Assembly: GCF_001940455.1 (NCBI RefSeq)
Contig: NZ_MKQR01000009.1
Location: 1-64,000 of the forward strand
Direction of reading: 5' to 3'
Source of the DNA: Actinokineospora bangkokensis
Lineage (GTDB): Bacteria; Actinomycetota; Actinomycetes; Mycobacteriales; Pseudonocardiaceae
Length of the DNA stretch: 64,000 nt
The notes beneath the pieces were generated by a model, which saw only the letters and a program-made list of their open reading frames with translations, had not been told where the DNA came from and ran no database searches. Below, in pieces: positions 1 through 64,000 of the stretch. A program made the translations under genes and the position numbers. Every line of letters begins with the position of its first letter. Positions within the stretch are counted from its first letter, which is position 1.

Positions 1-1133
1 TAGGGCCGTTCCGCGCGCACCCCCGGGCGCTCCTGCCCGGGGGTGACCGGCGCCGCCGCCACCAGCAGGGCCGCGGGCAGCGCGAACGCCAGCACCGGGG
101 CCACCGCGTACAGGGGCCCGAACACCATCGGCGACACCGCGCCGCCGATGAACCGGAACGCCTGCACCACCGACACCGCCCCACCCCGGTCCGGCCCACC
201 CCCGGACAGCGCCATCGCGTTCAGGCCCACCAGCAGCAGCTGCGAGAACACCCCCGCCGACGCCCAGAGCACCGCGATCGCCGCCACCGACGGCAGCACC
301 CCCACCAGCAGCACCGGCACCGCGCCGAGCAGCACCCCGGCCACCACCGCCCGCCGCGGCCCCACCCGGTCGACCCCCTGCCCGACCAACCGGGCCGTCA
401 GCAGCCCCACCACGCCGAACCCGGTGAGCAGCAGCCCGCGCTCGGCCGCGCCGAGACCGAACACCCCACCCAGCCGGATCGCCACCAGGAACGACAGCCC
501 ACCCAGGCACGACCAGCCGACCAGGGCCACCGCGCCCGCGCGTAGCACCCGCGGCCGCCACGCCGAGCGCACCGTGGCCCTGCCCTCCCGGCGCAGGTCG
601 CCGGGCAGGCCCACCACCGCGAGCCCCAGCGCCACGACGCCCACGACGACGAAGGCCAGCCGCCAGTCGACCTCGGCGGCCAGCCCGCCCAGCAGCGGCG
701 CGCTGGTCTGCCCGGCGGCCTGCATCGAGGCGAACAGGCCCAGCGCGCGGCCGAGCCGGTCCGGCGGGGTGATCGCCGCGACGGCGGCCAGCAGCAGGGG
801 GGTGGTGAACGCGTTGGCCGCACCCTGCGCCGCGCGCGCCGCCAGGAAGGGCCACCACGCGGGCGCGAGCACGCACACCACCGAGGCCACCACGTAGACC
901 AGGTAGGCCACCCGCACGGCGCGCTGGGCGCCCCACCGGGACCCCAGCGCGCCGGAGAACAGCATCAGCGCCGCGAACGGCACCAGGTAGGCCGTCAGCG
1001 AGTACGTCGCCACCTGCGGGGAGACGTCGAAGTCCGCCCCCAGCTCCGGCAGCATCGAGGTCGGCACCCCGCCCGCGAACGGGCCCAGGAAGCCGCCCGC
1101 GTAGAGCGCGAGCCGCGCGAGGCGCTCCCTCAC
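1..1133 (-). CDS. MFS transporter (left edge of window)
   Basis: Predicted inner-membrane transporter of the major facilitator superfamily, probably a drug or metabolite exporter. I read this frame directly: it begins [14 protein letters not shown] and alternates hydrophobic segments with short basic loops such as GSRWGAQRAVR and DRVGPRRA, as in a 12-helix MFS protein. The last readable residues (VRAERP) look like a hydrophilic tail, and the final partial codon begins TA, so the gene ends at or just past the window edge. About 377 residues are visible. The GTG start overlaps the stop of the PAC2 gene by four bases (GTGA), suggesting co-transcription. The substrate cannot be told. Confidence 0.85.
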   Translation of the reverse strand, partial: MRERLARLALYAGGFLGPFAGGVPTSMLPELGADFDVSPQVATYSLTAYLVPFAALMLFSGALGSRWGAQRAVRVAYLVYVVASVVCVLAPAWWPFLAARAAQGAANAFTTPLLLAAVAAITPPDRLGRALGLFASMQAAGQTSAPLLGGLAAEVDWRLAFVVVGVVALGLAVVGLPGDLRREGRATVRSAWRPRVLRAGAVALVGWSCLGGLSFLVAIRLGGVFGLGAAERGLLLTGFGVVGLLTARLVGQGVDRVGPRRAVVAGVLLGAVPVLLVGVLPSVAAIAVLWASAGVFSQLLLVGLNAMALSGGGPDRGGAVSVVQAFRFIGGAVSPMVFGPLYAVAPVLAFALPAALLVAAAPVTPGQERPGVRAERP

Positions 1134-2050
1134 ACCCCCGTGGGCCCGGGGCCGGAACCGCCGCGGCCGGGACCAGGGCGGCGCCTGCGCAGGTACCGCT
1201 CGAACTCGGCGGCGATGACGTCGCCGCTGGCCTCGTCCAGGGAGTCGTCGGCGTCGCCGCGCTCCTCCAGGGCGCGCACGTAGTTGCGCACGTCCTCGTC
1301 CTCCTCGGCCATCTCGCTGACCGTGGCCGTCCACTCCTCGGCCTGTTCGGGCAGCGCCCCCAGCGGCACCTCCACGTCCAGGATCTCCTCGACCCGGTGC
1401 AGCAGGGCCAGCGTCGCCTTGGGCGAGGGCGGCTGGGAGACGTAGTGCGGCACCGCCGCCCAGATGGAGATCGCGGGCACCCCGGCCTGCACGCAGGCGT
1501 CCTGGAACACCCCCACGATGCCGGTGGGCCCCTCGTAGCGGGAGCGCTCCAGCCCGTAGCGGCTCGCGGTGTCGGCGTCGTAGGCGGTGCCGGTCACCGG
1601 CACCTGCCGGGTGTGCGGGGTGTCGGCGAGCAGCGCGCCCAGCGTCACCACGGTGCTGATGCGCAGGTCGTCGATGTGCTGGAGCAGCTCGGCGCAGAAC
1701 TTGCGCCAGCGCATGTTGGGCTCGATGCCGTGCAGCAGGACCACGTCCCGGCTCGACCCCGGCGGCCTGCAGATCGACAGCCGGGTCGTGGGCCACTCCA
1801 CCCGCCTGGTGACGCCGTCGACCAGCTTGACCGTGGGCCTGGTCACCTGGAAGTCGTAGTACTCGTCGGGGTCGAGCTCCAGCAGCGGTGTGGCGTCCCA
1901 GGTCAGCTGCAGGTGCTCGACGGCGGTGCTCGCCGCGTCGCCCGCGTCGTTCCAGCCCTCGAACGCCGCGACCAGCACGGGGTCGACGAGGTCGTGGGCG
2001 TCGGGGCTGGGCGCGCGCTCGGCGGCCTTCTGCGGGTCCGGATCGGTCAC
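1130..2050 (-). CDS. PAC2 family protein
   Basis: Member of the PAC2 (proteasome assembly chaperone 2) family, 306 residues, with the characteristic early signature [16 protein letters not shown] and a later stretch around [10 protein letters not shown]-type sequence (here [11 protein letters not shown]). In M. tuberculosis the homologue (Rv2125) also lies in the region of the Pup-proteasome genes, but no assembly role is proven in actinobacteria. The C terminus is acidic and then Gly/Pro/Arg-rich, probably disordered. The GTG start is supported by a TAGGCT hexamer ending six bases before it, which fits a leaderless transcript. It overlaps the downstream MFS gene by four bases. Confidence 0.9.
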
Positions 2051-2056
2051 CCGTCC

Positions 2057-2095
2057 AGCCTACGGCCCAGGGCCGGTCCGGGGAGATCGTAGGCT
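2057..2095. promoter_or_regulatory. Back-to-back leaderless promoters
   Basis: Two identical TAGGCT hexamers face outward. One on the minus strand (2057-2062) lies six bases before the PAC2 GTG. One on the plus strand (2090-2095) lies six bases before the HAD-gene ATG. The spacing fits leaderless transcription of both genes from a 51-base gap. No Shine-Dalgarno sequence is evident for either. Confidence 0.6.
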
Positions 2096-2101
2096 GGGGA
2101 C

Positions 2102-2827
2102 ATGCCGAGCCAGCGCGTCGACCCAGCCCTGCCCGCCGCCGTGCTGTGGGACATGGACGGCACCCTGCTCGACTCGGAGAAGCTGTGGGACATCCCGCTC
2201 TACGAGTTCGCCGAGCGGCTGGGCTTCACCCTCTCCGCCGAGACCCGCCGCGCCATGATCGGCAGCAACGTCCCCACCACCATGCGGCTGCTGTTCGCCG
2301 AGGGGGGAATCGATCCCGCGCCCGAGCAGGTCGCGGAGGCGGTGTCCTGGGTCGACTCCCGGATGGCCGAGCTGTTCGCCACCGACCTGGTGTTCCGCCC
2401 CGGCGCCCCGGAGGCGCTGCGGGCCGTGCGGGCCACCGGCCTGCCCACCGCCCTGGTCACCTCCACCGAGCGCCCGCTGACCGAGATCGCCCTGGACGCC
2501 ATCGGCCGCGACCTGTTCGACACCACCGTCTGCGGCGACGAGGTGGACCGGCGCAACAAGCCCCTGCCCGACCCCTACCTCAAGGCCGCCCACCTGCTCG
2601 GCGTCGACCCGGCGCGCTGCGTGGCCGTGGAGGACTCCCCGACCGGCGCCACCTCCGCGGTGGCCGCGGGCTGCCTGACCGTCGTCGTCCCCTGCGAGGT
2701 GCCCGTGCCCGCGGGCCCCCGCCGCGTGCAGCGCGACTCGCTGATCGGGTTCGACGCCGACACCCTGCGCGCGCTGGCCCCGCTGACCAGGGTGCCCGCC
2801 GAGGAGTGGCAGGATCGCACCCCGTGA
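2102..2827 (+). CDS. HAD-superfamily hydrolase, phosphoglucomutase-like
   Basis: Cytoplasmic HAD-superfamily phosphatase or phosphomutase, 241 residues. Motif I is DMDGTLLD (nucleophile Asp17, Asp19), motif II is the Thr/Ser of VTSTERP, motif III the Lys in NKPLPDPY, and motif [13 protein letters not shown], so all catalytic elements are present. A helical cap lies between motifs I and II. The order and cap type match the beta-phosphoglucomutase/DOG phosphatase subfamily; the substrate is unknown. It overlaps hisE by four bases (GTGA), which suggests co-transcription. A histidinol-phosphatase role would be speculation. Confidence 0.9.
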
Positions 2828-3087
2828 AGACCTTCGACGAACTCTACGCCGAACTGCTCGACCGGGCCGCCACCCGCCCGGAGGGCTCGGGCACCGTCGC
2901 CGCCCTCGACGCCGGCGTGCACGCGCAGGGCAAGAAGGTCCTGGAGGAGGCGGGCGAGGTCTGGATCGCCGCCGAGCACGAGTCCGACGAGCAGCTGGCG
3001 CTGGAGGTCTCCCAGCTGCTCTACCGCGTCCAGGTCCTCATGATCGGCCGCGGCATCACCCTGGAGGACGTCTACCGCCAGCTCTGA
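2824..3087 (+). CDS. hisE: Phosphoribosyl-ATP pyrophosphatase HisE
   Basis: Second step of histidine biosynthesis: hydrolysis of phosphoribosyl-ATP to phosphoribosyl-AMP and pyrophosphate. The 87-residue product starts [15 protein letters not shown] and carries the all-alpha MazG-type core with [15 protein letters not shown] and the metal-binding acidic EE..E pattern. Length is normal for stand-alone actinobacterial HisE. The GTG start overlaps the HAD stop. hisG normally follows directly in related actinobacteria, but here a perfect 30-base palindrome and a convergent hydrolase follow instead, so hisG must be elsewhere. Confidence 0.93.
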
Positions 3088-3115
3088 GTCCCCTGTGGAC
3101 GTGAGGACCCCGGCC

Positions 3116-3145
3116 GCGCGCCGGGTCGGGCCCGACCCGGCGCGC
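3116..3145. terminator. Palindromic terminator, bidirectional
   Basis: Perfect 15+15 base palindrome GCGCGCCGGGTCGGG / CCCGACCCGGCGCGC between the convergent hisE and hydrolase genes. As RNA it folds on either strand; there is no U-tract, as is usual in high-GC actinobacteria. Confidence 0.7.
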
Positions 3146-3164
3146 GCTCACCAGCGGGGTGCGC

Positions 3165-3899
3165 TCACCTGAGGTGCCGCGCGAAGAACCGCCCCACGTC
3201 GTCGGCCTCGAACCCCGGCACCCCCGTGTGCCCCCCGGTGTTGGCGTGCAGCGTCTTCTCCGCCGAACCGAAGGCGTCGAACAGGTCCAGCGCCAACTGC
3301 CGGTCGTTGTGCTCGTCGTCCCACTGCAACAGCACCAGCAGCGGGATCGACACCCGCCGCGCGTCGGCGAACATCACCCGCGGCACGTAGCTCCCCGCGA
3401 ACAGCACCGCCGCCGAGATCCGCGGCTCCACCACCGCCAACCGCGTGGCCACGGCGATCACCCCGCCGGAGAACCCCACCGGGCCCCCGATCCCGGGCAG
3501 TGACAGCACCGCGTCCAGCGCGGCCTGCCACTCCGGCACCGCCAACTCCACCAACGGCAGCACCAACCGGTCGACGATCCCGTCGACCGGCTGCTTGTCG
3601 TGCAGCGCGTCGCGGAGGTCGGCTCGGGCTCGTTCCAGCTCGGGGATCCGCGGCCGCTCCCCACCCCCCGGCAACTCGATGGTCGCCGCCGCGAAGCCCT
3701 GGGCCACGGTGTGCCGCGCCCGCTCGGCCAGCCGGGGGTACATCCTGTCCACCCCACCGGGATGCCCCAGCAGGACCAACGGCACGGGCTCCGGGCCGCG
3801 CGCAGCCGCGGGTGTCCACAGGAGTCCTGGGACCTCGCCCAGGGTGAATCGACGTTCGAGGGCCCCGCCCTCAAGGACCTGCTCGGAATCGAACTTCAT
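3165..3899 (-). CDS. Alpha/beta hydrolase (dienelactone hydrolase-like)
   Basis: Putative cytoplasmic serine hydrolase of 244 residues. Visible elements are an oxyanion-type segment LLGHPGGVDRMYPRLAE, the nucleophile elbow GFSGG (a GxSxG form), an acid-bearing segment LLQWDDEHN and a late His in NTGGHTGVPGF, which together form the catalytic triad arrangement. I chose MKFDSEQ as the start because a GGAAAGG ribosome-binding site lies about eight bases upstream; the open frame extends ten codons further without support. It stands alone, convergent with hisE. The substrate is unknown; esterase or dienelactone hydrolase-like are both possible. Confidence 0.75.
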   Translation of the reverse strand: MKFDSEQVLEGGALERRFTLGEVPGLLWTPAAARGPEPVPLVLLGHPGGVDRMYPRLAERARHTVAQGFAAATIELPGGGERPRIPELERARADLRDALHDKQPVDGIVDRLVLPLVELAVPEWQAALDAVLSLPGIGGPVGFSGGVIAVATRLAVVEPRISAAVLFAGSYVPRVMFADARRVSIPLLVLLQWDDEHNDRQLALDLFDAFGSAEKTLHANTGGHTGVPGFEADDVGRFFARHLR

Positions 3900-4499
3900 G
3901 GCACAGCCTTTCCAGGAGAACCGCAACCGGCGCTCCCGGACGACCTACCGCCCCACCGCGACCCCGAAGGGGAGCACCCACGTCACACCAAGCACGGGTA
4001 CCACCCCCTTCTCTCCACACGGCGTGCCCGACCCTACCGCCTCTCCCTTCCCCTGCGCTCTCCCTTTTCCGCTGCGCTCTTCCTTCCGCTGCGCGGGGCC
4101 TTTCCGGCTGCGCCGGTTCTCCGCTGCGCGGGGCTCTGGACAAGCGGGTGGCTTGGGTGGTGGGCCCGGTTGGGTGGATCCGCTTGGTCGGGGCCCCTAT
4201 GACGATCATGTGCTGTCGGGCGGGGAAAAGGCGGGCTGAAAAGACGCCCGCCCGTCCCGTTGGGTAGCACATGATCGTCACCCCCGACCAAGCGGATCCA
4301 CCCAACCGGGCAGTGCCTGCTGTCCGGGCTCGGGTCCGTTGGTGGGCGACTCCTTGGAAGCACAAGCGTTCTTGCTTCGCTTGGGTTTGCCTGCGAGGTA
4401 CCACTGGCGGTTCCACCGCGTCGAGCTGGCCGGAAACCCCCTGCGATCAAGGCTCGATACCGCAGACGAGGAGAACACGCAGCAAGCCTGCGAGCGGCC
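3900..4499. other. Non-coding region with repeats, AT-richer core
   Basis: No convincing gene. From about 4040 to 4140 a motif close to CCGCTGCGC recurs about five times at roughly 20-base intervals within a pyrimidine-rich tract. From 4165 to 4310 lies a long inverted repeat (separate entry). From about 4320 to 4480 the DNA is visibly less GC-rich than its surroundings and could be the remnant of an acquired element. Short frames on both strands here match nothing I recognise. Confidence 0.6.
4165..4310. repeat. Long interrupted inverted repeat
   Basis: Outer arms of 29 bases (4165-4193 and 4282-4310) are perfect reverse complements. After short unequal spacers (7 and 2 bases), inner arms of 14 bases (4201-4214 and 4266-4279) are also perfect. 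The central 51 bases include a further GGGCGGG/CCCGCCC pairing. The whole could fold into a roughly 146-base hairpin. No transposase is adjacent; a MITE-like remnant or a structured RNA are both possible. Confidence 0.85.
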
Positions 4500-5402
4500 T
4501 CAGTCTGCCCTGTCCAAAGCCGACTCCTCGCCCGCGTCGGGCTCCGGCCAGCCGGGGTACTCCGGGGGGGTGCCGCCGAAGGCGGGGCAGAAGGCCTGGT
4601 GGGAGCACCAGCCGCAGAGCTTGCTCTGGTTGGGGCGGAAGTCGCCGGTCTTGCCCGCGTGCAGGATGGCCTTCCAGATGGCGTCCAGGGTGCGCTCGAA
4701 GCGGGCCAGTTCGGCCTCGTCGGGGGCGTAGGCGAGGTTCTGGCGGTCGGCCAGGTACATGAGCTGGAGCCTGCTGGGGACGACGCCGCGCAGGCGCCAG
4801 AGGGCGAGGGCGTAGAACTTCATCTGGAAGAGGGCCTTGGCCTCGCCGATCTCGCGGGGGGCGGCGCCGGTCTTGTAGTCGACGACGCGGATCTCGCCGG
4901 TGGGGGCGACGTCGACGCGGTCGATGAAGCCGCGCAGCAGGACGCCGGAGTCCAGTTCCGTCTCGACCATCAGCTCGCAGGCGTCGGGCTGGAGCCTGCG
5001 GGGGTCCTCCAGCTCGAAGTAGCCGTCGAGCAGGCCGCGGGCGGTGTCGAGCCAGGCGCGCAGCTCGTCGGCGTCGGCCTGGTCGTCGAAGATGGCGGCG
5101 AACTCGGGGCGCTCGGCGAGCAGGTCGGCCCAGGTGGGGTCGAGCAGGCCGTGGGCGGTGGTGGGGGTGCGCTCGTCGGCGGGCAGGGCGTAGAGGCGCT
5201 CAAGCACCGCGTGCACGACGGTGCCGCGGACTTGGGCCTTGGACGGCTGCTCCGGGAGCCGGTCGACGGCGCGGAAGCGGTAGAGCAGGGGGCACTGCTT
5301 GAAGTCGCTGGCCCGGGAGGGGGACAGCGCGGGGCGCCTGCGGGCGCGCCCCCGGTCGTCGACCTGGGGTGCCGCCGGTCCGGTGTCGGTGCCTGCTGCC
5401 AT
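4500..5402 (-). CDS. RecB-family PD-(D/E)XK exonuclease with Fe-S site
   Basis: Stand-alone RecB/Cas4-like nuclease of 300 residues, related to Rv2119, likely acting in DNA repair. The N-terminal signature is SPSRASDFKQCPLLYRF with Cys37. The nuclease core ends in IRVVDYKTG (D-x-K). Cysteines 263, 266 and 272 in CGWCSHQAFC complete a probable four-cysteine iron-sulphur cluster with Cys37. I chose ATG at 5402: a TAGGGT hexamer seven bases upstream is part of a motif fitting the DNA-damage promoter consensus, suggesting a leaderless, damage-induced message. The frame stays open upstream to 5519 but runs through a tandem repeat. Confidence 0.9.
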   Translation of the reverse strand: MAAGTDTGPAAPQVDDRGRARRRPALSPSRASDFKQCPLLYRFRAVDRLPEQPSKAQVRGTVVHAVLERLYALPADERTPTTAHGLLDPTWADLLAERPEFAAIFDDQADADELRAWLDTARGLLDGYFELEDPRRLQPDACELMVETELDSGVLLRGFIDRVDVAPTGEIRVVDYKTGAAPREIGEAKALFQMKFYALALWRLRGVVPSRLQLMYLADRQNLAYAPDEAELARFERTLDAIWKAILHAGKTGDFRPNQSKLCGWCSHQAFCPAFGGTPPEYPGWPEPDAGEESALDRAD

Positions 5403-5409
5403 GCCCCCG

Positions 5410-5432
5410 ACCCTAGTGAAGCCCACCGACAA
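5410..5432 (-). promoter_or_regulatory. PafBC/RecA-NDp-type promoter of the RecB nuclease
   Basis: Read on the minus strand: TTGTCGGTG, eight bases, TAGGGT, then seven bases to the ATG. This matches the consensus tTGTCRGTG-N8-TAnnnT at every specified position. The distance predicts transcription starting at or beside the start codon. Confidence 0.7.
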
Positions 5433-5460
5433 TCCCGCGCGCCCCGCCACGTCACACCGA

Positions 5461-5523
5461 GAATCACCGCCACGGAGAATCACCGCCACGCGGAGGATCA
5501 CCGCCACACCGGGAATCACCGCC
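5461..5523. repeat. Four tandem copies of an ATCACCGCC motif
   Basis: Copies of RRATCACCGCC begin at 5461, 5477, 5495 and 5513, with periods of 16, 18 and 18 bases, in the gap between the divergent RecB nuclease and M50 protease genes. Position and regularity suggest protein-binding sites, though a slippage-derived repeat is possible. Confidence 0.8.
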
Positions 5524-5553
5524 GCCCCACACCGCGCGGCCTACCCTGGGCTG

Positions 5554-6684
5554 ATGACGAGCGCCGCCCACCCGTCGGCCGAGCCCGCCCAGGGCGGGCT
5601 GCTGCTGTTCCGGTACGCCGGGGTGCCGGTGGTGCTCGCCCCGTCGTGGTGGCTCGGGTCGCTGGCGGTGGTCGTGTTCTACGCGCCGCTGGTGCGGACC
5701 CTGCTGCCGGGGGTGTCGGCGGTGACCGCCGTGCTGCTGGCCGCCGCCTTCGCCGTGCTGCTTGGTGTGTCGGTGCTCGCGCACGAGCTGGGGCACTGCG
5801 TGGTGGCGCTGCGGCTGGGCCTGCCGGTGCGCCGGGTGCGGCTGTTCCTGCTCGGCGGGCTGTCGGAGATCGCCAGGACCCCGCGCAGCCCCGCGCACGA
5901 GGGCGTGGTCGCGGCGGCGGGGCCCGCCGTGTCGGTGCTGCTGGCCGCCGCGTGCGGGGTGGGCCTGCTGGCGATGCCGTCGGAGGGGGCAGTGTGGCTG
6001 CTGGTGCTGGAGTGCACCCTGGCCAACACCGCCGTCGCCGTGTTCAACCTGCTGCCCGGCCTGCCCCTCGACGGCGGCCGGATGCTGCGGGCGGGGGTCT
6101 GGGCGCTGACCGGGCGCCGCGGGTTCGGCACCAAGGCCGCGGTCGTGGGCGGGTGGCTGGTGGCCGCGCTGCTCGTCGTCTGGGCGCTGTGGGGCGTGGT
6201 CGAGGGCAGCGACGACCGGTGGCTGCGGTTGGGCGTGTGCCTGCTGACCGCGTGGTTCGTCGTCGCGGGCGCGGGTGGGGAACTGGCCGCGGAGCAGACC
6301 CGCCAGTGGCCCGCGGACCTGCGCCTGGCCGACCTGGTGCGGCCGGTGCTGCAACTGCCCGCCGAGAGCCCGGTGGCCGACGCGCTGGCCGCCGCCGCGG
6401 GGCGCGGGGTCGTGCTGGTGCGCGCGGACGGGGTCGCCGCGGGCCTGCTCGACGAACCCGCCGCGCGCAGGCTGGCCGAGGTGGCGCCGTTCACCCCCGC
6501 CGAGCGCGCCGCCGAGCCCATCCGCCCCGAGTCGGTGCTGCTGGCCTCCGAACCGGGCGAGGACATCGCCGAGCGCGTGCACGGCACCGCCGCCTGGCAG
6601 TTCGTGGTCGTCGACGACGAGGGCCGCCCGTGGGGCGTGCTGCACCGCGAGGACCTCAGCGCCGCCCTGCGCGGCCGCCGCTAG
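5554..6684 (+). CDS. Site-2 protease family protein (M50) with CBS-like tail
   Basis: Membrane-embedded zinc metalloprotease, 376 residues. The catalytic HELGH is at residues 77-81 in a hydrophobic helix, and the second metal motif appears as NLLPGLPLDGGR further on. Several strongly hydrophobic segments precede residue 250; the remaining part is soluble and resembles a degenerate CBS-pair region ending in a GVLHRED-type strand. M50 proteases cleave membrane proteins within the bilayer, often anti-sigma factors; no such partner is adjacent. The start is supported by TACCCT six bases upstream (leaderless). Confidence 0.9.
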   Translation: MTSAAHPSAEPAQGGLLLFRYAGVPVVLAPSWWLGSLAVVVFYAPLVRTLLPGVSAVTAVLLAAAFAVLLGVSVLAHELGHCVVALRLGLPVRRVRLFLLGGLSEIARTPRSPAHEGVVAAAGPAVSVLLAAACGVGLLAMPSEGAVWLLVLECTLANTAVAVFNLLPGLPLDGGRMLRAGVWALTGRRGFGTKAAVVGGWLVAALLVVWALWGVVEGSDDRWLRLGVCLLTAWFVVAGAGGELAAEQTRQWPADLRLADLVRPVLQLPAESPVADALAAAAGRGVVLVRADGVAAGLLDEPAARRLAEVAPFTPAERAAEPIRPESVLLASEPGEDIAERVHGTAAWQFVVVDDEGRPWGVLHREDLSAALRGRR

Positions 6685-6705
6685 CGCGCTTCCCCAGGAG
6701 GCGAC

Positions 6706-6734
6706 GTCAGCTCGTTTCTGGTTGTTCCCGGTTG
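6706..6734 (+). repeat. Dispersed 29-base repeat, copy A
   Basis: Copy of a 29-base element also present at 43825-43853 and 49521-49549, all in the same orientation. This copy matches 23 of 29 positions of the third and 21 of the second. It lies 21 bases after the M50 protease gene. Confidence 0.7.
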
Positions 6735-6815
6735 CCCGGGGCGGGGCTGACGGCCGTGGTGGCAGGTGGGGGACGGTGCCGGGTGGGGACGCGGGGGTGG
6801 GTGGCGGGTTCGTGA

Positions 6816-7748
<933 letters not shown>

Positions 7749-7760
7749 TCCGGGAACGGC

Positions 7761-7797
7761 AGGAGGGGGTGGACCGGGAACCGGTCCACCCCCTCCT
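7761..7797. terminator. Hairpin terminator, bidirectional
   Basis: A perfect 17-base stem (AGGAGGGGGTGGACCGG with its complement) and a three-base loop, in the 60-base gap between trmI and the convergent membrane-protein gene. Confidence 0.85.
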
Positions 7798-7808
7798 GGG
7801 TCCTGGGG

Positions 7809-8711
7809 TCAGAGCGAGACGCACCAGCCCTTGTCGCCCTTGCGGAACACGATCGGGAAGTCGATCGGGTCGCTGGAGCCGATGGTGACCTGGGTGTCGA
7901 CCTTGCCGTCGGACGGGCCGAACTCGGTGGGCGAGCCCACGACCTTCACCTTGCCGCCGTTGGGGGCGACGCTGGTGTACATGATGCCGGGGGAGCCGTC
8001 GCAGCTGAGCGCGGAGGCGGCCGCCTCGTCCTTGGCGTTGACCGCCGCGACGTACTTGTCGCCCGCGGCCTTGAGGTCGGCGCCGCCGCCGCCGGAGTCG
8101 CTGCCGCCGCCACCGCCGTTGTCCTCGGAGGTCTCCTCCGTGGTCTCCTCGTCGGAGGTCTCGGTGGTCTTGCGGGTGCTGGTCGACTTCTTCGAGGTGG
8201 TCGTCTGCTCAGCGCTGGTCTCGCCACCGCTGGGCGCGGCCGTGCCGCCGTTGTCGTCCTTGTTGCCGAACAGGAAGTAGGCGCCGACACCGGCACCCGC
8301 GAGCACGACCACCACGGCCAGCACGATCGCGACGATCTTGCCGGTGTTCTTCTTCGGCGGCTGACCGCCGGGGCCGCCGAACTGGTCGTAGCCCGGCTGC
8401 TGCGGGTACCCGGGCTGCTGGTAGCCCTGCTGCTGGCCGTACGGGTCCTGCGCGGGGGTGCCGTACGGGTTCGACGAGGGGTACTGCTGCTGGTTCGGGT
8501 CGTACCCGCCCTGCTGCGGCTGCTGGTACTGCTGGGTCGGGTCGTAGCCGCCCTGCTGGGGCTGCTGGTACTGCTGCGTGGGGTCGTAGCCGCCCTGCTG
8601 CGGTTGCTGGTACTGCTGGGTCGGGTCGTACCCGCCCGGCTGCTGGCCGTAGGGCTGCTGGCCCTGGGGGTCCTGGCCGTAGGGCCCTGGCTGCTGGGGT
8701 GGGTAGGTCAT
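7809..8711 (-). CDS. Pro/Gln/Tyr-rich single-pass membrane protein, DUF4878-like
   Basis: 300-residue protein of three parts. Residues 1-120 are a low-complexity cytoplasmic tail beginning MTYPPQQPGPYGQ with three perfect copies of a 14-residue unit (GGYDPTQQYQQPQQ). Residues about 125-148 form one transmembrane helix (KIVAIVLAVVVVLAGAG). A Thr/Ser/Glu/Gly linker then leads to a roughly 90-residue extracytoplasmic domain with two cysteines (ALSCDG and GWCVSL) that may pair. The layout resembles mycobacterial Rv0361-like and DUF4878 proteins. Function is unknown. It has the same design as the next two genes and the one at 30711. GAGGAG precedes the start. Confidence 0.8.
   Translation of the reverse strand: MTYPPQQPGPYGQDPQGQQPYGQQPGGYDPTQQYQQPQQGGYDPTQQYQQPQQGGYDPTQQYQQPQQGGYDPNQQQYPSSNPYGTPAQDPYGQQQGYQQPGYPQQPGYDQFGGPGGQPPKKNTGKIVAIVLAVVVVLAGAGVGAYFLFGNKDDNGGTAAPSGGETSAEQTTTSKKSTSTRKTTETSDEETTEETSEDNGGGGGSDSGGGGADLKAAGDKYVAAVNAKDEAAASALSCDGSPGIMYTSVAPNGGKVKVVGSPTEFGPSDGKVDTQVTIGSSDPIDFPIVFRKGDKGWCVSL
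8511..8636 (-). repeat. Three 42-base in-frame tandem repeats
   Basis: Encodes three identical 14-residue units (residues 26-67) of the membrane protein, followed by a partial fourth (GGYDPN). The DNA copies are nearly identical, indicating recent expansion or homogenisation. Confidence 0.9.
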
Positions 8712-8932
8712 CGAACCCTGGCTCCTCGCTGCTCACCGGTGCCTGCACCGGTCGGTCGTCGCGCCGCGCGACGACCGGTGCCGGGGGCTGCCCGGCCGGA
8801 CTCGCCCCGGGATGATACGCGTGCGGCCCGGGGTCGTGGACGATCACCGGGGGCGGGTCGTGGCGGGTCCACCCCGGCGGGTGGTCGCCCCCACCACCGC
8901 AGGTGAGCGGGGCGCGACCGGGTGTGCGCGGC

Positions 8933-9832
8933 TCAGGTCTTCTCGCCGCAGAACTTCCAGCCACCGGACTCCTTGACGATCTTGATCTCGATCGTCACGT
9001 CCCGGTCCTCGCCGAGGTCGCTGGTGAGGTTGAGGTCGAAGCGGCCGGTGGCCACCGTCCCGCTGACCTCCGGCTCGCCCTTCTCGGTGGCCTGGATCTT
9101 GTACGGGCGCAGCTCGTCCTCCAGCGCGCTCGTGTCGGTGCCGTACTTCTTCTTGTAGGCGGCGCAGGCGTTGGACACCACCGCCGAGAACGACTTGGTC
9201 TCGTAGGCCCGCATGTACTGGCGCACGATCTCCTGCGGCTCGGGCTCGCCCGACCCGGAGCCCTCCGAACCGCTGGTCGGCGGCGCCGACCGGCTGGTGG
9301 TGGGGCGCTTGGTGGTGGTCGATCCGTCGTCGTCGCCGCTGCTGTCGGAGGTGGGCGCCGCGCTGCTGCTGGGGCCGGGGGCGGCGGACTGCCCGTCGTC
9401 CTTGAGCAGGAAGTAGGCGCCGACGCCACCACCGCCGAGCAGCACCACCACGGCGAGGACGATGCCGACGACCAGACCGGTCCTGGACTTCTTGGGCGGC
9501 TGCCCGCCGGAGAAGGCGACCTGCTGCGGGTAAGCGGCGGTCTGCGGGTACTGGCTGCCGTAGCCCTGCTGGTCCTGGCCCCCGTACTGCCCCGTCTGAC
9601 CGCCGTACTGGCCGTACTGGTCCTGACCCCCGTACTGGTCCTGACCCCCGTACTGGTCCTGACCGGAGTACTGGCCCTGGCCGGAGTAGTGCCCGCCGTA
9701 CTGTCCGCCGTACTGACCGGTCTGACCGCCGTAGCCGCCCCCGCCGCCCTGTCCGCCCTGGTTGTCGCCGTACCCCCAGCCGCCGGGCTGGTCCGGCCCG
9801 CTCTGGTGCCCGGGCTGCGGAGGATAGGTCAT
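8933..9832 (-). CDS. Gly/Tyr/Gln-rich single-pass membrane protein, paralogue 2
   Basis: 299 residues with the same design as the neighbour at 7809. The N-terminal tail starts MTYPPQPGHQSG and is built of degenerate YGGQDQ units. One transmembrane helix lies at about 119-143 (GLVVGIVLAVVVLLGGGGV). An Asp/Ser/Thr linker precedes a C-terminal domain with an alpha-helical start (EPQEIVRQYMRAYETK), NACAAYKKKYG and a final WKFCGEKT, again two cysteines. The helical-then-beta pattern suits an NTF2/lumazine-binding-type DUF4878 fold. Unknown function; likely arose by tandem duplication with its neighbours. Confidence 0.8.
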   Translation of the reverse strand: MTYPPQPGHQSGPDQPGGWGYGDNQGGQGGGGGYGGQTGQYGGQYGGHYSGQGQYSGQDQYGGQDQYGGQDQYGQYGGQTGQYGGQDQQGYGSQYPQTAAYPQQVAFSGGQPPKKSRTGLVVGIVLAVVVLLGGGGVGAYFLLKDDGQSAAPGPSSSAAPTSDSSGDDDGSTTTKRPTTSRSAPPTSGSEGSGSGEPEPQEIVRQYMRAYETKSFSAVVSNACAAYKKKYGTDTSALEDELRPYKIQATEKGEPEVSGTVATGRFDLNLTSDLGEDRDVTIEIKIVKESGGWKFCGEKT

Positions 9833-10042
9833 GCTCGCCCCTGACTCGTGCTGCTCGCTGTCCCTGCTGAGGTGGACGCCCGGGAGCGGCGACCCGTTCC
9901 ACCGCGGCCACCCGAACGGGCAACCCCACCTCGCCCCCAGCGTAGTGTCCGCCGCACCGCCCGTAGTCCCGGCGGTCCGGACCCGCGCGACCGGTGTCGG
10001 TGCGCCAGGGCGGCACCCCCGCCGAACCGGGACCCGCTTGCC

Positions 10043-10804
10043 TCAGTTGACGCCGATCCCGCCCACGGTCAGGTTCCGCACGCACCAGTCCCCGCCCGCC
10101 TCGCGCTCGCGCAGGTCGAGCTGGGCGGTGAACGAGCGGCCGTTGGTCAGCTCCACCGCGACCTCCGCCGAGGCCCTGCCGTTGGTGCCCTCGTCGTCGG
10201 CCCTGGTCACCTCTGCCCGCTTCACCTTCGTGGTGCTCTCGCCGCCGCGGGCCGCGCCGCGGCCGAGGTCGCCGTCGTCGAGCGCGTCGGAGGGGTCGCA
10301 CACGAGCTTGTTGAAGGCCGCGACGTCTTGGGCCCCAATGGCGTCCGCCGCGCTCTCGGCGGTCGCGCCGGGGCTGCCGGTGCCCCCTCCGGAGGTCAGC
10401 ACGAGCACCAGGGTGACTGTGAGCCCGATCACAGCGAGGGCGGCGATGCCGATCACCCACGGCGTCTTGCCGCGGCCCGGACGGGGTCCGAAGGCGTCAC
10501 CCGGAAGGCCGTAGGGGTTCGACTGCGTTGCGTAGCCACCAACTCCCGGGTAACCCCCCTGGTAGGGGGGCTGCTGGCCCAGCGGCTGCCCGGTGGTCGG
10601 GTCCACCTGCGGGTACGGCCCGGCGGGATCCCCCGGGTACCCGGGAGCGGGCGGGTACTGGCCCTGCGGACCCCCGAACTGGCCCGGCTGCTGCGGGAAC
10701 GGTTGCTGCTGCCACCCCGGCTGCGGGGGCGGGTAGCCGCCGGGCGGCGGGAACTGGCCGGGGTGCTGACCGCCGTCGTGGGGCGGCTGCGGCGGCTGGG
10801 TCAT
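10043..10804 (-). CDS. Pro/Gln/Gly-rich single-pass membrane protein, paralogue 3
   Basis: 253 residues. ATG at 10804 follows CCCCGGGGGAGACCCG; the frame stays open far upstream but into the arc promoter region. The tail MTQPPQPPHDGGQHP is Pro/Gln/Gly-rich. A transmembrane helix lies at about 115-136 (WVIGIAALAVIGLTV). The outer domain has two cysteines (LVCDPSD, DWCVRNL) like its two neighbours. Function unknown. It is divergent from arc, so its control region touches the proteasomal ATPase promoter. Confidence 0.8.
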   Translation of the reverse strand: MTQPPQPPHDGGQHPGQFPPPGGYPPPQPGWQQQPFPQQPGQFGGPQGQYPPAPGYPGDPAGPYPQVDPTTGQPLGQQPPYQGGYPGVGGYATQSNPYGLPGDAFGPRPGRGKTPWVIGIAALAVIGLTVTLVLVLTSGGGTGSPGATAESAADAIGAQDVAAFNKLVCDPSDALDDGDLGRGAARGGESTTKVKRAEVTRADDEGTNGRASAEVAVELTNGRSFTAQLDLREREAGGDWCVRNLTVGGIGVN

Positions 10805-11002
10805 CGGGTCTCCCCCGGGGTTGTGGTGCGCGGTGGTGGGCTCGCGCTGCGTGTCCGGGTGGGTGCGCGCGGTCGGCCTAGTGCCTCGACGCACCGTAGC
10901 GGTCGACCGGTTCCCGCACGTACCAGGTGGACCGCCCGCGGGCCGCGCGGCGGGTGTTGCGGTGGGGTGACGCGCAAGTTCCGACATCCGGATGGTCTGT
11001 CC

Positions 11003-11025
11003 TTGTCGGTGATCGCCGGTACCGT
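11003..11025 (+). promoter_or_regulatory. PafBC/RecA-NDp-type promoter of arc
   Basis: TTGTCGGTG (11003-11011), an eight-base spacer, TACCGT (11020-11025). This is a full match to the consensus tTGTCRGTG-N8-TAnnnT of the RecA-independent damage response. The arc ATG lies 30 bases further on with GGAGGAGG between. Confidence 0.75.
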
Positions 11026-11055
11026 AGGGGTACGAGTTCGGGAGGAGGTGCCGAC

Positions 11056-12873
11056 ATGCAGCACGATCGTCCCGGCAGTCGGCCAGAAGACGCCGAGAAC
11101 GAGCACGGTGACGCGCCCGACGCCGGGGCCCAGCGCCCTGAGTCGGAAGCCGCGCAGATCCGTTTCCTCGAAGAGGAAGTCGCTCTGCTGCGCCGGAAAC
11201 TGACGGAATCCCCACGGCATTCGAGGCTGCTGGAGCAGCGGCTGGCGGAGGCGTCCGAACGGGTGAGCCAGCTCACCGAGCGGAACGCCAAGCTGGTCGA
11301 CACGCTGCGCGAGGCGCGCACCCAGCTGCTCGCCCTGCGCGAGGAGGTGGACCGCCTCGCCCAGCCGCCCAGCGGCTACGGCGTGTTCCTGGAGCGGTTC
11401 GACGACGGCACGGTGGACGTGTTCACCGCGGGCCGCCGGATGCGGGTATCGGTCTCGCCCTCGGTCGAGGGCGAGCTGCTGCGCCGCGGCCAGTCCGTGC
11501 GGCTCAACGAGGCGCTCACGGTGGTCGAGGGCGGTGGCTTCGAGCGCACCGGCGAGGTCTCGACGCTGCGCGAGCTGCTGCCCGCCGAGACCGACGACGG
11601 GCCGGTGCGCGCGCTGGTGGTCGGCCACGCCGACGAGGAGCGCGTGGTCTGGCTGGCCGACCCGCTGGCCGACGCGCCGCTCAAGGCGGGCGACTCGCTG
11701 CTGGTCGACGCCAAGTCCGGCTACGCCTACGAGCGGGTGCCCAAAGCCGAGGTCGAGGACCTGGTGCTGGAGGAGGTGCCCGACGTCGACTACCACGACA
11801 TCGGCGGCCTGTTCCGGCAGATCGAGCAGATCCGCGACGCGGTGGAGCTGCCCTTCCTGCACAAGGACCTCTTCGCCGAGTACGAGCTGCGCCCGCCCAA
11901 GGGCGTGCTGCTCTACGGCCCCCCCGGCTGCGGCAAGACGCTCATCGCCAAGGCGGTGGCGAACTCGCTGGCCAAGAAGGTGGCCGCGGCCCGCGGCGAC
12001 TCCGCGCCCAAGGACGCCAAGTCCTACTTCCTCAACATCAAGGGCCCGGAGCTGCTCAACAAGTTCGTCGGCGAGACCGAGCGGCACATCCGGCTCATCT
12101 TCCAGCGGGCCAGGGAGAAGGCCTCCGAGGGCACGCCGGTCATCGTGTTCTTCGACGAGATGGACTCGATCTTCCGCACCCGCGGCTCCGGGGTCAGCTC
12201 GGACGTGGAGACCACCATCGTCCCGCAGCTGCTCAGCGAGATCGACGGCGTCGAGGGCCTGGAGAACGTCATCGTCATCGGCGCCTCCAACCGCGAGGAC
12301 ATGATCGACCCGGCGATCCTGCGCCCCGGCAGGCTCGACGTGAAGATCAAGATCGAGCGGCCGGACGCCGAGGCGGCCAAGGACATCTTCTCCAAGTACC
12401 TCACCGCCAACCTGCCCATCCACGCCGACGACCTGGCCGAGTTCGGCGGCGACCGCAAGACCTGCGTGGACGCGATGATCCAGCACACGGTCGAGCGGAT
12501 GTACGAGGAGACCGACGAGAACCGGTTCCTGGAGGTCACCTACGCCAACGGCGACAAGGAGGTCCTCTACTTCCGGGACTTCAACTCCGGCGCGATGATC
12601 CAGAACATCGTCGACCGGGCCAAGAAGTCGGCCATCAAGTCCGTGCTGGACACCCGCCAGCCCGGCCTGCGCGTGCAGCACCTGCTGGACGCGATCGTCG
12701 ACGAGTTCGCCGAGAACGAGGACCTGCCGAACACCACCAACCCGGACGACTGGGCGCGCATCTCGGGCAAGAAGGGCGAGCGCATCGTCTACATCCGGAC
12801 CCTGGTGACCGGCAAGAACACCGAGACCGGGCGGGCGATCGACACCGCGAACAACACCGGCCAGTACCTGTAG
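11056..12873 (+). CDS. arc: Proteasome-associated ATPase ARC/Mpa
   Basis: Hexameric AAA ATPase that recognises pupylated proteins, unfolds them and feeds them to the 20S proteasome. The 605 residues show an N-terminal coiled coil (from about [13 protein letters not shown], for binding Pup), the double OB-like interdomain, Walker A GPPGCGKT, Walker [13 protein letters not shown], and the C-terminal GQYL with the penultimate tyrosine used to dock on the proteasome. ATG at 11056 is chosen because GGAGGAGG sits just upstream; the frame extends upstream without meaning. A damage-type promoter precedes it, and a hairpin follows. Confidence 0.97.
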
Positions 12874-12890
12874 CACCCCGCAGCACCGAG

Positions 12891-12921
12891 CAGGCCCCGC
12901 GCACCCGCTGCGCGGGGCCTG
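12891..12921 (+). terminator. Hairpin after arc
   Basis: A 12-base perfect stem CAGGCCCCGCGC / GCGCGGGGCCTG with a seven-base loop, 17 bases after the arc stop. It separates arc from the downstream aldo/keto reductase. Confidence 0.8.
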
Positions 12922-12949
12922 CCCGCGTCCCGGGGTGCAGGATGGGGGC

Positions 12950-13873
12950 GTGTCCACCCCGCACCGCCTCGCCCTGGGCCTCGCCGCCCTGGGCCGCCCC
13001 GCCTACATCAACCTCGGCCGCGAGGACGCGCTGCCCGCCCACCGCGGCGTCGACGAGCTGCGCGCGCACTGCTGGGACGTGCTCGACGCCGCCCACGCCG
13101 CGGGCGTCCGCCGGGTGGACGCCGCCCGCTCCTACGGCTTGGCCGAGCAGTTCCTGGGCGGCTGGCTCACCGACCGCGGCCACACCGACGTCGTCGTCAC
13201 CTCCAAGTGGGGCTACGCCTACGTCGGCGGCTGGCGGCTCGACGCGCCGGTGCACGAGCAGAAGGAGCACACCCTCGACCGGTTCCGCGCCCAGCTCGCC
13301 GAGACGCGCGAGCACCTGGGGGAGCGGGTCTCGCTCTACCAGGTGCACTCGCTGACCGCCGACAGCCCGCTGTTCACCGACGAACCGCTGCTCGACGCGC
13401 TGGCCGAGCTGGCGGGCACCGGGCTGCGCCTGGGCTTCTCCACCTCCGGGCCCGCCCAGGCCGACACCGTCCGCCGTGGACTGGCCCTGCGCCGCGGCGG
13501 GGTCCGCCTCTTCACCGCCGTGCAGTCCACCTGGAACCTGCTGGAGACCTCGGTCGGCCCCGCGCTGGCCGAGGCGCACGGCGAGGGCGTCGAGGTCACG
13601 GTGAAGGAGGCCCTGGCCAACGGCAGGCTCGCCGTGCAACCCCCGGCGGCGGTGCGCGCGGCCGCGGCGACCGAGGGGGTGGGGCCCGACGCCATCGCCC
13701 TGGCCGCCGCGCTGGCGAACCCCTGGGCCGACGTCGTGCTCCTCGGCCCGGCGGGCACCGGCCAGCTGCGGGCCAACCTCGCCGCGCTCGACCTGCCGAC
13801 GCCGACCCTGCCGGGGCTGGCCGAGGACCCCGCGGCCTACTGGGCGGCGCGGTCGTCGCTGCGCTGGGGCTGA
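12950..13873 (+). CDS. Aldo/keto reductase
   Basis: NAD(P)H-dependent oxidoreductase of the aldo/keto reductase superfamily, about 307 residues. The TIM-barrel signature runs HAAGVRRVDAARSYGLAEQFLGGWL (catalytic Asp and Tyr), then VVVTSKWGY (Lys), and SLYQVHSL (His). The C-terminal cofactor region is shortened relative to family standards but GPAGTGQLRANL is present. The start is uncertain: GTG 12950 follows GGATGGGGG closely, ATG 12935 adds five residues. It sits between arc and the lipoprotein, in line with the proteasome genes but separated from arc by a hairpin. Substrate unknown. Confidence 0.85.
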   Translation: MSTPHRLALGLAALGRPAYINLGREDALPAHRGVDELRAHCWDVLDAAHAAGVRRVDAARSYGLAEQFLGGWLTDRGHTDVVVTSKWGYAYVGGWRLDAPVHEQKEHTLDRFRAQLAETREHLGERVSLYQVHSLTADSPLFTDEPLLDALAELAGTGLRLGFSTSGPAQADTVRRGLALRRGGVRLFTAVQSTWNLLETSVGPALAEAHGEGVEVTVKEALANGRLAVQPPAAVRAAAATEGVGPDAIALAAALANPWADVVLLGPAGTGQLRANLAALDLPTPTLPGLAEDPAAYWAARSSLRWG

Positions 13874-13963
13874 CCACGCGGGCGGGTGGCACCCTCGCAC
13901 CGGTCGGGTGATCGCTGCCGGTAAGTTGCCGGTGATCCCCACCGCCGAGCCGAAGGACGTCCG

Positions 13964-14659
13964 TTGCGCCGCGTGCACGCGTTGGCAGCCTGCGCCACGG
14001 CCCTGCCCGCCGCCCTGCTCGCGGGGTGCTCGGGTCGGGCGAACGACCTCTCCACCTACTACGACGACCCCGCCGCGGTGTCCTCCGCGCCGCCGTCGAC
14101 GAGCACCGCCGCGCCCGCGACCAGCACCACCCCGCCGGGCCCCGCGCCCGCCGAGCTCGTCGCCGAGGCCGCGCTCACCCAGGCCGACCTCGTCGAGGAG
14201 GGCGTGACCCCGGTCGGCGCGCCCGCGTCCTCGCTCGCCATCGCGCTGCCCGACTGCGCCATCAACCTGGGCGCCGGGGCCGACGCGGGCCTCACCGCCC
14301 AGTGGCGCTACGCCCGCGGGTCGGTGCTGCGGCAGTACGTCGTGCACACCCCGGAGCAGTCGGGCGTCACCGCCGCGGTCGAGGCCGCGCGGGACGCGCT
14401 GGACTGCCGCTCCTTCACCGTCAGCGGCACCCGGTTCCTCATCGATGACGGGTTCACCCTCGACGAGGTCGACGGCGCCGACCGCCAGCTGTCCTGGTGC
14501 GCGGGCGCGAACACCCGGGTCAGCTGCACCGTCGTGCTGGCCAGCGGCGACCTGCTCACCGCTGTCTCCGTGGAGTCCACGACGACCAAGGCCGCCCGCG
14601 ACGCGATCACCCGCGTCGCCCCTGTCGCGGCCACCGCCCTGGGCCGCGCGCGGGCTTGA
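13964..14659 (+). CDS. Secreted lipoprotein, unknown function
   Basis: 231-residue lipoprotein with TTG start preceded by GAAGGA. The signal peptide MRRVHALAACATALPAALLAGC has lipobox LLAGC, with Cys22 as the lipidated residue. A Ser/Thr/Pro/Ala linker leads to a globular domain with four cysteines (PDCAINLG, ALDCRSF, SWCAGANTRVSCTV), likely disulphide-bonded outside the membrane. A lipoprotein gene (lppK) also sits near mpa in mycobacteria, so the position may be conserved although sequence relation is not established. I cannot assign a family with certainty. Confidence 0.8.
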   Translation: MRRVHALAACATALPAALLAGCSGRANDLSTYYDDPAAVSSAPPSTSTAAPATSTTPPGPAPAELVAEAALTQADLVEEGVTPVGAPASSLAIALPDCAINLGAGADAGLTAQWRYARGSVLRQYVVHTPEQSGVTAAVEAARDALDCRSFTVSGTRFLIDDGFTLDEVDGADRQLSWCAGANTRVSCTVVLASGDLLTAVSVESTTTKAARDAITRVAPVAATALGRARA

Positions 14660-14746
14660 CCCGCGCGGCACCGGCCACCCGGGTGATCCGGCCCGCGCGG
14701 CGCGGCTCACGGCGCCCCCGGGCGGCCGGGGCCGTAGGCTGGCGGC

Positions 14747-16255
14747 ATGCGGCGGATCATGGGGACCGAGGTGGAGTACGGCATCGCGGTGCCGGGCGAC
14801 CCGACAGCGAACCCGGTGTTGACATCGACCCAGGTCGTGCTGGCCTACGCCGCGGCGGCGGACATCCCGCGCGCCCGGCGCGCCCGGTGGGACTACGAGG
14901 TGGAGTCCCCGCTGCGCGACGCCCGCGGCTTCGACCTGGGCGTGCCCGGGATGGCCCCGACCGACCCCGACGTCGAGGACCTGGGCGCGGCGAACGTCAT
15001 CCTCACCAACGGCGCCCGGCTCTACGTCGACCACGCGCACCCGGAGTACTCCGCCCCCGAGGTCACCAACGCCCGCGACGCGGTCATCTGGGACAAGGCG
15101 GGGGAGCGGGTCATGGAGGAGGCCGCCATCCGCGCGGCCAGCGTCCCCGGCCAGCCCCGGTTGCAGCTGTACAAGAACAACATCGACAACAAGGGCGCCA
15201 GCTACGGCACCCACGAGAACTACCTGATGGCCCGCAGCACCCCGTTCACCGCGGTGATCGGCGGGCTCACCCCGTTCTTCGCCTCCCGCCAGGTGGTCTG
15301 CGGCTCCGGCCGGGTCGGCCTGGGCGCCTCCGGCGACGAGCCGGGCTTCCAGCTGTCGCAGCGCGCGGACTACATCGAGGTCGAGGTCGGCCTGGAGACC
15401 ACGCTCAAGCGCGGCATCATCAACACCCGCGACGAGCCGCACGCCGACGCCGACAAGTACCGCCGCCTGCACGTCATCATCGGCGACGCCAACCTCGCGG
15501 AGACCTCGACCTACCTCAAGGTCGGCACCACCGCGCTGGTGCTGGACCTGATCGAGGCCGGGGTCCGCTTCGACCACCTCAAGCTGGCCGACCCGGTGCG
15601 CGCGGTGCACGTCATCAGCCACGACCCCACGCTCAAGGCCACCGTGGAGCTCTCCGGCGGGCGCAAGTTCACCGGCCTGGACATCCAGGCCGCCTACCAC
15701 GAGCTGATCGCGGAGAACATCGAGCGCGCCGAGGTCGACCGGGTCGGCCGCGACGTGCTCGACACCTGGGGCCAGGTGCTCGACCAGCTGCGCCGCGACC
15801 CGATGGAGACCGCCGACCGGCTGGACTGGACGGCCAAGCTGCGGCTGCTGGAGGGCTACCGCGCCCGCGACGGCCTGAACTGGAACTCCCACCGGTTGCA
15901 GCTGGTGGACCTGCAGTACTCCGACGTGCGGCTGGACAAGGGCCTCTACAACCGGCTGGTGGCCCGCGGCTCGATGAAGCGGCTGGTCAGCGAGGAGGAG
16001 GTGCGCGCGGCCATCACCACCCCGCCGCAGGACACCCGCGCCTACTTCCGCGGCCGCTGCCTGGAGCGCTACGCGGCCTCCATCGCCGCCGCCTCCTGGG
16101 ACTCGGTCATCTTCGACGTGGGCCGCGAGTCGCTGGTGCGCATCCCCACCCTGGAGCCGCTGCGCGGCACCAAGCAGCACGTCGGCGCCCTGCTCGACGC
16201 GGCGAACACCGCCGAGGAGCTGGTGGACGCGCTGACCGGGGCGAGCAGGAAGTAG
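14747..16255 (+). CDS. dop: Pup deamidase/depupylase Dop
   Basis: Glutamine-synthetase-fold enzyme that removes Pup from substrates and, where Pup ends in Gln, deamidates it to Glu. The 502-residue product begins [17 protein letters not shown] (ATP/Mg-binding glutamate strand), has the Dop-specific insertion around residues 40-75, the catalytic Asp95 in [14 protein letters not shown], and [12 protein letters not shown]. Its length is typical. The start is fixed by TAGGCT six bases upstream. Because the neighbouring Pup already ends in Glu, its necessary function here should be depupylation. Confidence 0.97.
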
Positions 16256-16315
16256 CGGGCGGCGGGTTCGCCCGCAGCCGAAAACCGAGCACGGCACCGG
16301 CCCGGTCGCAGACGG

Positions 16316-16338
16316 ATGTCGGTCCGGGTCGGTAGTGT
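16316..16338 (+). promoter_or_regulatory. Near-match PafBC/RecA-NDp-type promoter of pup
   Basis: ATGTCGGTC (16316-16324), an eight-base spacer, TAGTGT (16333-16338). Seven of nine upstream positions match tTGTCRGTG, and the TAnnnT box and spacing are exact. The pup ATG is 31 bases downstream behind GGGAGG. It would give pup-prcB-prcA their own promoter. Confidence 0.5.
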
Positions 16339-16369
16339 TCTGGTAGGCCAGCCACGACCGGGAGGCGAC

Positions 16370-16564
16370 ATGTCCCAGGAGCAGACGCAGCGGCAGGGCG
16401 GCGGGGACGGCGACGAGGGGGTCGACGAGACCACCGCCGCCGGTCAGGAGCGCCGGGAGAAGCTCGGCGACGACACCGACGCCATCCTCGACGAGATCGA
16501 CGACGTCCTGGAGGAGAACGCCGAGGACTTCGTCCGGGCCTACGTGCAGAAGGGCGGCGAGTGA
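16370..16564 (+). CDS. pup: Prokaryotic ubiquitin-like protein Pup
   Basis: 64-residue, mostly disordered protein tag ligated through its C-terminal glutamate to lysines of target proteins. It begins MSQEQTQRQGGG and ends YVQKGGE. The helical ARC-binding region is ILDEIDDVLEENAEDFVRAY. The C terminus is encoded GGC GGC GAG TGA, giving Gly-Gly-Glu rather than Gly-Gly-Gln, so no deamidation is needed before ligation by PafA. GGGAGG precedes the ATG. prcB follows 56 bases later, so pup, prcB and prcA probably form one operon ending at the hairpin at 18344. Confidence 0.97.
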   Translation: MSQEQTQRQGGGDGDEGVDETTAAGQERREKLGDDTDAILDEIDDVLEENAEDFVRAYVQKGGE

Positions 16565-16620
16565 GCCGCCGCTAGGCCAGGCGAGACGCTCACCCACCGC
16601 GCGAGGGAACGAAAGCAGGC

Positions 16621-17490
16621 ATGGAACACAGCACCCCCACCGGGATGGGCGCCGCCCTCCCGCCCGCGTACCTGTCCGCGGGCACCTCGTCGTTCACCGA
16701 CTTCCTGCGCACCCAGGCCCCCGAGCTGCTGCCCGGGGGCCGGGGCGGGCGCCCGGTGACCGTCGACGCCCGCCGCGGCGACCACCGCGACGACGTGCCG
16801 CACGGCACCACGATCGTCGCGCTGACCTACGACGGCGGCGTGCTCATCGCCGGTGACCGGCGGGCCACCCAGGGGCACGTCATCGCGCAGCGGGACATCG
16901 AGAAGGTCTACCTGACCGACGAGTTCTCCGCGGTGGGCATCGCGGGCACCGCGGGCCTGGCCGTGGAGATGGTCAAGCTCTACGCCCTCGAACTCCAGCA
17001 CTACGAGAAGATCGAGGGCGTGCCGCTGTCGCTGGACGGCAAGGCCAACAAGCTGTCGAGCATGGTGCGCGGCAACCTCGACATCGCGCTGCAGGGCCTG
17101 GCCGTGCTGCCGCTGTTCGTCGGCTACGACCCCGAGGCGGCGGACCCGGCCCGGGGCGGGCGGATCGTGTCCTACGACATCACCGGCGGCAAGTCCGAGG
17201 AGCGCGCGGGCTTCCACTCCATCGGCTCCGGCTCGGTGTACGCCCGCGGCGCGCTGAAGAAGCTGTACGACCCCGCCGCCGACCGCGCGGCCGCCATCCG
17301 CGTCGCGGTGGAGGCGCTGTGGGACGCCGCGGACGACGACGCCGCCACCGGCGGCCCGGACCTGGCCCGCCGCATCTACCCCAGCATCGCCACCGTCACC
17401 GCCGAGGGCGCCGTCCGGGTGTCGGAGGAGGAGGCGGGCGCGGTCGCCGAGGCCGTGGTCGCCGGGCGCGCCGAGCGGCCCCGCGGATGA
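16621..17490 (+). CDS. prcB: Proteasome beta subunit PrcB
   Basis: Catalytic subunit of the 20S proteasome, 289 residues. A 62-residue propeptide (with SFTDFLRTQAPELLP, conserved among actinobacterial PrcB) is removed before Thr63 in HG/TTIVAL, freeing the N-terminal nucleophile. The active-site Lys/Asp region appears as GDRRATQGHVIAQRDIEKVY. Seven subunits form each inner ring. The ATG is preceded by GAACGAAAG. prcA follows within 41 bases. Substrates arrive from the ARC ATPase encoded upstream. Confidence 0.97.
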   Translation: MEHSTPTGMGAALPPAYLSAGTSSFTDFLRTQAPELLPGGRGGRPVTVDARRGDHRDDVPHGTTIVALTYDGGVLIAGDRRATQGHVIAQRDIEKVYLTDEFSAVGIAGTAGLAVEMVKLYALELQHYEKIEGVPLSLDGKANKLSSMVRGNLDIALQGLAVLPLFVGYDPEAADPARGGRIVSYDITGGKSEERAGFHSIGSGSVYARGALKKLYDPAADRAAAIRVAVEALWDAADDDAATGGPDLARRIYPSIATVTAEGAVRVSEEEAGAVAEAVVAGRAERPRG

Positions 17491-17530
17491 GCAGCAGCAC
17501 CCCGATGAGCACCAGTGAGGAGCCCGCACC

Positions 17531-18304
17531 GTGACGATGCCGTTGTACGCCTCGCCCGAGCAGCTGATGCGCGACCGCTCGGAGTACGCCCGCAAGGGCA
17601 TCGCCCGGGGCCGCAGCGTCGTCGCGCTCAAGTACGCCGACGGCATCGTGCTGCTGGCGGAGAACCCGTCGTCGACGCTGCACAAGATCAGCGAGATCCA
17701 CGACCGGATCGGCTTCGCGGGCGTGGGCCGCTACTCCGAGTACGAGAGCCTGCGCCGCGGCGGCATCCGGCACGTGGACCTGTGGGGCTACTCCTACGAC
17801 CCCCGCGACGTCTCGGCCCGCCAGCTGGCCAACGTCTACGCCCAGACCCTCGCCACCATCTTCACCGAGCAGGTGAAGCCGATGGAGGTCGAGCTCTGCG
17901 TGGCGGAGGTCAGCGCCAACCCCGACAAGGACCAGCTGTACCGGCTCACCTACGACGGGTCCATCGTCGAGGAGCCGCAGTTCCTGGTCATGGGCGGGCA
18001 GACCGACCCGATCACCAGCCACCTCAAGGAGCACTACACCGAGGGCGCGTCGCTGCGCGACGCCGTGGCGCTGGCCCTGGCCGCGCTGACGGCCCAGGCG
18101 AACGCCAACGGGGGCAACGGGGACGCCAAGCCGGGCAAGCTGGAGGTGGCCACGCTCGACCGGACGCGGCCCCGGCGGCTGTTCCGGCGGATCGAGGGCG
18201 CGGCGCTGGACGCGCTGCTGCCCGCGGGCGAGGAGCAGGTGGAGCCGGAGTCCCCCGCGCCGCCGGTGGAGGACGTCCAGCTGCCGCCGGACTCCGCTGA
18301 GTAG
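17531..18304 (+). CDS. prcA: Proteasome alpha subunit PrcA
   Basis: Outer-ring, non-catalytic subunit of the 20S proteasome forming the gated entrance that ARC docks on. The 257 residues begin [27 protein letters not shown]; this N-terminal segment forms the gate. The core [28 protein letters not shown] is typical. The C terminus is acidic and Pro-rich ([11 protein letters not shown]). GTG 17531 has GAGGAG eight bases upstream; ATG 17537 is the alternative. It is last in the pup operon and followed by an extended hairpin. Confidence 0.96.
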
Positions 18305-18343
18305 TCCGGGGGCCGTCGAGGTTCCCGGGATGTGAGACCGCCA

Positions 18344-18409
18344 CGAGGGGTGGCCCGGTCCGAGTGGGCGGCTGTCATCAGCTGCTCCCACGGACCGGGC
18401 CACCCCTCG
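18344..18409. terminator. Extended hairpin closing the pup-prcBA operon
   Basis: Arms of 19 bases (18344-18362 and 18391-18409) are perfect complements. After one bulged base, GTGGG pairs with CCCAC, and the inner CGGCTG/CAGCTG nearly pairs. It lies between the convergent prcA and SDR genes and can terminate both. Confidence 0.85.
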
Positions 18410-18463
18410 CGCGTCACGCCCGGCTTGAACCGCTGGACCATCCCCCGATAGACGATCCCGCGG

Positions 18464-19186
18464 CTAGACGATGCCGCCGTTGGCGCGCACGACCTGTCCG
18501 TTGACCCACCGGGCAGGCCCGGCGAGGAAGGCGACGACCTCCGCGATGTCGGCGGGCTCGCCCAACCGCTCCAGCGGCGGCTGCTTGGCCATCCGCTCGA
18601 CCAGTTCCGGGCTCTTGCCCTCCAGGAACAGGTCGGTGGCGGTGGGGCCGGGGGCCACGGCGTTGACGGTGATGTCGCGGCCGCGCAGCTCACGGGCGAG
18701 GATCATGGTCAGCGCCTCCACCGCGCCCTTGCTGGCGGCGTAGGCGCCGTAGGTGGGCAGCGAGAGGCCGACCACCGAGGTGGAGAAGGTGATGACCGCG
18801 CCGCCGTCGCGCACCCGGCGGGCCGCCTGCTGCGCGACGACGAACGTGCCGCGGATGTTCGTGCGGTGCAGGGCGTCGAGCTCGTCCAGGGACAGCTCCG
18901 CGACCGGGGCGAGGTGCATCCTGCCCGCGGCGTGCACCACCACGTCGACGCCGCCGAAACGCTCCTGCGCCGTGTCGAACAGGGCGCTGACCTGCTGCTC
19001 CTCCGCGACGTCCGCCTGCGCGGCGACGGCCTCGCCACCCGCCGCCTCGACCTCGCGCACGACCTCGGCGGCCGCGTCGGCGCTGCCCGCGTAGCCGACC
19101 ACGACGGCGAAGCCGTCCCGGCCCAGGCGCGCGGCGGTCGCCCGGCCGATCCCGCGCGACCCCCCGGTGACGATGGCGACCCTCAT
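18464..19186 (-). CDS. SDR family oxidoreductase
   Basis: Classical short-chain dehydrogenase/reductase of 240 residues with an intact Rossmann motif TGGSRGIGRA, the NAG-equivalent HAAGRMH, catalytic Ser in STSVVGLS, and YGAYAASKGA carrying the YxxxK pair. The NADP preference and substrate are unknown. ATG at 19186 is chosen for the AGGAGG eight bases upstream; the longer frame has no support. Five GTTAGC-type half-sites lie immediately upstream, a strong sign of repressor control, yet no regulator gene is adjacent. It interrupts the usual prcA-pafA region. Confidence 0.9.
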   Translation of the reverse strand: MRVAIVTGGSRGIGRATAARLGRDGFAVVVGYAGSADAAAEVVREVEAAGGEAVAAQADVAEEQQVSALFDTAQERFGGVDVVVHAAGRMHLAPVAELSLDELDALHRTNIRGTFVVAQQAARRVRDGGAVITFSTSVVGLSLPTYGAYAASKGAVEALTMILARELRGRDITVNAVAPGPTATDLFLEGKSPELVERMAKQPPLERLGEPADIAEVVAFLAGPARWVNGQVVRANGGIV

Positions 19187-19197
19187 GGCGAACCTCC

Positions 19198-19282
19198 TGT
19201 TAGCGTTGCTCTCGTCCAACCAAGAACAACGCTAACACCGGAGCGTTAGCGACGCAAACGGTCGAGCGTTAGCGGCGTTAGC
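19198..19282 (-). promoter_or_regulatory. Cluster of GTTAGC operator half-sites
   Basis: TGTTAGCGTTG (19198-19208) and its exact complement CAACGCTAACA (19227-19237) form an inverted pair 18 bases apart. Further GCGTTAGC copies end at 19250, 19273 and 19282, the last two overlapping the end of the lipid kinase gene. Such palindromes are typical of TetR-family operators. Confidence 0.7.
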
Positions 19283-20777
19283 AGTCGCGGTAGATCGCCA
19301 GCGCCCCGGACACCGAGCGGAAGTGGAACCCGCTGCCCAGCGGCCCCACCTCGCCGTCGGTGGCCACCCTGCGGTGCCCGTCGAGCAGCCGCACGTCCAG
19401 CTCGGCCACGTCGCGCTGCCGGTAGACGTGGCTGCGGGCCAGCGTCCTGGTCAGCGTCGCCACCACGAACCGCGCCCGCGAGTAGGGCACGTCCGCGCGC
19501 AGGTAGCGCACGTCCAGCAGGCCGCTGTCCAGGTCGGGCCGCCGCGACGGCGCGAAGCCCTTGGGCCGGTACGACCCGTTGCCGACGAACACCATCCACA
19601 CCAGCTGCGGCGCCCCGTCCAGCGCCACCCTCATCGGCTGGGCGGCGCGCAGCGTGCGCACCAGCGCCACCGCGCCCGCGGGCCACTTCGCCCACTTGCG
19701 CGACTCCAGGTGCTCGCGCAGCCGCACCATCTCCGGGTAGCCGCCCAGGCTGGCGGTGTTGACGAACCACCGGGCCTCGGGCTCCCCGCTCGGCCCGGTC
19801 ACCCGCACCTCGCCCAGGTCGACCCGCACCCCGGTGCCGTGGCGCACCGACTCCACCGACTCGGCCACCGACTCCACCCCGACGTCCCTGGCGAAGTGGT
19901 TGAGCGTCCCGGCGGGGATGAGCACCAGCGGCAGCCCGAACTCCGCCGCGACCGCCGCGACGGCGGCCACGGTGCCGTCGCCGCCCGCCACGCCCAGCGC
20001 CCGGGTGTCGCCGGGGGAGGCGGTGATCAGGCCGGCGAGCTGCTCGATGATGCCGGTGTCCGGCAGCGGGTTCACCACCGTCGCCCTCGGCCAGCGCCGC
20101 GCCACCTCCTCGCCGGGGTCGACGGCCTGCGGCCCGGACTTGGGGTTGACCAGCACGAGCAGGCCGTCGCCCTGCCCCAGGGCGGGCAGGTCGGCGCACA
20201 GCGCGCTCTCGCCCGGCCCGGTCGGCCGGTCCGAGCGGGGCCACCAGTGCCGGGTCGCCCACGCCGCGCCCAGCCCGATCGCCGAGCCCGCGGCGACGTC
20301 GGTGGGCCAGTGCACGCCGTTGTGGACCCGGGAGTAGGCCACGGCCGCGGCCAGCGGCAGCAGCGCCAGCCCCACCAGCGGCGACTCCATCGCCACCGCC
20401 GCGGTGAAGGCCACCGCCGAGGCCGAGTGGCCGGAGGGGAACGACGAGCTGGTCGGCCGCTTGACGAGCCGCCGGTGCAGCGGCAGCAGCTCCGCGGCGG
20501 GCCGCCTGCGCGGGAACAGGTTCTTGGCGACGAGGTTGGCGCTGGTGCTCGCGATGGCGATGGCGCCGACGCCGCGCAGCGCGGCGCGCCGGTGCGCCCC
20601 GCCCGCCAGCGCCAGGGCGCCCGCCACGGCGAACCACAGCCTGCCCTTGTTCGCCGAGGTCGACAGCGCCTTCATCACCGGGTCGAGCGGGGTTCTGGGC
20701 AGGTCCGCGCAGCGGGTCATCAGGTCGAGGTCGACCCGCCCCACCGTGCGGAACGACTTGCGCACACGTCCGGACAC
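19278..20777 (-). CDS. PAP2 phosphatase–diacylglycerol kinase fusion
   Basis: About 499 residues, two domains. The first is a membrane PAP2-type phosphatase with KNLFPRRRP, PSGHSASAVA and SRVHNGVHWPTDV, the three classical phosphatase motifs. From about residue 220 (LLVLVNPKSGP) a diacylglycerol/sphingosine kinase-type domain follows with the nucleotide-binding GVAGGDGTVAAVA and LIPAGTLNHFARD. The fusion suggests sequential phosphatase and kinase action on a prenyl or glycerolipid. The start is uncertain: GTG 20777 (VSGRVRKSF) is preferred; the frame is open to 20837. It is divergent from pafA. Confidence 0.85.
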   Translation of the reverse strand: MSGRVRKSFRTVGRVDLDLMTRCADLPRTPLDPVMKALSTSANKGRLWFAVAGALALAGGAHRRAALRGVGAIAIASTSANLVAKNLFPRRRPAAELLPLHRRLVKRPTSSSFPSGHSASAVAFTAAVAMESPLVGLALLPLAAAVAYSRVHNGVHWPTDVAAGSAIGLGAAWATRHWWPRSDRPTGPGESALCADLPALGQGDGLLVLVNPKSGPQAVDPGEEVARRWPRATVVNPLPDTGIIEQLAGLITASPGDTRALGVAGGDGTVAAVAAVAAEFGLPLVLIPAGTLNHFARDVGVESVAESVESVRHGTGVRVDLGEVRVTGPSGEPEARWFVNTASLGGYPEMVRLREHLESRKWAKWPAGAVALVRTLRAAQPMRVALDGAPQLVWMVFVGNGSYRPKGFAPSRRPDLDSGLLDVRYLRADVPYSRARFVVATLTRTLARSHVYRQRDVAELDVRLLDGHRRVATDGEVGPLGSGFHFRSVSGALAIYRDC

Positions 20778-20914
20778 GACCCCGGATTCAACCGGAGTCC
20801 GACCCGCTCCGCCGGGTGGGCGCGCCCACCCGGTCACGGTGCGCTGGATAACAAGATGTGGACCACCCCGATCGGCGCACGGTCAACGTCGGCCGGAGCG
20901 CCTAGGCTTGGGGG

Positions 20915-22273
20915 ATGCAGCGGCGGATCTTCGGCATCGAAACCGAGTTCGGCGTGACCTGCACGTTCCACGGGCAGCGCAGGCTGTCCCCGGACGAGGT
21001 CGCGCGGTACCTGTTCCGGCGGGTGGTTTCGTGGGGGCGTTCCTCGAACGTTTTCCTGCGCAACGGATCACGCCTCTACCTCGACGTCGGCTCGCACCCG
21101 GAGTACGCGACCGCGGAGTGCGACGACCTCGTGCAGCTGGTCACCCACGACAAGGCGGGGGAGCGGATCCTGGAGGACCTGCTCGTCGACGCCGAGCGCA
21201 GGCTGGCCGACGAGGGCATCGGCGGCGACATCTTCCTGTTCAAGAACAACACCGACTCGGCGGGCAACTCCTACGGCTGCCACGAGAACTTCCTGGTCAC
21301 CAGGGCGGGGGAGTTCTCCAGGATCGCCGACGTGCTGCTGCCGTTCCTGGTCACCCGGCAGCTGATCTGCGGGGCGGGCAAGGTGCTGCAGACCCCGCGC
21401 GGGGCGGTGTACTGCCTGTCCCAGCGCGCCGAGCACATCTGGGAGGGCGTCTCCAGCGCCACCACCCGGTCGCGGCCGATCATCAACACCCGCGACGAGC
21501 CGCACGCCGACGCCGAGCGCTACCGGCGGCTGCACGTCATCGTCGGCGACTCGAACATGTCCGAGTCGACCACCCTGCTCAAGGTCGGCACCGCCAACCT
21601 GGTGCTGGAGATGATCGAGGAGGGGGTGCAGTTCCGGGACTTCTCCCTGGACAACCCCATCCGCGCCATCCGCGAGATCAGCCACGACCTCACCGGCCGC
21701 AGGCTGGTCCGGCTGGCGGGCGGCCGGGAGGCCTCGGCGCTGGACATCCAGCGCGAGTACCACGCCAAGGCCGTCGAGCACGTCGCCCGCCGCTCGCCGG
21801 ACCCGCTGGCCCAGCGCGTGGTGGACATGTGGGGCCGGGTGCTCGACGCGGTCGAGCAGCAGGACCTGTCCCGCATCGACCGCGAGGTGGACTGGGCCAT
21901 CAAGCACCGGCTGATCGAGCGCTACCGGGCCAAGCACGACCTGGACCTGTCCAGCCCGCGCATCGCCCAGCTCGACCTGGCCTACCACGACATCCGCCGC
22001 GGCCGGGGCATCTTCGACCTGCTCCAGCGCAAGGACCTGGTGGCCAGGGTGACCGACGACAGCGAGATCGAGCTGGCCAAGGACACCCCGCCGCAGACCA
22101 CCCGGGCCAAGCTGCGCGGCGACTTCATCGCCGCCGCCCAGCAGGCGGGCCGCGACTTCACCGTCGACTGGGTGCACCTCAAGCTCAACGACCAGGCCCA
22201 GCGCACCGTGCTGTGCAAGGACCCGTTCCGCGCCGTGGACGAGCGCGTGGAGCGGCTGATCGCCTCGCTGTAG
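20915..22273 (+). CDS. pafA: Pup–protein ligase PafA
   Basis: Ligase forming the isopeptide bond between the C-terminal glutamate of Pup and a substrate lysine, using ATP. The 452 residues have the glutamine-synthetase-like fold: [11 protein letters not shown] (metal and ATP ligands), the catalytic base Asp57 in [15 protein letters not shown], and YGCHENFLV. It lacks the Dop-specific insertion seen in the upstream dop. The start is fixed by TAGGCT six bases before the ATG, with GTCAAC about 17 bases further up. A hairpin follows the stop, so pafA is probably transcribed alone. Confidence 0.97.
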
Positions 22274-22288
22274 GACCCCGGACGCGCC

Positions 22289-22319
22289 AGGGCCCGGCTC
22301 CCCGAGGGGGCCGGGCCCT
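22289..22319. terminator. Hairpin terminator, pafA/csp
   Basis: AGGGCCCGGC / GCCGGGCCCT stem of ten bases extended by CCCC/GGGG after a bulged T, tetra-purine/pyrimidine loop, followed on the plus strand by TTCG. It lies between convergent pafA and the cold-shock gene. Confidence 0.8.
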
Positions 22320-22359
22320 TCGCTGTCCGCGCGCCGCGGGCTCGCCGCGGCCGGAGGTG

Positions 22360-22560
22360 CTACTGCGGGACGACCTTGTCCGCCTGCGGGCCCTTGGGGC
22401 CCTGCACGACCTCGAACTCCACCGCCTGGTTCTCCTCCAGCGTGCGGTACCCGTTGGTCTGGATCGCGCTGAAGTGGACGAACACGTCGGGCCCGTTCTC
22501 CTGCGCGATGAAGCCGTAGCCCTTTTCCGCGTTGAACCACTTCACGGTGCCAGTCGCCAT
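22360..22560 (-). CDS. Cold-shock protein (CspA family)
   Basis: 66-residue single-domain RNA-binding protein. The RNP1 motif is KGYGFIAQE and RNP2 is VFVHFSAI, within the five-stranded OB fold. It begins [14 protein letters not shown] and ends KVVPQ, normal length. Such proteins act as nucleic-acid chaperones and are often among the most abundant proteins. AGGAACAGG precedes the ATG. The convergent position behind pafA and a long upstream gap (to 23054) leave space for the long 5' leader common in cold-shock genes. Confidence 0.95.
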
Positions 22561-23054
22561 GCCTGTTCCTGTTCACACCCCGGGTGCCGCCGATCAGCAC
22601 CCTCGTCCCGATCAACGATAGCGCCGCAGGCCTGCTGGACCCACGTGTCTTTCGGCAGAAAATCCAGCAATCGCCCGGTCGGCCCCCTGCTGCGCGCGCC
22701 GCCCCTTCCGCTATCCCGATATGCGGCCCGGTGTTGCTCGTGCGCTTCCGGTGAGGGGTTTGCGCACCCCGGACCGGCATGCGCGCAACAGGGCTGCGCC
22801 CGGGTGCCAACTTTGTCGCTTGCGCACTAACAATCAACTATGAGCTATCAAGATAACCGGTTCGTCGAGCCTGTCGTTGCTCTCGCAAGAGTGCTGGTGC
22901 GGCCGGAACAAAGACACCCGGACCTGGTGAACTTTTCTGTCACCTCTCACCAGGTGTGAGCTTCGTGTCACGTTCGCGTGAACCCGGGCCGATCGCACGG
23001 GTGTTCGGGCGTGGTGGCTGTCGACGCACGGCTGGCGGGCGTTATGGTGCCCCG
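22561..23054. other. Divergent control region between csp and pafB
   Basis: No gene is seen. It is AT-richer around 22820-22880. It contains a short palindrome CTCAC-CAGGT-GTGAG near 22946-22960 and an imperfect TTCGTGTCACG / CGCGTGAA pair just after. The pafB promoter box TATGGT (23043-23048) lies six bases before the pafB GTG, implying a leaderless message. The remaining space probably holds the cold-shock gene's promoter and leader. Confidence 0.5.
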
Positions 23055-24080
23055 GTGTCCGTCGCACGCGCCGAACGACTAGTCAACCTGGTGCTGTGCC
23101 TGCTCTCCACGAGGCAGTACCTCACCGCGAACCGGATCCGGAAGATCGTCCCCGGGTACGCCGACGCGCCCAGCGACGAGGCCTTCTTCCGGACCTTCGA
23201 CCGGGACAAGACCGAGCTGCGCGAGCTGGGCATCCCGCTGGAGGTGGGCCGCAACAAGGTCGACGACCCGGTCGACGGCTACCGCATCGCCCGCCGCGAC
23301 TACGAGCTCGGCGAGATCGACCTAGCCCCCGACGAGGCCGCCGCGGTCGCGCTGGCGGTGCGGCTGTGGGACTCCCCGGAGCTCACCGGCGCCGCCCAGG
23401 GCGCGCTGGTGAAGCTGCGCGCCGCCGGGGTCGACGTGGACGTCGACCGGGGCGCCCCGACGCTGGTCGAGTCCAAGGTGCGCACCACCGAGCCCGCCTT
23501 CGGCCCGCTGCTGGCCGCGGTGCAGGCCGGGCAGGCGGTGGCCTTCGACTACCGCAGGCCCTCGCCCGCCGAGCTGCGCGAGCGGGTGCTGGAGCCCTGG
23601 GGCGTGGTGTCCTGGCGCGGCCGCTGGTACGTCGTCGGGCACGACCGCGACCGCGGCGCCCCGCGCTGCTTCCGGCTGAGCCGGGTCGTGGGGCAGGTGC
23701 GCAAGGTCGGCAAGCCCGGCCAGGTGCACCGGCCCGACGACGTGGACCTGCTGCGGTTCGTGGCGAGCACCGGCGGTGAGCCGCAGCCCCCGGCGGGCGT
23801 GCGGGTGTGGGTGGCCGACGGGCGGGCCGCGGGCGTGCGCCGGTGGGCCTCGGTCGTCGGGCGCCGGGAGGTCGACGGCGTGCCCGGCGACGTGCTGGAG
23901 CTGGACCTGGCCTACCCGGACTCGGCGGCCAAGTGGCTGGCCGGGTACGGCGCGGACGTGCTGGTGCTGGAGCCGGACGTGCTGGCCAAGGCGGTGCGCG
24001 AGCGGCTGCTGGCGGTGGCCGAGGGCTACCGGGTGGGCGGGGAACCGCTCGCCGCGGACGGGGCGGAGGCGCGCCGGTGA
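23055..24080 (+). CDS. pafB: Proteasome accessory factor B, WYL-domain regulator
   Basis: Transcription activator that works with PafC in the RecA/LexA-independent DNA-damage response. The 341 residues start VSVARAERLVNLVLCLLSTRQ, an N-terminal winged helix-turn-helix, with FFRTFDRDKTELRELGIP, then the WYL domain (AFDYRRPS, RGRWYVVGHDRDR) thought to sense single-stranded nucleic acid, and a C-terminal WCX region. GTG 23055 is chosen for the TATGGT six bases upstream. The stop overlaps pafC by four bases. Its likely target motif occurs upstream of arc, pup, the RecB nuclease and the M24 peptidase in this same window. Confidence 0.95.
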   Translation: MSVARAERLVNLVLCLLSTRQYLTANRIRKIVPGYADAPSDEAFFRTFDRDKTELRELGIPLEVGRNKVDDPVDGYRIARRDYELGEIDLAPDEAAAVALAVRLWDSPELTGAAQGALVKLRAAGVDVDVDRGAPTLVESKVRTTEPAFGPLLAAVQAGQAVAFDYRRPSPAELRERVLEPWGVVSWRGRWYVVGHDRDRGAPRCFRLSRVVGQVRKVGKPGQVHRPDDVDLLRFVASTGGEPQPPAGVRVWVADGRAAGVRRWASVVGRREVDGVPGDVLELDLAYPDSAAKWLAGYGADVLVLEPDVLAKAVRERLLAVAEGYRVGGEPLAADGAEARR

Positions 24081-25045
24081 GCACCCAGGACCGGTTGCCC
24101 CGGCTGCTGTCGCTGGTGCCCTACCTGCTGGCCAGGCCGGGCATCCGGATCGACGACGCGGCCGCGGACTTCGGCGTGGCGCCCAAGCAGCTGCGCAAGG
24201 ACCTCGAACTGCTGTGGATGTGCGGGCTGCCGGGCTACGGCCCCGGCGACCTGATCGACATCTCCTTCGAGGAGGACACCGTCACGGTGACCTTCGACGC
24301 GGGCATGTCCCGGCCGCTGCGGCTCACCGGTGCCGAGGCCACCGCGCTGCTGGTGGCGCTGCGGGCGCTGGAGGAGACCCCCGGGGTGGACGCCGACGCG
24401 ATCCGCCGGGCGGTGGCCAAGATCGAGGCCGCGGCCGGGCAGGCGCGCCCGGTGGGCGTGGCGGTGGGGCTCGGCGTGCGCGAGGGGGCCGGGGCCGCGC
24501 GGGCCCGGGAGGTCGTGCAGGAGGCGCTGGCCGCGGGTCGGGCGCTGCGCATCACCTACTACACCGCGTCCAAGGACGAGGTGACCGAGCGCGTGGTGGA
24601 CCCGATGCGGATGCTGCTGGTGGACGGGCGGGGCTACCTGGAGGCCTGGTGCCGCCGGGCCGAGGACACCCGGCTGTTCCGGCTGGACCGGGTCGACGGC
24701 GCCCGGGTGCTCGACGAGCCCGCCGCGCCGCCGCCGCACGCGGCGCCCACCGACACCTCGGCGGGGCTGTTCCAGGCGGCGCCGGACCAGCTGGTCGCGG
24801 TGCTGGTGCTCGACGAGGACGCGCGCTGGGTGTCGGAGTACTACCCGGTGGAGGGCGTGGAGGAGCTGTCGGGCGGGCGGCTGCGGGTGCGGATGCGCTA
24901 CGCGGACCCGTCGTGGCTGGCCCGGCTGCTGCTCGGGCTCGGCGGGGACGTGACGGTGGAGCACCCGGTGGAGCTGGGGGAGCGGTTGCGGGCGCAGGCT
25001 GCGGCCGCGGTGGCCCGGATGGACCGCCACCTCGCGTCCACCTAG
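24077..25045 (+). CDS. pafC: Proteasome accessory factor C, WYL-domain regulator
   Basis: Partner of PafB, 322 residues. It begins VSTQDRLPRLLSLVPYLLARPGIRIDDAAADFGVAP, a helix-turn-helix, followed by a WYL domain (ALRITYYTASKDEVTERVVDPMRMLL, GYLEAWCRRAEDTRLFRLDRV) and a WCX tail (VTVEHPVELGERLRAQA). PafB and PafC bind each other and DNA together; some actinobacteria fuse them. The GTG start lies in a GTGA overlap with pafB, which indicates translational coupling and equal production. Confidence 0.95.
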   Translation: MSTQDRLPRLLSLVPYLLARPGIRIDDAAADFGVAPKQLRKDLELLWMCGLPGYGPGDLIDISFEEDTVTVTFDAGMSRPLRLTGAEATALLVALRALEETPGVDADAIRRAVAKIEAAAGQARPVGVAVGLGVREGAGAARAREVVQEALAAGRALRITYYTASKDEVTERVVDPMRMLLVDGRGYLEAWCRRAEDTRLFRLDRVDGARVLDEPAAPPPHAAPTDTSAGLFQAAPDQLVAVLVLDEDARWVSEYYPVEGVEELSGGRLRVRMRYADPSWLARLLLGLGGDVTVEHPVELGERLRAQAAAAVARMDRHLAST

Positions 25046-25108
25046 CCGATCCCGGTTGCACGTCCCGGGGAGTGCGGCCGGTCACCTCGGGGCGGGTAGG
25101 GTGGTCGC

Positions 25109-25339
25109 GTGCTGTACCTGCTGAGCGCCGCCCTGGTCGTGGTCGGGCTGACCGTCGTGGTCGTCGCCGTGGTCCGGGTGCTGCGCGGCGCGGGCCGGAC
25201 CCGCTCCGCGGTGGGTGCGGCGCGGTCGGGGATCGACGACCAGGTCGGTCTGCTGCGGGCCAGGACCGCCGCGCTGCGGGTGGCCCTCGCCGACCGCGTA
25301 CCATCGGGGAAGCGGACGAGACAGGAGGATGGGCGATGA
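25109..25339 (+). CDS. Small membrane protein upstream of tatA
   Basis: 76 residues with one N-terminal transmembrane helix (LYLLSAALVVVGLTVVVVAVVRVL) and a basic, helical tail (SGIDDQVGLLRARTAALRVALADR). Unknown function. A TAGGGT box six bases before GTG 25109 suggests a leaderless start. Its stop overlaps the tatA ATG (ATGA), so it is translationally coupled to the twin-arginine translocase genes. It could be a Tat-associated factor, but there is no sequence evidence. Confidence 0.7.
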   Translation: MLYLLSAALVVVGLTVVVVAVVRVLRGAGRTRSAVGAARSGIDDQVGLLRARTAALRVALADRVPSGKRTRQEDGR

Positions 25340-25692
25340 ACTTGGGTGCCACCGAGATCATCATCATCGCGGTCGTGGTGCTTCTGCTCTTCGGGGCGAA
25401 GAAGATGCCGCAGATGGCCCGCTCGCTGGGGCAGTCCATGCGGATCATCAAGGCCGAGACCAAGGGCATGCGCGAGGACGACCAGGCCGACGTGGCCAAG
25501 GCCGAGGCCGGGCAGCCGGTGGCGGCCACCCCGCCCGCGCAGCTGGGCGTGGCCAAGGCCGAGCCCGCGCCCACCGCGGCGGAGGCGGAGAACGCCGAGC
25601 TCAAGCGCCAGCTTGCCGTGGAGGCCGAGAACGCCGAGCTCAAGCGCCAGCTGGCCGCCTCGCGCGAGCAGGCGCAGAAGAACGCCGGCTGA
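25336..25692 (+). CDS. tatA: Sec-independent translocase subunit TatA
   Basis: Pore-forming subunit of the twin-arginine pathway that exports folded proteins, 118 residues. It begins MNLGATEIIIIAVVVLLLFGAKKMPQMARSLGQS, with the short transmembrane helix, the FGAKKMP hinge and the amphipathic helix. The C-terminal tail is longer than minimal TatA and carries a duplicated AENAELKRQLA heptad-like unit with coiled-coil potential. Arrangement with tatC and pafBC matches mycobacteria (Rv2096c–Rv2093c). GGAGGATGGGCG precedes the ATG. Confidence 0.95.
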   Translation: MNLGATEIIIIAVVVLLLFGAKKMPQMARSLGQSMRIIKAETKGMREDDQADVAKAEAGQPVAATPPAQLGVAKAEPAPTAAEAENAELKRQLAVEAENAELKRQLAASREQAQKNAG

Positions 25693-25727
25693 CCCGGCCG
25701 ACCTGACGGAGAGGCCCGGTCCCCACG

Positions 25728-26678
25728 GTGGCGAGCGAGCGGCGGAAGCTGCGCAGCCGCAGGCACAACCCCGATGGCACGATGGCGCTGCGGGAGCACC
25801 TGTACGAGCTGCGCAACCGGCTCGGGTTGGCGGTCCTGGCCATCCTGGCGGGCGGGGTGTTCGGGTTCATCTGGTTCTTCACCCGCTTCGGCCCGGTGCC
25901 GTCGCTGGGCGACATCCTGCTCCAGCCGTACTGCTCGCTGCCCGCTGACCTGCGGTTCAACCCGAACGGGTCCTGCCAGCTGCTCCAGACCCAGCCGTTC
26001 GAGGCGTTCCTGGTGCAGTTCAAGGTGGGCATCGCCGCGGGTGCGGTGATCACCGCGCCGCTGTGGCTGTACCAGGTGTGGGCGTTCATCACCCCGGGGC
26101 TGCACAAGCACGAGCGGCGCTTCGCCGGGACGTTCGTGCTGTTCGCCTCGCTGCTGTTCCTGGCGGGCGGGTTCCTGGCGTTCTACGTGATCCCGCAGGG
26201 CCTGGAGGTGCTGGTCTCCTTCGGCGGGTCGTTCTTCATCACCGCGCTCAACGCCAGCGACTACATCTCGTTCGTGCTGGTCATGCTGCTCATCTTCGGG
26301 GTGAGCTTCGAGATGCCGCTGCTGGTGATCATGCTGAACCGGGTGGGCGTGCTGCCGTACGCCAACCTCAAGCGGTGGCGCCGCGGGATGATCTTCGCGC
26401 TGTTCGTCTTCGCGGCGTTCGCCACGCCGGGCACCGACCCGATCTCGATGGTCGCGCTCGCGGTGGCGATGACGGTGCTGCTGGAGGTCGCGGTGCAGGT
26501 CTCGCGGGTGCACGACCGGCGCAAGGCGCGGCGGGAGGCCGCGGCGCTGGGCGGCCCGCTCGACGACGACGAGGCGACGCCGTCGTCGGCGCTGTTCGCC
26601 ACCGAGCCGGACCCCGCGGCGGACCCCCAGCCGGTCCAGCCCGCCGAGCAGGTCAAGCGGACCGACGACATCACCTGA
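25728..26678 (+). CDS. tatC: Sec-independent translocase subunit TatC
   Basis: Polytopic receptor for twin-arginine signal peptides, 316 residues with six hydrophobic segments. Conserved features are MALREHLYELRNRL at the cytoplasmic N terminus, QPFEAFLVQFKVG in the periplasmic-side loop region, and FLAFYVIPQGLEVLVSF. The C-terminal 50 residues are acidic and disordered (PLDDDEATPSSALF). GTG 25728 is preceded by GGAGAGG. It is 35 bases after tatA, in the same operon. Confidence 0.96.
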   Translation: MASERRKLRSRRHNPDGTMALREHLYELRNRLGLAVLAILAGGVFGFIWFFTRFGPVPSLGDILLQPYCSLPADLRFNPNGSCQLLQTQPFEAFLVQFKVGIAAGAVITAPLWLYQVWAFITPGLHKHERRFAGTFVLFASLLFLAGGFLAFYVIPQGLEVLVSFGGSFFITALNASDYISFVLVMLLIFGVSFEMPLLVIMLNRVGVLPYANLKRWRRGMIFALFVFAAFATPGTDPISMVALAVAMTVLLEVAVQVSRVHDRRKARREAAALGGPLDDDEATPSSALFATEPDPAADPQPVQPAEQVKRTDDIT

Positions 26679-26741
26679 CCGGACCCGCCCCGCGACCCCC
26701 GCGCGCGGGGGATGATGTGCGCCGGTGATCGGGAGGTGGCG

Positions 26742-27632
26742 GTGGCGGGTCTGCGGGTCGCGGTGGTGGTGCACGCGGCGTCCGGCCACGGTGCGGCGGC
26801 GCGGGTGGCGCCCCGGGTCGTGGAGCGGTTGTCCGGCGTGGTGTCGCGGGTGACGGTGGTGGAGGCCGACACCGTCGAGCGGTCGCGGGCGGGGTTGCTG
26901 CGGGCCAGGGACGCGGGGCTGGACGTGGTCGTGGTGGTGGGTGGGGACGGGTCGGTCCACCAGGCGGTGCAGTTCTGCGCGGAGCACGGGGTGGCGCTGG
27001 CGGTCGTGCCGTCGGGGACGGGCAACGACCTGGGGCGCGCGCTCGGGGTGCCCGCGCGGGCCGCCGAGGCGGTGGAGGCGGTGGTGGCGGCGCTGGGCGC
27101 GGGTGCCCGGCGGCGGGTGGACCTGGGGCGGGTCGCCGGTGGGGCGTGGTTCGCGAGCGTGCTGTGCGCGGGGTTCGACTCGGCGGTGAACGAGCGGGTG
27201 AACCGGATGCGCTGGCCGCACGGGCGCAGGCGCTACGACCTGGCGATCGTGGCGGAGTTGGCGGCGCTGTCGCAGCGGACGCTGGTGGTGGACACCGACG
27301 GCGGGCGGTTGGAGTTGGCGGCGACGATGGTGGCGGTGGGCAACACCGGCTTCTACGGCGGGGGCATCCCGGTGTGCCCGCGGGCCGATCCGGCGGACGG
27401 GGTGTTCGACCTGACCGTGGTGGGGCAGATGTCGAGGTGGGACCTGGTGCGGATGCTGCCGACGCTGCGCACGGGGGAGCACGTCGGGCACCCGGCGGTG
27501 CGGACGCTGCGGGCGCGGCGGGTGTCGCTGGGCGGGGACAACGAGTGGGTGGCCTACGCCGACGGGGAGCGGTTGGGGCCGCTGCCGGTGGTGGTGGAGT
27601 GCGTGCCGGGGGCCTTGGAGGTGGTCGGGTGA
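26742..27632 (+). CDS. Diacylglycerol kinase-family lipid kinase
   Basis: Soluble lipid kinase of the DAGK catalytic family, about 296 residues. Visible are VVVVVGGDGSVHQAVQ (the GGDG nucleotide-binding loop), VVPSGTGNDLGRALG (the second signature), and a C-terminal beta-sandwich domain with NTGFYGGGIPVCPRADPADG. Bacterial members phosphorylate diacylglycerol or related lipids for membrane recycling. GTG 26742 is chosen for GGGAGG five bases upstream; ATG 26712 and GTG 26736 are alternatives. It sits between tatC and helY, an arrangement common in actinobacteria. Confidence 0.9.
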   Translation: MAGLRVAVVVHAASGHGAAARVAPRVVERLSGVVSRVTVVEADTVERSRAGLLRARDAGLDVVVVVGGDGSVHQAVQFCAEHGVALAVVPSGTGNDLGRALGVPARAAEAVEAVVAALGAGARRRVDLGRVAGGAWFASVLCAGFDSAVNERVNRMRWPHGRRRYDLAIVAELAALSQRTLVVDTDGGRLELAATMVAVGNTGFYGGGIPVCPRADPADGVFDLTVVGQMSRWDLVRMLPTLRTGEHVGHPAVRTLRARRVSLGGDNEWVAYADGERLGPLPVVVECVPGALEVVG

Positions 27633-27701
27633 GGGCTGGTCGGGTGGGGTGCGTGCGGAGTTCGCGCGACGAGTGTCGGGGTGTTGTGGAAGTCTTGGGG
27701 T

Positions 27702-30485
27702 GTGTCTGACAGTTCCCCCTTGTCCCCCGCCGAGCGGTACGCGGCGTCGCGGCGCAGGTCGCAGAACCCGAGGTTGACGGAGTTCGCGGCCGGGTTGTCC
27801 TTCGAGATGGACCCCTTCCAGGTTCGCGGGTGCGAGGCGCTGGAGCAGGGGCACGGCGTGCTCGTGTGCGCGCCGACCGGTGCGGGCAAGACCGTGGTCG
27901 GGGAGTTCGCGGTCCACTTGGCGCTGTCGGAGGGCCGCAAGTGCTTCTACACCACGCCGATCAAGGCGTTGTCGAACCAGAAGTTCGCGGACCTGACCGC
28001 GCGGTACGGGGCGAAGTCGGTGGGGCTGCTCACCGGTGACACCTCGATCAACGGCAGCGCGCCGGTGGTGGTGATGACCACCGAGGTGCTGCGGAACATG
28101 CTCTACGCGGAGTCGACGGCCCTGGAGGGGCTGGGCTACGTGGTGATGGACGAGGTGCACTACCTGGCCGACCGGTTCCGCGGCGCGGTGTGGGAGGAGG
28201 TGATCCTGCACCTGCCGGAGTGGGTGACGCTGGTGAGCCTGTCGGCCACGGTGTCCAACGCCGAGGAGTTCGGCGAGTGGCTGGTGGCGGTGCGCGGGGA
28301 CACCTCGGTGGTGGTCGACGAGCACCGGCCGGTGCCGCTGTGGCAGCACATGCAGGTCGGCACCCGGATGATGGACCTGTTCGCGGGTGAGGAGCAGGGC
28401 GGCGGGGACCTGGCGATCAACCCGACGCTGCTGCGGCGCACCGAGGAGGCGGGCAGGCTGCACGCGCCATGGCACGGTCCCAAGGCGCGCGGGGGTCGGG
28501 CCGGTGGGCAGCGGGGGCCGCGGTTCCGGCCGCCGTCGCGGGTGGAGGTGGTGGAGCGGTTGGGGGCCGCGGACCTGCTGCCCGCGATCGTGTTCGTGTT
28601 CTCGCGCGCGGGGTGCGAGGCGGCGGTGTCGCAGCTGGCCCGGTCGGGGTTGCGGTTGAACTCCGAGGAGGAGGCGGCCGAGGTCCGGGTGATCGTGGAG
28701 TCCAAGACCCGGGAGCTGCCCGACGCGGACCTGGCGGTGCTGGGGTACTGGGAGTGGCGCGACGCGTTGGAGCGGGGGTTCGCCGGGCACCACGCGGGGA
28801 TGCTGCCCGCGTTCAAGGAGACGGTGGAGGAGCTGTTCGTCCGCGGGCTGGTCAAGGCGGTGTTCGCGACGGAGACGCTGGCGCTGGGCATCAACATGCC
28901 CGCGCGCACGGTGGTGCTGGAGCGGTTGGTCAAGTACAACGGCGAGGCGCACGTGGAGCTGACGCCGGGGGAGTACACGCAGCTGACCGGTCGGGCGGGG
29001 CGGCGGGGGATCGACGTGGAGGGGCACGCGGTCGTCGTCTGGCAGCCGGGGGTGGACCCCAAGCAGGTGGCGGGGTTGGCCTCGACGCGCACGTACCCGC
29101 TGCGGTCGTCGTTCCGGCCGGGCTACAACATGGCGGTGAACCTGGTCGACCGGATGGGGGCGGGGCGGGCGCGGGAGATCCTGGAGCAGTCGTTCGCGCA
29201 GTTCCAGGCGGACCGGTCGGTGGTGGGCCTGTCGCGCAAGGTCGACCGCAACCGCGACGCGCTGGCCGGGTACGCCGAGTCGATGACCTGCCACCTGGGT
29301 GACTTCACCGAGTACGCCTCGCTGCGCAGGCAGATCGGGGAGCGGGAGAAGGCGTTGTCGCGGCAGTCGCGGGCGGTGGGGCGCGCGGAGGCGGCGCACT
29401 CGCTGGAGCAGCTGCGCAAGGGGGACGTGATCGCGGTGCCGACCGGGCGGCGGTCGGGGTTGGCGGTGGTGATCGACCCGGGGGTGGACGCGAGCGGTGA
29501 GCCGCGGCCGCTGGTGGTGACCGAGGACCGGTGGGCCGGGCGGTTGTCGGTGGCGGACTTCCCCGGGCCGGTGTCGGCGCTGGGGCGGGTGCGGTTGCCC
29601 CGGCAGGTGGACACGCGCTCGCCGCGGTCGCGGCGGGACCTGGCCTCGGCGTTGCGCGACAGCGGCATCAGCGTGCCGACGCGGTCGCGGCGCGGGCGCC
29701 GGGGTGGGGAGTCGGGGGAGGACGCGGACCTGGCCGCGCTGCGGCGGGCGCTGCGGGCGCACCCGTGCCACGGGTGCCAGGACCGGGAGGCGCACGCCCG
29801 GTGGGCCGAGCGCTACCAGCGGTTGCTGGCGGAGACGGAGTCGGTGGAGCGCAAGGTGGCGGCGACGACGCACTCGCTGGCGCGGGCGTTCGACCGGATC
29901 CGGGCGCTGCTGGCCGACCGCGGGTACCTGGCCCCGGGGGAGGGGGAGCGGGCGGGTGAGCAGGTGGTGACCGAGCACGGGCGGCGGTTGGCGCGGCTGT
30001 ACTCGGAGTCGGACCTGTTGGCCGCGGAGTGCCTGCGCAACGGGGTGTGGGAGGGGTTGCCGGGGCCGGAGCTGGCGGCGGTGGTGTCGTGCCTGGTGTA
30101 CGAGGCGCGGCGGGACGGGCCGATGGAGTCGCGGTTGCCCGGTGGGGCGGTGGCCGACGCGGTGGCCGAGACGCAGCGGTTGTGGGCGGAGCTGGAGGCC
30201 GACGAGCGCCACCACCGGTTGGACCGCACGCGCCAGCCGGACCCCGGGTTCGCCTGGACGGTGCTGCGCTGGGCGCGCGGGGAGTCGCTGGAGCGGGTGA
30301 TCACCGCGGCGGAGTCGGTGGGCCAGGAGCTCTCCGCCGGTGACTTCGTGCGCTGGTGCAGGCAGGTCATGGACCTGCTCGACCAGATCGCGTCGGTGGT
30401 GGGCCGGGGTGACCCGGTGGGGGCCGCGGCCGACCAGGCGGTGCGGGCGATCCGCCGGGGGGTGGTGGCGCTGGCGGCCACCTGA
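27702..30485 (+). CDS. helY: Ski2-like DEAD/DEAH-box helicase HelY
   Basis: Large superfamily 2 RNA/DNA helicase, about 927 residues, orthologous by position to Rv2092c beside tatC. Motifs in order: APTGAGKT (Walker A), TPIKALSNQKF (Ia), MDEVHYLADRF (II, DEVH), SLSATVSNAEEF (III), FAGHHAGMLPAFK (IV region), and QLTGRAGRRGID (VI). The C-terminal half resembles the DSHCT domain of Ski2/Mtr4-type enzymes. Substrate and role in bacteria are not settled. The start is uncertain; GTG 27702 (VSDSSPLSPAERY) gives the usual N terminus, while GTG 27681 adds seven residues. Confidence 0.93.
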   Translation: MSDSSPLSPAERYAASRRRSQNPRLTEFAAGLSFEMDPFQVRGCEALEQGHGVLVCAPTGAGKTVVGEFAVHLALSEGRKCFYTTPIKALSNQKFADLTARYGAKSVGLLTGDTSINGSAPVVVMTTEVLRNMLYAESTALEGLGYVVMDEVHYLADRFRGAVWEEVILHLPEWVTLVSLSATVSNAEEFGEWLVAVRGDTSVVVDEHRPVPLWQHMQVGTRMMDLFAGEEQGGGDLAINPTLLRRTEEAGRLHAPWHGPKARGGRAGGQRGPRFRPPSRVEVVERLGAADLLPAIVFVFSRAGCEAAVSQLARSGLRLNSEEEAAEVRVIVESKTRELPDADLAVLGYWEWRDALERGFAGHHAGMLPAFKETVEELFVRGLVKAVFATETLALGINMPARTVVLERLVKYNGEAHVELTPGEYTQLTGRAGRRGIDVEGHAVVVWQPGVDPKQVAGLASTRTYPLRSSFRPGYNMAVNLVDRMGAGRAREILEQSFAQFQADRSVVGLSRKVDRNRDALAGYAESMTCHLGDFTEYASLRRQIGEREKALSRQSRAVGRAEAAHSLEQLRKGDVIAVPTGRRSGLAVVIDPGVDASGEPRPLVVTEDRWAGRLSVADFPGPVSALGRVRLPRQVDTRSPRSRRDLASALRDSGISVPTRSRRGRRGGESGEDADLAALRRALRAHPCHGCQDREAHARWAERYQRLLAETESVERKVAATTHSLARAFDRIRALLADRGYLAPGEGERAGEQVVTEHGRRLARLYSESDLLAAECLRNGVWEGLPGPELAAVVSCLVYEARRDGPMESRLPGGAVADAVAETQRLWAELEADERHHRLDRTRQPDPGFAWTVLRWARGESLERVITAAESVGQELSAGDFVRWCRQVMDLLDQIASVVGRGDPVGAAADQAVRAIRRGVVALAAT

Positions 30486-30710
30486 TCGCCCGATCAGGTG
30501 GTGGGACGGGCCGGTCGGGGCGGGTGCGCCGGGGTGCTGGTCCGTCCGGGTGACCGGCATAGGCCCGCCTTACGGCGGGGGTGCGACCGTGGGCGGTGCC
30601 GGGTGGGTGCGGTGGGTCAGGCTGTGGTTTGATCGCGCCCAAGCGGTGACCGGTGGGCTGGGCCCCAGGGGGTCCGGCCGCGCGACCTGAGGACTGGCGG
30701 AGGCGAGACC

Positions 30711-31433
30711 ATGAGCAGCCCCTACGGGCCGTCCGGCGGGCAGGACCCCCAGCAGCAGTGGGGCCAGCAGCCCTACGGGGGCGGCAACCCGCCGGGGACG
30801 CCGTCCGGTGGGTTCCCGCAGCAGGGCGGTTACCCGCAGCAGCCGCAGTCGCCGTACCCGCCGGAGCAGGGCCAGTACGGCTACCAGCAGCAGTCGCCGT
30901 ACCAGCCGACCCAGCAGCAGCCCCAGCCCGGTCAGCCCCAGCCGACGCAGCAGTACCCGAACCAGCCGCAGGGCTACGGGCCGCCGACCGGTCAGCAGGC
31001 GGCGCCGTTCGGGCAGTACAACCCGAACCAGCCGCTCAACCCGAACCAGCCGCAGGGTGGTCCCGGTGGGTTGCCGCCGGGCTACCCGGGCGCGCCGCCC
31101 GCGAAGAAGCGCGGTGGGGCGGGCATCTGGATCGCCGTGGTGGTCGTGGTGCTGCTGGTGGGGGCGTTCGCGGTGACGGCGTTCGTGACCCCGGGCTTCC
31201 TGGTGACGAAGGTGTTCGACCAGGGCGCGGTGCAGGACGGGGTGAAGGGCGTCCTGACCGGCAAGTACTCGGTGGCCGACGTGGAGTCGGTGTCGTGCCC
31301 GGCCGACCAGGAGGTCAAGAAGGACGCGCGGTTCTCCTGCAAGGTCACCATCGGCGGCCAGGAGAAGACGGTGAACATCACCGTGCGCAGCGATGACGGC
31401 GAGTACGAGGTCGCCCCGCCGCTCGACAACTGA
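30711..31433 (+). CDS. Pro/Gln-rich single-pass membrane protein, DUF4333-like
   Basis: 240 residues. The first 135 are a Gln/Pro/Tyr-rich cytoplasmic tail (MSSPYGPSGGQDPQQQWGQQ). One transmembrane helix lies at about 138-159 (IWIAVVVVVLLVGAFAV). The outer domain VFDQGAVQDGVKGVLTGKY..VESVSCPADQEV..FSCKVTIGG with two cysteines matches the DUF4333 pattern known in actinobacterial membrane proteins. Function unknown. It shares the tail-helix-domain plan, but not the outer domain, with the three genes at 7.8-10.8 kb. GGAGGCGAGACC precedes the ATG, and a hairpin follows. Confidence 0.85.
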   Translation: MSSPYGPSGGQDPQQQWGQQPYGGGNPPGTPSGGFPQQGGYPQQPQSPYPPEQGQYGYQQQSPYQPTQQQPQPGQPQPTQQYPNQPQGYGPPTGQQAAPFGQYNPNQPLNPNQPQGGPGGLPPGYPGAPPAKKRGGAGIWIAVVVVVLLVGAFAVTAFVTPGFLVTKVFDQGAVQDGVKGVLTGKYSVADVESVSCPADQEVKKDARFSCKVTIGGQEKTVNITVRSDDGEYEVAPPLDN

Positions 31434-31457
31434 CCGGGTCCCACCCGTCGCGGCTCC

Positions 31458-31497
31458 CCGGGGGCGCGCGCCCGCTATTGCGGTCGCGCGCCCCCGG
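31458..31497 (+). terminator. Hairpin terminator
   Basis: A 13-base stem CCGGGGGCGCGCG / CGCGCGCCCCCGG with a 14-base loop, between the DUF4333-like gene and the acetyltransferase gene. Confidence 0.75.
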
Positions 31498-31520
31498 TGC
31501 GTGCGGGCAGTATCGGGTGG

Positions 31521-32714
31521 GTGAGCGACTTGGAGATCCGCCCGCTGCGCGAGGACGAGCAGCGCCCCGCCCAGACCTTGTTCATGCGCAGCCTGCACCG
31601 GCCGCCGGTGTCGGACGCGCAGTGGGAGTGGTTGGGGGACTCGTTCGAGCCGGGGCGCACCTGGGGCGCGTTCGCGGGGGACGTGCTGGCGGGGACGGCG
31701 TTGTCGTGGGGTTCGCGGTTGCGGGTGCCGGGCGGGCAGGAGCGCGGGGTGGCGCTGGTGACCAGGGTGGGGGTGCGGGCCGACCACCGGCGGCGGGGCG
31801 CGTTGACGGCGTTGATGCGCGCGCAGTTGGCGGACGTGGCCGCCCGGGGTGAGGTGTTCGCGGCGCTGCGGGCGACGGAACCGGTGATCTACGGGCGGTT
31901 CGGCTACGGCGTGGGGGTGCTGGCGCAGCGGGCGGTGGTGGTGCGGGACAAGGCCGTGTTCCACCCGGGGCTGCCGGTGGCCGGTGAGGTGCGGTTGGTG
32001 GGGACCGAGGGCGTGGTGGACCTGCTGTCGGCGCTGTACGACCGGGTGGCGCGCGACCGGGTGGGGTCGGTGGCGCGGCCGCGGGCGCTGTGGAACACCT
32101 CGATCGGGTGGTCGACCGGCACCGACACCCACCAGCAGGTCGCCGTCCACACCGGTCCGGACGGCGACGACGGGTTCGCGGTGTTCTCCACCGCGCGGTC
32201 CGGGGACAAGACGGTGGCGACGGTGACCGACCTCAAGGGCGCGACGCCGGAGGCGGTGAACGCGCTGTGGCGGTTCCTGGTGTCGATCGACCTGCTCGAC
32301 GAGGTGGACGTGCTCTCCCGCCCGCTGGACGAGCAGGTGCGGGCGATGTTCACCGACCCGCGGGCGGTGCGGGAGGTGACCCAGTCCAACGACCTTTCCC
32401 TGCGCCTGGTGGACGTGCCCGCCGCGCTGGCGGCGCGGTCGTGGGCGGGGGAGGCGGTGCTGCGGGTGGCCGACCCGTTCCTGCCGGAGAACTCCGGCAC
32501 CTACCGCGTCTCGCCCTCCGGTATGTCCACTGTGGAGGAGGTGGCGGACGTGGAGCTGGGGGTGGACGTGCTGGCGCAGCTGTACCTGGGCGCGGTGCGG
32601 CCGTCGGCGCTGGCCGACGTCGGCAGGCTGCGGCTGTCCGGTGTGGACGCCGCGGCCCGGGTGGACGCCGCGTTCGCGGTGGACCGACCCGCGTGGGCGG
32701 GCACGTTCTTCTGA
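31521..32714 (+). CDS. Eis-like GNAT family N-acetyltransferase
   Basis: About 397 residues, the length and three-part design of Eis-type acetyltransferases (two GNAT folds plus a C-terminal SCP2-like domain). The acetyl-CoA site reads LVTRVGVRADHRRRGALTALM (V-x-x-x-x-R-R-x-G). ATEPVIYGRFGYGVG is the typical follow-on. The C terminus ends WAGTFF; in Eis proteins the C-terminal carboxylate takes part in catalysis. Eis homologues acetylate aminoglycosides and other amines, but the natural substrate here is unknown. Start is GTG 31521 (VSDLEIRPL); GTG 31497 is possible. Confidence 0.88.
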   Translation: MSDLEIRPLREDEQRPAQTLFMRSLHRPPVSDAQWEWLGDSFEPGRTWGAFAGDVLAGTALSWGSRLRVPGGQERGVALVTRVGVRADHRRRGALTALMRAQLADVAARGEVFAALRATEPVIYGRFGYGVGVLAQRAVVVRDKAVFHPGLPVAGEVRLVGTEGVVDLLSALYDRVARDRVGSVARPRALWNTSIGWSTGTDTHQQVAVHTGPDGDDGFAVFSTARSGDKTVATVTDLKGATPEAVNALWRFLVSIDLLDEVDVLSRPLDEQVRAMFTDPRAVREVTQSNDLSLRLVDVPAALAARSWAGEAVLRVADPFLPENSGTYRVSPSGMSTVEEVADVELGVDVLAQLYLGAVRPSALADVGRLRLSGVDAAARVDAAFAVDRPAWAGTFF

Positions 32715-32724
32715 CCCGGCCCGC

Positions 32725-33651
32725 TCAGGCGCCCAGGGCGGTGAGGAGGCGGTCGACGGCGCTGCCGAGGCCCCAGCGCTCCTGCAACGACCTGACCCGG
32801 TCCACGTCGGCCACCGGGTGCGGCACCTCGGGCACCCCGGTGGCCTCGATGGCGGCGTCGGTGGCCACCTGCACCACCAGGGGTGCCTTGGCCAGGTAGT
32901 CCGCGTCGGCCTCGAACGCCGAGCGCACCCGCAGCGGCACGTCCCCGTCCCCGCGCGCCGCGGCGTCGACCAGGGCCGCCAGCGACCCGAACCGGGTGAT
33001 GAGCTTGGCGGCGGTCTTCTCCCCGATGCCGGTGATGCCGGGCAGGCCGTCGGAGGGGTCGCCGCGCAGCACGGCCATGTCCGCGTAGGCCTGGCCCACC
33101 GGCGGCAGCCCGTACTTGGCCGCCAGTTCCGCCGGGCCCACCACCTCGGCCTTGGACCAGCCGCGGCCGACGTAGACCACCCGGACCGGCGTCGGCTCGT
33201 CGCGCACGCACTGGAACAGGTCGCGGTCGCCGGTGATGACCTCCACCGGGGCGGCGCGCTCGCGGTGGGCGAGGGTGCCGATGACGTCGTCGGCCTCGTA
33301 GCCGCGGGCCTGCGCGGTGGCGATGCCCAGCGCGTCGAGCAGGTCGAGGATGATCGGCACCTGCGGGGTGAGGGTGTCGGGGACCTCCTCCTCGTTGCGG
33401 GCGGGGTCGGCCACCCGCTGCGCCTTGTAGCTGGGGATCGCCTCGACCCGGAAGGCCGGGCGCCAGTCGGCGTCGAGGCAGGCGACCAGCCGCGAGGGGC
33501 CGCGCTCGGTGATGACCTGGGCGATCATGCCCGCGAACCCGCGCACGGCGTTGACCGGCACCCCGTCCGGGGAGGTCATGGACTCGGGCAGGGCGAAGAA
33601 GGACCGGAAGTACAGGCTTGCCGAGTCCAGCAGTACGAGGGGGCCGCTCAC
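32725..33651 (-). CDS. 5'-3' exonuclease (FEN/PolA N-terminal type)
   Basis: Stand-alone flap-endonuclease-type nuclease, 308 residues, equivalent to the 5' nuclease domain of DNA polymerase I. The acidic metal ligands are visible in LLDSASLYFRSFFA, CLDADWRPAFR, GYEADDVIGTLA, VITGDRDLFQCV and LRGDPSDGLPG. The helix-hairpin-helix follows as GITGIGEKTAAKLI. Expected role: removal of RNA primers and flaps during replication and repair. It is convergent with the acetyltransferase and divergent from the M24 peptidase gene. GTG 33651 gives the usual VSGPLVLLDS start but has no strong ribosome-binding site. Confidence 0.93.
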   Translation of the reverse strand: MSGPLVLLDSASLYFRSFFALPESMTSPDGVPVNAVRGFAGMIAQVITERGPSRLVACLDADWRPAFRVEAIPSYKAQRVADPARNEEEVPDTLTPQVPIILDLLDALGIATAQARGYEADDVIGTLAHRERAAPVEVITGDRDLFQCVRDEPTPVRVVYVGRGWSKAEVVGPAELAAKYGLPPVGQAYADMAVLRGDPSDGLPGITGIGEKTAAKLITRFGSLAALVDAAARGDGDVPLRVRSAFEADADYLAKAPLVVQVATDAAIEATGVPEVPHPVADVDRVRSLQERWGLGSAVDRLLTALGA

Positions 33652-33728
33652 GGGGGCAGCCTGCCACACCGCGGGGCGTGGGCGGGGCGGTCCCGGTCCC
33701 CGTGTCGGGTGCGCTTCGCGGCTCCGCG

Positions 33729-33751
33729 GTGTCGGTGGGCGGCGATAGGGT
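33729..33751 (+). promoter_or_regulatory. PafBC/RecA-NDp-type promoter of the M24 peptidase
   Basis: GTGTCGGTG, an eight-base spacer, TAGGGT (33746-33751), then six bases to the ATG. Only the weakly conserved first T of the consensus differs. The spacing predicts a leaderless transcript. Confidence 0.55.
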
Positions 33752-33757
33752 GGGGCC

Positions 33758-34870
33758 ATGGTGAGTGCGGACTTGTTGCGGGCGCGGCTGGACCGGGCCA
33801 GGGCGGCGGCGGCCGAGGCGGGGGTCGGGGCGCTGGTGGTGGCCCCGGGGTCGGACCTGCGGTACCTGGTGGGCGGGACCGTGGTGTCCCACGAGCGGTT
33901 CACCAGCCTCGTGCTCCCGGTGGCGGGTCCGCCCGTGCTGGTGGTGCCCAAGCTGGAGGCGCCCGGGTACGCCCCCTACGACCTGCCCGGCCTGGGCGTG
34001 GAGTTCGCGACCTGGGTCGACGGGGAGGACCCGTACGCGCTGGTGCGCGCGGCGGTGGGTGAGCCGGGCGCGGTGGCGCTGGGGGACATGCTGCCCGCGC
34101 TGCACGTGCTGGGGTTGCGCGCGGCGCTGCCCGGGGTCGAGCAGGTGCTCGCCGGGCCGGTGCTGCGCGGGCTGCGGATGGTCAAGGACGCCGCCGAGGT
34201 CGAGCAGCTGCGGGCTGCGGGCGCGGCCATCGACCGGGTGCACGCCAGGATGGGGGAGTGGCTGCGCGCCGGGCGCACCGAGGCCGAGGTGGCCGCCGAC
34301 ATCGCCGCGGCCATCGTCGCCGAGGGGCACGCGACGGCCAAGTTCGTCATCGTCGGCTCCGGGCCCAACGGGGCCAGCCCGCACCACGACGTGTCCGACC
34401 GGGTCATCGAGACCGGGGACGTGGTGGTCGTCGACATCGGCGGCCCGCTGGGGTCGGGGTACTGCTCGGACTGCACCCGCACCTACGCCGTCGGGCAGCC
34501 GCGCGACGCCGACGTGGCCGAGGCCTACGCGGCCCTGCAGCGGGCGCAGGCGGCGTCGGTGGCCGCGGTGCGCCCGGGGGTCAGCGCCGAGTCGGTCGAC
34601 GCGGTGGGCAGGCAGGTGCTCGCGGACGCGGGCCTGGCCGAGTTCTTCATCCACCGCACCGGCCACGGCATCGGCCTCGACGGGCACGAGCACCCCTACA
34701 TCGTCGCGGGCGACACCACCGAACTCGTCCCGGGCATGGCGTTCAGCGTGGAGCCCGGCGTGTACTTCCCCGGCCGCTGGGGCGCGCGGATCGAGGACAT
34801 CGTGGTGGTCACCGACGACGGCGTGGAGCCGCTCAACACCCGCCCGCACGAGCTGGTGGTGCTGGGCTGA
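33758..34870 (+). CDS. M24 family metallopeptidase (Xaa-Pro peptidase)
   Basis: Dinuclear-metal aminopeptidase of the creatinase/prolidase fold, 370 residues. The N-terminal domain (LVVAPGSDLRYLVGG) precedes the catalytic pita-bread domain with metal ligands in VVVVDIGGPLGSGYCSDCTRTY (two Asp), HRTGHGIGLDGHEHPY (His), AFSVEPGVYFPG (Glu) and ARIEDIVVV (Glu). It should cleave N-terminal residues preceding proline. TAGGGT six bases before the ATG suggests a leaderless start within a damage-type promoter. The stop overlaps the AsnC start (TGATG), so the two are coupled. Confidence 0.93.
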   Translation: MVSADLLRARLDRARAAAAEAGVGALVVAPGSDLRYLVGGTVVSHERFTSLVLPVAGPPVLVVPKLEAPGYAPYDLPGLGVEFATWVDGEDPYALVRAAVGEPGAVALGDMLPALHVLGLRAALPGVEQVLAGPVLRGLRMVKDAAEVEQLRAAGAAIDRVHARMGEWLRAGRTEAEVAADIAAAIVAEGHATAKFVIVGSGPNGASPHHDVSDRVIETGDVVVVDIGGPLGSGYCSDCTRTYAVGQPRDADVAEAYAALQRAQAASVAAVRPGVSAESVDAVGRQVLADAGLAEFFIHRTGHGIGLDGHEHPYIVAGDTTELVPGMAFSVEPGVYFPGRWGARIEDIVVVTDDGVEPLNTRPHELVVLG

Positions 34871-35742
34871 TGGCCGAGCTGGAGCCGCTGGACAAGGCCA
34901 TCGCCCGCGAGCTGGCCGCCGACGGCCGGTGCAGCTTCACCGACCTGGCCGAGCGGGTGGGGCTGAGCGTGTCGGCGGTGCACCAGCGGGTGCGCAGGCT
35001 CGAACAGCGCGAGGTCATCCGCGGCTACGCCGCCCGGCTCGACAGCCACGCCATCGGCCTGCCCCTCACGGCGCTGATCTCGCTGACCCCGATCGACCCG
35101 GCCGCCCCCGACGACTACCCGCAGCGGCTGGAGCACATCGCCGAGATCGAGTCCTGCTACTCGGTGGCCGGGGACGAGTCCTACGTGCTGCTCGTGCGCG
35201 TGCGCACCCCCGCCGACCTGGAGGAGCTGCTGCGCAAGATCCGGGAGGCGGCCAAGGTGTCCACCCGGACCACGGTGGTGCTGTCCACCCCGTACGAGGG
35301 GCGCTCGCCCGCGCTGTAGCCGGAAGGTGGCGATCCGCAGGCCGGGGACCGGGGTCGTGGTGCCCGTCCTGGTGAACCCGGCGGACTCGTAGAGGGCCAC
35401 GGCGGGGGCGTTGTCGGCGCCGGTGGACACGGTGAGGTCGCCGGTCGTGCGGTCCAGCACCGCCGCCACCAGCCGAGCGCCCAGCCCGCGGCGGAACCAG
35501 GCCGGGTCCACGCACAACCGGTCGATGTCGTTGTCGGCGTAGGCGGCGAACGCCACCGGGCCCGGGGCGAGCACCCCCAACCAGGTCAGCGGCCGCGCCC
35601 GCAGCTGGGTGAGGTCCTCGCCCAGCGCGGGGATCCCGGCGAAGCCGATCAGCTCGGCCTCGACCCGGTAGGCGCGCAGACCCACCTCGTGCACGGCCGT
35701 GGCCACGGCGTCGTCGTCGATGTCGAGCTCCACGACCTCCAC
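34696..35742 (-). CDS. GNAT N-acetyltransferase with run-on reading frame
   Basis: The first roughly 142 residues form a GNAT fold: FAAYADNDIDRLCVDPAWFRRGLGARLV (R-R-x-x-G-x motif for acetyl-CoA) and NAPAVALYESAGF. The fold is complete by FRLQ, at about 35317, just where asnC ends on the other strand. No stop follows; the frame continues for about 200 residues antisense to asnC and into the M24 gene, giving 348 residues with a low-complexity tail. Either the stop was lost, a sequencing frameshift hides it, or the overlap is real. Substrate unknown. Confidence 0.65.
   Translation of the reverse strand: MEVVELDIDDDAVATAVHEVGLRAYRVEAELIGFAGIPALGEDLTQLRARPLTWLGVLAPGPVAFAAYADNDIDRLCVDPAWFRRGLGARLVAAVLDRTTGDLTVSTGADNAPAVALYESAGFTRTGTTTPVPGLRIATFRLQRGRAPLVRGGQHHRGPGGHLGRLPDLAQQLLQVGGGAHAHEQHVGLVPGHRVAGLDLGDVLQPLRVVVGGGRVDRGQRDQRREGQADGVAVEPGGVAADDLALFEPAHPLVHRRHAQPHPLGQVGEAAPAVGGQLAGDGLVQRLQLGHQPSTTSSCGRVLSGSTPSSVTTTMSSIRAPQRPGKYTPGSTLNAMPGTSSVVSPATM
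34870..35319 (+). CDS. Lrp/AsnC family transcriptional regulator
   Basis: 149 residues with an N-terminal helix-turn-helix (LDKAIARELAADGRCSFTDLAERVGLSVSAVHQRVRRLE) and a C-terminal RAM (ACT-like) ligand-binding domain (LTALISLTPID..IAEIESCYSVAGDESYVLLVR). Such proteins form octamers and respond to amino acids. Translation is coupled to the M24 peptidase through the shared TGATG, so it may sense amino acids released by the peptidase; that link is inference. The antisense GNAT frame overlaps the whole gene. Confidence 0.92.
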   Translation: MAELEPLDKAIARELAADGRCSFTDLAERVGLSVSAVHQRVRRLEQREVIRGYAARLDSHAIGLPLTALISLTPIDPAAPDDYPQRLEHIAEIESCYSVAGDESYVLLVRVRTPADLEELLRKIREAAKVSTRTTVVLSTPYEGRSPAL

Positions 35743-35830
35743 ACCGGTGTTCTACACCCGGGGCGGCCGCGCCGCAGGCGCGGACCACCGCTGGGGCCTG
35801 CCCGATCGGCGGCGGGTCGCGCGGGGCAGG

Positions 35831-36670
35831 TCAGCTGGCGGCGATGGCGTCGGCGACCATCGCCATGGTGCTGCGGGCCCGCACGGGGTCCTCGGTGAGG
35901 AAGTAGTGGTCGACGCCGGGGGTCTCGTGGTGGGTGACCGCCACCCCCGCTTGGCCCAGCCGCCGCACGTAGGTCTCGCCGTCGTGGCGCAGGGTGTCGC
36001 GGCCCGCGGTGAGGACGAGCGCGGGGGGCAGCCCGGACAGGTCCGGGGCCAGGGCGGGGGAGGCGTAGGGGTGCGAGCGGGTCGCCGGGTCCGGGAAGTA
36101 CACGCGGCGCACCAGGGCCCGCAGCTCCGGCGAGATCATGCCCGGACCGGTCGGCAGCTCGGAGGCCAGGTCGAGCGCGGGCACGCCGAGCACCTGCAAC
36201 CGCGGCGCGCACGACCCGCTGTCGCGCGCTTGCAGGCACACCGACGCGGCCAGCCCGCCGCCGGAGGAGAACCCGCCCACGCTCACCCGCCCGTAGCGGC
36301 CCGCCGCCCACGCGGTCACGTCGTGGCACTGCTCCTGGGCCACCGGGAACGCGACGTAGGGCCCGGTGCGGAAGTCGACGTTGAGCACCGCGCGGCCGGT
36401 GGTGGCGGCCAGGTAGCGGCACCACCAGTCGTCCATCCCCGGGTACCGCATCAGCCACGCCCCGCCGTGGAAGTGCACGTGCGCGGCGGAGTCGTCGGCC
36501 TCCGGCGACCGGTAGACGCGCACCGGCACCCGCCCGTGCCGGGTGCCCACCCGCACCTTGGCGGGCCGGGGCAGGTCGCGCCCGGCGAAGCGCAGCCGCT
36601 CGCCGTAGCGCACGGTGAACCGCGCCGTGGCGTGCATGATCATCGCCGACACCCGGTCATCCAGACGCAC
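35831..36670 (-). CDS. Alpha/beta hydrolase, hormone-sensitive-lipase type
   Basis: Serine esterase of 279 residues in the HSL (bacterial family IV) group: oxyanion motif HFHGGAW, nucleophile elbow GGFSSGGGLAA, acid Asp in LTAGRDTLRHDG and catalytic His in PGVDHYFL. Such enzymes hydrolyse short acyl esters of diverse alcohols. Start GTG 36670 (VRLDDRVSAMIMHA) has AGGGG close upstream. It stands alone between the GNAT gene and the Mce-associated-type pair. Confidence 0.88.
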   Translation of the reverse strand: MRLDDRVSAMIMHATARFTVRYGERLRFAGRDLPRPAKVRVGTRHGRVPVRVYRSPEADDSAAHVHFHGGAWLMRYPGMDDWWCRYLAATTGRAVLNVDFRTGPYVAFPVAQEQCHDVTAWAAGRYGRVSVGGFSSGGGLAASVCLQARDSGSCAPRLQVLGVPALDLASELPTGPGMISPELRALVRRVYFPDPATRSHPYASPALAPDLSGLPPALVLTAGRDTLRHDGETYVRRLGQAGVAVTHHETPGVDHYFLTEDPVRARSTMAMVADAIAAS

Positions 36671-36715
36671 CCCCTGGGTTCGCCGCCCGGCCCGGCGCGG
36701 ATTGGCCGCGGGTCC

Positions 36716-37258
36716 TCAGCCCGCGCCGATGCCCTCCACGGCCGCGACCAGCCAGCCCCCGGGGGTGCGGGTCATCGACACCGCGTACGAGGCGTGGCGG
36801 GCGGTCGGCGCGCTGCCCGGGGCCTCCACCAGCACCCCGACCGCGGCCAGGACGGTGGCCGTGCCCGCGTCCGGGTCGACCTCCTCCACCGCCGCGTCGT
36901 GCACCACCGCCGTGCTGCGCGTGCGGGCGCCCACGACCGCCTGCCGGTCGGCCGCGCGGCGGGCGCGCACCGCCTCCAGCTGCGCGCCGGTCGAGACCTG
37001 CTCCTGGGCGTCGAGGTCGGCGTCGATCGAGGTCCACCGCTCGGTGTTGAGCGCGGCCACCCCGCGCCGGGCCGCGGCGAGTGCGCCGTCGCGGGCGTCG
37101 GTGAGGCGCACCTCCACCGGGTCCTGGTCGAGCGGGCTCGCCGAGACCCGGCTGCCGCCCGCGGACAGGGCCAGCACCAGCACCCCCGCCGCGACCGCCA
37201 CCGCGACCAGCGCGCTCACCAGCGGCAGCGCCCACCCCCGGCGCGACCCGGGCCTCAT
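36716..37258 (-). CDS. Mce-associated-type membrane protein
   Basis: 180 residues: a basic N terminus (MRPGSRRGW), one transmembrane helix (LPLVSALVAVAVAAGVLVLALS) and an extracytoplasmic domain with RDGALAAARRGVAALNTERW, VVGARTRSTAVVHDAAVEEV and MTRTPGGWLVAAVEG. The size and VxxGxxV-type pattern resemble the Mce-associated (Mas/Mam) proteins that accompany lipid importers; no mce genes are in the window. Its ATG overlaps the upstream stop by four bases (ATGA), so it is coupled to the next gene. Confidence 0.7.
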   Translation of the reverse strand: MRPGSRRGWALPLVSALVAVAVAAGVLVLALSAGGSRVSASPLDQDPVEVRLTDARDGALAAARRGVAALNTERWTSIDADLDAQEQVSTGAQLEAVRARRAADRQAVVGARTRSTAVVHDAAVEEVDPDAGTATVLAAVGVLVEAPGSAPTARHASYAVSMTRTPGGWLVAAVEGIGAG

Positions 37259-37752
37259 CGCACGCCGTAGAGGTCGATGCCGGTCGCCTTCCACACGCCC
37301 TCGTCGCGCACCAGCGCCACCGTGAACCGGGTGGGCGTGGAGCGCACCAGGTCGGTGCCCGCCCGGCCGGTGCGCCGCTCGGCGAACACCACCGCGCTCG
37401 CGGAGCGCGCGTCCAGCGACCGCACCGCCACCCGGGACACCGTCGTCGTCTGCACCACCCCGCCGCCCGCCGCGCCGACCTGGCGCGCCAGGGTGCCCAG
37501 CTGGGTGGACAGGCTGCCCGCGGTCAGCTCGCGCACCCGCGCCCGGTACCCGTCGACATCGCCCGTGGAGTAGGACAGCAGCGCCTCGGACACCGCCACG
37601 ACCTGCCGCCGGACCTCCGCGGTGCCCCGCGCGTCGACCAGCGCCCGGTTGACCCCGCCCATCGGCTGCGCGGTCGCCGCGGTCGGGCACAGCAGCGCCA
37701 CCGCCGCGACCGCGACCGCCAGGCACGCCCCCCGCATGGCCCCTCGACCCAT
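37255..37752 (-). CDS. Mce-associated-type secreted protein
   Basis: About 165 residues. A signal sequence or anchor (MRGACLAVAVAAVALLCPTAATAQP, likely cleaved after ATA/TAQ) precedes a domain with VSEALLSYSTGDVDGYRARVRELTAG, VQTTTVSRVAVRSL and FTVALVRDEGVWKATGIDLYGVR. This is the helical-then-beta, NTF2-like pattern of Mce-associated proteins. GATACT six bases before ATG 37752 supports this start; ATG 37737 is the alternative. It is cotranscribed with the following gene and likely acts with it at the cell envelope. Function not known. Confidence 0.7.
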   Translation of the reverse strand: MGRGAMRGACLAVAVAAVALLCPTAATAQPMGGVNRALVDARGTAEVRRQVVAVSEALLSYSTGDVDGYRARVRELTAGSLSTQLGTLARQVGAAGGGVVQTTTVSRVAVRSLDARSASAVVFAERRTGRAGTDLVRSTPTRFTVALVRDEGVWKATGIDLYGVR

Positions 37753-37819
37753 GCCCGGAGTATCCCAGACGCGAGTGCGCCTCACCGGGCGCCGAGCTGT
37801 CGGGCGGACCACAGCCCGC

Positions 37820-39622
37820 CTACAGCCAGGCCGGGTCCAGGTCGGTGGTGGTGCGGTCGAGCGCGGCCAGCAGGTCCAGCTGCGGGCCGGTGCGCGGCAG
37901 CTCGTAGCGGAAGAAGTACCGGGCCGCGGCCCGCTTGCCCGCCCGCAGGTCGTCCTCGCCGTCGCCCGCGGTGAGGAACTGCTCCAGCCACACCCACGCC
38001 ACCACGACGTGCCCCGCCGCCTCCAGGTACAGCGACGCGTTGGCCAGCCGCACCGTCGGGTCCGGCTCGGTGTGCAGGGCGGCGGTGACCTCCAGCAGCC
38101 TGCCCAGCGAGCCGTCGAGCGCGGCGCCCAGCTCGGCGGCCTCGCCCCCGGCCGCGCGGGCGCGGGCCGCGGTGGCGGAGAGCAGCTCGGCCAGCGCCGC
38201 CAGGGCGGCGCCGCCCGCCATGGCCGTCTTGCGCCCGAGCAGGTCGATGCCCTGGATGCCGTGGGTGCCCTCGTGGATGGGGTTGAGCCGGTTGTCCCGG
38301 TAGTGCTGCTCCACGTCGTACTCGCGGGTGTAGCCGTACCCGCCGTGCACCTGGATGGCCAGGTCGTTGGCCGCCAGGCACCACTGCGACGGCCAGCTCT
38401 TCGCGATCGGCGTCAGCACCTCCAGCAGCAGCCCGGCGCGCGCCCGCTCGGCGTCGGACTCCGCGGTGCGCTGCTCGTCGAGCAGCCGCCCGCAGTAGAG
38501 CACCAGCGCCAGCGCCCCCTCGACGTAGGACTTCTGCGCCAGCAGCATCCGCCGCACGTCGGCGTGCTCGACCAGCGGCACCTGCGGCTGCGCCGGGTCC
38601 TTGCCCGCCACCGGGCGGCCCTGGGCGCGGGTGCGCGCGTACTCCAGCGACTTGAGGTAGCCGGTGTAGCCCAGCGCCGCCGCGCCGGTGCCCACGCCCA
38701 CGCGCGCCTCGTTCATCATGTGGAACATGGCCGCGAGGCCCTGGTTCTCCTGCCCCACCAGGTAGCCGACCGCACCGGCCTCGCCGCCGGGGGTGTGCGC
38801 GCCCTCGCCGAAGTTGAGCAGGGCGTTGGTGGTGCCGCGGTAGCCCATCTTGTGGTTGAGGCCCGCCAGCGCCACGTCGTTGCGCTCGCCCACCTCGCCG
38901 TCGGCGTCGAGCAGGAACTTGGGCACCACGAACAGCGAGATGCCCTTGACCCCCGGCGGGCCGCCGGGCACCTTCGCCAGCACCAGGTGCACGATGTTCT
39001 CACCGAGCTCGTGGTCCCCGCCGGAGATCCACATCTTGTTGCCGAAGAGGCGGTGGGTGCCGTCCCCGCGCGGTTCGGCGCGGGTGGTGATGTCGGCCAG
39101 CGACGAGCCCGCCTGCGGCTCCGACAGGCACATCGTGCCGTGGAAGCGGCCCTCCAGCATGGGCCGCACGAACCGGTCCACCTGCTCGGTCGAGCCGTGC
39201 GCGGTGAGCAGGTTGGCGTTGCCGATGGTGAGGAACGCGTACGCCCAGGTGCCCACGTTGGCCGCGGCGAAGTGCGCGGCGCAGGCGGTCTGCACCACCT
39301 GCGGCAGTTGCAGCCCGCCGACCTCGGCGTCCATCGCCGCGCCGAGGAACCCGGCCGCCGCCACCGCGTCCAGCGCAGGCCCGACCTCCTCGTGCACCAC
39401 CGCGCGGCCGTCGGCGAAGCGCGGCTCCTCGACGTCGTTGCGCCGGTTGTGCGTGGCGAACCGCTCCGCGGCGATGTCCCGGCACAGGTCCAGCACCGCG
39501 TCGAAGGTCTCCCGGGAGTGCTCGGCGAACCGCTTGCGCGCGGTCAGCCCCGCCACGTCGAGCCAGTCGTAGAGCAGGAACTCCACGTCGCGGCGGGACA
39601 GCAGCTGGGACGGCGCTGGCAT
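37820..39622 (-). CDS. Acyl-CoA dehydrogenase
   Basis: FAD-dependent acyl-CoA dehydrogenase of 600 residues, in the long FadE-type subfamily with an N-terminal extension and an extra C-terminal domain. Recognisable are MCLSEPQAGSSLADITTRA (FAD and substrate), NKMWISGGDHELGENIVHLVLA, YRGTTNALLNFGEG, and NPIHEGTHGIQGIDLLGRK, where the Glu is the likely catalytic base. It oxidises acyl-CoA to enoyl-CoA in beta-oxidation. A TetR gene lies divergently 195 bases upstream and is the probable regulator. Confidence 0.93.
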   Translation of the reverse strand: MPAPSQLLSRRDVEFLLYDWLDVAGLTARKRFAEHSRETFDAVLDLCRDIAAERFATHNRRNDVEEPRFADGRAVVHEEVGPALDAVAAAGFLGAAMDAEVGGLQLPQVVQTACAAHFAAANVGTWAYAFLTIGNANLLTAHGSTEQVDRFVRPMLEGRFHGTMCLSEPQAGSSLADITTRAEPRGDGTHRLFGNKMWISGGDHELGENIVHLVLAKVPGGPPGVKGISLFVVPKFLLDADGEVGERNDVALAGLNHKMGYRGTTNALLNFGEGAHTPGGEAGAVGYLVGQENQGLAAMFHMMNEARVGVGTGAAALGYTGYLKSLEYARTRAQGRPVAGKDPAQPQVPLVEHADVRRMLLAQKSYVEGALALVLYCGRLLDEQRTAESDAERARAGLLLEVLTPIAKSWPSQWCLAANDLAIQVHGGYGYTREYDVEQHYRDNRLNPIHEGTHGIQGIDLLGRKTAMAGGAALAALAELLSATAARARAAGGEAAELGAALDGSLGRLLEVTAALHTEPDPTVRLANASLYLEAAGHVVVAWVWLEQFLTAGDGEDDLRAGKRAAARYFFRYELPRTGPQLDLLAALDRTTTDLDPAWL

Positions 39623-39817
39623 CGGTGCTCCAGTGGTCGCGGCACGGGTGGGCGGGCCGGGTGGTCCGGCCCGGGCGGTGCGGCCAGGTTAACCCCGGGC
39701 GGTCGCGCCCGCGCCCGGTTGTCCACAGCACCGGGCGGACCACCAGACCGCGCGACACACCACCGGGGACACCGCCGAGGGCGCCGACCCGGACAAACAC
39801 CCGGGTACGGTGTCCCC

Positions 39818-40456
39818 GTGGTGGCGGAGGCGGGTCGATCGCAGCGGGCGGAGCAGGTGGACGCGACCCGCCAACTGCTGCTGGGCACCGCCGAGCGGCT
39901 GTTCGCCGAGCAGGGCCTCTACGCGGTGTCCAACCGGCAGATCAGCGCCGCCGCGGGCCAGGGCAACAACGCCGCCGTGGGCTACCACTTCGGCACCAAG
40001 GCCGACCTGGTGCGCGCCATCCTGCTGCGCCACACCGCCCCGATGGAGGCGCTGCGCGCCCCGCTGCTGGAGCGCGCCAAGCGCACCGGCGAGCTGCGCG
40101 ACTGGGTGGAGTGCCTGGTGCGCCCGCTCACCGACCACCTGTCCGCCCAGGACGGTCCCACCTGGTTCGCCCGGTTCTGCGCCCAGGTGCTCGCCGACCC
40201 CACCTTCCGGCCGCTCGCGGAGTCCGACGCGCTGACCTCCCCGGCGCTGCAGGAGGTGCTGGAGGGCCTGCGCGGCTGCCTGGCCGAGCTGCCCGAGCCC
40301 ACCAGCACCGCCCGCCGCGACATGGTCCGGCTGCTGCTCGTGCACGGCATGGCCGAGCACGAGCTGGCCGCGCCGGAACCGGACTGGGAGACCATCGCGC
40401 GCACCACCGTGGACGCGATCACCGGCCTGCTGCTGGCACCGGTGTCCCCGGGCTGA
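39818..40456 (+). CDS. TetR family transcriptional regulator
   Basis: 212 residues. The N-terminal helix-turn-helix is ATRQLLLGTAERLFAEQGLYAVSNRQISAAAGQGNNAAVGYHFGTKADLVRAIL, with the conserved YHFGTK. The C-terminal domain is helical and would bind a ligand, plausibly an acyl-CoA given the divergent acyl-CoA dehydrogenase. GTG 39818 is chosen because TACGGT lies six bases upstream (leaderless); GTG 39821 is next. Regulation of the dehydrogenase is inferred from arrangement only. Confidence 0.92.
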   Translation: MVAEAGRSQRAEQVDATRQLLLGTAERLFAEQGLYAVSNRQISAAAGQGNNAAVGYHFGTKADLVRAILLRHTAPMEALRAPLLERAKRTGELRDWVECLVRPLTDHLSAQDGPTWFARFCAQVLADPTFRPLAESDALTSPALQEVLEGLRGCLAELPEPTSTARRDMVRLLLVHGMAEHELAAPEPDWETIARTTVDAITGLLLAPVSPG

Positions 40457-40468
40457 CCCCGGACGGCC

Positions 40469-41530
40469 TCAGGCGCGCCGCCCGACCCCCGTGGGCCTGG
40501 CCCCGCCGCGGCGCAGCGCGGGCTCCTGGAGCGCGGGCGGGGTGTAGTAGCTGTCGGCCCGGTTGAGGTCGACCCCCGGCGGCACGATCTCGTCGATGCG
40601 GTCCAGCACGTCGTCGCCGAGGACCGTGCCCGCCCCGTCGAGCAGGGAGTCCAGGTGCTCGGCGGTGCGCGGGCCGATGATCACCGACGTGATCGCCGGG
40701 TGGGCCAGCACGAAGCCCACGGCCAGGTGCGGCAGCGTCAGGCCCGCCTCGGCGGCCACCTCGGCCAGCGCCGAGACCGCCTCCAGCTTCCTGGCGTTGC
40801 CCGGCACCGACGGGTCGAACTTCTGCCCTTCGAGCTTGGCGCGCCCGCCGTCGCCGCGGGTCAGGTCCGCGGCGGAGGTGTAGCGGCCGGACAGCCAGCC
40901 CGCCGACAGCGGCCCCCAGCTCAGCACGCCCATGCCGTACTTCTGCGCGGTGGGCAGCACCGCCGCCTCCACCCCGCGCGCCAGGATCGAGTAGGGCGGC
41001 TGCTCGGTGCGGAACCGCACGTGCCCGCGCTTCTCCGACACCCACTGCGCCTCGACGATCTGCTCCGCAGGGAACGTCGAGCTGCCCACCGCCCGCACCT
41101 TGCCTGCGCGCACCAGGTCTGTCAGGGCCGCCAGGGTCTCGTCGACGTCGGTCGTGGGGTCGGGCCGGTGGATCTGGTAGAGGTCGACGTGGTCGGTGCC
41201 CAACCGGCGCAGGCTCGCCTCCAGCTCGCGCACCAGCCAGCGGCGGGAGTTGCCGCTGTGGTTGGGGTCATCGCCCATCGACCCGTGCGCCTTGGTCGCC
41301 AGCACCACGTCGTCGCGGCGCCCCTTGAGCGCCTTGCCGACGATCTCCTCGGACTCGCCGCGCGAGTAGATGTCAGCGGTGTCGATGAAGTTGATGCCCG
41401 CGTCCAGCGCCCGGTGGATGATCCGCACGCTGTCGTCGTGGTCGGTGTTGCCCATCGCGCCGAACATCATCGCGCCCAGCGCGTACTCGCTGACCGAGAT
41501 GCCGGTCCCACCCAGGATCCTGTGCCGCAT
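40469..41530 (-). CDS. Aldo/keto reductase
   Basis: 353-residue aldo/keto reductase of the voltage-gated K-channel-beta/general stress class. It starts MRHRILGGTGISVSEYALGAM; catalytic residues are Asp/Tyr in FIDTADIYSRGESEEIVG, Lys in VLATKAHGSM and His in VDLYQIHRPDP. The NADPH-binding end is TSVIIGPRTAEHLDSLL. GGAGGAGCTGCTG precedes the ATG. It is divergent from an XRE regulator, an arrangement typical of a regulated detoxification reductase. Not a close match to the AKR at 12950. Confidence 0.92.
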   Translation of the reverse strand: MRHRILGGTGISVSEYALGAMMFGAMGNTDHDDSVRIIHRALDAGINFIDTADIYSRGESEEIVGKALKGRRDDVVLATKAHGSMGDDPNHSGNSRRWLVRELEASLRRLGTDHVDLYQIHRPDPTTDVDETLAALTDLVRAGKVRAVGSSTFPAEQIVEAQWVSEKRGHVRFRTEQPPYSILARGVEAAVLPTAQKYGMGVLSWGPLSAGWLSGRYTSAADLTRGDGGRAKLEGQKFDPSVPGNARKLEAVSALAEVAAEAGLTLPHLAVGFVLAHPAITSVIIGPRTAEHLDSLLDGAGTVLGDDVLDRIDEIVPPGVDLNRADSYYTPPALQEPALRRGGARPTGVGRRA

Positions 41531-41589
41531 CAGCAGCTCCTCCCCGTCCAGGTCTTCGTCGTCCGCCCCCCACCGTGCCGGTGCCCGCC

Positions 41590-41632
41590 GTGGCCCGCCA
41601 GGGCAGGCGCATCCTGGGCCTGCCAGGGCCAC
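41590..41632. promoter_or_regulatory. Imperfect palindrome between AKR and XRE genes
   Basis: GTGGCCCGCCAGGGCAGGC and GCCTGCCAGGGCCAC form an interrupted, imperfect inverted repeat just before a GATAAT box six bases from the regulator's ATG. It is a candidate operator for the divergent pair. Confidence 0.4.
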
Positions 41633-41650
41633 CCGGCGGATAATGGGCCC

Positions 41651-42508
41651 ATGGGCCACGTCGAAGTCGAGATCACCCCCTTCCTCAAGGCGCGCCGGGC
41701 CGCGCTCGACCCGGCCGAGCTCGGCCTGACCGACGGCCTGGCCCGCAGGCGGGTGCGCGGCCTGCGCCGCGAGGAGGTCGCCGCCCGCGCGGGCATCAGC
41801 GTGGACTACTACACCCGCATCGAGCAGGGCCGGGCGCCGACGATCTCCGACTCGGTGCTCGACGCGATCGCCAGGGCGCTGTGCCTGACCGCCAACGAGC
41901 ACACCTACCTGCGCAACATCACCGCCCCCGGCCGCCGCTCGGCCCTCGGCGCCTGCGGCAGCGACGAGCGGCCCCTGGTGCGCCCGCAGCTGCGCGAGCT
42001 GCTCGACGCGATGGCCGACTCCGTGCCCGCCGTCGTCTACGGCCCCGGCGCCGACGTGCTCGCCTGGAACCGGCTGGGCGCCCGGATCGGGTTCGACTTC
42101 GACGCCCTGGCCCCCGAGGAGCGCAACGCCGCGCGGTTGCTGTTCACCCACCCCGACGCGCGGACCGTCTACCCCGACTGGGAGACCGCCGCGGAGAGCA
42201 CCGTCTCGCAGCTGCGCGCCGAGGTCGGCCGGTTCCCCGACCACGCCAGGGTGCACCGGGTGGTGCACGAGCTGCGCGGGCTGAGCCAGGAGTTCCGCCG
42301 GTTCTGGGACGCCCAGGACGTGCTCGACCGCGAGCGCGGGGTCAAGCGGGTGGTCAGCCCGCACGTGGGGGAGCTGCTGCTGACCTTCGAGTCGTTCCTC
42401 GTCCCGGCCGAGCCGGACCTGCGGCTGTGCACCTACACCGCCCCCCGCGGCTCGGTCACCGAGGAGCGGCTGCGGCTGCTGGCGGGCGGGGTCACCGCGG
42501 CGGTGTGA
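41651..42508 (+). CDS. XRE family regulator with MmyB-like domain
   Basis: 285 residues. The N-terminal Cro/CI-type helix-turn-helix is REEVAARAGISVDYYTRIEQGRAPTISDSVLDAIARAL. The remainder is the PAS-like MmyB ligand-binding domain (VYGPGADVLAWNRLGARIG, NAARLLFTHPDAR, WETAAESTVSQLRAEVGRFP), believed to bind small hydrophobic molecules. These regulators commonly lie divergent from a single oxidoreductase gene, as here with the aldo/keto reductase, and control it. A GATAAT box six bases before the ATG suggests a leaderless start. Confidence 0.92.
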   Translation: MGHVEVEITPFLKARRAALDPAELGLTDGLARRRVRGLRREEVAARAGISVDYYTRIEQGRAPTISDSVLDAIARALCLTANEHTYLRNITAPGRRSALGACGSDERPLVRPQLRELLDAMADSVPAVVYGPGADVLAWNRLGARIGFDFDALAPEERNAARLLFTHPDARTVYPDWETAAESTVSQLRAEVGRFPDHARVHRVVHELRGLSQEFRRFWDAQDVLDRERGVKRVVSPHVGELLLTFESFLVPAEPDLRLCTYTAPRGSVTEERLRLLAGGVTAAV

Positions 42509-42598
42509 CGCGCGTCCCCCACCGCGCCCGGCCGGGAACAAAACCGGTCGCGCCCCGCGCTGGCCCTGGGGTACCTGTTGCCCCGGGGGTGGGAGACC

Positions 42599-43822
42599 AT
42601 GACCAACTCGCAAGCGGTCGCGCGCGGACCGCGGGCCCGCGTCATCCTGGTGCTGGGCGCGCTCATCGCGCTCGGCCCGCTCACCATCGACATGTACCTG
42701 CCCGCCCTGCCCGAGCTGGGCACCGAGCTGCGGGCGGCGCCGTCGATGGTGCAGCTGACGCTGACCGGCACGCTCATCGGGCTGGCCCTGGGCACGCTGG
42801 TCATCGGGCCGCTGTCGGACGCGCTGGGCAGGCGCAAGCCGGTCGTGCTGGGCATCTCCGTGCACGTGGCGGCCTCGCTGCTGTGCCTGGTCGCGCCGTC
42901 GATCGAGGTGCTGGGCCTGCTGCGGGTCGTGCAGGGCATGGGCGGCGCCGCGGCCTCGGTGGTCGCCTTCGCCGTCGTGCGCGACCTGTACGAGGGGCAC
43001 GCGGCCGCGGTCGCGATGACCCGGCTGATGCTGGTGATGGGCACCGCGCCGGTGCTGGCGCCGTCGCTGGGCGCGGCGGTGCTGCTGGCCGGGTCGTGGC
43101 GCTGGGTGTTCGCCGTGCTGGCCGGGCTGGGCCTGGTGCTGATCGCGGTGGCCCACTTCCTGCTGCCGGAGACCCTGGACCAGGCCCGGCGCAGGCCGCT
43201 GGCCCTGCGCTCGGTGCTGGGCACCTACCGGGGGCTGCTCGCCGACACCCGGTTCGTCGTGCTCGCCGCGGTGGCCGCGCTGTCGATGGGCGTGCTGTTC
43301 GCCTACGTCGGCGGGTCGAGCTTCGTGCTCCAGGACCAGTTCGGCCTCGACGAGCAGCAGTTCGGGCTCGTCTTCGCCGTCGGCGCGGTCTCCCAGTTCG
43401 GGCTGTCGCAGTTCAACCCGCTGCTGCTGCGCCGGATGCCGCCGGAGCGGGTGGTGTTCTGGGCGCTGAGCGCGGGGCTGTTCTTCGCCGTCGTCCTGCT
43501 GGTGGTCACCACCACCGGGTTCGGTGGGCTGGTCGGCTTCCTGGTGCCGGTGATCGCGCTGCTGACCTCGGTGGGCTTCGTGCTGCCGAACGCGCCCGCG
43601 CTGGCCCTGTCCCGCCACGGCGAGGCCGCGGGCACCGCCTCGGCCCTGCTGAGCGCCGCGCAGTTCACCACCGCCGCGCTGGTGGCGCCGCTGGTGGGCG
43701 TGCTCGGCAACGACGGCCCGGCGATGGCGGCCACCATGGTCGGCGGCCTGGTCATCGCCTGGGTGGCGCTGGTCGCGGTCAACCGCGCCGGGGCGAGGCG
43801 CGCGGAACTGGTCACGGCCTAG
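42599..43822 (+). CDS. Bcr/CflA-type multidrug efflux MFS transporter
   Basis: 407 residues with 12 predicted membrane helices. The N-terminal ALGPLTIDMYLPALPEL and GPLSDALGRRKPVVLG are characteristic of the Bcr/CflA drug/proton antiporter family, as is LGLLRVVQGMGGAAASVVAFAVVRDLY in helix 4-5. It probably exports antibiotics such as bicyclomycin-like or chloramphenicol-like compounds; the actual substrate is unknown. ATG 42599 follows GGTGGGAGACC. The stop is two bases before copy B of the dispersed 29-base repeat. Confidence 0.92.
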   Translation: MTNSQAVARGPRARVILVLGALIALGPLTIDMYLPALPELGTELRAAPSMVQLTLTGTLIGLALGTLVIGPLSDALGRRKPVVLGISVHVAASLLCLVAPSIEVLGLLRVVQGMGGAAASVVAFAVVRDLYEGHAAAVAMTRLMLVMGTAPVLAPSLGAAVLLAGSWRWVFAVLAGLGLVLIAVAHFLLPETLDQARRRPLALRSVLGTYRGLLADTRFVVLAAVAALSMGVLFAYVGGSSFVLQDQFGLDEQQFGLVFAVGAVSQFGLSQFNPLLLRRMPPERVVFWALSAGLFFAVVLLVVTTTGFGGLVGFLVPVIALLTSVGFVLPNAPALALSRHGEAAGTASALLSAAQFTTAALVAPLVGVLGNDGPAMAATMVGGLVIAWVALVAVNRAGARRAELVTA

Positions 43823-43824
43823 GC

Positions 43825-43853
43825 GTCAGCTCGTTCGTCGTCGTGTCGGGCTG
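43825..43853 (+). repeat. Dispersed 29-base repeat, copy B
   Basis: Begins GTCAGCTCGTTCGTCGTCG. It matches copy C (49521-49549) at 25 of 29 positions in the same orientation, and copy A at 21. It lies between the MFS stop and the end of the convergent small TIR-partner gene. Confidence 0.75.
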
Positions 43854-43899
43854 CCTCGGGCGTTGGTGGCTGATGTGCGGCGGTATGTCCAATCCTGGC

Positions 43900-44199
43900 T
43901 CAGCGGCGCGGGTGGTCGCGGAAGACGACGTCGCCGTGGATGGTGCCCGCCTGGATGACGTTGCCCGCGTTGCCGGTGATCGTGTTGTGCACGGTGATCC
44001 GCTCGCCGGGCGCCTGCTGCGCCCGGCGAGCACCGTGCCAGCCGGGGGCGCCGTCGTCGGGGGAGGCCGTCACCGCCAAGGCGTTGTCGACGACCCTGGC
44101 CGCGAGCGCGGCGGTGTCGGCGATGAGCGCCCGCGGGGGTTCGCTCGCCAACCGGGCCCTGAGCGCGTTCGCCTCGGCGTGGATGTCCTTTTCGGTCAT
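43900..44199 (-). CDS. TIR-linked small protein with RHIM-like motif
   Basis: 99 residues in two parts. Residues 1-45 are helical and Ala/Arg-rich (MTEKDIHAEANALRARLASEP). Residues 72-93 (NTITGNAGNVIQAGTIHGDV) form a Gly/Asn/beta-branched segment with a V-I-Q-A-G core. This closely resembles the RHIM-like amyloid-signalling motifs (BASS3 type) found at the ends of bacterial NLR-type and effector proteins. A short charged tail follows. The ATG shares one base with the TIR stop (TGATG), so the two are translationally coupled. Amyloid formation is predicted only; the motif could instead be a simple beta-structured adapter. Confidence 0.75.
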   Translation of the reverse strand: MTEKDIHAEANALRARLASEPPRALIADTAALAARVVDNALAVTASPDDGAPGWHGARRAQQAPGERITVHNTITGNAGNVIQAGTIHGDVVFRDHPRR

Positions 44200-45122
44200 C
44201 AGCTCCCCCTCGACCAGTGGGCGGCGGTGTGGTGGCAGTCGGCCGCCAGCAGCACCCCCAGGCGCACCGCTTCCAGCGCGTGCTGCGCGCCCGGCAGGCG
44301 GGTGCCCATCTTCTCCAGCGACTCCGCGAGGTCCGCGTGCCGCCGGAAGACCTCGTGCAGGGGCTTGCCCAGCTCTCGCGCGAGGGCCTGGTGCTCCTGG
44401 GACCGGGTGAGCGCGGCGCGCAGTGCGTAGACGTCGCCGTTGAGCACGTGCGCGGTGTGCACCAACTCGGTAGGCGTATCCCCCAACTCGGTGACGAGCG
44501 CTGTGCTGTTCCCGCCAGCAGAGCGGATTGCCGCATGCGCGGTGTGCAGGTGTGCGCTGACGTCGAGCACACCGCGCAGCACGTTCGCCGTCAGCACCTC
44601 GACCGTCTCCCCGTTGTCGCACAAGGCCGGGTCCAGTGCGGGGGAGTCGACCAGCGCCCGCGCGACGGCGTGCACGCCCCGCCGGTAGACCCCTGACTCC
44701 GGCGACTCGAACCGCAGTTCGCGCCAGTCGCGGAACTGGTAGCGGTTCACCAGCGCCACCGCCGGGTCCGGCGCGGACGAGCGCGCCGACGGGTAGTCCA
44801 GGTACAGCAGCGGCAGCACCACCCGCCCGTCCTGCCGCCCACCCCGGGTGAACACGTTCAGCTCGCGCCTGCACTCGACCCGCTGGAAGAACCGCGGTGT
44901 GAGCACCGGGATGAAGTAGGCGACCGCGCGCAGCGCCTCGCCCACCTCCTCGTGCCAGGGCGCGCCCCAGTCCAGGTGGTCGAGGTCGAGCCACACCTCG
45001 GTGGGCACCCCGCTCGTCATGGTCAGCTCCGCGCCGAGGTCGCGCGCCAGCCGGGAGATCCGCCCGCCCTCGGCCTCGTCGTCGTGGCGCGAGTAGGACC
45101 AGAACGCGATCGTGCCGCTCAT
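44199..45122 (-). CDS. TIR-domain protein, putative conflict effector
   Basis: 307 residues. The N-terminal TIR domain shows the first strand TIAFWSYSRHDDEAEGGRISRLARDL, then VWLDLDHLDWGAPWHEEVGEALRAVAYFIPVLTPRFF and ECRREL, where Glu87 is placed like the catalytic glutamate of NAD-cleaving TIR domains. The C-terminal half (about 165-307) is mostly helical with no family I recognise (e.g. VLRGVLDVSAHLHTAHAAIRS). It is coupled to the small RHIM-like partner gene. The expected activity is NAD+ hydrolysis or cyclic nucleotide synthesis in anti-phage or conflict signalling. Start ATG 45122 has weak GGCGG upstream and TACCCT about 35 bases before. Confidence 0.85.
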   Translation of the reverse strand: MSGTIAFWSYSRHDDEAEGGRISRLARDLGAELTMTSGVPTEVWLDLDHLDWGAPWHEEVGEALRAVAYFIPVLTPRFFQRVECRRELNVFTRGGRQDGRVVLPLLYLDYPSARSSAPDPAVALVNRYQFRDWRELRFESPESGVYRRGVHAVARALVDSPALDPALCDNGETVEVLTANVLRGVLDVSAHLHTAHAAIRSAGGNSTALVTELGDTPTELVHTAHVLNGDVYALRAALTRSQEHQALARELGKPLHEVFRRHADLAESLEKMGTRLPGAQHALEAVRLGVLLAADCHHTAAHWSRGS

Positions 45123-45240
45123 CCGCCGTCCCGTCAGCAGTCATCCCCCGGGGGAGCAGGGTAGCCGTCCCGCTCGCGGCGGGAGAAGGACAGAAGGCTG
45201 TCAGCTCACCCCCTTCGGCGTGGCGGCACCGAGCCCCGCA

Positions 45241-45274
45241 GCCCGGGTGGCGGTCGCGGAACGGCCACCCGGGC
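45241..45274 (-). terminator. Hairpin after carboxylic acid reductase
   Basis: An 11-base stem GCCCGGGTGGC / GCCACCCGGGC with a 12-base loop, seven bases beyond the reductase stop on its transcribed strand. It separates the reductase from the TIR pair. Confidence 0.75.
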
Positions 45275-45280
45275 AACGGG

Positions 45281-48200
45281 TCACAGCAGGCCGAGGGCGG
45301 CCAGGTCGTCGGCGTACTTGGTGATCAGCGCCGGGGTGAGGTGCGGGATGTCCGAGCCGGTCGCGCGGACGGCCGCGTGGAACAGCGGTGCCGGGACGAC
45401 CGAGGAGTTCACCGCCGGGGTCGGGTGGGCGAAGGCGTCCATCAGCGGCAGCAGGGATCGTTGGCGCTGCTGCTCGGGCAGGCCGCGCAGGGCCGTGGTG
45501 AGCCGGTCGACCCACTGGCCGTGGTCCTCGATGCGGACGACGCGGTGGCCCGCCTCGACGAGCCAGTCGACGAAGGTGTCCAGGCCGATCCCGTCCGCGT
45601 GCGGGTTCAGCACGTTGTACGTGGTGTACCCGTCGGTCGGGGCCGCGCCGAGGTCGCTGATGGCCTTGGCGGTGAAGTCCACGGGCAGGCCGTCGTAGTG
45701 CGCGGGCCCGCCACCGGTGTGGAACGAGCGCGGGGCCAGACCGGTGACCAGGACGCTGAACAGCAGGCGCGTGAACATGTCCGGCACGTTGAGCTGCCCG
45801 GTGTAGCGGGTGTGCGCGAGGATCATGTCCGACCGGAACGCCCGCACGGGCAGACCGAACGCCTCGTGCGCCTCGCGCAGCAGCACCTCGCCCGCCCACT
45901 TGCTCGCCGCGTACCCGGTGGCGTACGAGGAGCCCAGCGCCCGCACGGGGGAGGCCTGGCGGATGTCGGCCTCCTCGTCGATGGCCGGGTCGTCGAGCAC
46001 GGCCACCGTCGACAGGTACAGCAGCGGCTTGAGCCGGGTGGTCAGCGTCACGCGGATCAGCTCCGCCGTGCCCACGACGTTGGGCCCGAACAGCTGGTCG
46101 TAGGGCAGCACGTGGTTCACCAACGCCGCGGGGTGCACGACCAGGTCCACCGACTCGGCCAACCGCCGCCACGTCCCGGCGGGCAGCCCGAGGTCCGGGT
46201 CAGCCACGTCCCCGGCCAGCACCTCCAGGTGGTCGGCGGCCACGGCGCGGAAGCGCTCCAGCAGGGCCTCGTCGCCGCTGTCGAACGCCGACTCCAGCCG
46301 GGCGCGCGCCGCGGCGGCGTCGGCGCCGCGCACCAGGCAGACCACCGTGCCGCCCACGGCCGCCACCCGGTCGAGCCACTCCAGGCACAGGAAGCGGCCC
46401 AGGTACCCGTTGGCGCCGGTCAGCAGGACCGTCCTCGGGGTGCCGGTGGGGCGGGGGAGCGCGGCGGCCGCGGCGAGGGTGTCGGCGTCGAGGAACTTCT
46501 CCAGGGTCAGGTCGGCCGCGCGGACCTCGGTGGCGCCCGCGCCGTGCACGCTCGCCGCGGTGGGGCGGGTGCCGCCGGAGGCGCGCTCGGCCTCGATGTG
46601 CGCGGCGATCGCGCGCAGGTCGTTGGCGGGGCTGATGACCACGCCCACCGGCACCGGCACGCCGAAGGTCTCGTGCAGCACCGTGGAGAACGACAGCGCC
46701 GACAGCGAGTCGCCGCCCAGCTCGGTGAAGTGGGCGTCCGGGCTGATCTGCGCGCCCGGCTGGCCCAGCAGCGCCCGCGCGGCCGAGCGCACGGTCTCCA
46801 GTACCGGGCGCTCGGCCGCGGTCCGGCGCAGCTCGCGCAGCTCCTCGACCTCGGCGCGGGCCAGGTCGGCGTAGAGCTGCTCCAAGCGGTCGCCGTAGCG
46901 CTCCTTGAGCCGGGGGCGCAGCAGCTTGCGGAGGTCGGAGAGCAGGCCGTTCTCGGTGGTGAAGGGGGTGTGCTCGACGAGGAAGTCGCGGGGGATCTCG
47001 TAGGAGTTGAACGAGCGGTCCGCCGCGACCTGGCGCAGCGCCGCGGCCAGCAGGGCGCGCAGCGCGTTCTCGTCGCCGCCGGACTCCGCCAGCGCCTGCT
47101 CGGACGGGACGAGCACCGCCAGCAGGTAGGCGCGCTCGCTGTTGCCGTAGACGTAGGACTGGCTGATCGCCGGGTGGGTGTCGAACGCGGCCTCCAGCAC
47201 CGCCACCGTGACGAACTCGCCCTGCGACAGCTTCAGCACGTTCTTGCGGCGGTCGAGGTAGGCCAGCCGGTCCGGGCCGATCTGGGCCATGATGTCGCCG
47301 GTGCGGTAGAAGCCGTCCTCGTCGAAGACCTCCGCGGTCAGCTCCGGGCGCTTGTAGTAGCCGGGCACCTGCTGGGCCGACTTCACCAGCAGCTCGCCGC
47401 GCGGGTGCGGCACGTCGGTGGTGAAGTACCCCAGCTCGGGGACGTCCACCAGCTTGTAGTCCAGCACCGGGGGCCGCATGACGTAGCCCTCGACGATGAT
47501 CATCCCCGCCTCGGTGGAGCCGTAGGCGTCGAACACCGGCCTGCCCACCACCGAGGCCAGGAACGCCGCCAGCTCCGGGGCCACCGGGGCGGTGCCCACC
47601 GCGGCGTGGGTCAGCCTGCCGCCGAGCACCCGCTCGCGCAGCTCGGCCTTGACCTGCTCCTCCTCACCCGGCCTGCGGTCGAGCTCGGCCTGGTAGCGCT
47701 GGAAGAGCATGTCGCACACCCGCGGCACCAGCAGCACCTCGGTGGGCCGCGCCAGGCCCATGTCCTCCAGCAGCGTCGACAGGTCGCTGCGCGCGGTGAA
47801 GTAGCCGCAGCCGCCCATGCTCAGCCCGCCGTAGAGGGCGACCCGGCCCGCAGCGTGGCTCATCGGCATGAAGTGGAACGTCACCGGGTCGGTGTTGTCG
47901 TTCCACCGCGCCGCCCACAGGCTCGCGACCTTGCGCTCGGTGTAGATGGCGCCCTTGGGGGCCCCGGTGCTGCCGGAGGTGTAGATCAACAGGCGCAGCG
48001 GGTCCGGGTCGCCGCCGGGGTCGGGGGCGGGGGCGGGTACCTCGGGCAGCGCGGCACCGGCCTCCCGCACCGACGCCAGGGTGCTCAGCCGCACCTGGGA
48101 GCCCGCCTCCGCGAGCGTGCGCCGGGCCTCGGCCACCGCCTCGCGCTCGTCGTCGACCTCGGGCCGGTGGTCGAACACCACGACCCGGCGCACGCACCCG

Positions 48201-48673
48201 GTGGCCAGCGCGATCCGCACCGCGGCGCCCACCCGCTCGGCGCTGGTGGCCAGCACCAGCGGCTCGGCCTCCGCGACCACCGGGATGAGCTGCTCGGCCG
48301 GGGAGTTGGCCTGCAACGGCACCGCCACCGCCCCCGCGATGAGGATCGCCAGGTCGACGGTGGTGTACTCGCGGCTGGTGAAGCCGAGGGTGGCGACGAA
48401 CCCGCCCGGGGGCAGCGGGTCGCGCTCGTCGTGGTGCCACTGGGCGGCGATGGCGGCGGCGTCCGCCCACAGCCGCGCGTAGGTGGTCGTGGAGAACGAC
48501 GGCAGCAGCCGCGCCGCCGTCCGCCCGGTGGCCGGGTCGGTCACCAGCTCCACGTCCCGCTCGGCGAGCGCGGGCCGGTCGGCGTGCTGCGCCATCGCCG
48601 CGCCCACCACGTCGCGCAGCCGCGGCCCGCCGGGCGACCCGACTTCCCGCAGCGCGCTCAACACCGTCGTCAT
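45281..48673 (-). CDS. car: Carboxylic acid reductase (A–PCP–R)
   Basis: NRPS-like enzyme of 1130 residues that reduces a carboxylic acid to its aldehyde with ATP and NADPH. The adenylation domain has [18 protein letters not shown] and [33 protein letters not shown]. The carrier domain has [14 protein letters not shown], whose Ser takes the phosphopantetheine. The reductase domain has [19 protein letters not shown] and [10 protein letters not shown] (YxxxK). Length and order fit FadD9/CAR enzymes. ATG 48673 is preceded by GAGGGGCGG. A phosphopantetheinyl transferase must come from elsewhere. The substrate could be a fatty or aryl acid. It is divergent from an unknown gene. Confidence 0.93.
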
Positions 48674-48848
48674 GTGCCGCCCCTCGGTCCGCCCCACCCC
48701 GCCGGGTGGGTGCACCAGGAAAGGTACGTCGTCGGCACCGGTGCCCCCAGTGAGATCAACGACACGGCGCGTGACACCCCCGGTACGCGGCGTGCGGCTG
48801 CCGGATGTGCCCGGAAGGTCCGCTCCCGCCGTTCGCTACCGTCGTGGT

Positions 48849-49502
48849 GTGGCACTCCTCGACGTCGACCCCGAGCCCGGTTCCGCGCTGTCCGACCCGG
48901 ACACCCGGGAGCTGGTGGCGCGGCGGGTCGTCGACCGCGAGTGGGGTGCCCTGGAGCGCCGGTCGTGGGTCGTGGAGCAGTCCTACAACCCCGAGGCCAT
49001 CGTCAACGTCCTCGCCCACCACCCCTGGCGGGAGCTGCGGTACAAGTACGGGCGCTGGTACCACGACCTGGTGTTCGCCGAGCTGAGCGGGCTGCTGCCC
49101 TGGCGGCAGTGGGCGCTGCGGAAGAAGACGCTGCTGCTGCTCGACGCCGACGGGGACGAGGTCGGGGAGTTCGGCGGGCTCAAGATCCCGGTCGCGGGCG
49201 CGGAGGGGACCCTGCTGTTCGCGGGCGACCCCGCCTACGCCGGGGTGATCAGCGCCGTGGGCGAGGACGGCGAGCGGGACGTGGTGCTGGTGGGCAACGT
49301 CCGCCTGGGCCACCCCGACCTGCCCGTGACGATCGGTGAGCGCGCCCGCGACGTGGCCAGGACCCTGCGCCCGGGCCGCGACGTCGACGTGGTGCTGCAC
49401 GACGTGCCCGAGGCCGAGGCGGCGCACTTCGGGCCGTGGGTCGTCGACCACCCCAAGCGCCCGCCCAAGCCCGCCAAGCGCCGCCGAGGCGCGAACCAGT
49501 AG
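48849..49502 (+). CDS. Hypothetical protein, divergent from car
   Basis: 217 residues, not recognised. The sequence is soluble: an N-terminal acidic helix region (DTRELVARRVVDREWGALERRSW), then WRELRYKYGRWYHDLVFAELSGLLPWRQWALRKKTLLLLDADGDEVGEFGGLKIP, an apparent beta-rich core with Trp/Tyr, and a basic Pro/Lys tail (KRPPKPAKRRRGANQ). TACCGT six bases before GTG 48849 suggests a leaderless start. Its promoter region is shared with the carboxylic acid reductase, so joint regulation is possible. No catalytic motif is evident. Confidence 0.75.
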   Translation: MALLDVDPEPGSALSDPDTRELVARRVVDREWGALERRSWVVEQSYNPEAIVNVLAHHPWRELRYKYGRWYHDLVFAELSGLLPWRQWALRKKTLLLLDADGDEVGEFGGLKIPVAGAEGTLLFAGDPAYAGVISAVGEDGERDVVLVGNVRLGHPDLPVTIGERARDVARTLRPGRDVDVVLHDVPEAEAAHFGPWVVDHPKRPPKPAKRRRGANQ

Positions 49503-49520
49503 CGCGCCGACCAGCCTGGT

Positions 49521-49549
49521 GCCAGCTCGTTCGTCGTTGTGCCGGGTTG
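49521..49549 (+). repeat. Dispersed 29-base repeat, copy C
   Basis: Begins GCCAGCTCGTTCGTCGTTG. It matches copy B at 25 and copy A at 23 of 29 positions. It lies between the unknown gene and the end of the STAND-like gene. Confidence 0.75.
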
Positions 49550-49558
49550 TGAAACGAC

Positions 49559-52210
49559 TCAACGCTCTGGCCGGGGCAGACGCGTGTGCTGCGCGTCCAA
49601 GTGGTCGCGCAGGTCGGTGAGGGCGGCGCGGTAGTTCTCCGAGTGCACGTCCGGGTGCGCCGACGCCGCTTCCCGCCACAGCGCGACCGACTGGCGCAGC
49701 GCCGTCAGCGCCTCCGCGCCCCGGTCCACCCGGTCCAGGCAGTGCGCCGACCGGCGCAGGGCCGCCGCGAGCGGGCCGATCCCCGCCTCCCGGTTCACCT
49801 CGTGCAGTTCGCGCAGCAGCGCGACGGCCTCCTCCGCGACCTTGACCGCCTCGGCGTCCTCGCGCACCCCCAGCAGGTGCCCGGCCAGGGCGTGCAGCCA
49901 CGCGCCCAGGTGCGGCAGGGCCCGGTGCCGGTTCCACTCCGCCAGCTCCCGGCCCGCCTCCACCGCCGCCCGCATCGACCCCGCCGCGTCGTCCGGCCGC
50001 CGGACGGCGCGCAGGCACTCCGCGCGCAGGGCGAGCGCGGTGCCCAGGCCGCGCAGGTGGGTCCGCCGGTCGACCGCCACCAGCACCCGGAAGTGGCCCA
50101 GCGCCTCGTCGGCGACCGGCAGCGCCTCGGCGGCCCGGCCCGCCGCGCGCAACCGGTCGGCCACCGCCAGCAGGGTCGTGGCCAGGTCGGGGATGCCGTC
50201 GCGCAACCGCCGCCGCTGCGCCAGCGCCTCCTCGACGGCGGAGAGGGCCTCGGCGGGGCGGCCCAGCTTGTCGAGCCGGTCGCTCAGGCTCGTCAGCACC
50301 GTCGCCAGCGCCGCCACGTGGGAGACCTCGTCGTGGCCGCGCAGCAGCGCGATCGCCTGCCTGCCCGTGGCGACGGCCTCGTCGGGGCGGCCCGCGAAGT
50401 CGAGGCTCACGCTCAGCTCGTCGAGGTCCGCCGCCCGCGCCAGCCGGGTGCCCGAGGCGGGGGAGCGGCGCGCGACGTCGACGGCTTCCTCGTAGCGGCC
50501 CAGGTAGCGCAGCCGCTCGACCAGCGTTCCCCGCACCCACCACAGCAACCCGGGGGCGTCCGCGTCCGGTGCCCGCTCCACCGCGGCCACGGCGTCCTGC
50601 GCGGCGGCGAGCGCCCCCTCCGGGTCCCCCAAGTCGGCCAGGCAGTCGCTCACCGCGGTCAACGAGCGGGCCACCCCCTGCGGCGCGTCGTCGCGGTCCC
50701 ACGCCCCCTGCCACAGCGCGAGCGCCTTGCGGTGCGAGGACAGGGCGTCCGCCGAGTGCCCGAGCACCCGCCACTGCATGCCCAGCAGGTCCCACGCCCG
50801 CGCGGTGTCCACCCGGTCCGCGCGCGGGTCGGCCAGCACCACCTGGATCTGGCGGATCGCCAGCGCCAGCCGCAACCGGGCGAACCCGCGCGGCGCCTCC
50901 TCCACCGCCAGCGACGGCACCTCGGGGGCGTCGCGCACCACGGCCGCCAGCATGGCGTCCACGGCGATGTCCCCCGGCAGGACCGCGAACACCGCGCGCA
51001 GCCCCGGGTCCAGCACGCCGCGGTTCGCGGTGAAGACGTGCTTGAGCAACCCCAGCACGTGCTCGGGGAAGTCCTGGTGGGTGCGGGTCAGCAGCCGGAC
51101 CACCGGGCCCGCCGTCTCCGGGGTCAGCCGCGTCAGCGCCTCGGGCTCCAGGTGGTTGGCCACCAACCACTCCGCCACCGCCATCGGCCGCAACCGGGGG
51201 CGGTGGTCGGTGCCCGGCGGGTAGCGCTGCCACACCCACTCCACCACGGCCACGAGCGCGGCGGTGGGGTGGTCGGCGAAGCGCGGCAGGCACCGCAGGG
51301 TGATCACCCCCGCGTAGGGGTCCGGGGCGGGCACCGCCACCAGCGCGGCGACGGCGGCGAGCAGGTCGTCACCGGGCAGCGGCGCACCGCGCCACCGCAC
51401 GGTCTCCAGCGTCAGCAGCTCCGCGGCGACGTCCCGGGCGGTCACCGAGCGGGAGTCGGTGCGGTGCGCCACCGCGAGCAAGGCCCTGGCGTGCACGAGG
51501 AACACCGTGTCGCCGTCCGCACCCACCCCCGCGGCGCCGAACGGCGGCACACCGGTGCGCAGCTCCTTGGCGTAGGCGCGGACGGCGTCGGTGTACCAGC
51601 GCACCCGGTCGGTCGGCCCGCCGAACGCCGAGAGCACCACCGGTGGCGCGTCGACGCCGAAGCCGAGCGAGGCGCGCAGCCGCTCGGCGTCGCGCGCCAG
51701 CAGCAGGACCCGCACGGGCACGGTCGCCCGCGCCACCACCGCCAGCAGCTCGGGCAGGTCCGACCGCAGCTCGGCGTCGTCCACCAGCACCAGCGAAGGC
51801 CCCCGCACCGCACCGGTCAGGCCGTCCACCCGACGCAACCACCCCGCCGACCACGGCCGCGGCAGCGCCTCGGCCACCGCCACCGCCAACCGGGTCTTGC
51901 CCACCCCCGCGGGTCCGCCCAGCACCCGCACCGACACGCCCGTCCCCGAACACCACTCCACCAGCTCGGCGCGCTCGCGCCGCCACCCCCACAACCGCGT
52001 CACCGGCGCCGAGAGCAACCACAGCGGTTCGGTCGACCGCGTGGGCCGGACCGGCGCGAACACCCGCTCCCACGCCACCGCGCGCCGGTCCCGGCGCCTG
52101 CGCCGCCGCCGGAGCACCACCCACACCGCGGTCGCGAGCAGCACCGAGGCGCCGGCGGCCGCGGCGTAGCGCCCCCAGCCCCGCGTCCACGCCTCCGCCA
52201 GCCAGCCCAC
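49559..52210 (-). CDS. Membrane-anchored STAND-like NTPase with TPR-like repeats
   Basis: About 883 residues. An N-terminal transmembrane helix (YAAAAGASVLLATAVWVVL) is followed by a run of arginines, placing the rest in the cytoplasm. The NTPase shows Walker A GGPAGVGKTRLAVAVAE and Walker B-like SLVLVDDAEL. The C-terminal half consists of helical repeats of TPR type, e.g. GDPEGALAAAQDAVAAVERA, GRPDEAVATGRQAIALLR, GRPAEALSAVEEALAQRRRL. This resembles STAND signalling ATPases (AfsR/NLR-like) without an obvious effector domain. GTG 52210 is chosen for GGAGG six bases upstream. A sensor or scaffold role is inferred. Confidence 0.85.
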   Translation of the reverse strand: MGWLAEAWTRGWGRYAAAAGASVLLATAVWVVLRRRRRRRDRRAVAWERVFAPVRPTRSTEPLWLLSAPVTRLWGWRRERAELVEWCSGTGVSVRVLGGPAGVGKTRLAVAVAEALPRPWSAGWLRRVDGLTGAVRGPSLVLVDDAELRSDLPELLAVVARATVPVRVLLLARDAERLRASLGFGVDAPPVVLSAFGGPTDRVRWYTDAVRAYAKELRTGVPPFGAAGVGADGDTVFLVHARALLAVAHRTDSRSVTARDVAAELLTLETVRWRGAPLPGDDLLAAVAALVAVPAPDPYAGVITLRCLPRFADHPTAALVAVVEWVWQRYPPGTDHRPRLRPMAVAEWLVANHLEPEALTRLTPETAGPVVRLLTRTHQDFPEHVLGLLKHVFTANRGVLDPGLRAVFAVLPGDIAVDAMLAAVVRDAPEVPSLAVEEAPRGFARLRLALAIRQIQVVLADPRADRVDTARAWDLLGMQWRVLGHSADALSSHRKALALWQGAWDRDDAPQGVARSLTAVSDCLADLGDPEGALAAAQDAVAAVERAPDADAPGLLWWVRGTLVERLRYLGRYEEAVDVARRSPASGTRLARAADLDELSVSLDFAGRPDEAVATGRQAIALLRGHDEVSHVAALATVLTSLSDRLDKLGRPAEALSAVEEALAQRRRLRDGIPDLATTLLAVADRLRAAGRAAEALPVADEALGHFRVLVAVDRRTHLRGLGTALALRAECLRAVRRPDDAAGSMRAAVEAGRELAEWNRHRALPHLGAWLHALAGHLLGVREDAEAVKVAEEAVALLRELHEVNREAGIGPLAAALRRSAHCLDRVDRGAEALTALRQSVALWREAASAHPDVHSENYRAALTDLRDHLDAQHTRLPRPER

Positions 52211-52371
52211 TGCCCACCTCCGCGGCGCACGCCCAGCCTTCCCACGGTCGCACACGCGGGCGCCGATGCCCACCGCCATTCCGGGGGTGCGCCCGGCGGC
52301 GGCGGGCACGCGCGGTGACACCCCGGGCCCCCGTCACCTGTCGGGTGGCGGACCCCCGGGGTGCCGAACTA

Positions 52372-52383
52372 TGGTCCAGTCCA
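52372..52383 (+). promoter_or_regulatory. DasR-like operator overlapping -10 box
   Basis: TGGTCCAGTCCA closely resembles the GntR-family DasR responsive element (core TGGTCTAGACCA) and the 12-base repeats of Streptomyces chitinase promoters. It overlaps a TATGGT hexamer (52370-52375) that could be the -10 box of the secreted beta-helix gene starting at 52436. Confidence 0.5.
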
Positions 52384-52435
52384 ATCGGACGTCCCCGGGA
52401 CAGGTCGTCCACACGCCCGCCCCGTGAGGAGAGCT

Positions 52436-54217
52436 GTGAAACGCCTGTTCCTGCCCGCCGCCGCCGTCCTGGCCGCGGCGGGGGTCTGCGCGGTCGCCCC
52501 GGCGGCCACGGCGGGCGCCGGCCCCGCGCCCGCCGCCTGCGCCCAGCCGTCCGACCCCGACTTCGGCCCCAACACCAGGGTCTTCGACCCCGGCATGCCC
52601 GCCGAGTCCATCCAGTCCCAGCTCGACGCCGACTTCGCCGCGCAGAAGGACACGCTGGTCGACCAGATGGCCGACGGCCGGGTGGCGCACCTGTTCAAGC
52701 CCGGCCAGTACGCGGTGCACGACAACGTCGGCTTCTACACCTCCGTGCACGGCCTCGGGCAGAACCCCGGCGACGTCGTCATCAACGGCGACATCACCGT
52801 CGACGCGTTCAACGAGTCCGACGGCGGCGTCGCGCTGCAGAACTTCTGGCGCTCCACCGAGAACCTGGCCGTCAACCCCAGCGCGGGCGCGACGCGCTGG
52901 GCGGTGTCGCAGGCCGCGCCCTTCCGCCGCATGGACATCCGCGGCGACCTCCAGCTCTACCCGGCCAGCTACGGCTACTCCAGCGGCGGGTACATCGCGG
53001 ACTCCAAGGTGTCCGGCAAGACCGCGTCGGTGTCGCAGCAGCAGTGGTACACCCGCGACAGCGCGTACGGCAGCTGGGAGGGCGGCGTCTGGAACATGGT
53101 GTTCTCCGGCACGTCCGGTGCCCCGGCGAACACCTTCCCGAACCCGCCGGAGACCACCCTCGCCACCACCCCCGTCTCCCGCGACGTGCCCTACCTCTAC
53201 GTCGACGGCGGTGGCGCGTGGCGGGTGTTCCTGCCGGACCTGCGCACCAACGCCTCCGGGCCCAGCTGGGCAGGCGGCAGCACCCCGGGGAGTTCCCTGC
53301 CCATCAGCCAGTTCTACGTCGCCACCCCCGGTGCCAGCGCCGGTGACGTCAACGCGGCGCTGTCCTCGGGCTGCAACGTCCTGTTCACCCCCGGCATCTA
53401 CCACCTCGACCAGACCCTGCGCGTCACCAACCCGAACACCGTGGTGATGGGCCTGGGCTACGCAACCCTGGTGCCGGACGGCGGGATCACGGCTATGGAG
53501 GTGTCCGACGTGGACGGCGTGCGGCTCAAGGGCCTGCTGTTCGACGCGGGCACCACCAACTCCGCCAGCCTGCTCACGGTGGGGGAGCAGGGTTCGGGCG
53601 CGGACCACGCGCAGAACCCGACGACCGTCCAGGACGTGTTCTTCCGCGTCGGCGGCTCCATCGCCGGCCACGCCACGAACAGCCTCGTGGTCAACAGCGA
53701 CGACGTCGTCATCGACCACACCTGGGCCTGGCGCGCCGACCACGGCAACGCGGGCACCTGGGGCTGGACCGAGGCCACCGGCGACACCGGCGTGGTCGTC
53801 AACGGCGACGACGTGCTCGCCACCGGACTGTTCGTCGAGCACTACCAGAAGTACCAGGTGATCTGGAACGGCGAACGCGGGCGCACCATCTTCTTCCAGA
53901 ACGAGATGCCCTACGACGTCCCGGACCAGGGCGCGTGGAACGCGCCCAACGGCGTCACCGGGTACGCCGCCTACAAGGTCGCCGACGGCGTGTCCGCGCA
54001 CGAGGCGTGGGGCCTGGGCAGCTACTGCTTCTTCAACGTCAACCCGTCGGTGCGCGCCGAGCACGCCTTCGAGGTGCCGGACAACGGCGGCGTGCGGCTG
54101 CACAGCCTGCTCACGGTGTCGTTGAACTACAAGGGAACCATCACCCACGTCGTCAACGGCGTCGGCGGCACCACCCCGGACGGCACCGTCCCGGTGAACG
54201 TCGTCAGCTACCCCTGA
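52436..54217 (+). CDS. Secreted beta-helix (pectate-lyase-fold) protein
   Basis: 593 residues with a Sec signal peptide (MKRLFLPAAAVLAAAGVCAVAPAATAGA). The mature protein consists of repeated short beta segments rich in Asn, Gly and Val (e.g. VVINGDITVDAF, VVMGLGYATLVPDG, LVVNSDDVVIDHTWAWRADHG), as in single-stranded right-handed beta-helix proteins that bind or cleave polysaccharides. No catalytic set is certain. Similar proteins are sometimes annotated as adenylyl cyclases or F5/8-type proteins without evidence. GTG 52436 has GAGGAG five bases upstream. A DasR-like site suggests control by amino-sugar availability. Confidence 0.8.
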   Translation: MKRLFLPAAAVLAAAGVCAVAPAATAGAGPAPAACAQPSDPDFGPNTRVFDPGMPAESIQSQLDADFAAQKDTLVDQMADGRVAHLFKPGQYAVHDNVGFYTSVHGLGQNPGDVVINGDITVDAFNESDGGVALQNFWRSTENLAVNPSAGATRWAVSQAAPFRRMDIRGDLQLYPASYGYSSGGYIADSKVSGKTASVSQQQWYTRDSAYGSWEGGVWNMVFSGTSGAPANTFPNPPETTLATTPVSRDVPYLYVDGGGAWRVFLPDLRTNASGPSWAGGSTPGSSLPISQFYVATPGASAGDVNAALSSGCNVLFTPGIYHLDQTLRVTNPNTVVMGLGYATLVPDGGITAMEVSDVDGVRLKGLLFDAGTTNSASLLTVGEQGSGADHAQNPTTVQDVFFRVGGSIAGHATNSLVVNSDDVVIDHTWAWRADHGNAGTWGWTEATGDTGVVVNGDDVLATGLFVEHYQKYQVIWNGERGRTIFFQNEMPYDVPDQGAWNAPNGVTGYAAYKVADGVSAHEAWGLGSYCFFNVNPSVRAEHAFEVPDNGGVRLHSLLTVSLNYKGTITHVVNGVGGTTPDGTVPVNVVSYP

Positions 54218-54223
54218 CACCCT

Positions 54224-54257
54224 GGCGCGCCGCCCGGGACTGCCCGGGCGGCGCGCC
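54224..54257. terminator. Hairpin terminator, bidirectional
   Basis: A perfect 15-base stem GGCGCGCCGCCCGGG / CCCGGGCGGCGCGCC with an ACTG loop, between the convergent beta-helix and hydrolase genes. Confidence 0.9.
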
Positions 54258-54259
54258 CC

Positions 54260-54991
54260 TCACAGCAGGTCGCGCAAGGACTCGACGGTGTAGTCCAAGT
54301 CCTCCAACCAGAAGCTGTGGCGCACCTGCGGCGCCCGCCGCACCTCCCAGCCCCGCCCCGCCAGGCCCGCCGCCAGCTCCTCCGGCACGACCTGCCCGCT
54401 CTCCGCAGACAGCAGGACCGTCGACGGCACGGCCGGGTCCTCCGGCGCGCGCATCTTCGTCAGCGCGGCGTCGTGGAACGTCGGGATGATCATCGCCGGG
54501 TCCGCGTCCGCCTTCGCCCGCTGGAGCAGCGCGCGCACCCGCTCCGAGCAGCCCGCCTCCCGCTTGCGGGTCGCGGGCAGCCCCAGCAGGCCGACCACGC
54601 CCAGCGACAGCTTCGGCGCCGCCCAGAACAGCTTCGCCGCCGCGCCCTCCACCGGCAGCCTGATGCCGAACCCCGGGTCCAGGTAGACCGCGCGGGCGGG
54701 GGCGAGGCGTCCGGCGGCGAACCGCAGCACCGACCCGCCCAGCGAGTGCCCCACCACCAGGTCGAGCCCGGCGGGCAGGGTCTCGACGAGGTCGTCGGCG
54801 TAGGCGGCCATCGTGTAGTCGTCCGCGCGCGGGCTCGCCCCGTGCCCGCGCAGGTCCGGCGCCAGCACCGTCCAACCCCGCTCGGCCATCCGCTCGGCCA
54901 GCGGACCCCAGGTGGCGCCGGAGTTGCCCAGCCCGTGCACCAGCGCCGCCCGCCGGGGGCCGCTGCCGGTGGTCGCCACGCGCAGCTTCAC
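54260..54991 (-). CDS. Alpha/beta hydrolase
   Basis: 243 residues with ALVHGLGNSGATWGPLAERMAERGWTVLAPDLRGHG, nucleophile elbow VVGHSLGGSV (GHSLG) and a terminal His in APQVRHSFWLED. It is a typical small cytoplasmic hydrolase; the substrate is unknown. Last gene of a three-gene minus-strand operon; its GTG start overlaps the FAD-oxidase stop (GTGA). A hairpin follows immediately. Confidence 0.88.
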   Translation of the reverse strand: MKLRVATTGSGPRRAALVHGLGNSGATWGPLAERMAERGWTVLAPDLRGHGASPRADDYTMAAYADDLVETLPAGLDLVVGHSLGGSVLRFAAGRLAPARAVYLDPGFGIRLPVEGAAAKLFWAAPKLSLGVVGLLGLPATRKREAGCSERVRALLQRAKADADPAMIIPTFHDAALTKMRAPEDPAVPSTVLLSAESGQVVPEELAAGLAGRGWEVRRAPQVRHSFWLEDLDYTVESLRDLL

Positions 54992-56361
54992 GCCGGGATC
55001 ACCTTCCCCGGGTTGAGGATCCCCGCGGGGTCCAGCGCCGCCTTGACCGCCCGGTGCATGTCCAGCACGGCCGGGGACAGCTCGGCGGCGAGCCCGCCGC
55101 GCTTGAGCAGGCCGACGCCGTGCTCACCGGTCACCGTCCCGCCCAGGTCCAGCGCGTCGGCCACGATGTCGTCGAACGCCGCCTGCGCGCGCACCCGCGC
55201 GTCCTCGTCGCCGCGCGGGGTGATGAGCAGCGGGTGCAGGTTGCCGTCGCCCGCGTGGGCGATGTTGGCGATCAGGGTGTCCCGGCGGGCCGCGGTGCGC
55301 TCGATCCGGGCCAGCATCTCCGGCACCGCCGCCGCGGGCACGCACACGTCCTCGGTGAGCACGGGGCCCAGCCGCTCCAGCGCCGGGTAGGCCAGGCGCC
55401 GGGCGGCGAACAGCGCGTCCGCCTCCACCGGGTCGGTCGAGCGGGCGGCCCACGTGGCGCCCGCGCCCTCGAAGCAGGCGAGCACCGCCGCCGCGGCGGC
55501 CTCCCCGGCCTCGCCCGGCTCGTCGACCCGGCCGAGCAGCAGCACCTCCGCGTCGACGGCCAGCCCCATGTTCTTCCAGTCGTCCACCGCCTTGAGGCAG
55601 TGCCGGTCGACCAGTTCCAGCGCCGAAGGCGTCAACCCCGCCTCCGCCACCGCCCGCACCGCCGCGCCCGCGTCCACCACCGACGCGAAGTGCCCGGCGA
55701 TGGTGCGCGGGGCGGGCGGCAGGGGCCGCAGGCGCACAGTCACCTCGGTGACGATGCCCAGCGTCCCCTCCGACCCCACCACCAGGCCCACCAGGTCGTA
55801 CCCGGCGACGCCCTTGGCGGTGCGCCTGCCCAGCCGCACGACTTCGCCGGTGCCGGTGACGACCTCCAGGGCCAGCACGTAGTCGCGGGTGACGCCGTAC
55901 TTCACGCAGCACACGCCGCCCGCGTTGGTGGCCACGTTCCCGCCGATGGTCGACCAGGGCGAGCTGGCCGGGTCCGGCGGGTACCACAGCCCCCGCTCGG
56001 CGACCGCCGCGCGCAGGTGGTCGTTGACCACCCCCGGCTGCACCACCGCCAACCGCTCGACCGGGTCGACCTCCACCACCGCGTCCATCTTGTCCAAGGC
56101 GACGACCACGCAGCCGTCCACCGCGTTGGCCCCGCCGGACAACCCGGTCCCGGCGCCGCGCGCCACCACCGGCACCCGGTGCCGGTGGCAGGCCTTGACC
56201 ACCTCGGCCACCTCCCGCGCCGAGCGCGCCCGCACCACCGCCACCGGCTTGCCCACGGGCGCCCACTCCGCCTCGTCGTGGCTCAGCGCGGCGGTGACGT
56301 CGGGGTCGGTCAGCACCCGGTCGGCGGGCAGGGCGGCGCCGATCTCGGCCAGCAGGTCCAC
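54988..56361 (-). CDS. FAD-binding 2-hydroxyacid oxidase/dehydrogenase (GlcD-like)
   Basis: 457-residue flavoprotein of the VAO/GlcD group that oxidises D-2-hydroxyacids such as glycolate or D-lactate. The FAD-binding part contains VPVVARGAGTGLSGGANAV, and PASSPWSTIGGNVATNAGG; the C-terminal part has NIAHAGDGNLHPLL (His/Asn near the flavin) and GEHGVGLLKR, all typical. GTG 56361 directly abuts the stop of the upstream hydrolase with no gap, and its own stop overlaps the next start. Electron acceptor and exact substrate are unknown. Confidence 0.93.
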   Translation of the reverse strand: MDLLAEIGAALPADRVLTDPDVTAALSHDEAEWAPVGKPVAVVRARSAREVAEVVKACHRHRVPVVARGAGTGLSGGANAVDGCVVVALDKMDAVVEVDPVERLAVVQPGVVNDHLRAAVAERGLWYPPDPASSPWSTIGGNVATNAGGVCCVKYGVTRDYVLALEVVTGTGEVVRLGRRTAKGVAGYDLVGLVVGSEGTLGIVTEVTVRLRPLPPAPRTIAGHFASVVDAGAAVRAVAEAGLTPSALELVDRHCLKAVDDWKNMGLAVDAEVLLLGRVDEPGEAGEAAAAAVLACFEGAGATWAARSTDPVEADALFAARRLAYPALERLGPVLTEDVCVPAAAVPEMLARIERTAARRDTLIANIAHAGDGNLHPLLITPRGDEDARVRAQAAFDDIVADALDLGGTVTGEHGVGLLKRGGLAAELSPAVLDMHRAVKAALDPAGILNPGKVIPA

Positions 56362-57174
56362 TCAGAGCTCCTTCAGGAAGGCCAGCAGCACGGCGTTGAA
56401 CTCCTCGGGCCGGTCGAGGTTGGCGGCGTGGCCGCAGTCGTCGAGGACGTGCGACCGGCCGTCGCGGGTGCGCTCGACGGCGGCCGCGGCGTGCTCGCAG
56501 GGCCAGTACTGGCTGTCGCGGCCCGCCACCATCAGCACCGGCACGTCCGCGCGGGCCACCACGTCGCGCCAGTCCTGCGCGGCGTGGTCGCGCAGCAGCG
56601 CCTCGGTGCCCGCGGGTCGCACGCCCAGCGCCGACGGGTCGCCCAAGCGCTCGGTGAGCCGGGTGTAGGTGGCCAGCGCGCGCTCCGGGGGCAGGCCGCG
56701 CCCGGTCTGCGGGACGCCGCCGGCGAAGAACACGCCGCTGTTGGCGTCGGTGAGCCCGTAGAAGCCGTGCGGCCAGTCCGCGGTGTTGACCATCTTCGGC
56801 GTCTGGTCCACGCTGACGACCCCGCGCACGCCCGCCGTGCCGCACAGGTCGGTGCGCGCCCAGACCGCGCTGGCGCCCATCGACCCGCCGACCAGCACCA
56901 CCTCGCCCAGGTCGAGCGCCGCCAGCACCTCGTCGAGGTCCTTGCCGTGCCGGGCCAGCCGGTTGCCGTGGCCGGGGTTGTCCGAGCGGCCGTGCGAGCG
57001 CCGGTCCACGCACACCGCGCGGTAGCCCGCCGCCGTCAGCGCCTCCACCTGCCACACCCACGACCGGGCGGTCGCCCCGTACCCGGCGACCAGGACCACG
57101 GGTGGCCCCTCGCCGTCCGAGGTCACGTGCAGCGCCACCCCGTCGTTGGTGCGCACGGTGGTCTCCGTCGTCAT
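56362..57174 (-). CDS. Alpha/beta hydrolase
   Basis: 270 residues. Features are VVLVAGYGATARSWVWQVEAL (oxyanion region), VCVDRRSHGRSDNPG, the nucleophile elbow LVGGSMGASA (GGSMG), acid Asp in VLMVAGRDSQYW and His in LDDCGHAANLDRPEEF. The design resembles haloperoxidase-like or meta-cleavage hydrolases. GGGAGG precedes ATG 57174; the longer frame upstream is not supported. First gene of the operon with the GlcD-like oxidase and a second hydrolase; perhaps the hydrolases act on esters or lactones of the hydroxyacid, which is speculation. Confidence 0.9.
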   Translation of the reverse strand: MTTETTVRTNDGVALHVTSDGEGPPVVLVAGYGATARSWVWQVEALTAAGYRAVCVDRRSHGRSDNPGHGNRLARHGKDLDEVLAALDLGEVVLVGGSMGASAVWARTDLCGTAGVRGVVSVDQTPKMVNTADWPHGFYGLTDANSGVFFAGGVPQTGRGLPPERALATYTRLTERLGDPSALGVRPAGTEALLRDHAAQDWRDVVARADVPVLMVAGRDSQYWPCEHAAAAVERTRDGRSHVLDDCGHAANLDRPEEFNAVLLAFLKEL

Positions 57175-57523
57175 CGACGCCTCCCGCGTGGTCGTCCGCA
57201 CCCATCGTCGATCAGGTGGGGCCCGGTCGCCAGGCGTGTGGGGGAACCTCCCGGCGCCGTCCCTGCCGGGCGGGGATCCGGAGCAGTTCACACCCCTGTC
57301 ACCGGGGGGAGTGACCAGCGCTACTCCGCCCGGGTAGCGCGGCGGGACGCAGGTCGCCGTCAGGGGTGTCTTTAGAGGGTTCCTACAAAAGTGGGCTGGC
57401 GGCGTGCGCGATGGACGACCTTGGTGAATCGGTCCGGAACTAGCAGGGTGCTGGGTAGTCGCAGGCGCGCCCGGAACCCGGGCGCGCCCTGCCGCACGGT
57501 GGGGTTCCGGGAGGGGTTCGCAG
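57175..57523. promoter_or_regulatory. Divergent control region with hairpin before carboxylase
   Basis: No gene is seen. At 57464-57488 a perfect 11-base inverted repeat GGCGCGCCCGG / CCGGGCGCGCC with an AAC loop lies 35 bases before the carboxylase start. GGGAGGGG then forms the ribosome-binding site. An AT-richer patch near 57375-57390 (TTCCTACAAAAG) may mark a promoter. Confidence 0.55.
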
Positions 57524-62998
<5,475 letters not shown>

Positions 62999-63003
62999 CG
63001 CCG

Positions 63004-63036
63004 GACGGGGGTGCCCGGTGGTCGGGCACCCCCGTC
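63004..63036. terminator. Hairpin terminator, bidirectional
   Basis: A perfect 14-base stem GACGGGGGTGCCCG / CGGGCACCCCCGTC with a GTGGT loop, between the convergent carboxylase and sortase genes. Confidence 0.88.
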
Positions 63037-63053
63037 GGGGTCGGTCGTGGCGG

Positions 63054-63626
63054 TCAGGCGGCGAGCGAACCGTAGACCAGGACGTTGTCCAGGTAGCTGT
63101 GGTTCGCGGCGTCGAACTTCCCGCCGCAGGTGATCAGCCGGATCTCCGGGCGGTCGGTGTCGCCGTAGACCGCGTCGGTGGGGAAGGTGTCCTTGGCCAC
63201 CTGGTCCACTTTGTACACGGTGAAGGCGACGGTGCTGCCGTCGGCGCGGCCGACCTCCACGCGGTCACCGACCGCCACGTCCTTGAGCCGCCAGAAGATG
63301 CCGGGCTTGCGGTTGCCGTCGACGTGGCCGAGCACCACGGCCGGGCCCGCCTCGCCGGGCGCCGGGCTGTCGCGGTACCAGCCCGCCTGCATCGGCTGGT
63401 CCACTGGCGGCACCTCGACGGTCCGGTCCGCGTTGAGGCCGAGCTGCACCAGGGTGGACCGGGCCGCGATGCTGGGCACGTCGATCCACAGCGGCGTCAC
63501 CGGTGCGCTCGGCGCGCTCACCTGCGCCTGCTGCGGCGCGGACTGCGGTGCGGGCTCCGCGGGCGAGCAGGCGACCAGCGCGGCGGCGAGCAGGGTGAGC
63601 AGGCCGAGCAGCGGGCGGCGCGTCAC
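63054..63626 (-). CDS. Class F-type sortase, lipoprotein-anchored
   Basis: 190-residue sortase-fold transpeptidase. The N terminus is a lipoprotein signal (LLTLLAAALVAC, lipid on Cys20). Catalytic His101 lies in VLGHVDGNRKPG and Cys167 in LITCGG, the form seen in actinobacterial class E/F sortases. The usual arginine after the cysteine is not obvious in SYLDNVLVYG. The stand-alone sortase overlaps (GTGA) the upstream choice-of-anchor-type gene, a common pairing; that protein may be its partner, though no sorting signal is visible. Confidence 0.88.
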   Translation of the reverse strand: MTRRPLLGLLTLLAAALVACSPAEPAPQSAPQQAQVSAPSAPVTPLWIDVPSIAARSTLVQLGLNADRTVEVPPVDQPMQAGWYRDSPAPGEAGPAVVLGHVDGNRKPGIFWRLKDVAVGDRVEVGRADGSTVAFTVYKVDQVAKDTFPTDAVYGDTDRPEIRLITCGGKFDAANHSYLDNVLVYGSLAA

Positions 63627-64000
63627 CGCAGGCCCGCCGACCCGGTCTCCGGGGCGCCGACCGGGACCTGCGCGACCTGCCGGTCGCCCGCGGGCCGCGG
63701 CGCCGTGGTCGTGGTGGGCGCCGCGGGCGTGGTGGTCTGCGCGACCGAGGTGACCCGCCCGCAGGTCGACGAGGCCAGGATGACGTCCCCGCTGCCCAGC
63801 TGGGCGGCCGGGCCGCCGAGCAGGCGCAGGTGCAGCGCGTTGACCGTCAGCGTGCCGTCGGCGGCGGTCACCTGCTCGTTGACGACCAGCTCCAGCACCC
63901 CGGGGATGCCCAGCCGCTGGTTCGGGCTGCCGTCGAGGGGCAGCCGCCCGAGCCCCGCCAGGTCGAGGTCGACGACCGTGGCCGACCCGGTGACCCCGGC
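63623..64000 (-). CDS. Choice-of-anchor P-type surface protein, partial
   Basis: Only the C-terminal 125 residues or so are in the window; the gene continues past the right edge. Readable features are ATVVDLDLAGLGRLPLDG, VTAADGTLTVNALHLRLLG, VILASSTCGRVTSV and a Thr/Pro/Ala-rich tail. The VNALHLRLLG and ASSTCG elements recur in actinobacterial choice-of-anchor P family proteins, which are secreted and usually lie beside class F sortases, as here. There is no LPXTG-type motif in the visible end. Confidence 0.75.
   Translation of the reverse strand, partial: AGVTGSATVVDLDLAGLGRLPLDGSPNQRLGIPGVLELVVNEQVTAADGTLTVNALHLRLLGGPAAQLGSGDVILASSTCGRVTSVAQTTTPAAPTTTTAPRPAGDRQVAQVPVGAPETGSAGLR

Follow-up and report, generated by a model that had tools for sequence, protein, structure and literature searches.

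An overlapping gene pair for a TIR-domain protein and a small protein with an NLR-associated tail motif in Actinokineospora

The gene pair and its TIR protein

The minus strand of the window (the whole 64-kb stretch of DNA that was analysed, from the soil actinomycete Actinokineospora bangkokensis) contains two open reading frames that an original prediction, made from the sequence of this DNA, had described as a translationally coupled TIR gene and small-protein gene. Both are present at the predicted positions, and they do overlap: the stop codon of the TIR gene and the start codon of the small gene share 1 nt in the sequence TGATG. The pair and its immediate neighbours are as follows.

44199..45122, minus strand: gene for the 307-aa TIR protein, which has its TIR domain at about residues 5–160 and a C-terminal helical bundle at about 172–305
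43900..44199, minus strand: gene for the small partner (99 aa; predicted hairpin at residues 3–17 and 22–45, linker 46–66, tail 67–95)
43915..44001, minus strand: coding sequence of the tail motif, located with the family profile
42599..43822, plus strand: left flank, MFS transporter (gene-caller start at 42599; the longest ORF begins at 42578)
45281..48673, minus strand: right flank, carboxylate-reductase-like protein (1130 aa; AMP-binding, PP-binding and NAD_binding_4 domains)

The window has no Rfam match at gathering scores, no sigma-70-like promoter was found, and two terminator-like sites lie inside the small gene on the plus strand. Nothing was found that speaks for the anti-phage or cell-suicide role originally proposed for the pair; its two flanking genes encode a transporter and a carboxylate-reductase-like enzyme. 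An 883-aa STAND-like/TPR protein with, by eye, an N-terminal hydrophobic stretch and a P-loop is encoded 4.4 kb from the pair (49559..52210, minus strand); it was rejected as a sensor because it has no tail motif and two genes lie between it and the pair.

The 307-aa protein matches Pfam TIR_2 over residues 25–133 with 38.7 bits (cut-off 28; E = 1.6e-9). Glu87, which had been singled out as plausibly catalytic, lies within the sequence 'VECRREL'. All 14 aligned homologues have this Glu, as they have the preceding Cys-Arg; when a profile built from these 14 sequences is aligned to the flax L6 TIR structure, it falls on the Glu of 'KWCLMEL', which we take to be the catalytic residue of that protein. 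This portion of the original prediction stands. When the same profile is run against the PDB it finds flax L6 (E = 9.3e-6), TcpB (6.2e-5) and the 'TIR protein' 3h16 (0.0021), whereas the single TIR sequence finds no TIR structure there, so that it is the family profile alone that reaches them; through its C-terminal part the profile additionally picks up numerous coiled-coil and designed helical chains, which were not counted as relatives. The homologues share a C-terminal helical region that ends near a Trp present in 13 of the 14 aligned sequences, and a structure model of the window protein, made from a two-row alignment, has long helices there, at pLDDT values of about 61–84 by blocks of ten residues from 171 onwards; in its TIR part pLDDT is below 50, and that part was left out of use. 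A TIR domain with a Glu at the catalytic-site position makes this protein a probable enzyme, putatively an NADase or a producer of a nucleotide signal. The TIR chain itself has no tail motif (the motif is described below).

More specific assignments of the protein did not hold. Its best NCBIfam match is FxsC (NF040588), the TIR-like proteins of actinomycetes, but the score of 43.3 bits is far below the equivalog-domain cut-off of 130 and membership was rejected. In PADLOC-DB the best match is PDC-S66 (E = 5.8e-6), which is weak and covers TIR residues 41–105 only; with no full-length match to the TIR protein and none to the small protein at E ≤ 1, a known PADLOC-DB anti-phage system was rejected as well.

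The small protein and the family of its tail

The 99-aa protein has no Pfam (RHIM included), NCBIfam or PADLOC match at E ≤ 1. Its structure model, again from a two-row alignment, contains a confident helical hairpin (residues 3–17 and 22–45), a linker of low confidence (46–66), and two strands predicted at modest confidence (67–75 and 81–90). The original prediction was correct about the length of this protein and the presence of V-I-Q-A-G near its C-terminus, but VIQAG ends 14 residues short of the C-terminus and is part of a motif of about 30 residues, here called the tail, that reads NxxxGxxGxVIQAGxIHGxVxF. The N-terminal part has no match among 25 other tailed proteins, that of Actinokineospora pegani (below) included (phmmer, E ≤ 10), and the protein has no convincing relative in its own genome, where the next best match has E = 0.11.

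Profiles for the tail were made from an alignment of 17 tails (A1), most of them search matches. A leave-out profile, for which the window and A. pegani rows were dropped so that 15 other family motifs remained, gives 50.6 bits for the window small protein and 33.9 bits for that of A. pegani; among 2000 shuffled versions of the window tail (1904 of which were reported) the highest score is 10.8 bits, and the match of the window tail is therefore not due to chance. At E ≤ 0.01 alignment A1 finds the tail family in 176 of 297 related genomes, the same set from whose members A1 was built. A strict DNA pattern for the tail gave one match in the own genome and its backwards control also gave one, so this pattern was uninformative and the protein profiles were relied on.

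From about 150 places listed, 80 neighbourhoods enriched for short frames were chosen by hand (one of them the own-genome NLR and one the A. pegani pair, both below), which with the window make 81 loci. The best tail match is C-terminal in its ORF at 34 of these loci; at the other 47 it lies elsewhere, mainly near the N-terminus of long ORFs. Of five N-terminal carriers sent to Pfam, each matches both NB-ARC and TPR at E ≤ 0.1; three of the five exceed the Pfam cut-off for NB-ARC, and three that for TPR_12. A short tailed ORF and an NLR-size ORF with the tail motif occur in one locus in four cases among the 81 (L122, L129, L137 and L144), the NLR-side motif being weak in two of them (E = 0.0014). 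According to PMC7889193, it was through such neighbouring small effector-side and NLR genes that the amyloid signalling motifs of bacteria came to be recognised. Because the tail is found at the N-termini of NB-ARC/TPR proteins and at the C-termini of small helical proteins on the effector side, as BASS-type motifs are, and because the two occur together at four loci, we regard it as an NLR-associated motif of this type. The connection with NLRs made in the original prediction is thereby borne out for the family. A wider TIR profile finds TIR in 2 of the 81 tail neighbourhoods (among the matches listed), which are the window and the A. pegani pair.

The original prediction saw novelty in a tiny separate carrier of the motif, but small tailed proteins are common: for 26 of the 34 C-terminal loci just mentioned, in a set enriched for short frames, a gene caller gave a short gene, and 21 of these 26 genes encode 106–115 aa. 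The unusual element is the TIR neighbour, which itself lacks a tail. A loosely defined 'MPEP..'-like start is present at 24 of the 34 C-terminal loci and belongs to an N-terminal half that differs from that of the window protein; Bell-domain effectors carry a small helical domain with a hydrophobic helix ahead of the motif, and the window protein, for which a helical hairpin is predicted, has no similarity to these MPEP-type tailed proteins.

Several other tailed proteins deserve mention. In seven genomes (L128, L132, L135, L143, L147, L152 and L158) a tailed protein of 106–113 aa is encoded between a 68-aa gene, cold-shock-like by eye, and a gene of about 240 aa; this position is conserved, no second tail-motif ORF was found in the 12 kb covered, and the protein has a fixed chromosomal home. 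The proteins at L118 and L140, called at 74 aa in frames of 83 and 86 aa, consist by eye of one hydrophobic helix plus the tail and are among the smallest tailed proteins observed. A search of the own genome for further proteins that end in the motif, as had originally been suggested, gave a weak C-terminal tail (G000:C2:155897-155968; L067 and L271), at the end of a protein of about 238 aa (E = 0.76 within the genome; 15.3 bits when the peptide is scored by itself). This protein has no Pfam match at E ≤ 0.1; we take it by eye to be cyclase-like, and it may possibly be a second effector on the same signalling motif.

The more specific name given to the motif in the original prediction, BASS3-like and related to RHIM, had to be given up. 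The tail profile does not report the BASS3 peptide of Frankia, with the core GVQVGDGNVQIN (Table 2 of PMC8086366, where it is described as aggregating in an amyloid-like manner), at E ≤ 100, and the leave-out profile misses it even at E ≤ 1000, a comparison that involves a single BASS3 sequence. There is no Pfam RHIM match, and the window tail has only a hydrophobic-Gln-x-Gly tetrad in common with BASS3. A literature search on the motif letters gave nothing relevant by title, and no paper was found on amyloid behaviour of the tail motif.

Recurrence of the pair and candidate sensors

The same two genes are adjacent in A. pegani (G136), with 44% identity to the window TIR protein and 38% to the small protein, and there a 4-nt overlap, GTGA, would result from a GTG start; among the matches listed, the pair is known in at least these two species. 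Since the N-terminal parts of the two small proteins have no phmmer match, the detectable similarity between them is mainly in the tail and the gene order. The TIR gene and its tailed partner are nonetheless a real, conserved pair. The A. pegani orthologues of the window flanks (59% for the carboxylate reductase, 67% for the transporter) are oriented towards each other about 0.54 kb apart with no TIR pair in between, the corresponding gap in the window being 1.46 kb, and the A. pegani pair is on another contig with other flanks; the pair therefore stays together at different sites in the two species. The direct repeats at the ends of the pair amount to an 8-mer only. By eye, the A. pegani gap seems to contain a transposase remnant.

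Homologues of the TIR protein were found at 39 places in 35 of the 297 genomes of the bacterial family searched, and among 16 genomes of the genus (own included) three have a homologue at E ≤ 1e-5 and two have the pair. A class-wide search matched 9 of 384 genomes, again with the own genome included. The 38 TIR loci that were examined for tails (30 of the 39 family places and 8 from the class-wide search) were covered to 1.5 kb past the matched part, less at contig ends and partly taken up by the rest of the TIR gene; within this stretch a tail lies beside the TIR homologue at two loci and at none of the 8 class-wide ones, and the TIR family at large thus manages without a tailed partner. TIR genes as such are plentiful, since TIR_2 is present in 186 of 294 genomes. 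In a wider scan of genome contigs, the TIR protein alone brought up no relative, and the two-species alignment brought up A. pegani together with an Anaerolineae TIR protein whose repeats look WD40-like by eye. Partial TIR matches occur in 2 of 72,556 plasmid records, and the phages searched have none.

Other small partners were seen beside this TIR family. In the third genus genome with a homologue (G100, examined at one of its two places; L016, 695..2178, minus strand), the TIR gene overlaps by 4 nt the gene for a 164-aa Fic/DOC protein (PF02661, E = 1.5e-7), which there replaces the tailed protein. At L031–L034 the TIR homologues are preceded by an overlapping gene for a protein of 123–177 aa with a hydrophobic segment by eye, another putative small partner; the one from L032, the only one of the four run, has no Pfam match.

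The own genome contains one clear NLR with the tail motif, a 704-aa NB-ARC/TPR protein on a contig other than that of the pair (G000:C29:9818-11929; motif E = 1.7e-6). By similarity to the window tail, which itself comes first, its motif ranks 73rd of 95 (84th when trimmed) and so resembles that tail no better than the motifs of foreign NLRs do; motif similarity gives this candidate no support as a cognate sensor. A. pegani has weaker NLR candidates, one of them in a 711-aa frame (E = 0.063) whose motif takes 95th place among 95 in similarity to the A. pegani tail. These ranks give no sign of a tuned sensor–effector pair. Related NB-ARC proteins, with the motif or not, are present in 16 of 16 genus genomes, so their presence alone says little. 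There is no second tail motif in the 64-kb window or in 18 kb around the A. pegani pair, the remaining matches in both genomes lying on different contigs or at a distance, and adjacent effector and NLR genes that share a motif, as in BASS-type pairs, are found at neither locus.

How the pair may work and what it may mean

The pair is assembled from known parts. The BASS/Bell–NLR pairs of multicellular bacteria (Dyrka 2020, as described in PMC7889193, PMC8086366 and PMC12261475) likewise have a small helical protein with a short C-terminal motif whose family is found on NB-ARC/TPR N-termini, as on one protein of the own genome; unlike them, the window has its TIR enzyme and motif on two proteins, and the NLR is not adjacent. 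BASS motifs with TIR domains are mentioned in PMC7889193, and there too a TIR effector is tied to a BASS-type motif, whereas the window TIR chain is motif-free and the overlapping gene provides the motif. The EAD and death-like adaptors, for example the paired bDLD3 proteins of which one has STAND and one TIR (PMC8195603), have a similar adaptor logic with recruitment of effectors, TIR among them, but the window element is a predicted beta motif of about 30 residues and not a helical death-like domain. No description of a TIR protein with a separate tailed small protein was found in the literature searched, mostly papers outside subscription, and it is this arrangement that is undescribed there.

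We give roughly even credence to the view that the two genes form an effector unit whose amyloid-type input is split from the enzyme: a tail-bearing NLR would cluster and activate the TIR protein by way of the small protein, which would serve as a detachable adaptor. The TIR protein would be the enzyme of the unit, and the 99-aa protein would bind it, probably helix to helix, and carry the input tail. When a cellular NLR oligomerises, its N-terminal motif of the same family would template the tail into a stacked beta-arch; the templated tails would cluster the TIR domains, which would then cleave NAD+ or make a nucleotide signal and so stop or kill the cell. The TIR_2 match with Glu87, the tail on NLR N-termini, the four joint loci, the same-genome NLR and the A. 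pegani pair all support this mechanism, as do the hairpin and two strands predicted for the small protein and the mention in PMC7889193 of BASS motifs with TIR domains. It is weakened by the position of the own NLR on another contig and the low rank of its motif, by the unmatched N-terminal part of the small protein, by the failure of the single TIR sequence to find a TIR structure in the PDB, and by the unusable TIR part of the model.

The original prediction had instead the small protein as a self-contained nucleator: once its concentration rises or damage occurs, its tail would polymerise and switch on the TIR protein without any NLR. The absence of a second tail motif near either pair, the own NLR motif that is not tuned to the window tail, and the joint presence of the two genes at different places in two species would suit such a switch, but the usual partner of the tail family is an NLR N-terminus and the small protein has no recognised sensing domain, and we consider it unlikely. 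A toxin–antitoxin-like pair, in which the small protein keeps the TIR enzyme inactive and the tail serves turnover or release, seems to us distinctly improbable: a small gene does overlap that of a probably toxic enzyme, and overlapping genes for small partners of various kinds are also seen beside some other TIR homologues, yet the tail is a signature of signalling partners and accompanies so few of the TIR homologues examined. We rate lowest a stoichiometric, fibre-free docking of the tail as a beta-hairpin onto NLR motifs, with the TIR protein recruited and activated on the NLR oligomer, which would accord with a tail structure based on sequence plus a two-strand prediction of modest confidence and with the missing literature on its amyloid behaviour, but not with the amyloid-like aggregation of the BASS3 peptide, which comes from the same gene arrangement (PMC8086366).

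A more far-reaching version of the effector unit with a detachable adaptor is put forward tentatively, as a possibility rather than an expectation: the pair may be a movable two-gene 'plug-in' effector, a tail-less TIR protein with a detachable prion-like adaptor, that is driven by whatever tail-motif NLRs the host has. Sensor and effector would then need neither to travel nor to co-evolve as a pair, which would fit the finding that no NLR is linked or tuned to the pair and that its sites differ between the two species. If the adaptor mechanism itself is true, a prion-like input motif can be separated from the enzyme under its control, and the small protein would correspond in bacteria to the adaptor proteins of animal inflammasomes. 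The pair offers a minimal three-part test (NLR, adaptor and TIR) of whether bacterial amyloid motifs transmit a death signal.

What the first reader, a model, noticed from the sequence alone, without database searches (positions are those of the whole stretch)
43900..45122. Two-gene TIR plus RHIM-like small protein system
A TIR-domain protein with a plausible catalytic Glu87 is translationally coupled to a 99-residue protein ending in a V-I-Q-A-G motif flanked by Gly/Asn-rich beta-prone sequence, much like the RHIM-related bacterial amyloid-signalling (BASS3) motifs. In known systems these motifs sit on NLR-type sensors and effectors. Here the motif is on a tiny separate partner beside a TIR effector, which suggests amyloid seeding or nucleated TIR assembly in a cell-suicide or anti-phage system.
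Basis: partly seen in the sequence, partly recalled or inferred. Interest (0 to 1): 0.78.

Follow-up and report, generated by a model that had tools for sequence, protein, structure and literature searches.

The report
TIR enzyme with amyloid-motif partner protein
A soil bacterium carries a TIR-type enzyme gene joined to a tiny gene whose protein ends in the sort of short sticky motif that bacterial immune sensors and killer proteins share, which suggests that the tiny protein is a plug-in adaptor that gathers and switches on the TIR enzyme; this has not been tested at the bench.

Summary
Window 44199-45122(-) encodes a 307-aa protein with a TIR fold and an invariant Glu87. Its stop overlaps the ATG of a 99-aa protein (43900-44199, -) that ends in NTITGNAGNVIQAGTIHGDVVF plus six residues. 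A motif profile built without this protein scores it 40.5 bits; the best of 20,000 shuffles scored 11.8. A strict pattern for the motif hits 70 of 249 family genomes (reversed pattern: 3). By simple rules, 70 of 111 distinct copies lie at NLR N-termini and 9 at C-termini, one of them on a Bell-like protein next to a motif-bearing NLR. So it is a signalling-amyloid-type motif by position.

The BASS3/RHIM label is not supported: the one published BASS3 peptide I could test scores like its shuffles, and the core is IQAG, not G-phi-Q-phi-G.

The same two-gene unit occurs in Actinokineospora pegani at another site (TIR 44%, partner 39% identical); a third partner exists in Actinokineospora sp. G85. 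The pair was found in 2 of 390 family genomes.

Best reading: a split TIR effector whose amyloid-type receiving motif sits on a separate adaptor. Neither an adjacent motif-bearing NLR nor a closely matching sensor was found. Fibre formation, NADase activity and phage defence are untested.

The parts
44199..45122 (-). TIR-domain protein gene, 307 aa, stop codon included
   Evidence: ORF; PF13676; fold; 44% identical relative in A. pegani over the whole length
44637..45116 (-). TIR domain, residues 3-162
44862..44864 (-). codon of Glu87, candidate catalytic Glu in C84-R-R-E87-L
   Evidence: invariant in 30 of 30 aligned rows
44202..44636 (-). C-terminal helical region of the TIR protein (residues 163-307), possible docking region for the partner (inference)
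   Evidence: helices in the model at 10-residue pLDDT means of 38-67
43900..44199 (-). partner gene, 99 aa, ATG overlapping the TIR stop by one base
   Evidence: relatives P0034 (A. pegani, 113 aa) and P0035 (Actinokineospora sp. G85, 106 aa)
44065..44193 (-). two-helix head of the partner (residues 3-45)
   Evidence: helices 3-17 and 22-45, pLDDT means 87-94 over residues 1-40, 64 for 41-50
44002..44064 (-). linker of the partner (residues 46-66)
   Evidence: low pLDDT, no structure
43918..43992 (-). C-terminal signalling-amyloid-type motif (TVHNTITGNAGNVIQAGTIHGDVVF region)
   Evidence: profile match; leave-out score; weak two-strand arch, 67-75 and 81-90, pLDDT about 55-60

Best explanation
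A two-protein effector unit. The TIR protein is the enzyme, probably an NAD+-cleaving one. The small partner is an adaptor: its two-helix head probably holds the TIR protein through that protein's C-terminal helical region, a flexible linker follows, and the last 30 or so residues are a motif of the kind that passes an amyloid fold from NLR sensors to effectors. When the motif is templated, or nucleates by itself, the adaptors stack, bring TIR domains together and so switch on NAD+ consumption and cell death or dormancy, most likely as a defence response. Shown here: the two genes, the TIR fold and conserved Glu, gene overlap, the motif family and its positions, and the pair recurring elsewhere. 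Inferred: head-TIR contact, amyloid formation, NADase activity, defence role. The template source is open: a motif-bearing NLR encoded elsewhere (sub-version about 0.3) or none (about 0.2).
For: Motif outside chance. By rule, 70 of 111 distinct copies lie upstream of NLR signatures (at least one, L101, looks like chance) and 9 lie near C-termini, including a Bell-like protein next to a motif-bearing NLR (L144) and a cyclase-like protein about 0.9 kb from one (L125, variant IQVG). TIR relative plus motif-ending partner with overlapping start in A. pegani, elsewhere in that genome, while A. pegani has relatives of the window's flanking genes next to each other without the pair: the two genes travel together. 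TIR fold close to NADase TIRs, Glu87 invariant. Partner has a head-linker-arch layout. Published: BASS motifs occur, less often, with TIR domains (PMC7889193, passage).
Against: No NLR carrying the motif lies beside the pair: the window has only this one copy. The own genome's other carriers (NLRs on C29 and C13, a STAND-like protein on C2, a Bell-like one on C9) are diverged and align to the partner motif worse than the median of the compared cores (the comparison set was picked for QAG, which favours it). No contact between partner and TIR was modelled. Only 2 of 390 family genomes showed the pair. The motif's beta arch has low confidence. The other own-genome carriers show that the motif is not tied to TIRs. 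No known defence-system match was found.
Confidence: 0.5

Rival explanations
1. The partner is a brake or antitoxin: it binds the TIR protein and keeps it inactive, and its motif is what a sensor or invader captures to release the TIR enzyme.
For: Small gene, overlapping and downstream of a probably toxic enzyme, together in both genomes in which the DNA was read; helical head.
Against: The C-terminal motif is of the class placed on effectors and on NLRs, where it is thought to recruit and activate; nothing points to inhibition.
Confidence: 0.17
2. The motif is a non-amyloid docking tag: it adds a beta strand to, or pairs with, another protein carrying the motif, without fibres.
For: The core is not the RHIM/BASS3 core; the model shows only a weak two-strand arch; fibre formation of this QAG class was not found in print in my searches.
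Against: A Gly/Asn/Gln-containing pattern shared between a Bell-like C-terminus and a neighbouring NLR N-terminus, the genomic logic by which BASS amyloid motifs were defined (PMC7889193; PMC12261475).
Confidence: 0.18
3. The two genes are neighbours with separate roles; the partner works with an NLR or Bell-like protein elsewhere and the TIR protein acts alone.
For: Orphan small proteins ending in the motif, with no TIR or NLR next door as judged by eye from a crude gene call, exist in the family (L098, L100, L120, L154, L161); TIR relatives that came with DNA show no motif nearby.
Against: Gene overlap in both species and presence of the pair at different sites; no partner-family gene away from its TIR among 390 genomes (only the best first-look candidates, 5 and 12 a genome, were scored).
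Confidence: 0.12
4. Chance or decayed sequence: the motif resemblance carries no function.
For: Few sequences known (3 partners).
Against: Score far outside shuffles; motif kept in three species while linker length differs; GC3 0.95.
Confidence: 0.03

Closest known systems
NLR-Bell amyloid signalosomes with BASS motifs (Dyrka et al. 2020, not seen; known to me through passages of PMC7889193, PMC8086366, PMC12261475)
   Same: C-terminal Gly/Asn/Gln motif on a small protein; the same motif family sits on NLR N-termini in related genomes, once next to a Bell-like protein (L144; 'Bell-like' is a recalled label).
   Different: No motif-bearing NLR next door; the motif is on a small helical protein joined to a TIR gene; not the BASS3 type tested. 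Which of BASS1-10 it belongs to, if any, could not be tested.
BASS motifs associated with TIR domains (mentioned as less frequent in PMC7889193, passage)
   Same: TIR domain linked to an amyloid-signalling motif.
   Different: Here the TIR chain has no motif; the motif is on a second polypeptide. I have not seen the published TIR examples, so how they are built is not compared.
TRIF (animal adaptor with TIR domain and RHIM; PMC9444067 abstract in listing)
   Same: Links a TIR domain with a short amyloid-type motif.
   Different: One chain and an adaptor TIR in TRIF; two chains and a probable enzyme TIR here. An analogy only.
SPARTA TIR-APAZ / AbTir / SARM1 NADase TIR domains
   Different: No APAZ match; the C-terminal helical region has no Pfam match.
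TIR-like protein FxsC (NF040588)
   Same: Best NCBIfam match, 43.3 bits, over residues 7-130.
   Different: Far below the curated cut-off of 130 bits.

Membership tests
TIR domain, NADase type | TIR fold | tested here: met
TIR domain, NADase type | conserved catalytic Glu in a C-x-x-E motif | tested here: met
   E87 invariant in 30 of 30 rows; its equivalence to the catalytic Glu of SARM1/AbTir is recalled knowledge, not superposed here
TIR domain, NADase type | cleaves NAD+ | not testable with these tools
   needs an enzyme assay
BASS3 (RHIM-related) | similarity to a published BASS3 motif | tested here: not met
   Frankia ORT49035.1 peptide (sequence from PMC8086366): 2.9 bits, 130 of 2000 shuffles as high; archaeal BASS3-like peptide -0.7 bits. 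One true BASS3 peptide only
BASS3 (RHIM-related) | G-(I,V)-Q-(I,V)-G core and second conserved Q seven residues on | tested here: not met
   core N-V-I-Q-A-G, Asp at +7; core definition from PMC7885112, Q spacing from PMC9815663
BASS3 (RHIM-related) | match to the published BASS3 profile HMM | not testable with these tools
   that HMM is not held
BASS-type signalling motif in general | motif shared by NLR N-terminus and C-terminus of an effector in a neighbouring gene | tested here: inconclusive
   met for the motif family (L144; by rule 70 NLR-side and 9 C-terminal of 111 copies); not met at this locus, no motif-bearing NLR in the window
BASS-type signalling motif in general | forms self-seeding amyloid | not testable with these tools
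   needs ThT, fibre or foci tests
Known anti-phage TIR systems (PADLOC models) | clear match to a known system's component | tested here: not met
   best PADLOC matches of the TIR protein are partial (PDC-S66 5.8e-6, residues 41-105; Aga_TIR 7.3e-4); partner none
FxsC | NF040588 above curated cut-off | tested here: not met
   43.3 bits against 130

The most novel reading that the evidence does not exclude
A self-contained, NLR-free amyloid switch for a TIR enzyme: two genes only, in which the small partner is both trigger and scaffold. It stays soluble above its nucleation threshold until an invader-linked event seeds it, and its stacking activates the TIR NADase. It would be a signalling amyloid in bacteria that does not depend on an NLR.
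Probability: 0.17. Interest if true: 0.85.

Novelty: new variant of a known kind. Interest (0 to 1): 0.6.

Why it matters
Amyloid signalling in bacteria is described from NLR-effector pairs in which the effector chain carries the motif. A 2021 review names as open whether fungi and bacteria have signalling amyloids in pathways not dependent on NLRs (PMC7889193, passage). This pair is a small, two-gene, easily cloned case: a probable enzyme with a simple readout (NAD+) and a 99-residue motif carrier, with no motif-bearing NLR next door. It would also show that the motif can be moved off the enzyme onto an interchangeable adaptor, a modular way to wire TIR enzymes to different sensors, and a bacterial parallel to the TIR-RHIM linkage in animal TRIF.

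Tried and rejected
Partner against Pfam, NCBIfam and PADLOC: no match. Partner alone against the protein database found only itself at E 0.01; the two-row profile found the A. pegani and G85 relatives. TIR against PDB sequences: one match at E 0.34, taken as chance. Motif near other TIRs: nothing above 11 bits in 34 TIR loci (4, 30); in loci L045-L075 (those and 30 other than the window's own) only the A. pegani copy above 8 bits. Flanks were 1.5 kb except L045-L046. One search counted 141 TIR matches in 16 genomes and 30 came with DNA; four rows had no new DNA. Motif partners beside the unread ones are not excluded. Same-genome sensor with a matching motif: not found. BASS3 membership: rejected as above. 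Rfam and tRNA scans of the window: nothing. The TIR gene in Actinokineospora sp. G85 could not be looked up: no third partner was found in the 16 genus genomes held. Text search for VVQAG with amyloid: 0 papers.

The class sample (394 genomes) gave four further TIR relatives, matching only the TIR part, with no motif above 11 bits near them.

Full report
What is there. The window is part of a 7.45-Mb genome (G000, contig C9). Its genus holds Actinokineospora pegani: G136 contig C39 has the same length (147,927) as the named record NZ_WHOL01000039.1, and the same TIR lies on both. On the minus strand, a 307-aa TIR protein (44199-45122) is followed by a 99-aa protein (43900-44199) whose ATG shares a base with the TIR stop, TGATG. 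Codon-position GC (0.71/0.55/0.95; TIR gene 0.74/0.49/0.94) says that the small frame is coding. The neighbours are a gene that looks like an MFS transporter (42578-43822, +; label by eye, not from a family scan) and a carboxylic acid reductase-like gene (45281-48715, -; AMP-binding, PP-binding and NAD_binding_4 domains).

The partner and its motif. No Pfam, NCBIfam or PADLOC family matches. Search of 5.8 billion proteins with the protein alone found only itself. With the A. pegani partner added, it also found a 106-aa protein of Actinokineospora sp. G85. The three share N, G, IQAG, IHG and V of the motif, while linker lengths differ. The model, from three sequences, has two helices (3-17, 22-45; pLDDT means 87-94 to residue 40), a linker without structure, and strands 67-75 and 81-90 at pLDDT about 55-60. 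A profile made from 29 other motif cores, without the three partners, scores the partner 40.5, the A. pegani partner 33.7 and the G85 partner 29.0 bits; 20,000 shuffles of the window's partner reach at most 11.8, and the next place in the window 5.2.

Where the motif lives. A strict DNA pattern for [VIM][VI]QAGxx[HN]G occurs once in the own genome and in 70 of 249 family genomes; the same pattern read backwards, the tool's control, hits in 3 of 249. I read the DNA around the listed hits (30 loci and 82 more), 111 distinct copies. By simple rules, 70 have a P-loop within 200 residues or an R-Q-L-P-like stretch within 70 residues downstream, as in NLR-like proteins (60 have the P-loop; L101, with the stretch only and 14.3 bits, looks like chance), 9 lie within 30 residues of a C-terminus, and 32 fit neither rule. 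The 32 include further N-terminal cases and some that look like chance frames, such as L007, L033, L112 and L127. Of the 9 C-terminal ones, two are the TIR partners; L100 and L144 are Bell-like (a recalled label); and in L144 the next gene is an NLR with the motif at its N-terminus, the published arrangement for amyloid signalosomes. L125 has a cyclase-like protein (label by eye, no Pfam match) ending in a variant (IQVG), about 0.9 kb from an NLR that carries the motif.

Is it BASS3? The one BASS3 peptide whose sequence I could read in print (Frankia ORT49035.1, PMC8086366, passages) scores 2.9 bits against the profile, and 130 of 2000 shuffles of it do as well; the archaeal BASS3-like peptide scores -0.7. 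The RHIM core is given as G-(I,V)-Q-(I,V)-G (PMC7885112, passages); here it is V-I-Q-A-G. The BASS3 of Streptomyces atratus has glutamines 113 and 120 whose change to proline abolishes foci (PMC9815663, passages); here there is no second Q. So the motif belongs to another class within the same genomic logic. Which of BASS1-10 it is, or whether it is unlisted, I could not test: the profiles and the founding paper (Dyrka et al. 2020) were not available to me.

The pair recurs. In A. pegani a TIR protein 44% identical over its whole length is followed by a 113-aa partner ending in NIVSGGHHGSIIQAGQIHGSVHY plus five residues, with a 4-base overlap GTGA. Of 16 genus genomes, 3 have a TIR relative at E 1e-6, and two of them align over the full length. 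In 390 family genomes, 31 have a TIR match at E 1e-15, two over the full length, and the partner profile is found at E 1e-9 in the same two; both searches scored only the best first-look candidates of each genome, 5 and 12. Other TIR relatives match over the TIR part mainly, have open frames mostly of 300-520 aa, and show no motif within the flanks that I had. In A. pegani relatives of the reductase and MFS genes are about 540 bases apart with no TIR between them (L250: reductase frame ends 4767, MFS frame 5305); the gap holds a scrap that looks like an IS transposase end (label by eye). Its TIR pair lies on contig C39 instead. Seven of the 16 genomes have a reductase relative at E 1e-100; only A. 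pegani had the MFS gene in the flank. The two genes therefore seem to move as a unit, on the evidence of two species.

A sensor? None is beside the pair. About 4.4 kb upstream lies a 920-aa protein with a membrane segment by eye, a weak STAND match and TPRs, without the motif. Elsewhere the own genome has an NB-ARC-TPR protein with a degenerate N-terminal motif (C29, 19.2 bits), an NB-ARC protein (C13, 12.2), a cyclase-like/STAND-like gene pair with V-Q-A-H motifs (C2, 16.1 and 9.7; labels by eye), and a Bell-like protein (C9:560602, 16.6). For C13 and the two C2 motifs 1 to 5 of 2000 shuffles scored as high, so these are weak. Aligned to the partner motif the five score 36-53, below the median of 65 for all compared cores; the set was picked with QAG in it, so this test leans against them. 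A sensor in trans is possible but not pointed to. Other genus members have up to 25 motif matches at E 0.5, the own genome 3, A. pegani 2 and one genome none.

Reading. The simplest account is a split effector: enzyme in one chain, amyloid-type receiver in an adaptor. That BASS motifs occur with TIR domains is in print (PMC7889193, passage). I found no report of a TIR gene with a separate motif-bearing partner in searches of open papers (listings seen, passages read in six papers: PMC8086366, PMC9815663, PMC7889193, PMC12261475, PMC7885112, PMC12881547); most subscription papers are not covered. Confidence in the adaptor reading is about 0.5. The motif's amyloid nature, the head-TIR contact, the NADase activity and the defence role are all inferences that a few standard assays would settle.

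Noticed in passing
L078:6940-9602(-), own genome C2; L242 (A. pegani C96): A cyclase-like protein ending in NTVYGAMHGVQAHTINGGVNL overlaps a STAND-like protein that begins near NKTNDNSGVQAHVVNGDINI (labels by eye; no Pfam match); a similar N-terminus (NHGVQAGQINGDISI) exists in A. pegani. Looks like a second, different effector-sensor motif pair.
   Followed up: partly
L245:1501-1980(-) (own genome C9:560602); L240 (A. pegani C107): Bell-like small protein ending in SVSGTVLGKVTQIGGDVHGDISF; a relative in A. pegani ends in TISGTVHGTAIQIAGDVSGDIRL.
   Followed up: partly
L076:9818-11932(+), own genome C29: NB-ARC-TPR protein with a degenerate motif at its N-terminus (NTISGAVAGNVVQAASVRDVHF), possibly a sensor; no effector ending in the motif was noticed beside it.
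   Followed up: partly
L161, L154, L120, L098: Small proteins with a membrane-helix-like N-terminal part and the motif at the C-terminus; no NLR or TIR seen by eye among the genes called in the 8-12 kb read.
   Followed up: no
L023, L024, L169: Adjacent overlapping frames that both carry the motif on proteins with LGFP-like repeats (label by eye), not NLRs.
   Followed up: no
L250:4768-5304 (A. pegani C86): The gap between the reductase and MFS genes, which holds the TIR pair in the window, holds a transposase-like scrap in A. pegani: a possible insertion hotspot.
   Followed up: partly
window 49559-52321(-): 920-aa TPR protein with a weak STAND match and an N-terminal membrane segment by eye, near the pair but without the motif.
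   Followed up: no
genus genomes: Very uneven load of the motif: from 0 to 25 matches per genome at E 0.5 within 16 genomes of one genus.
   Followed up: no
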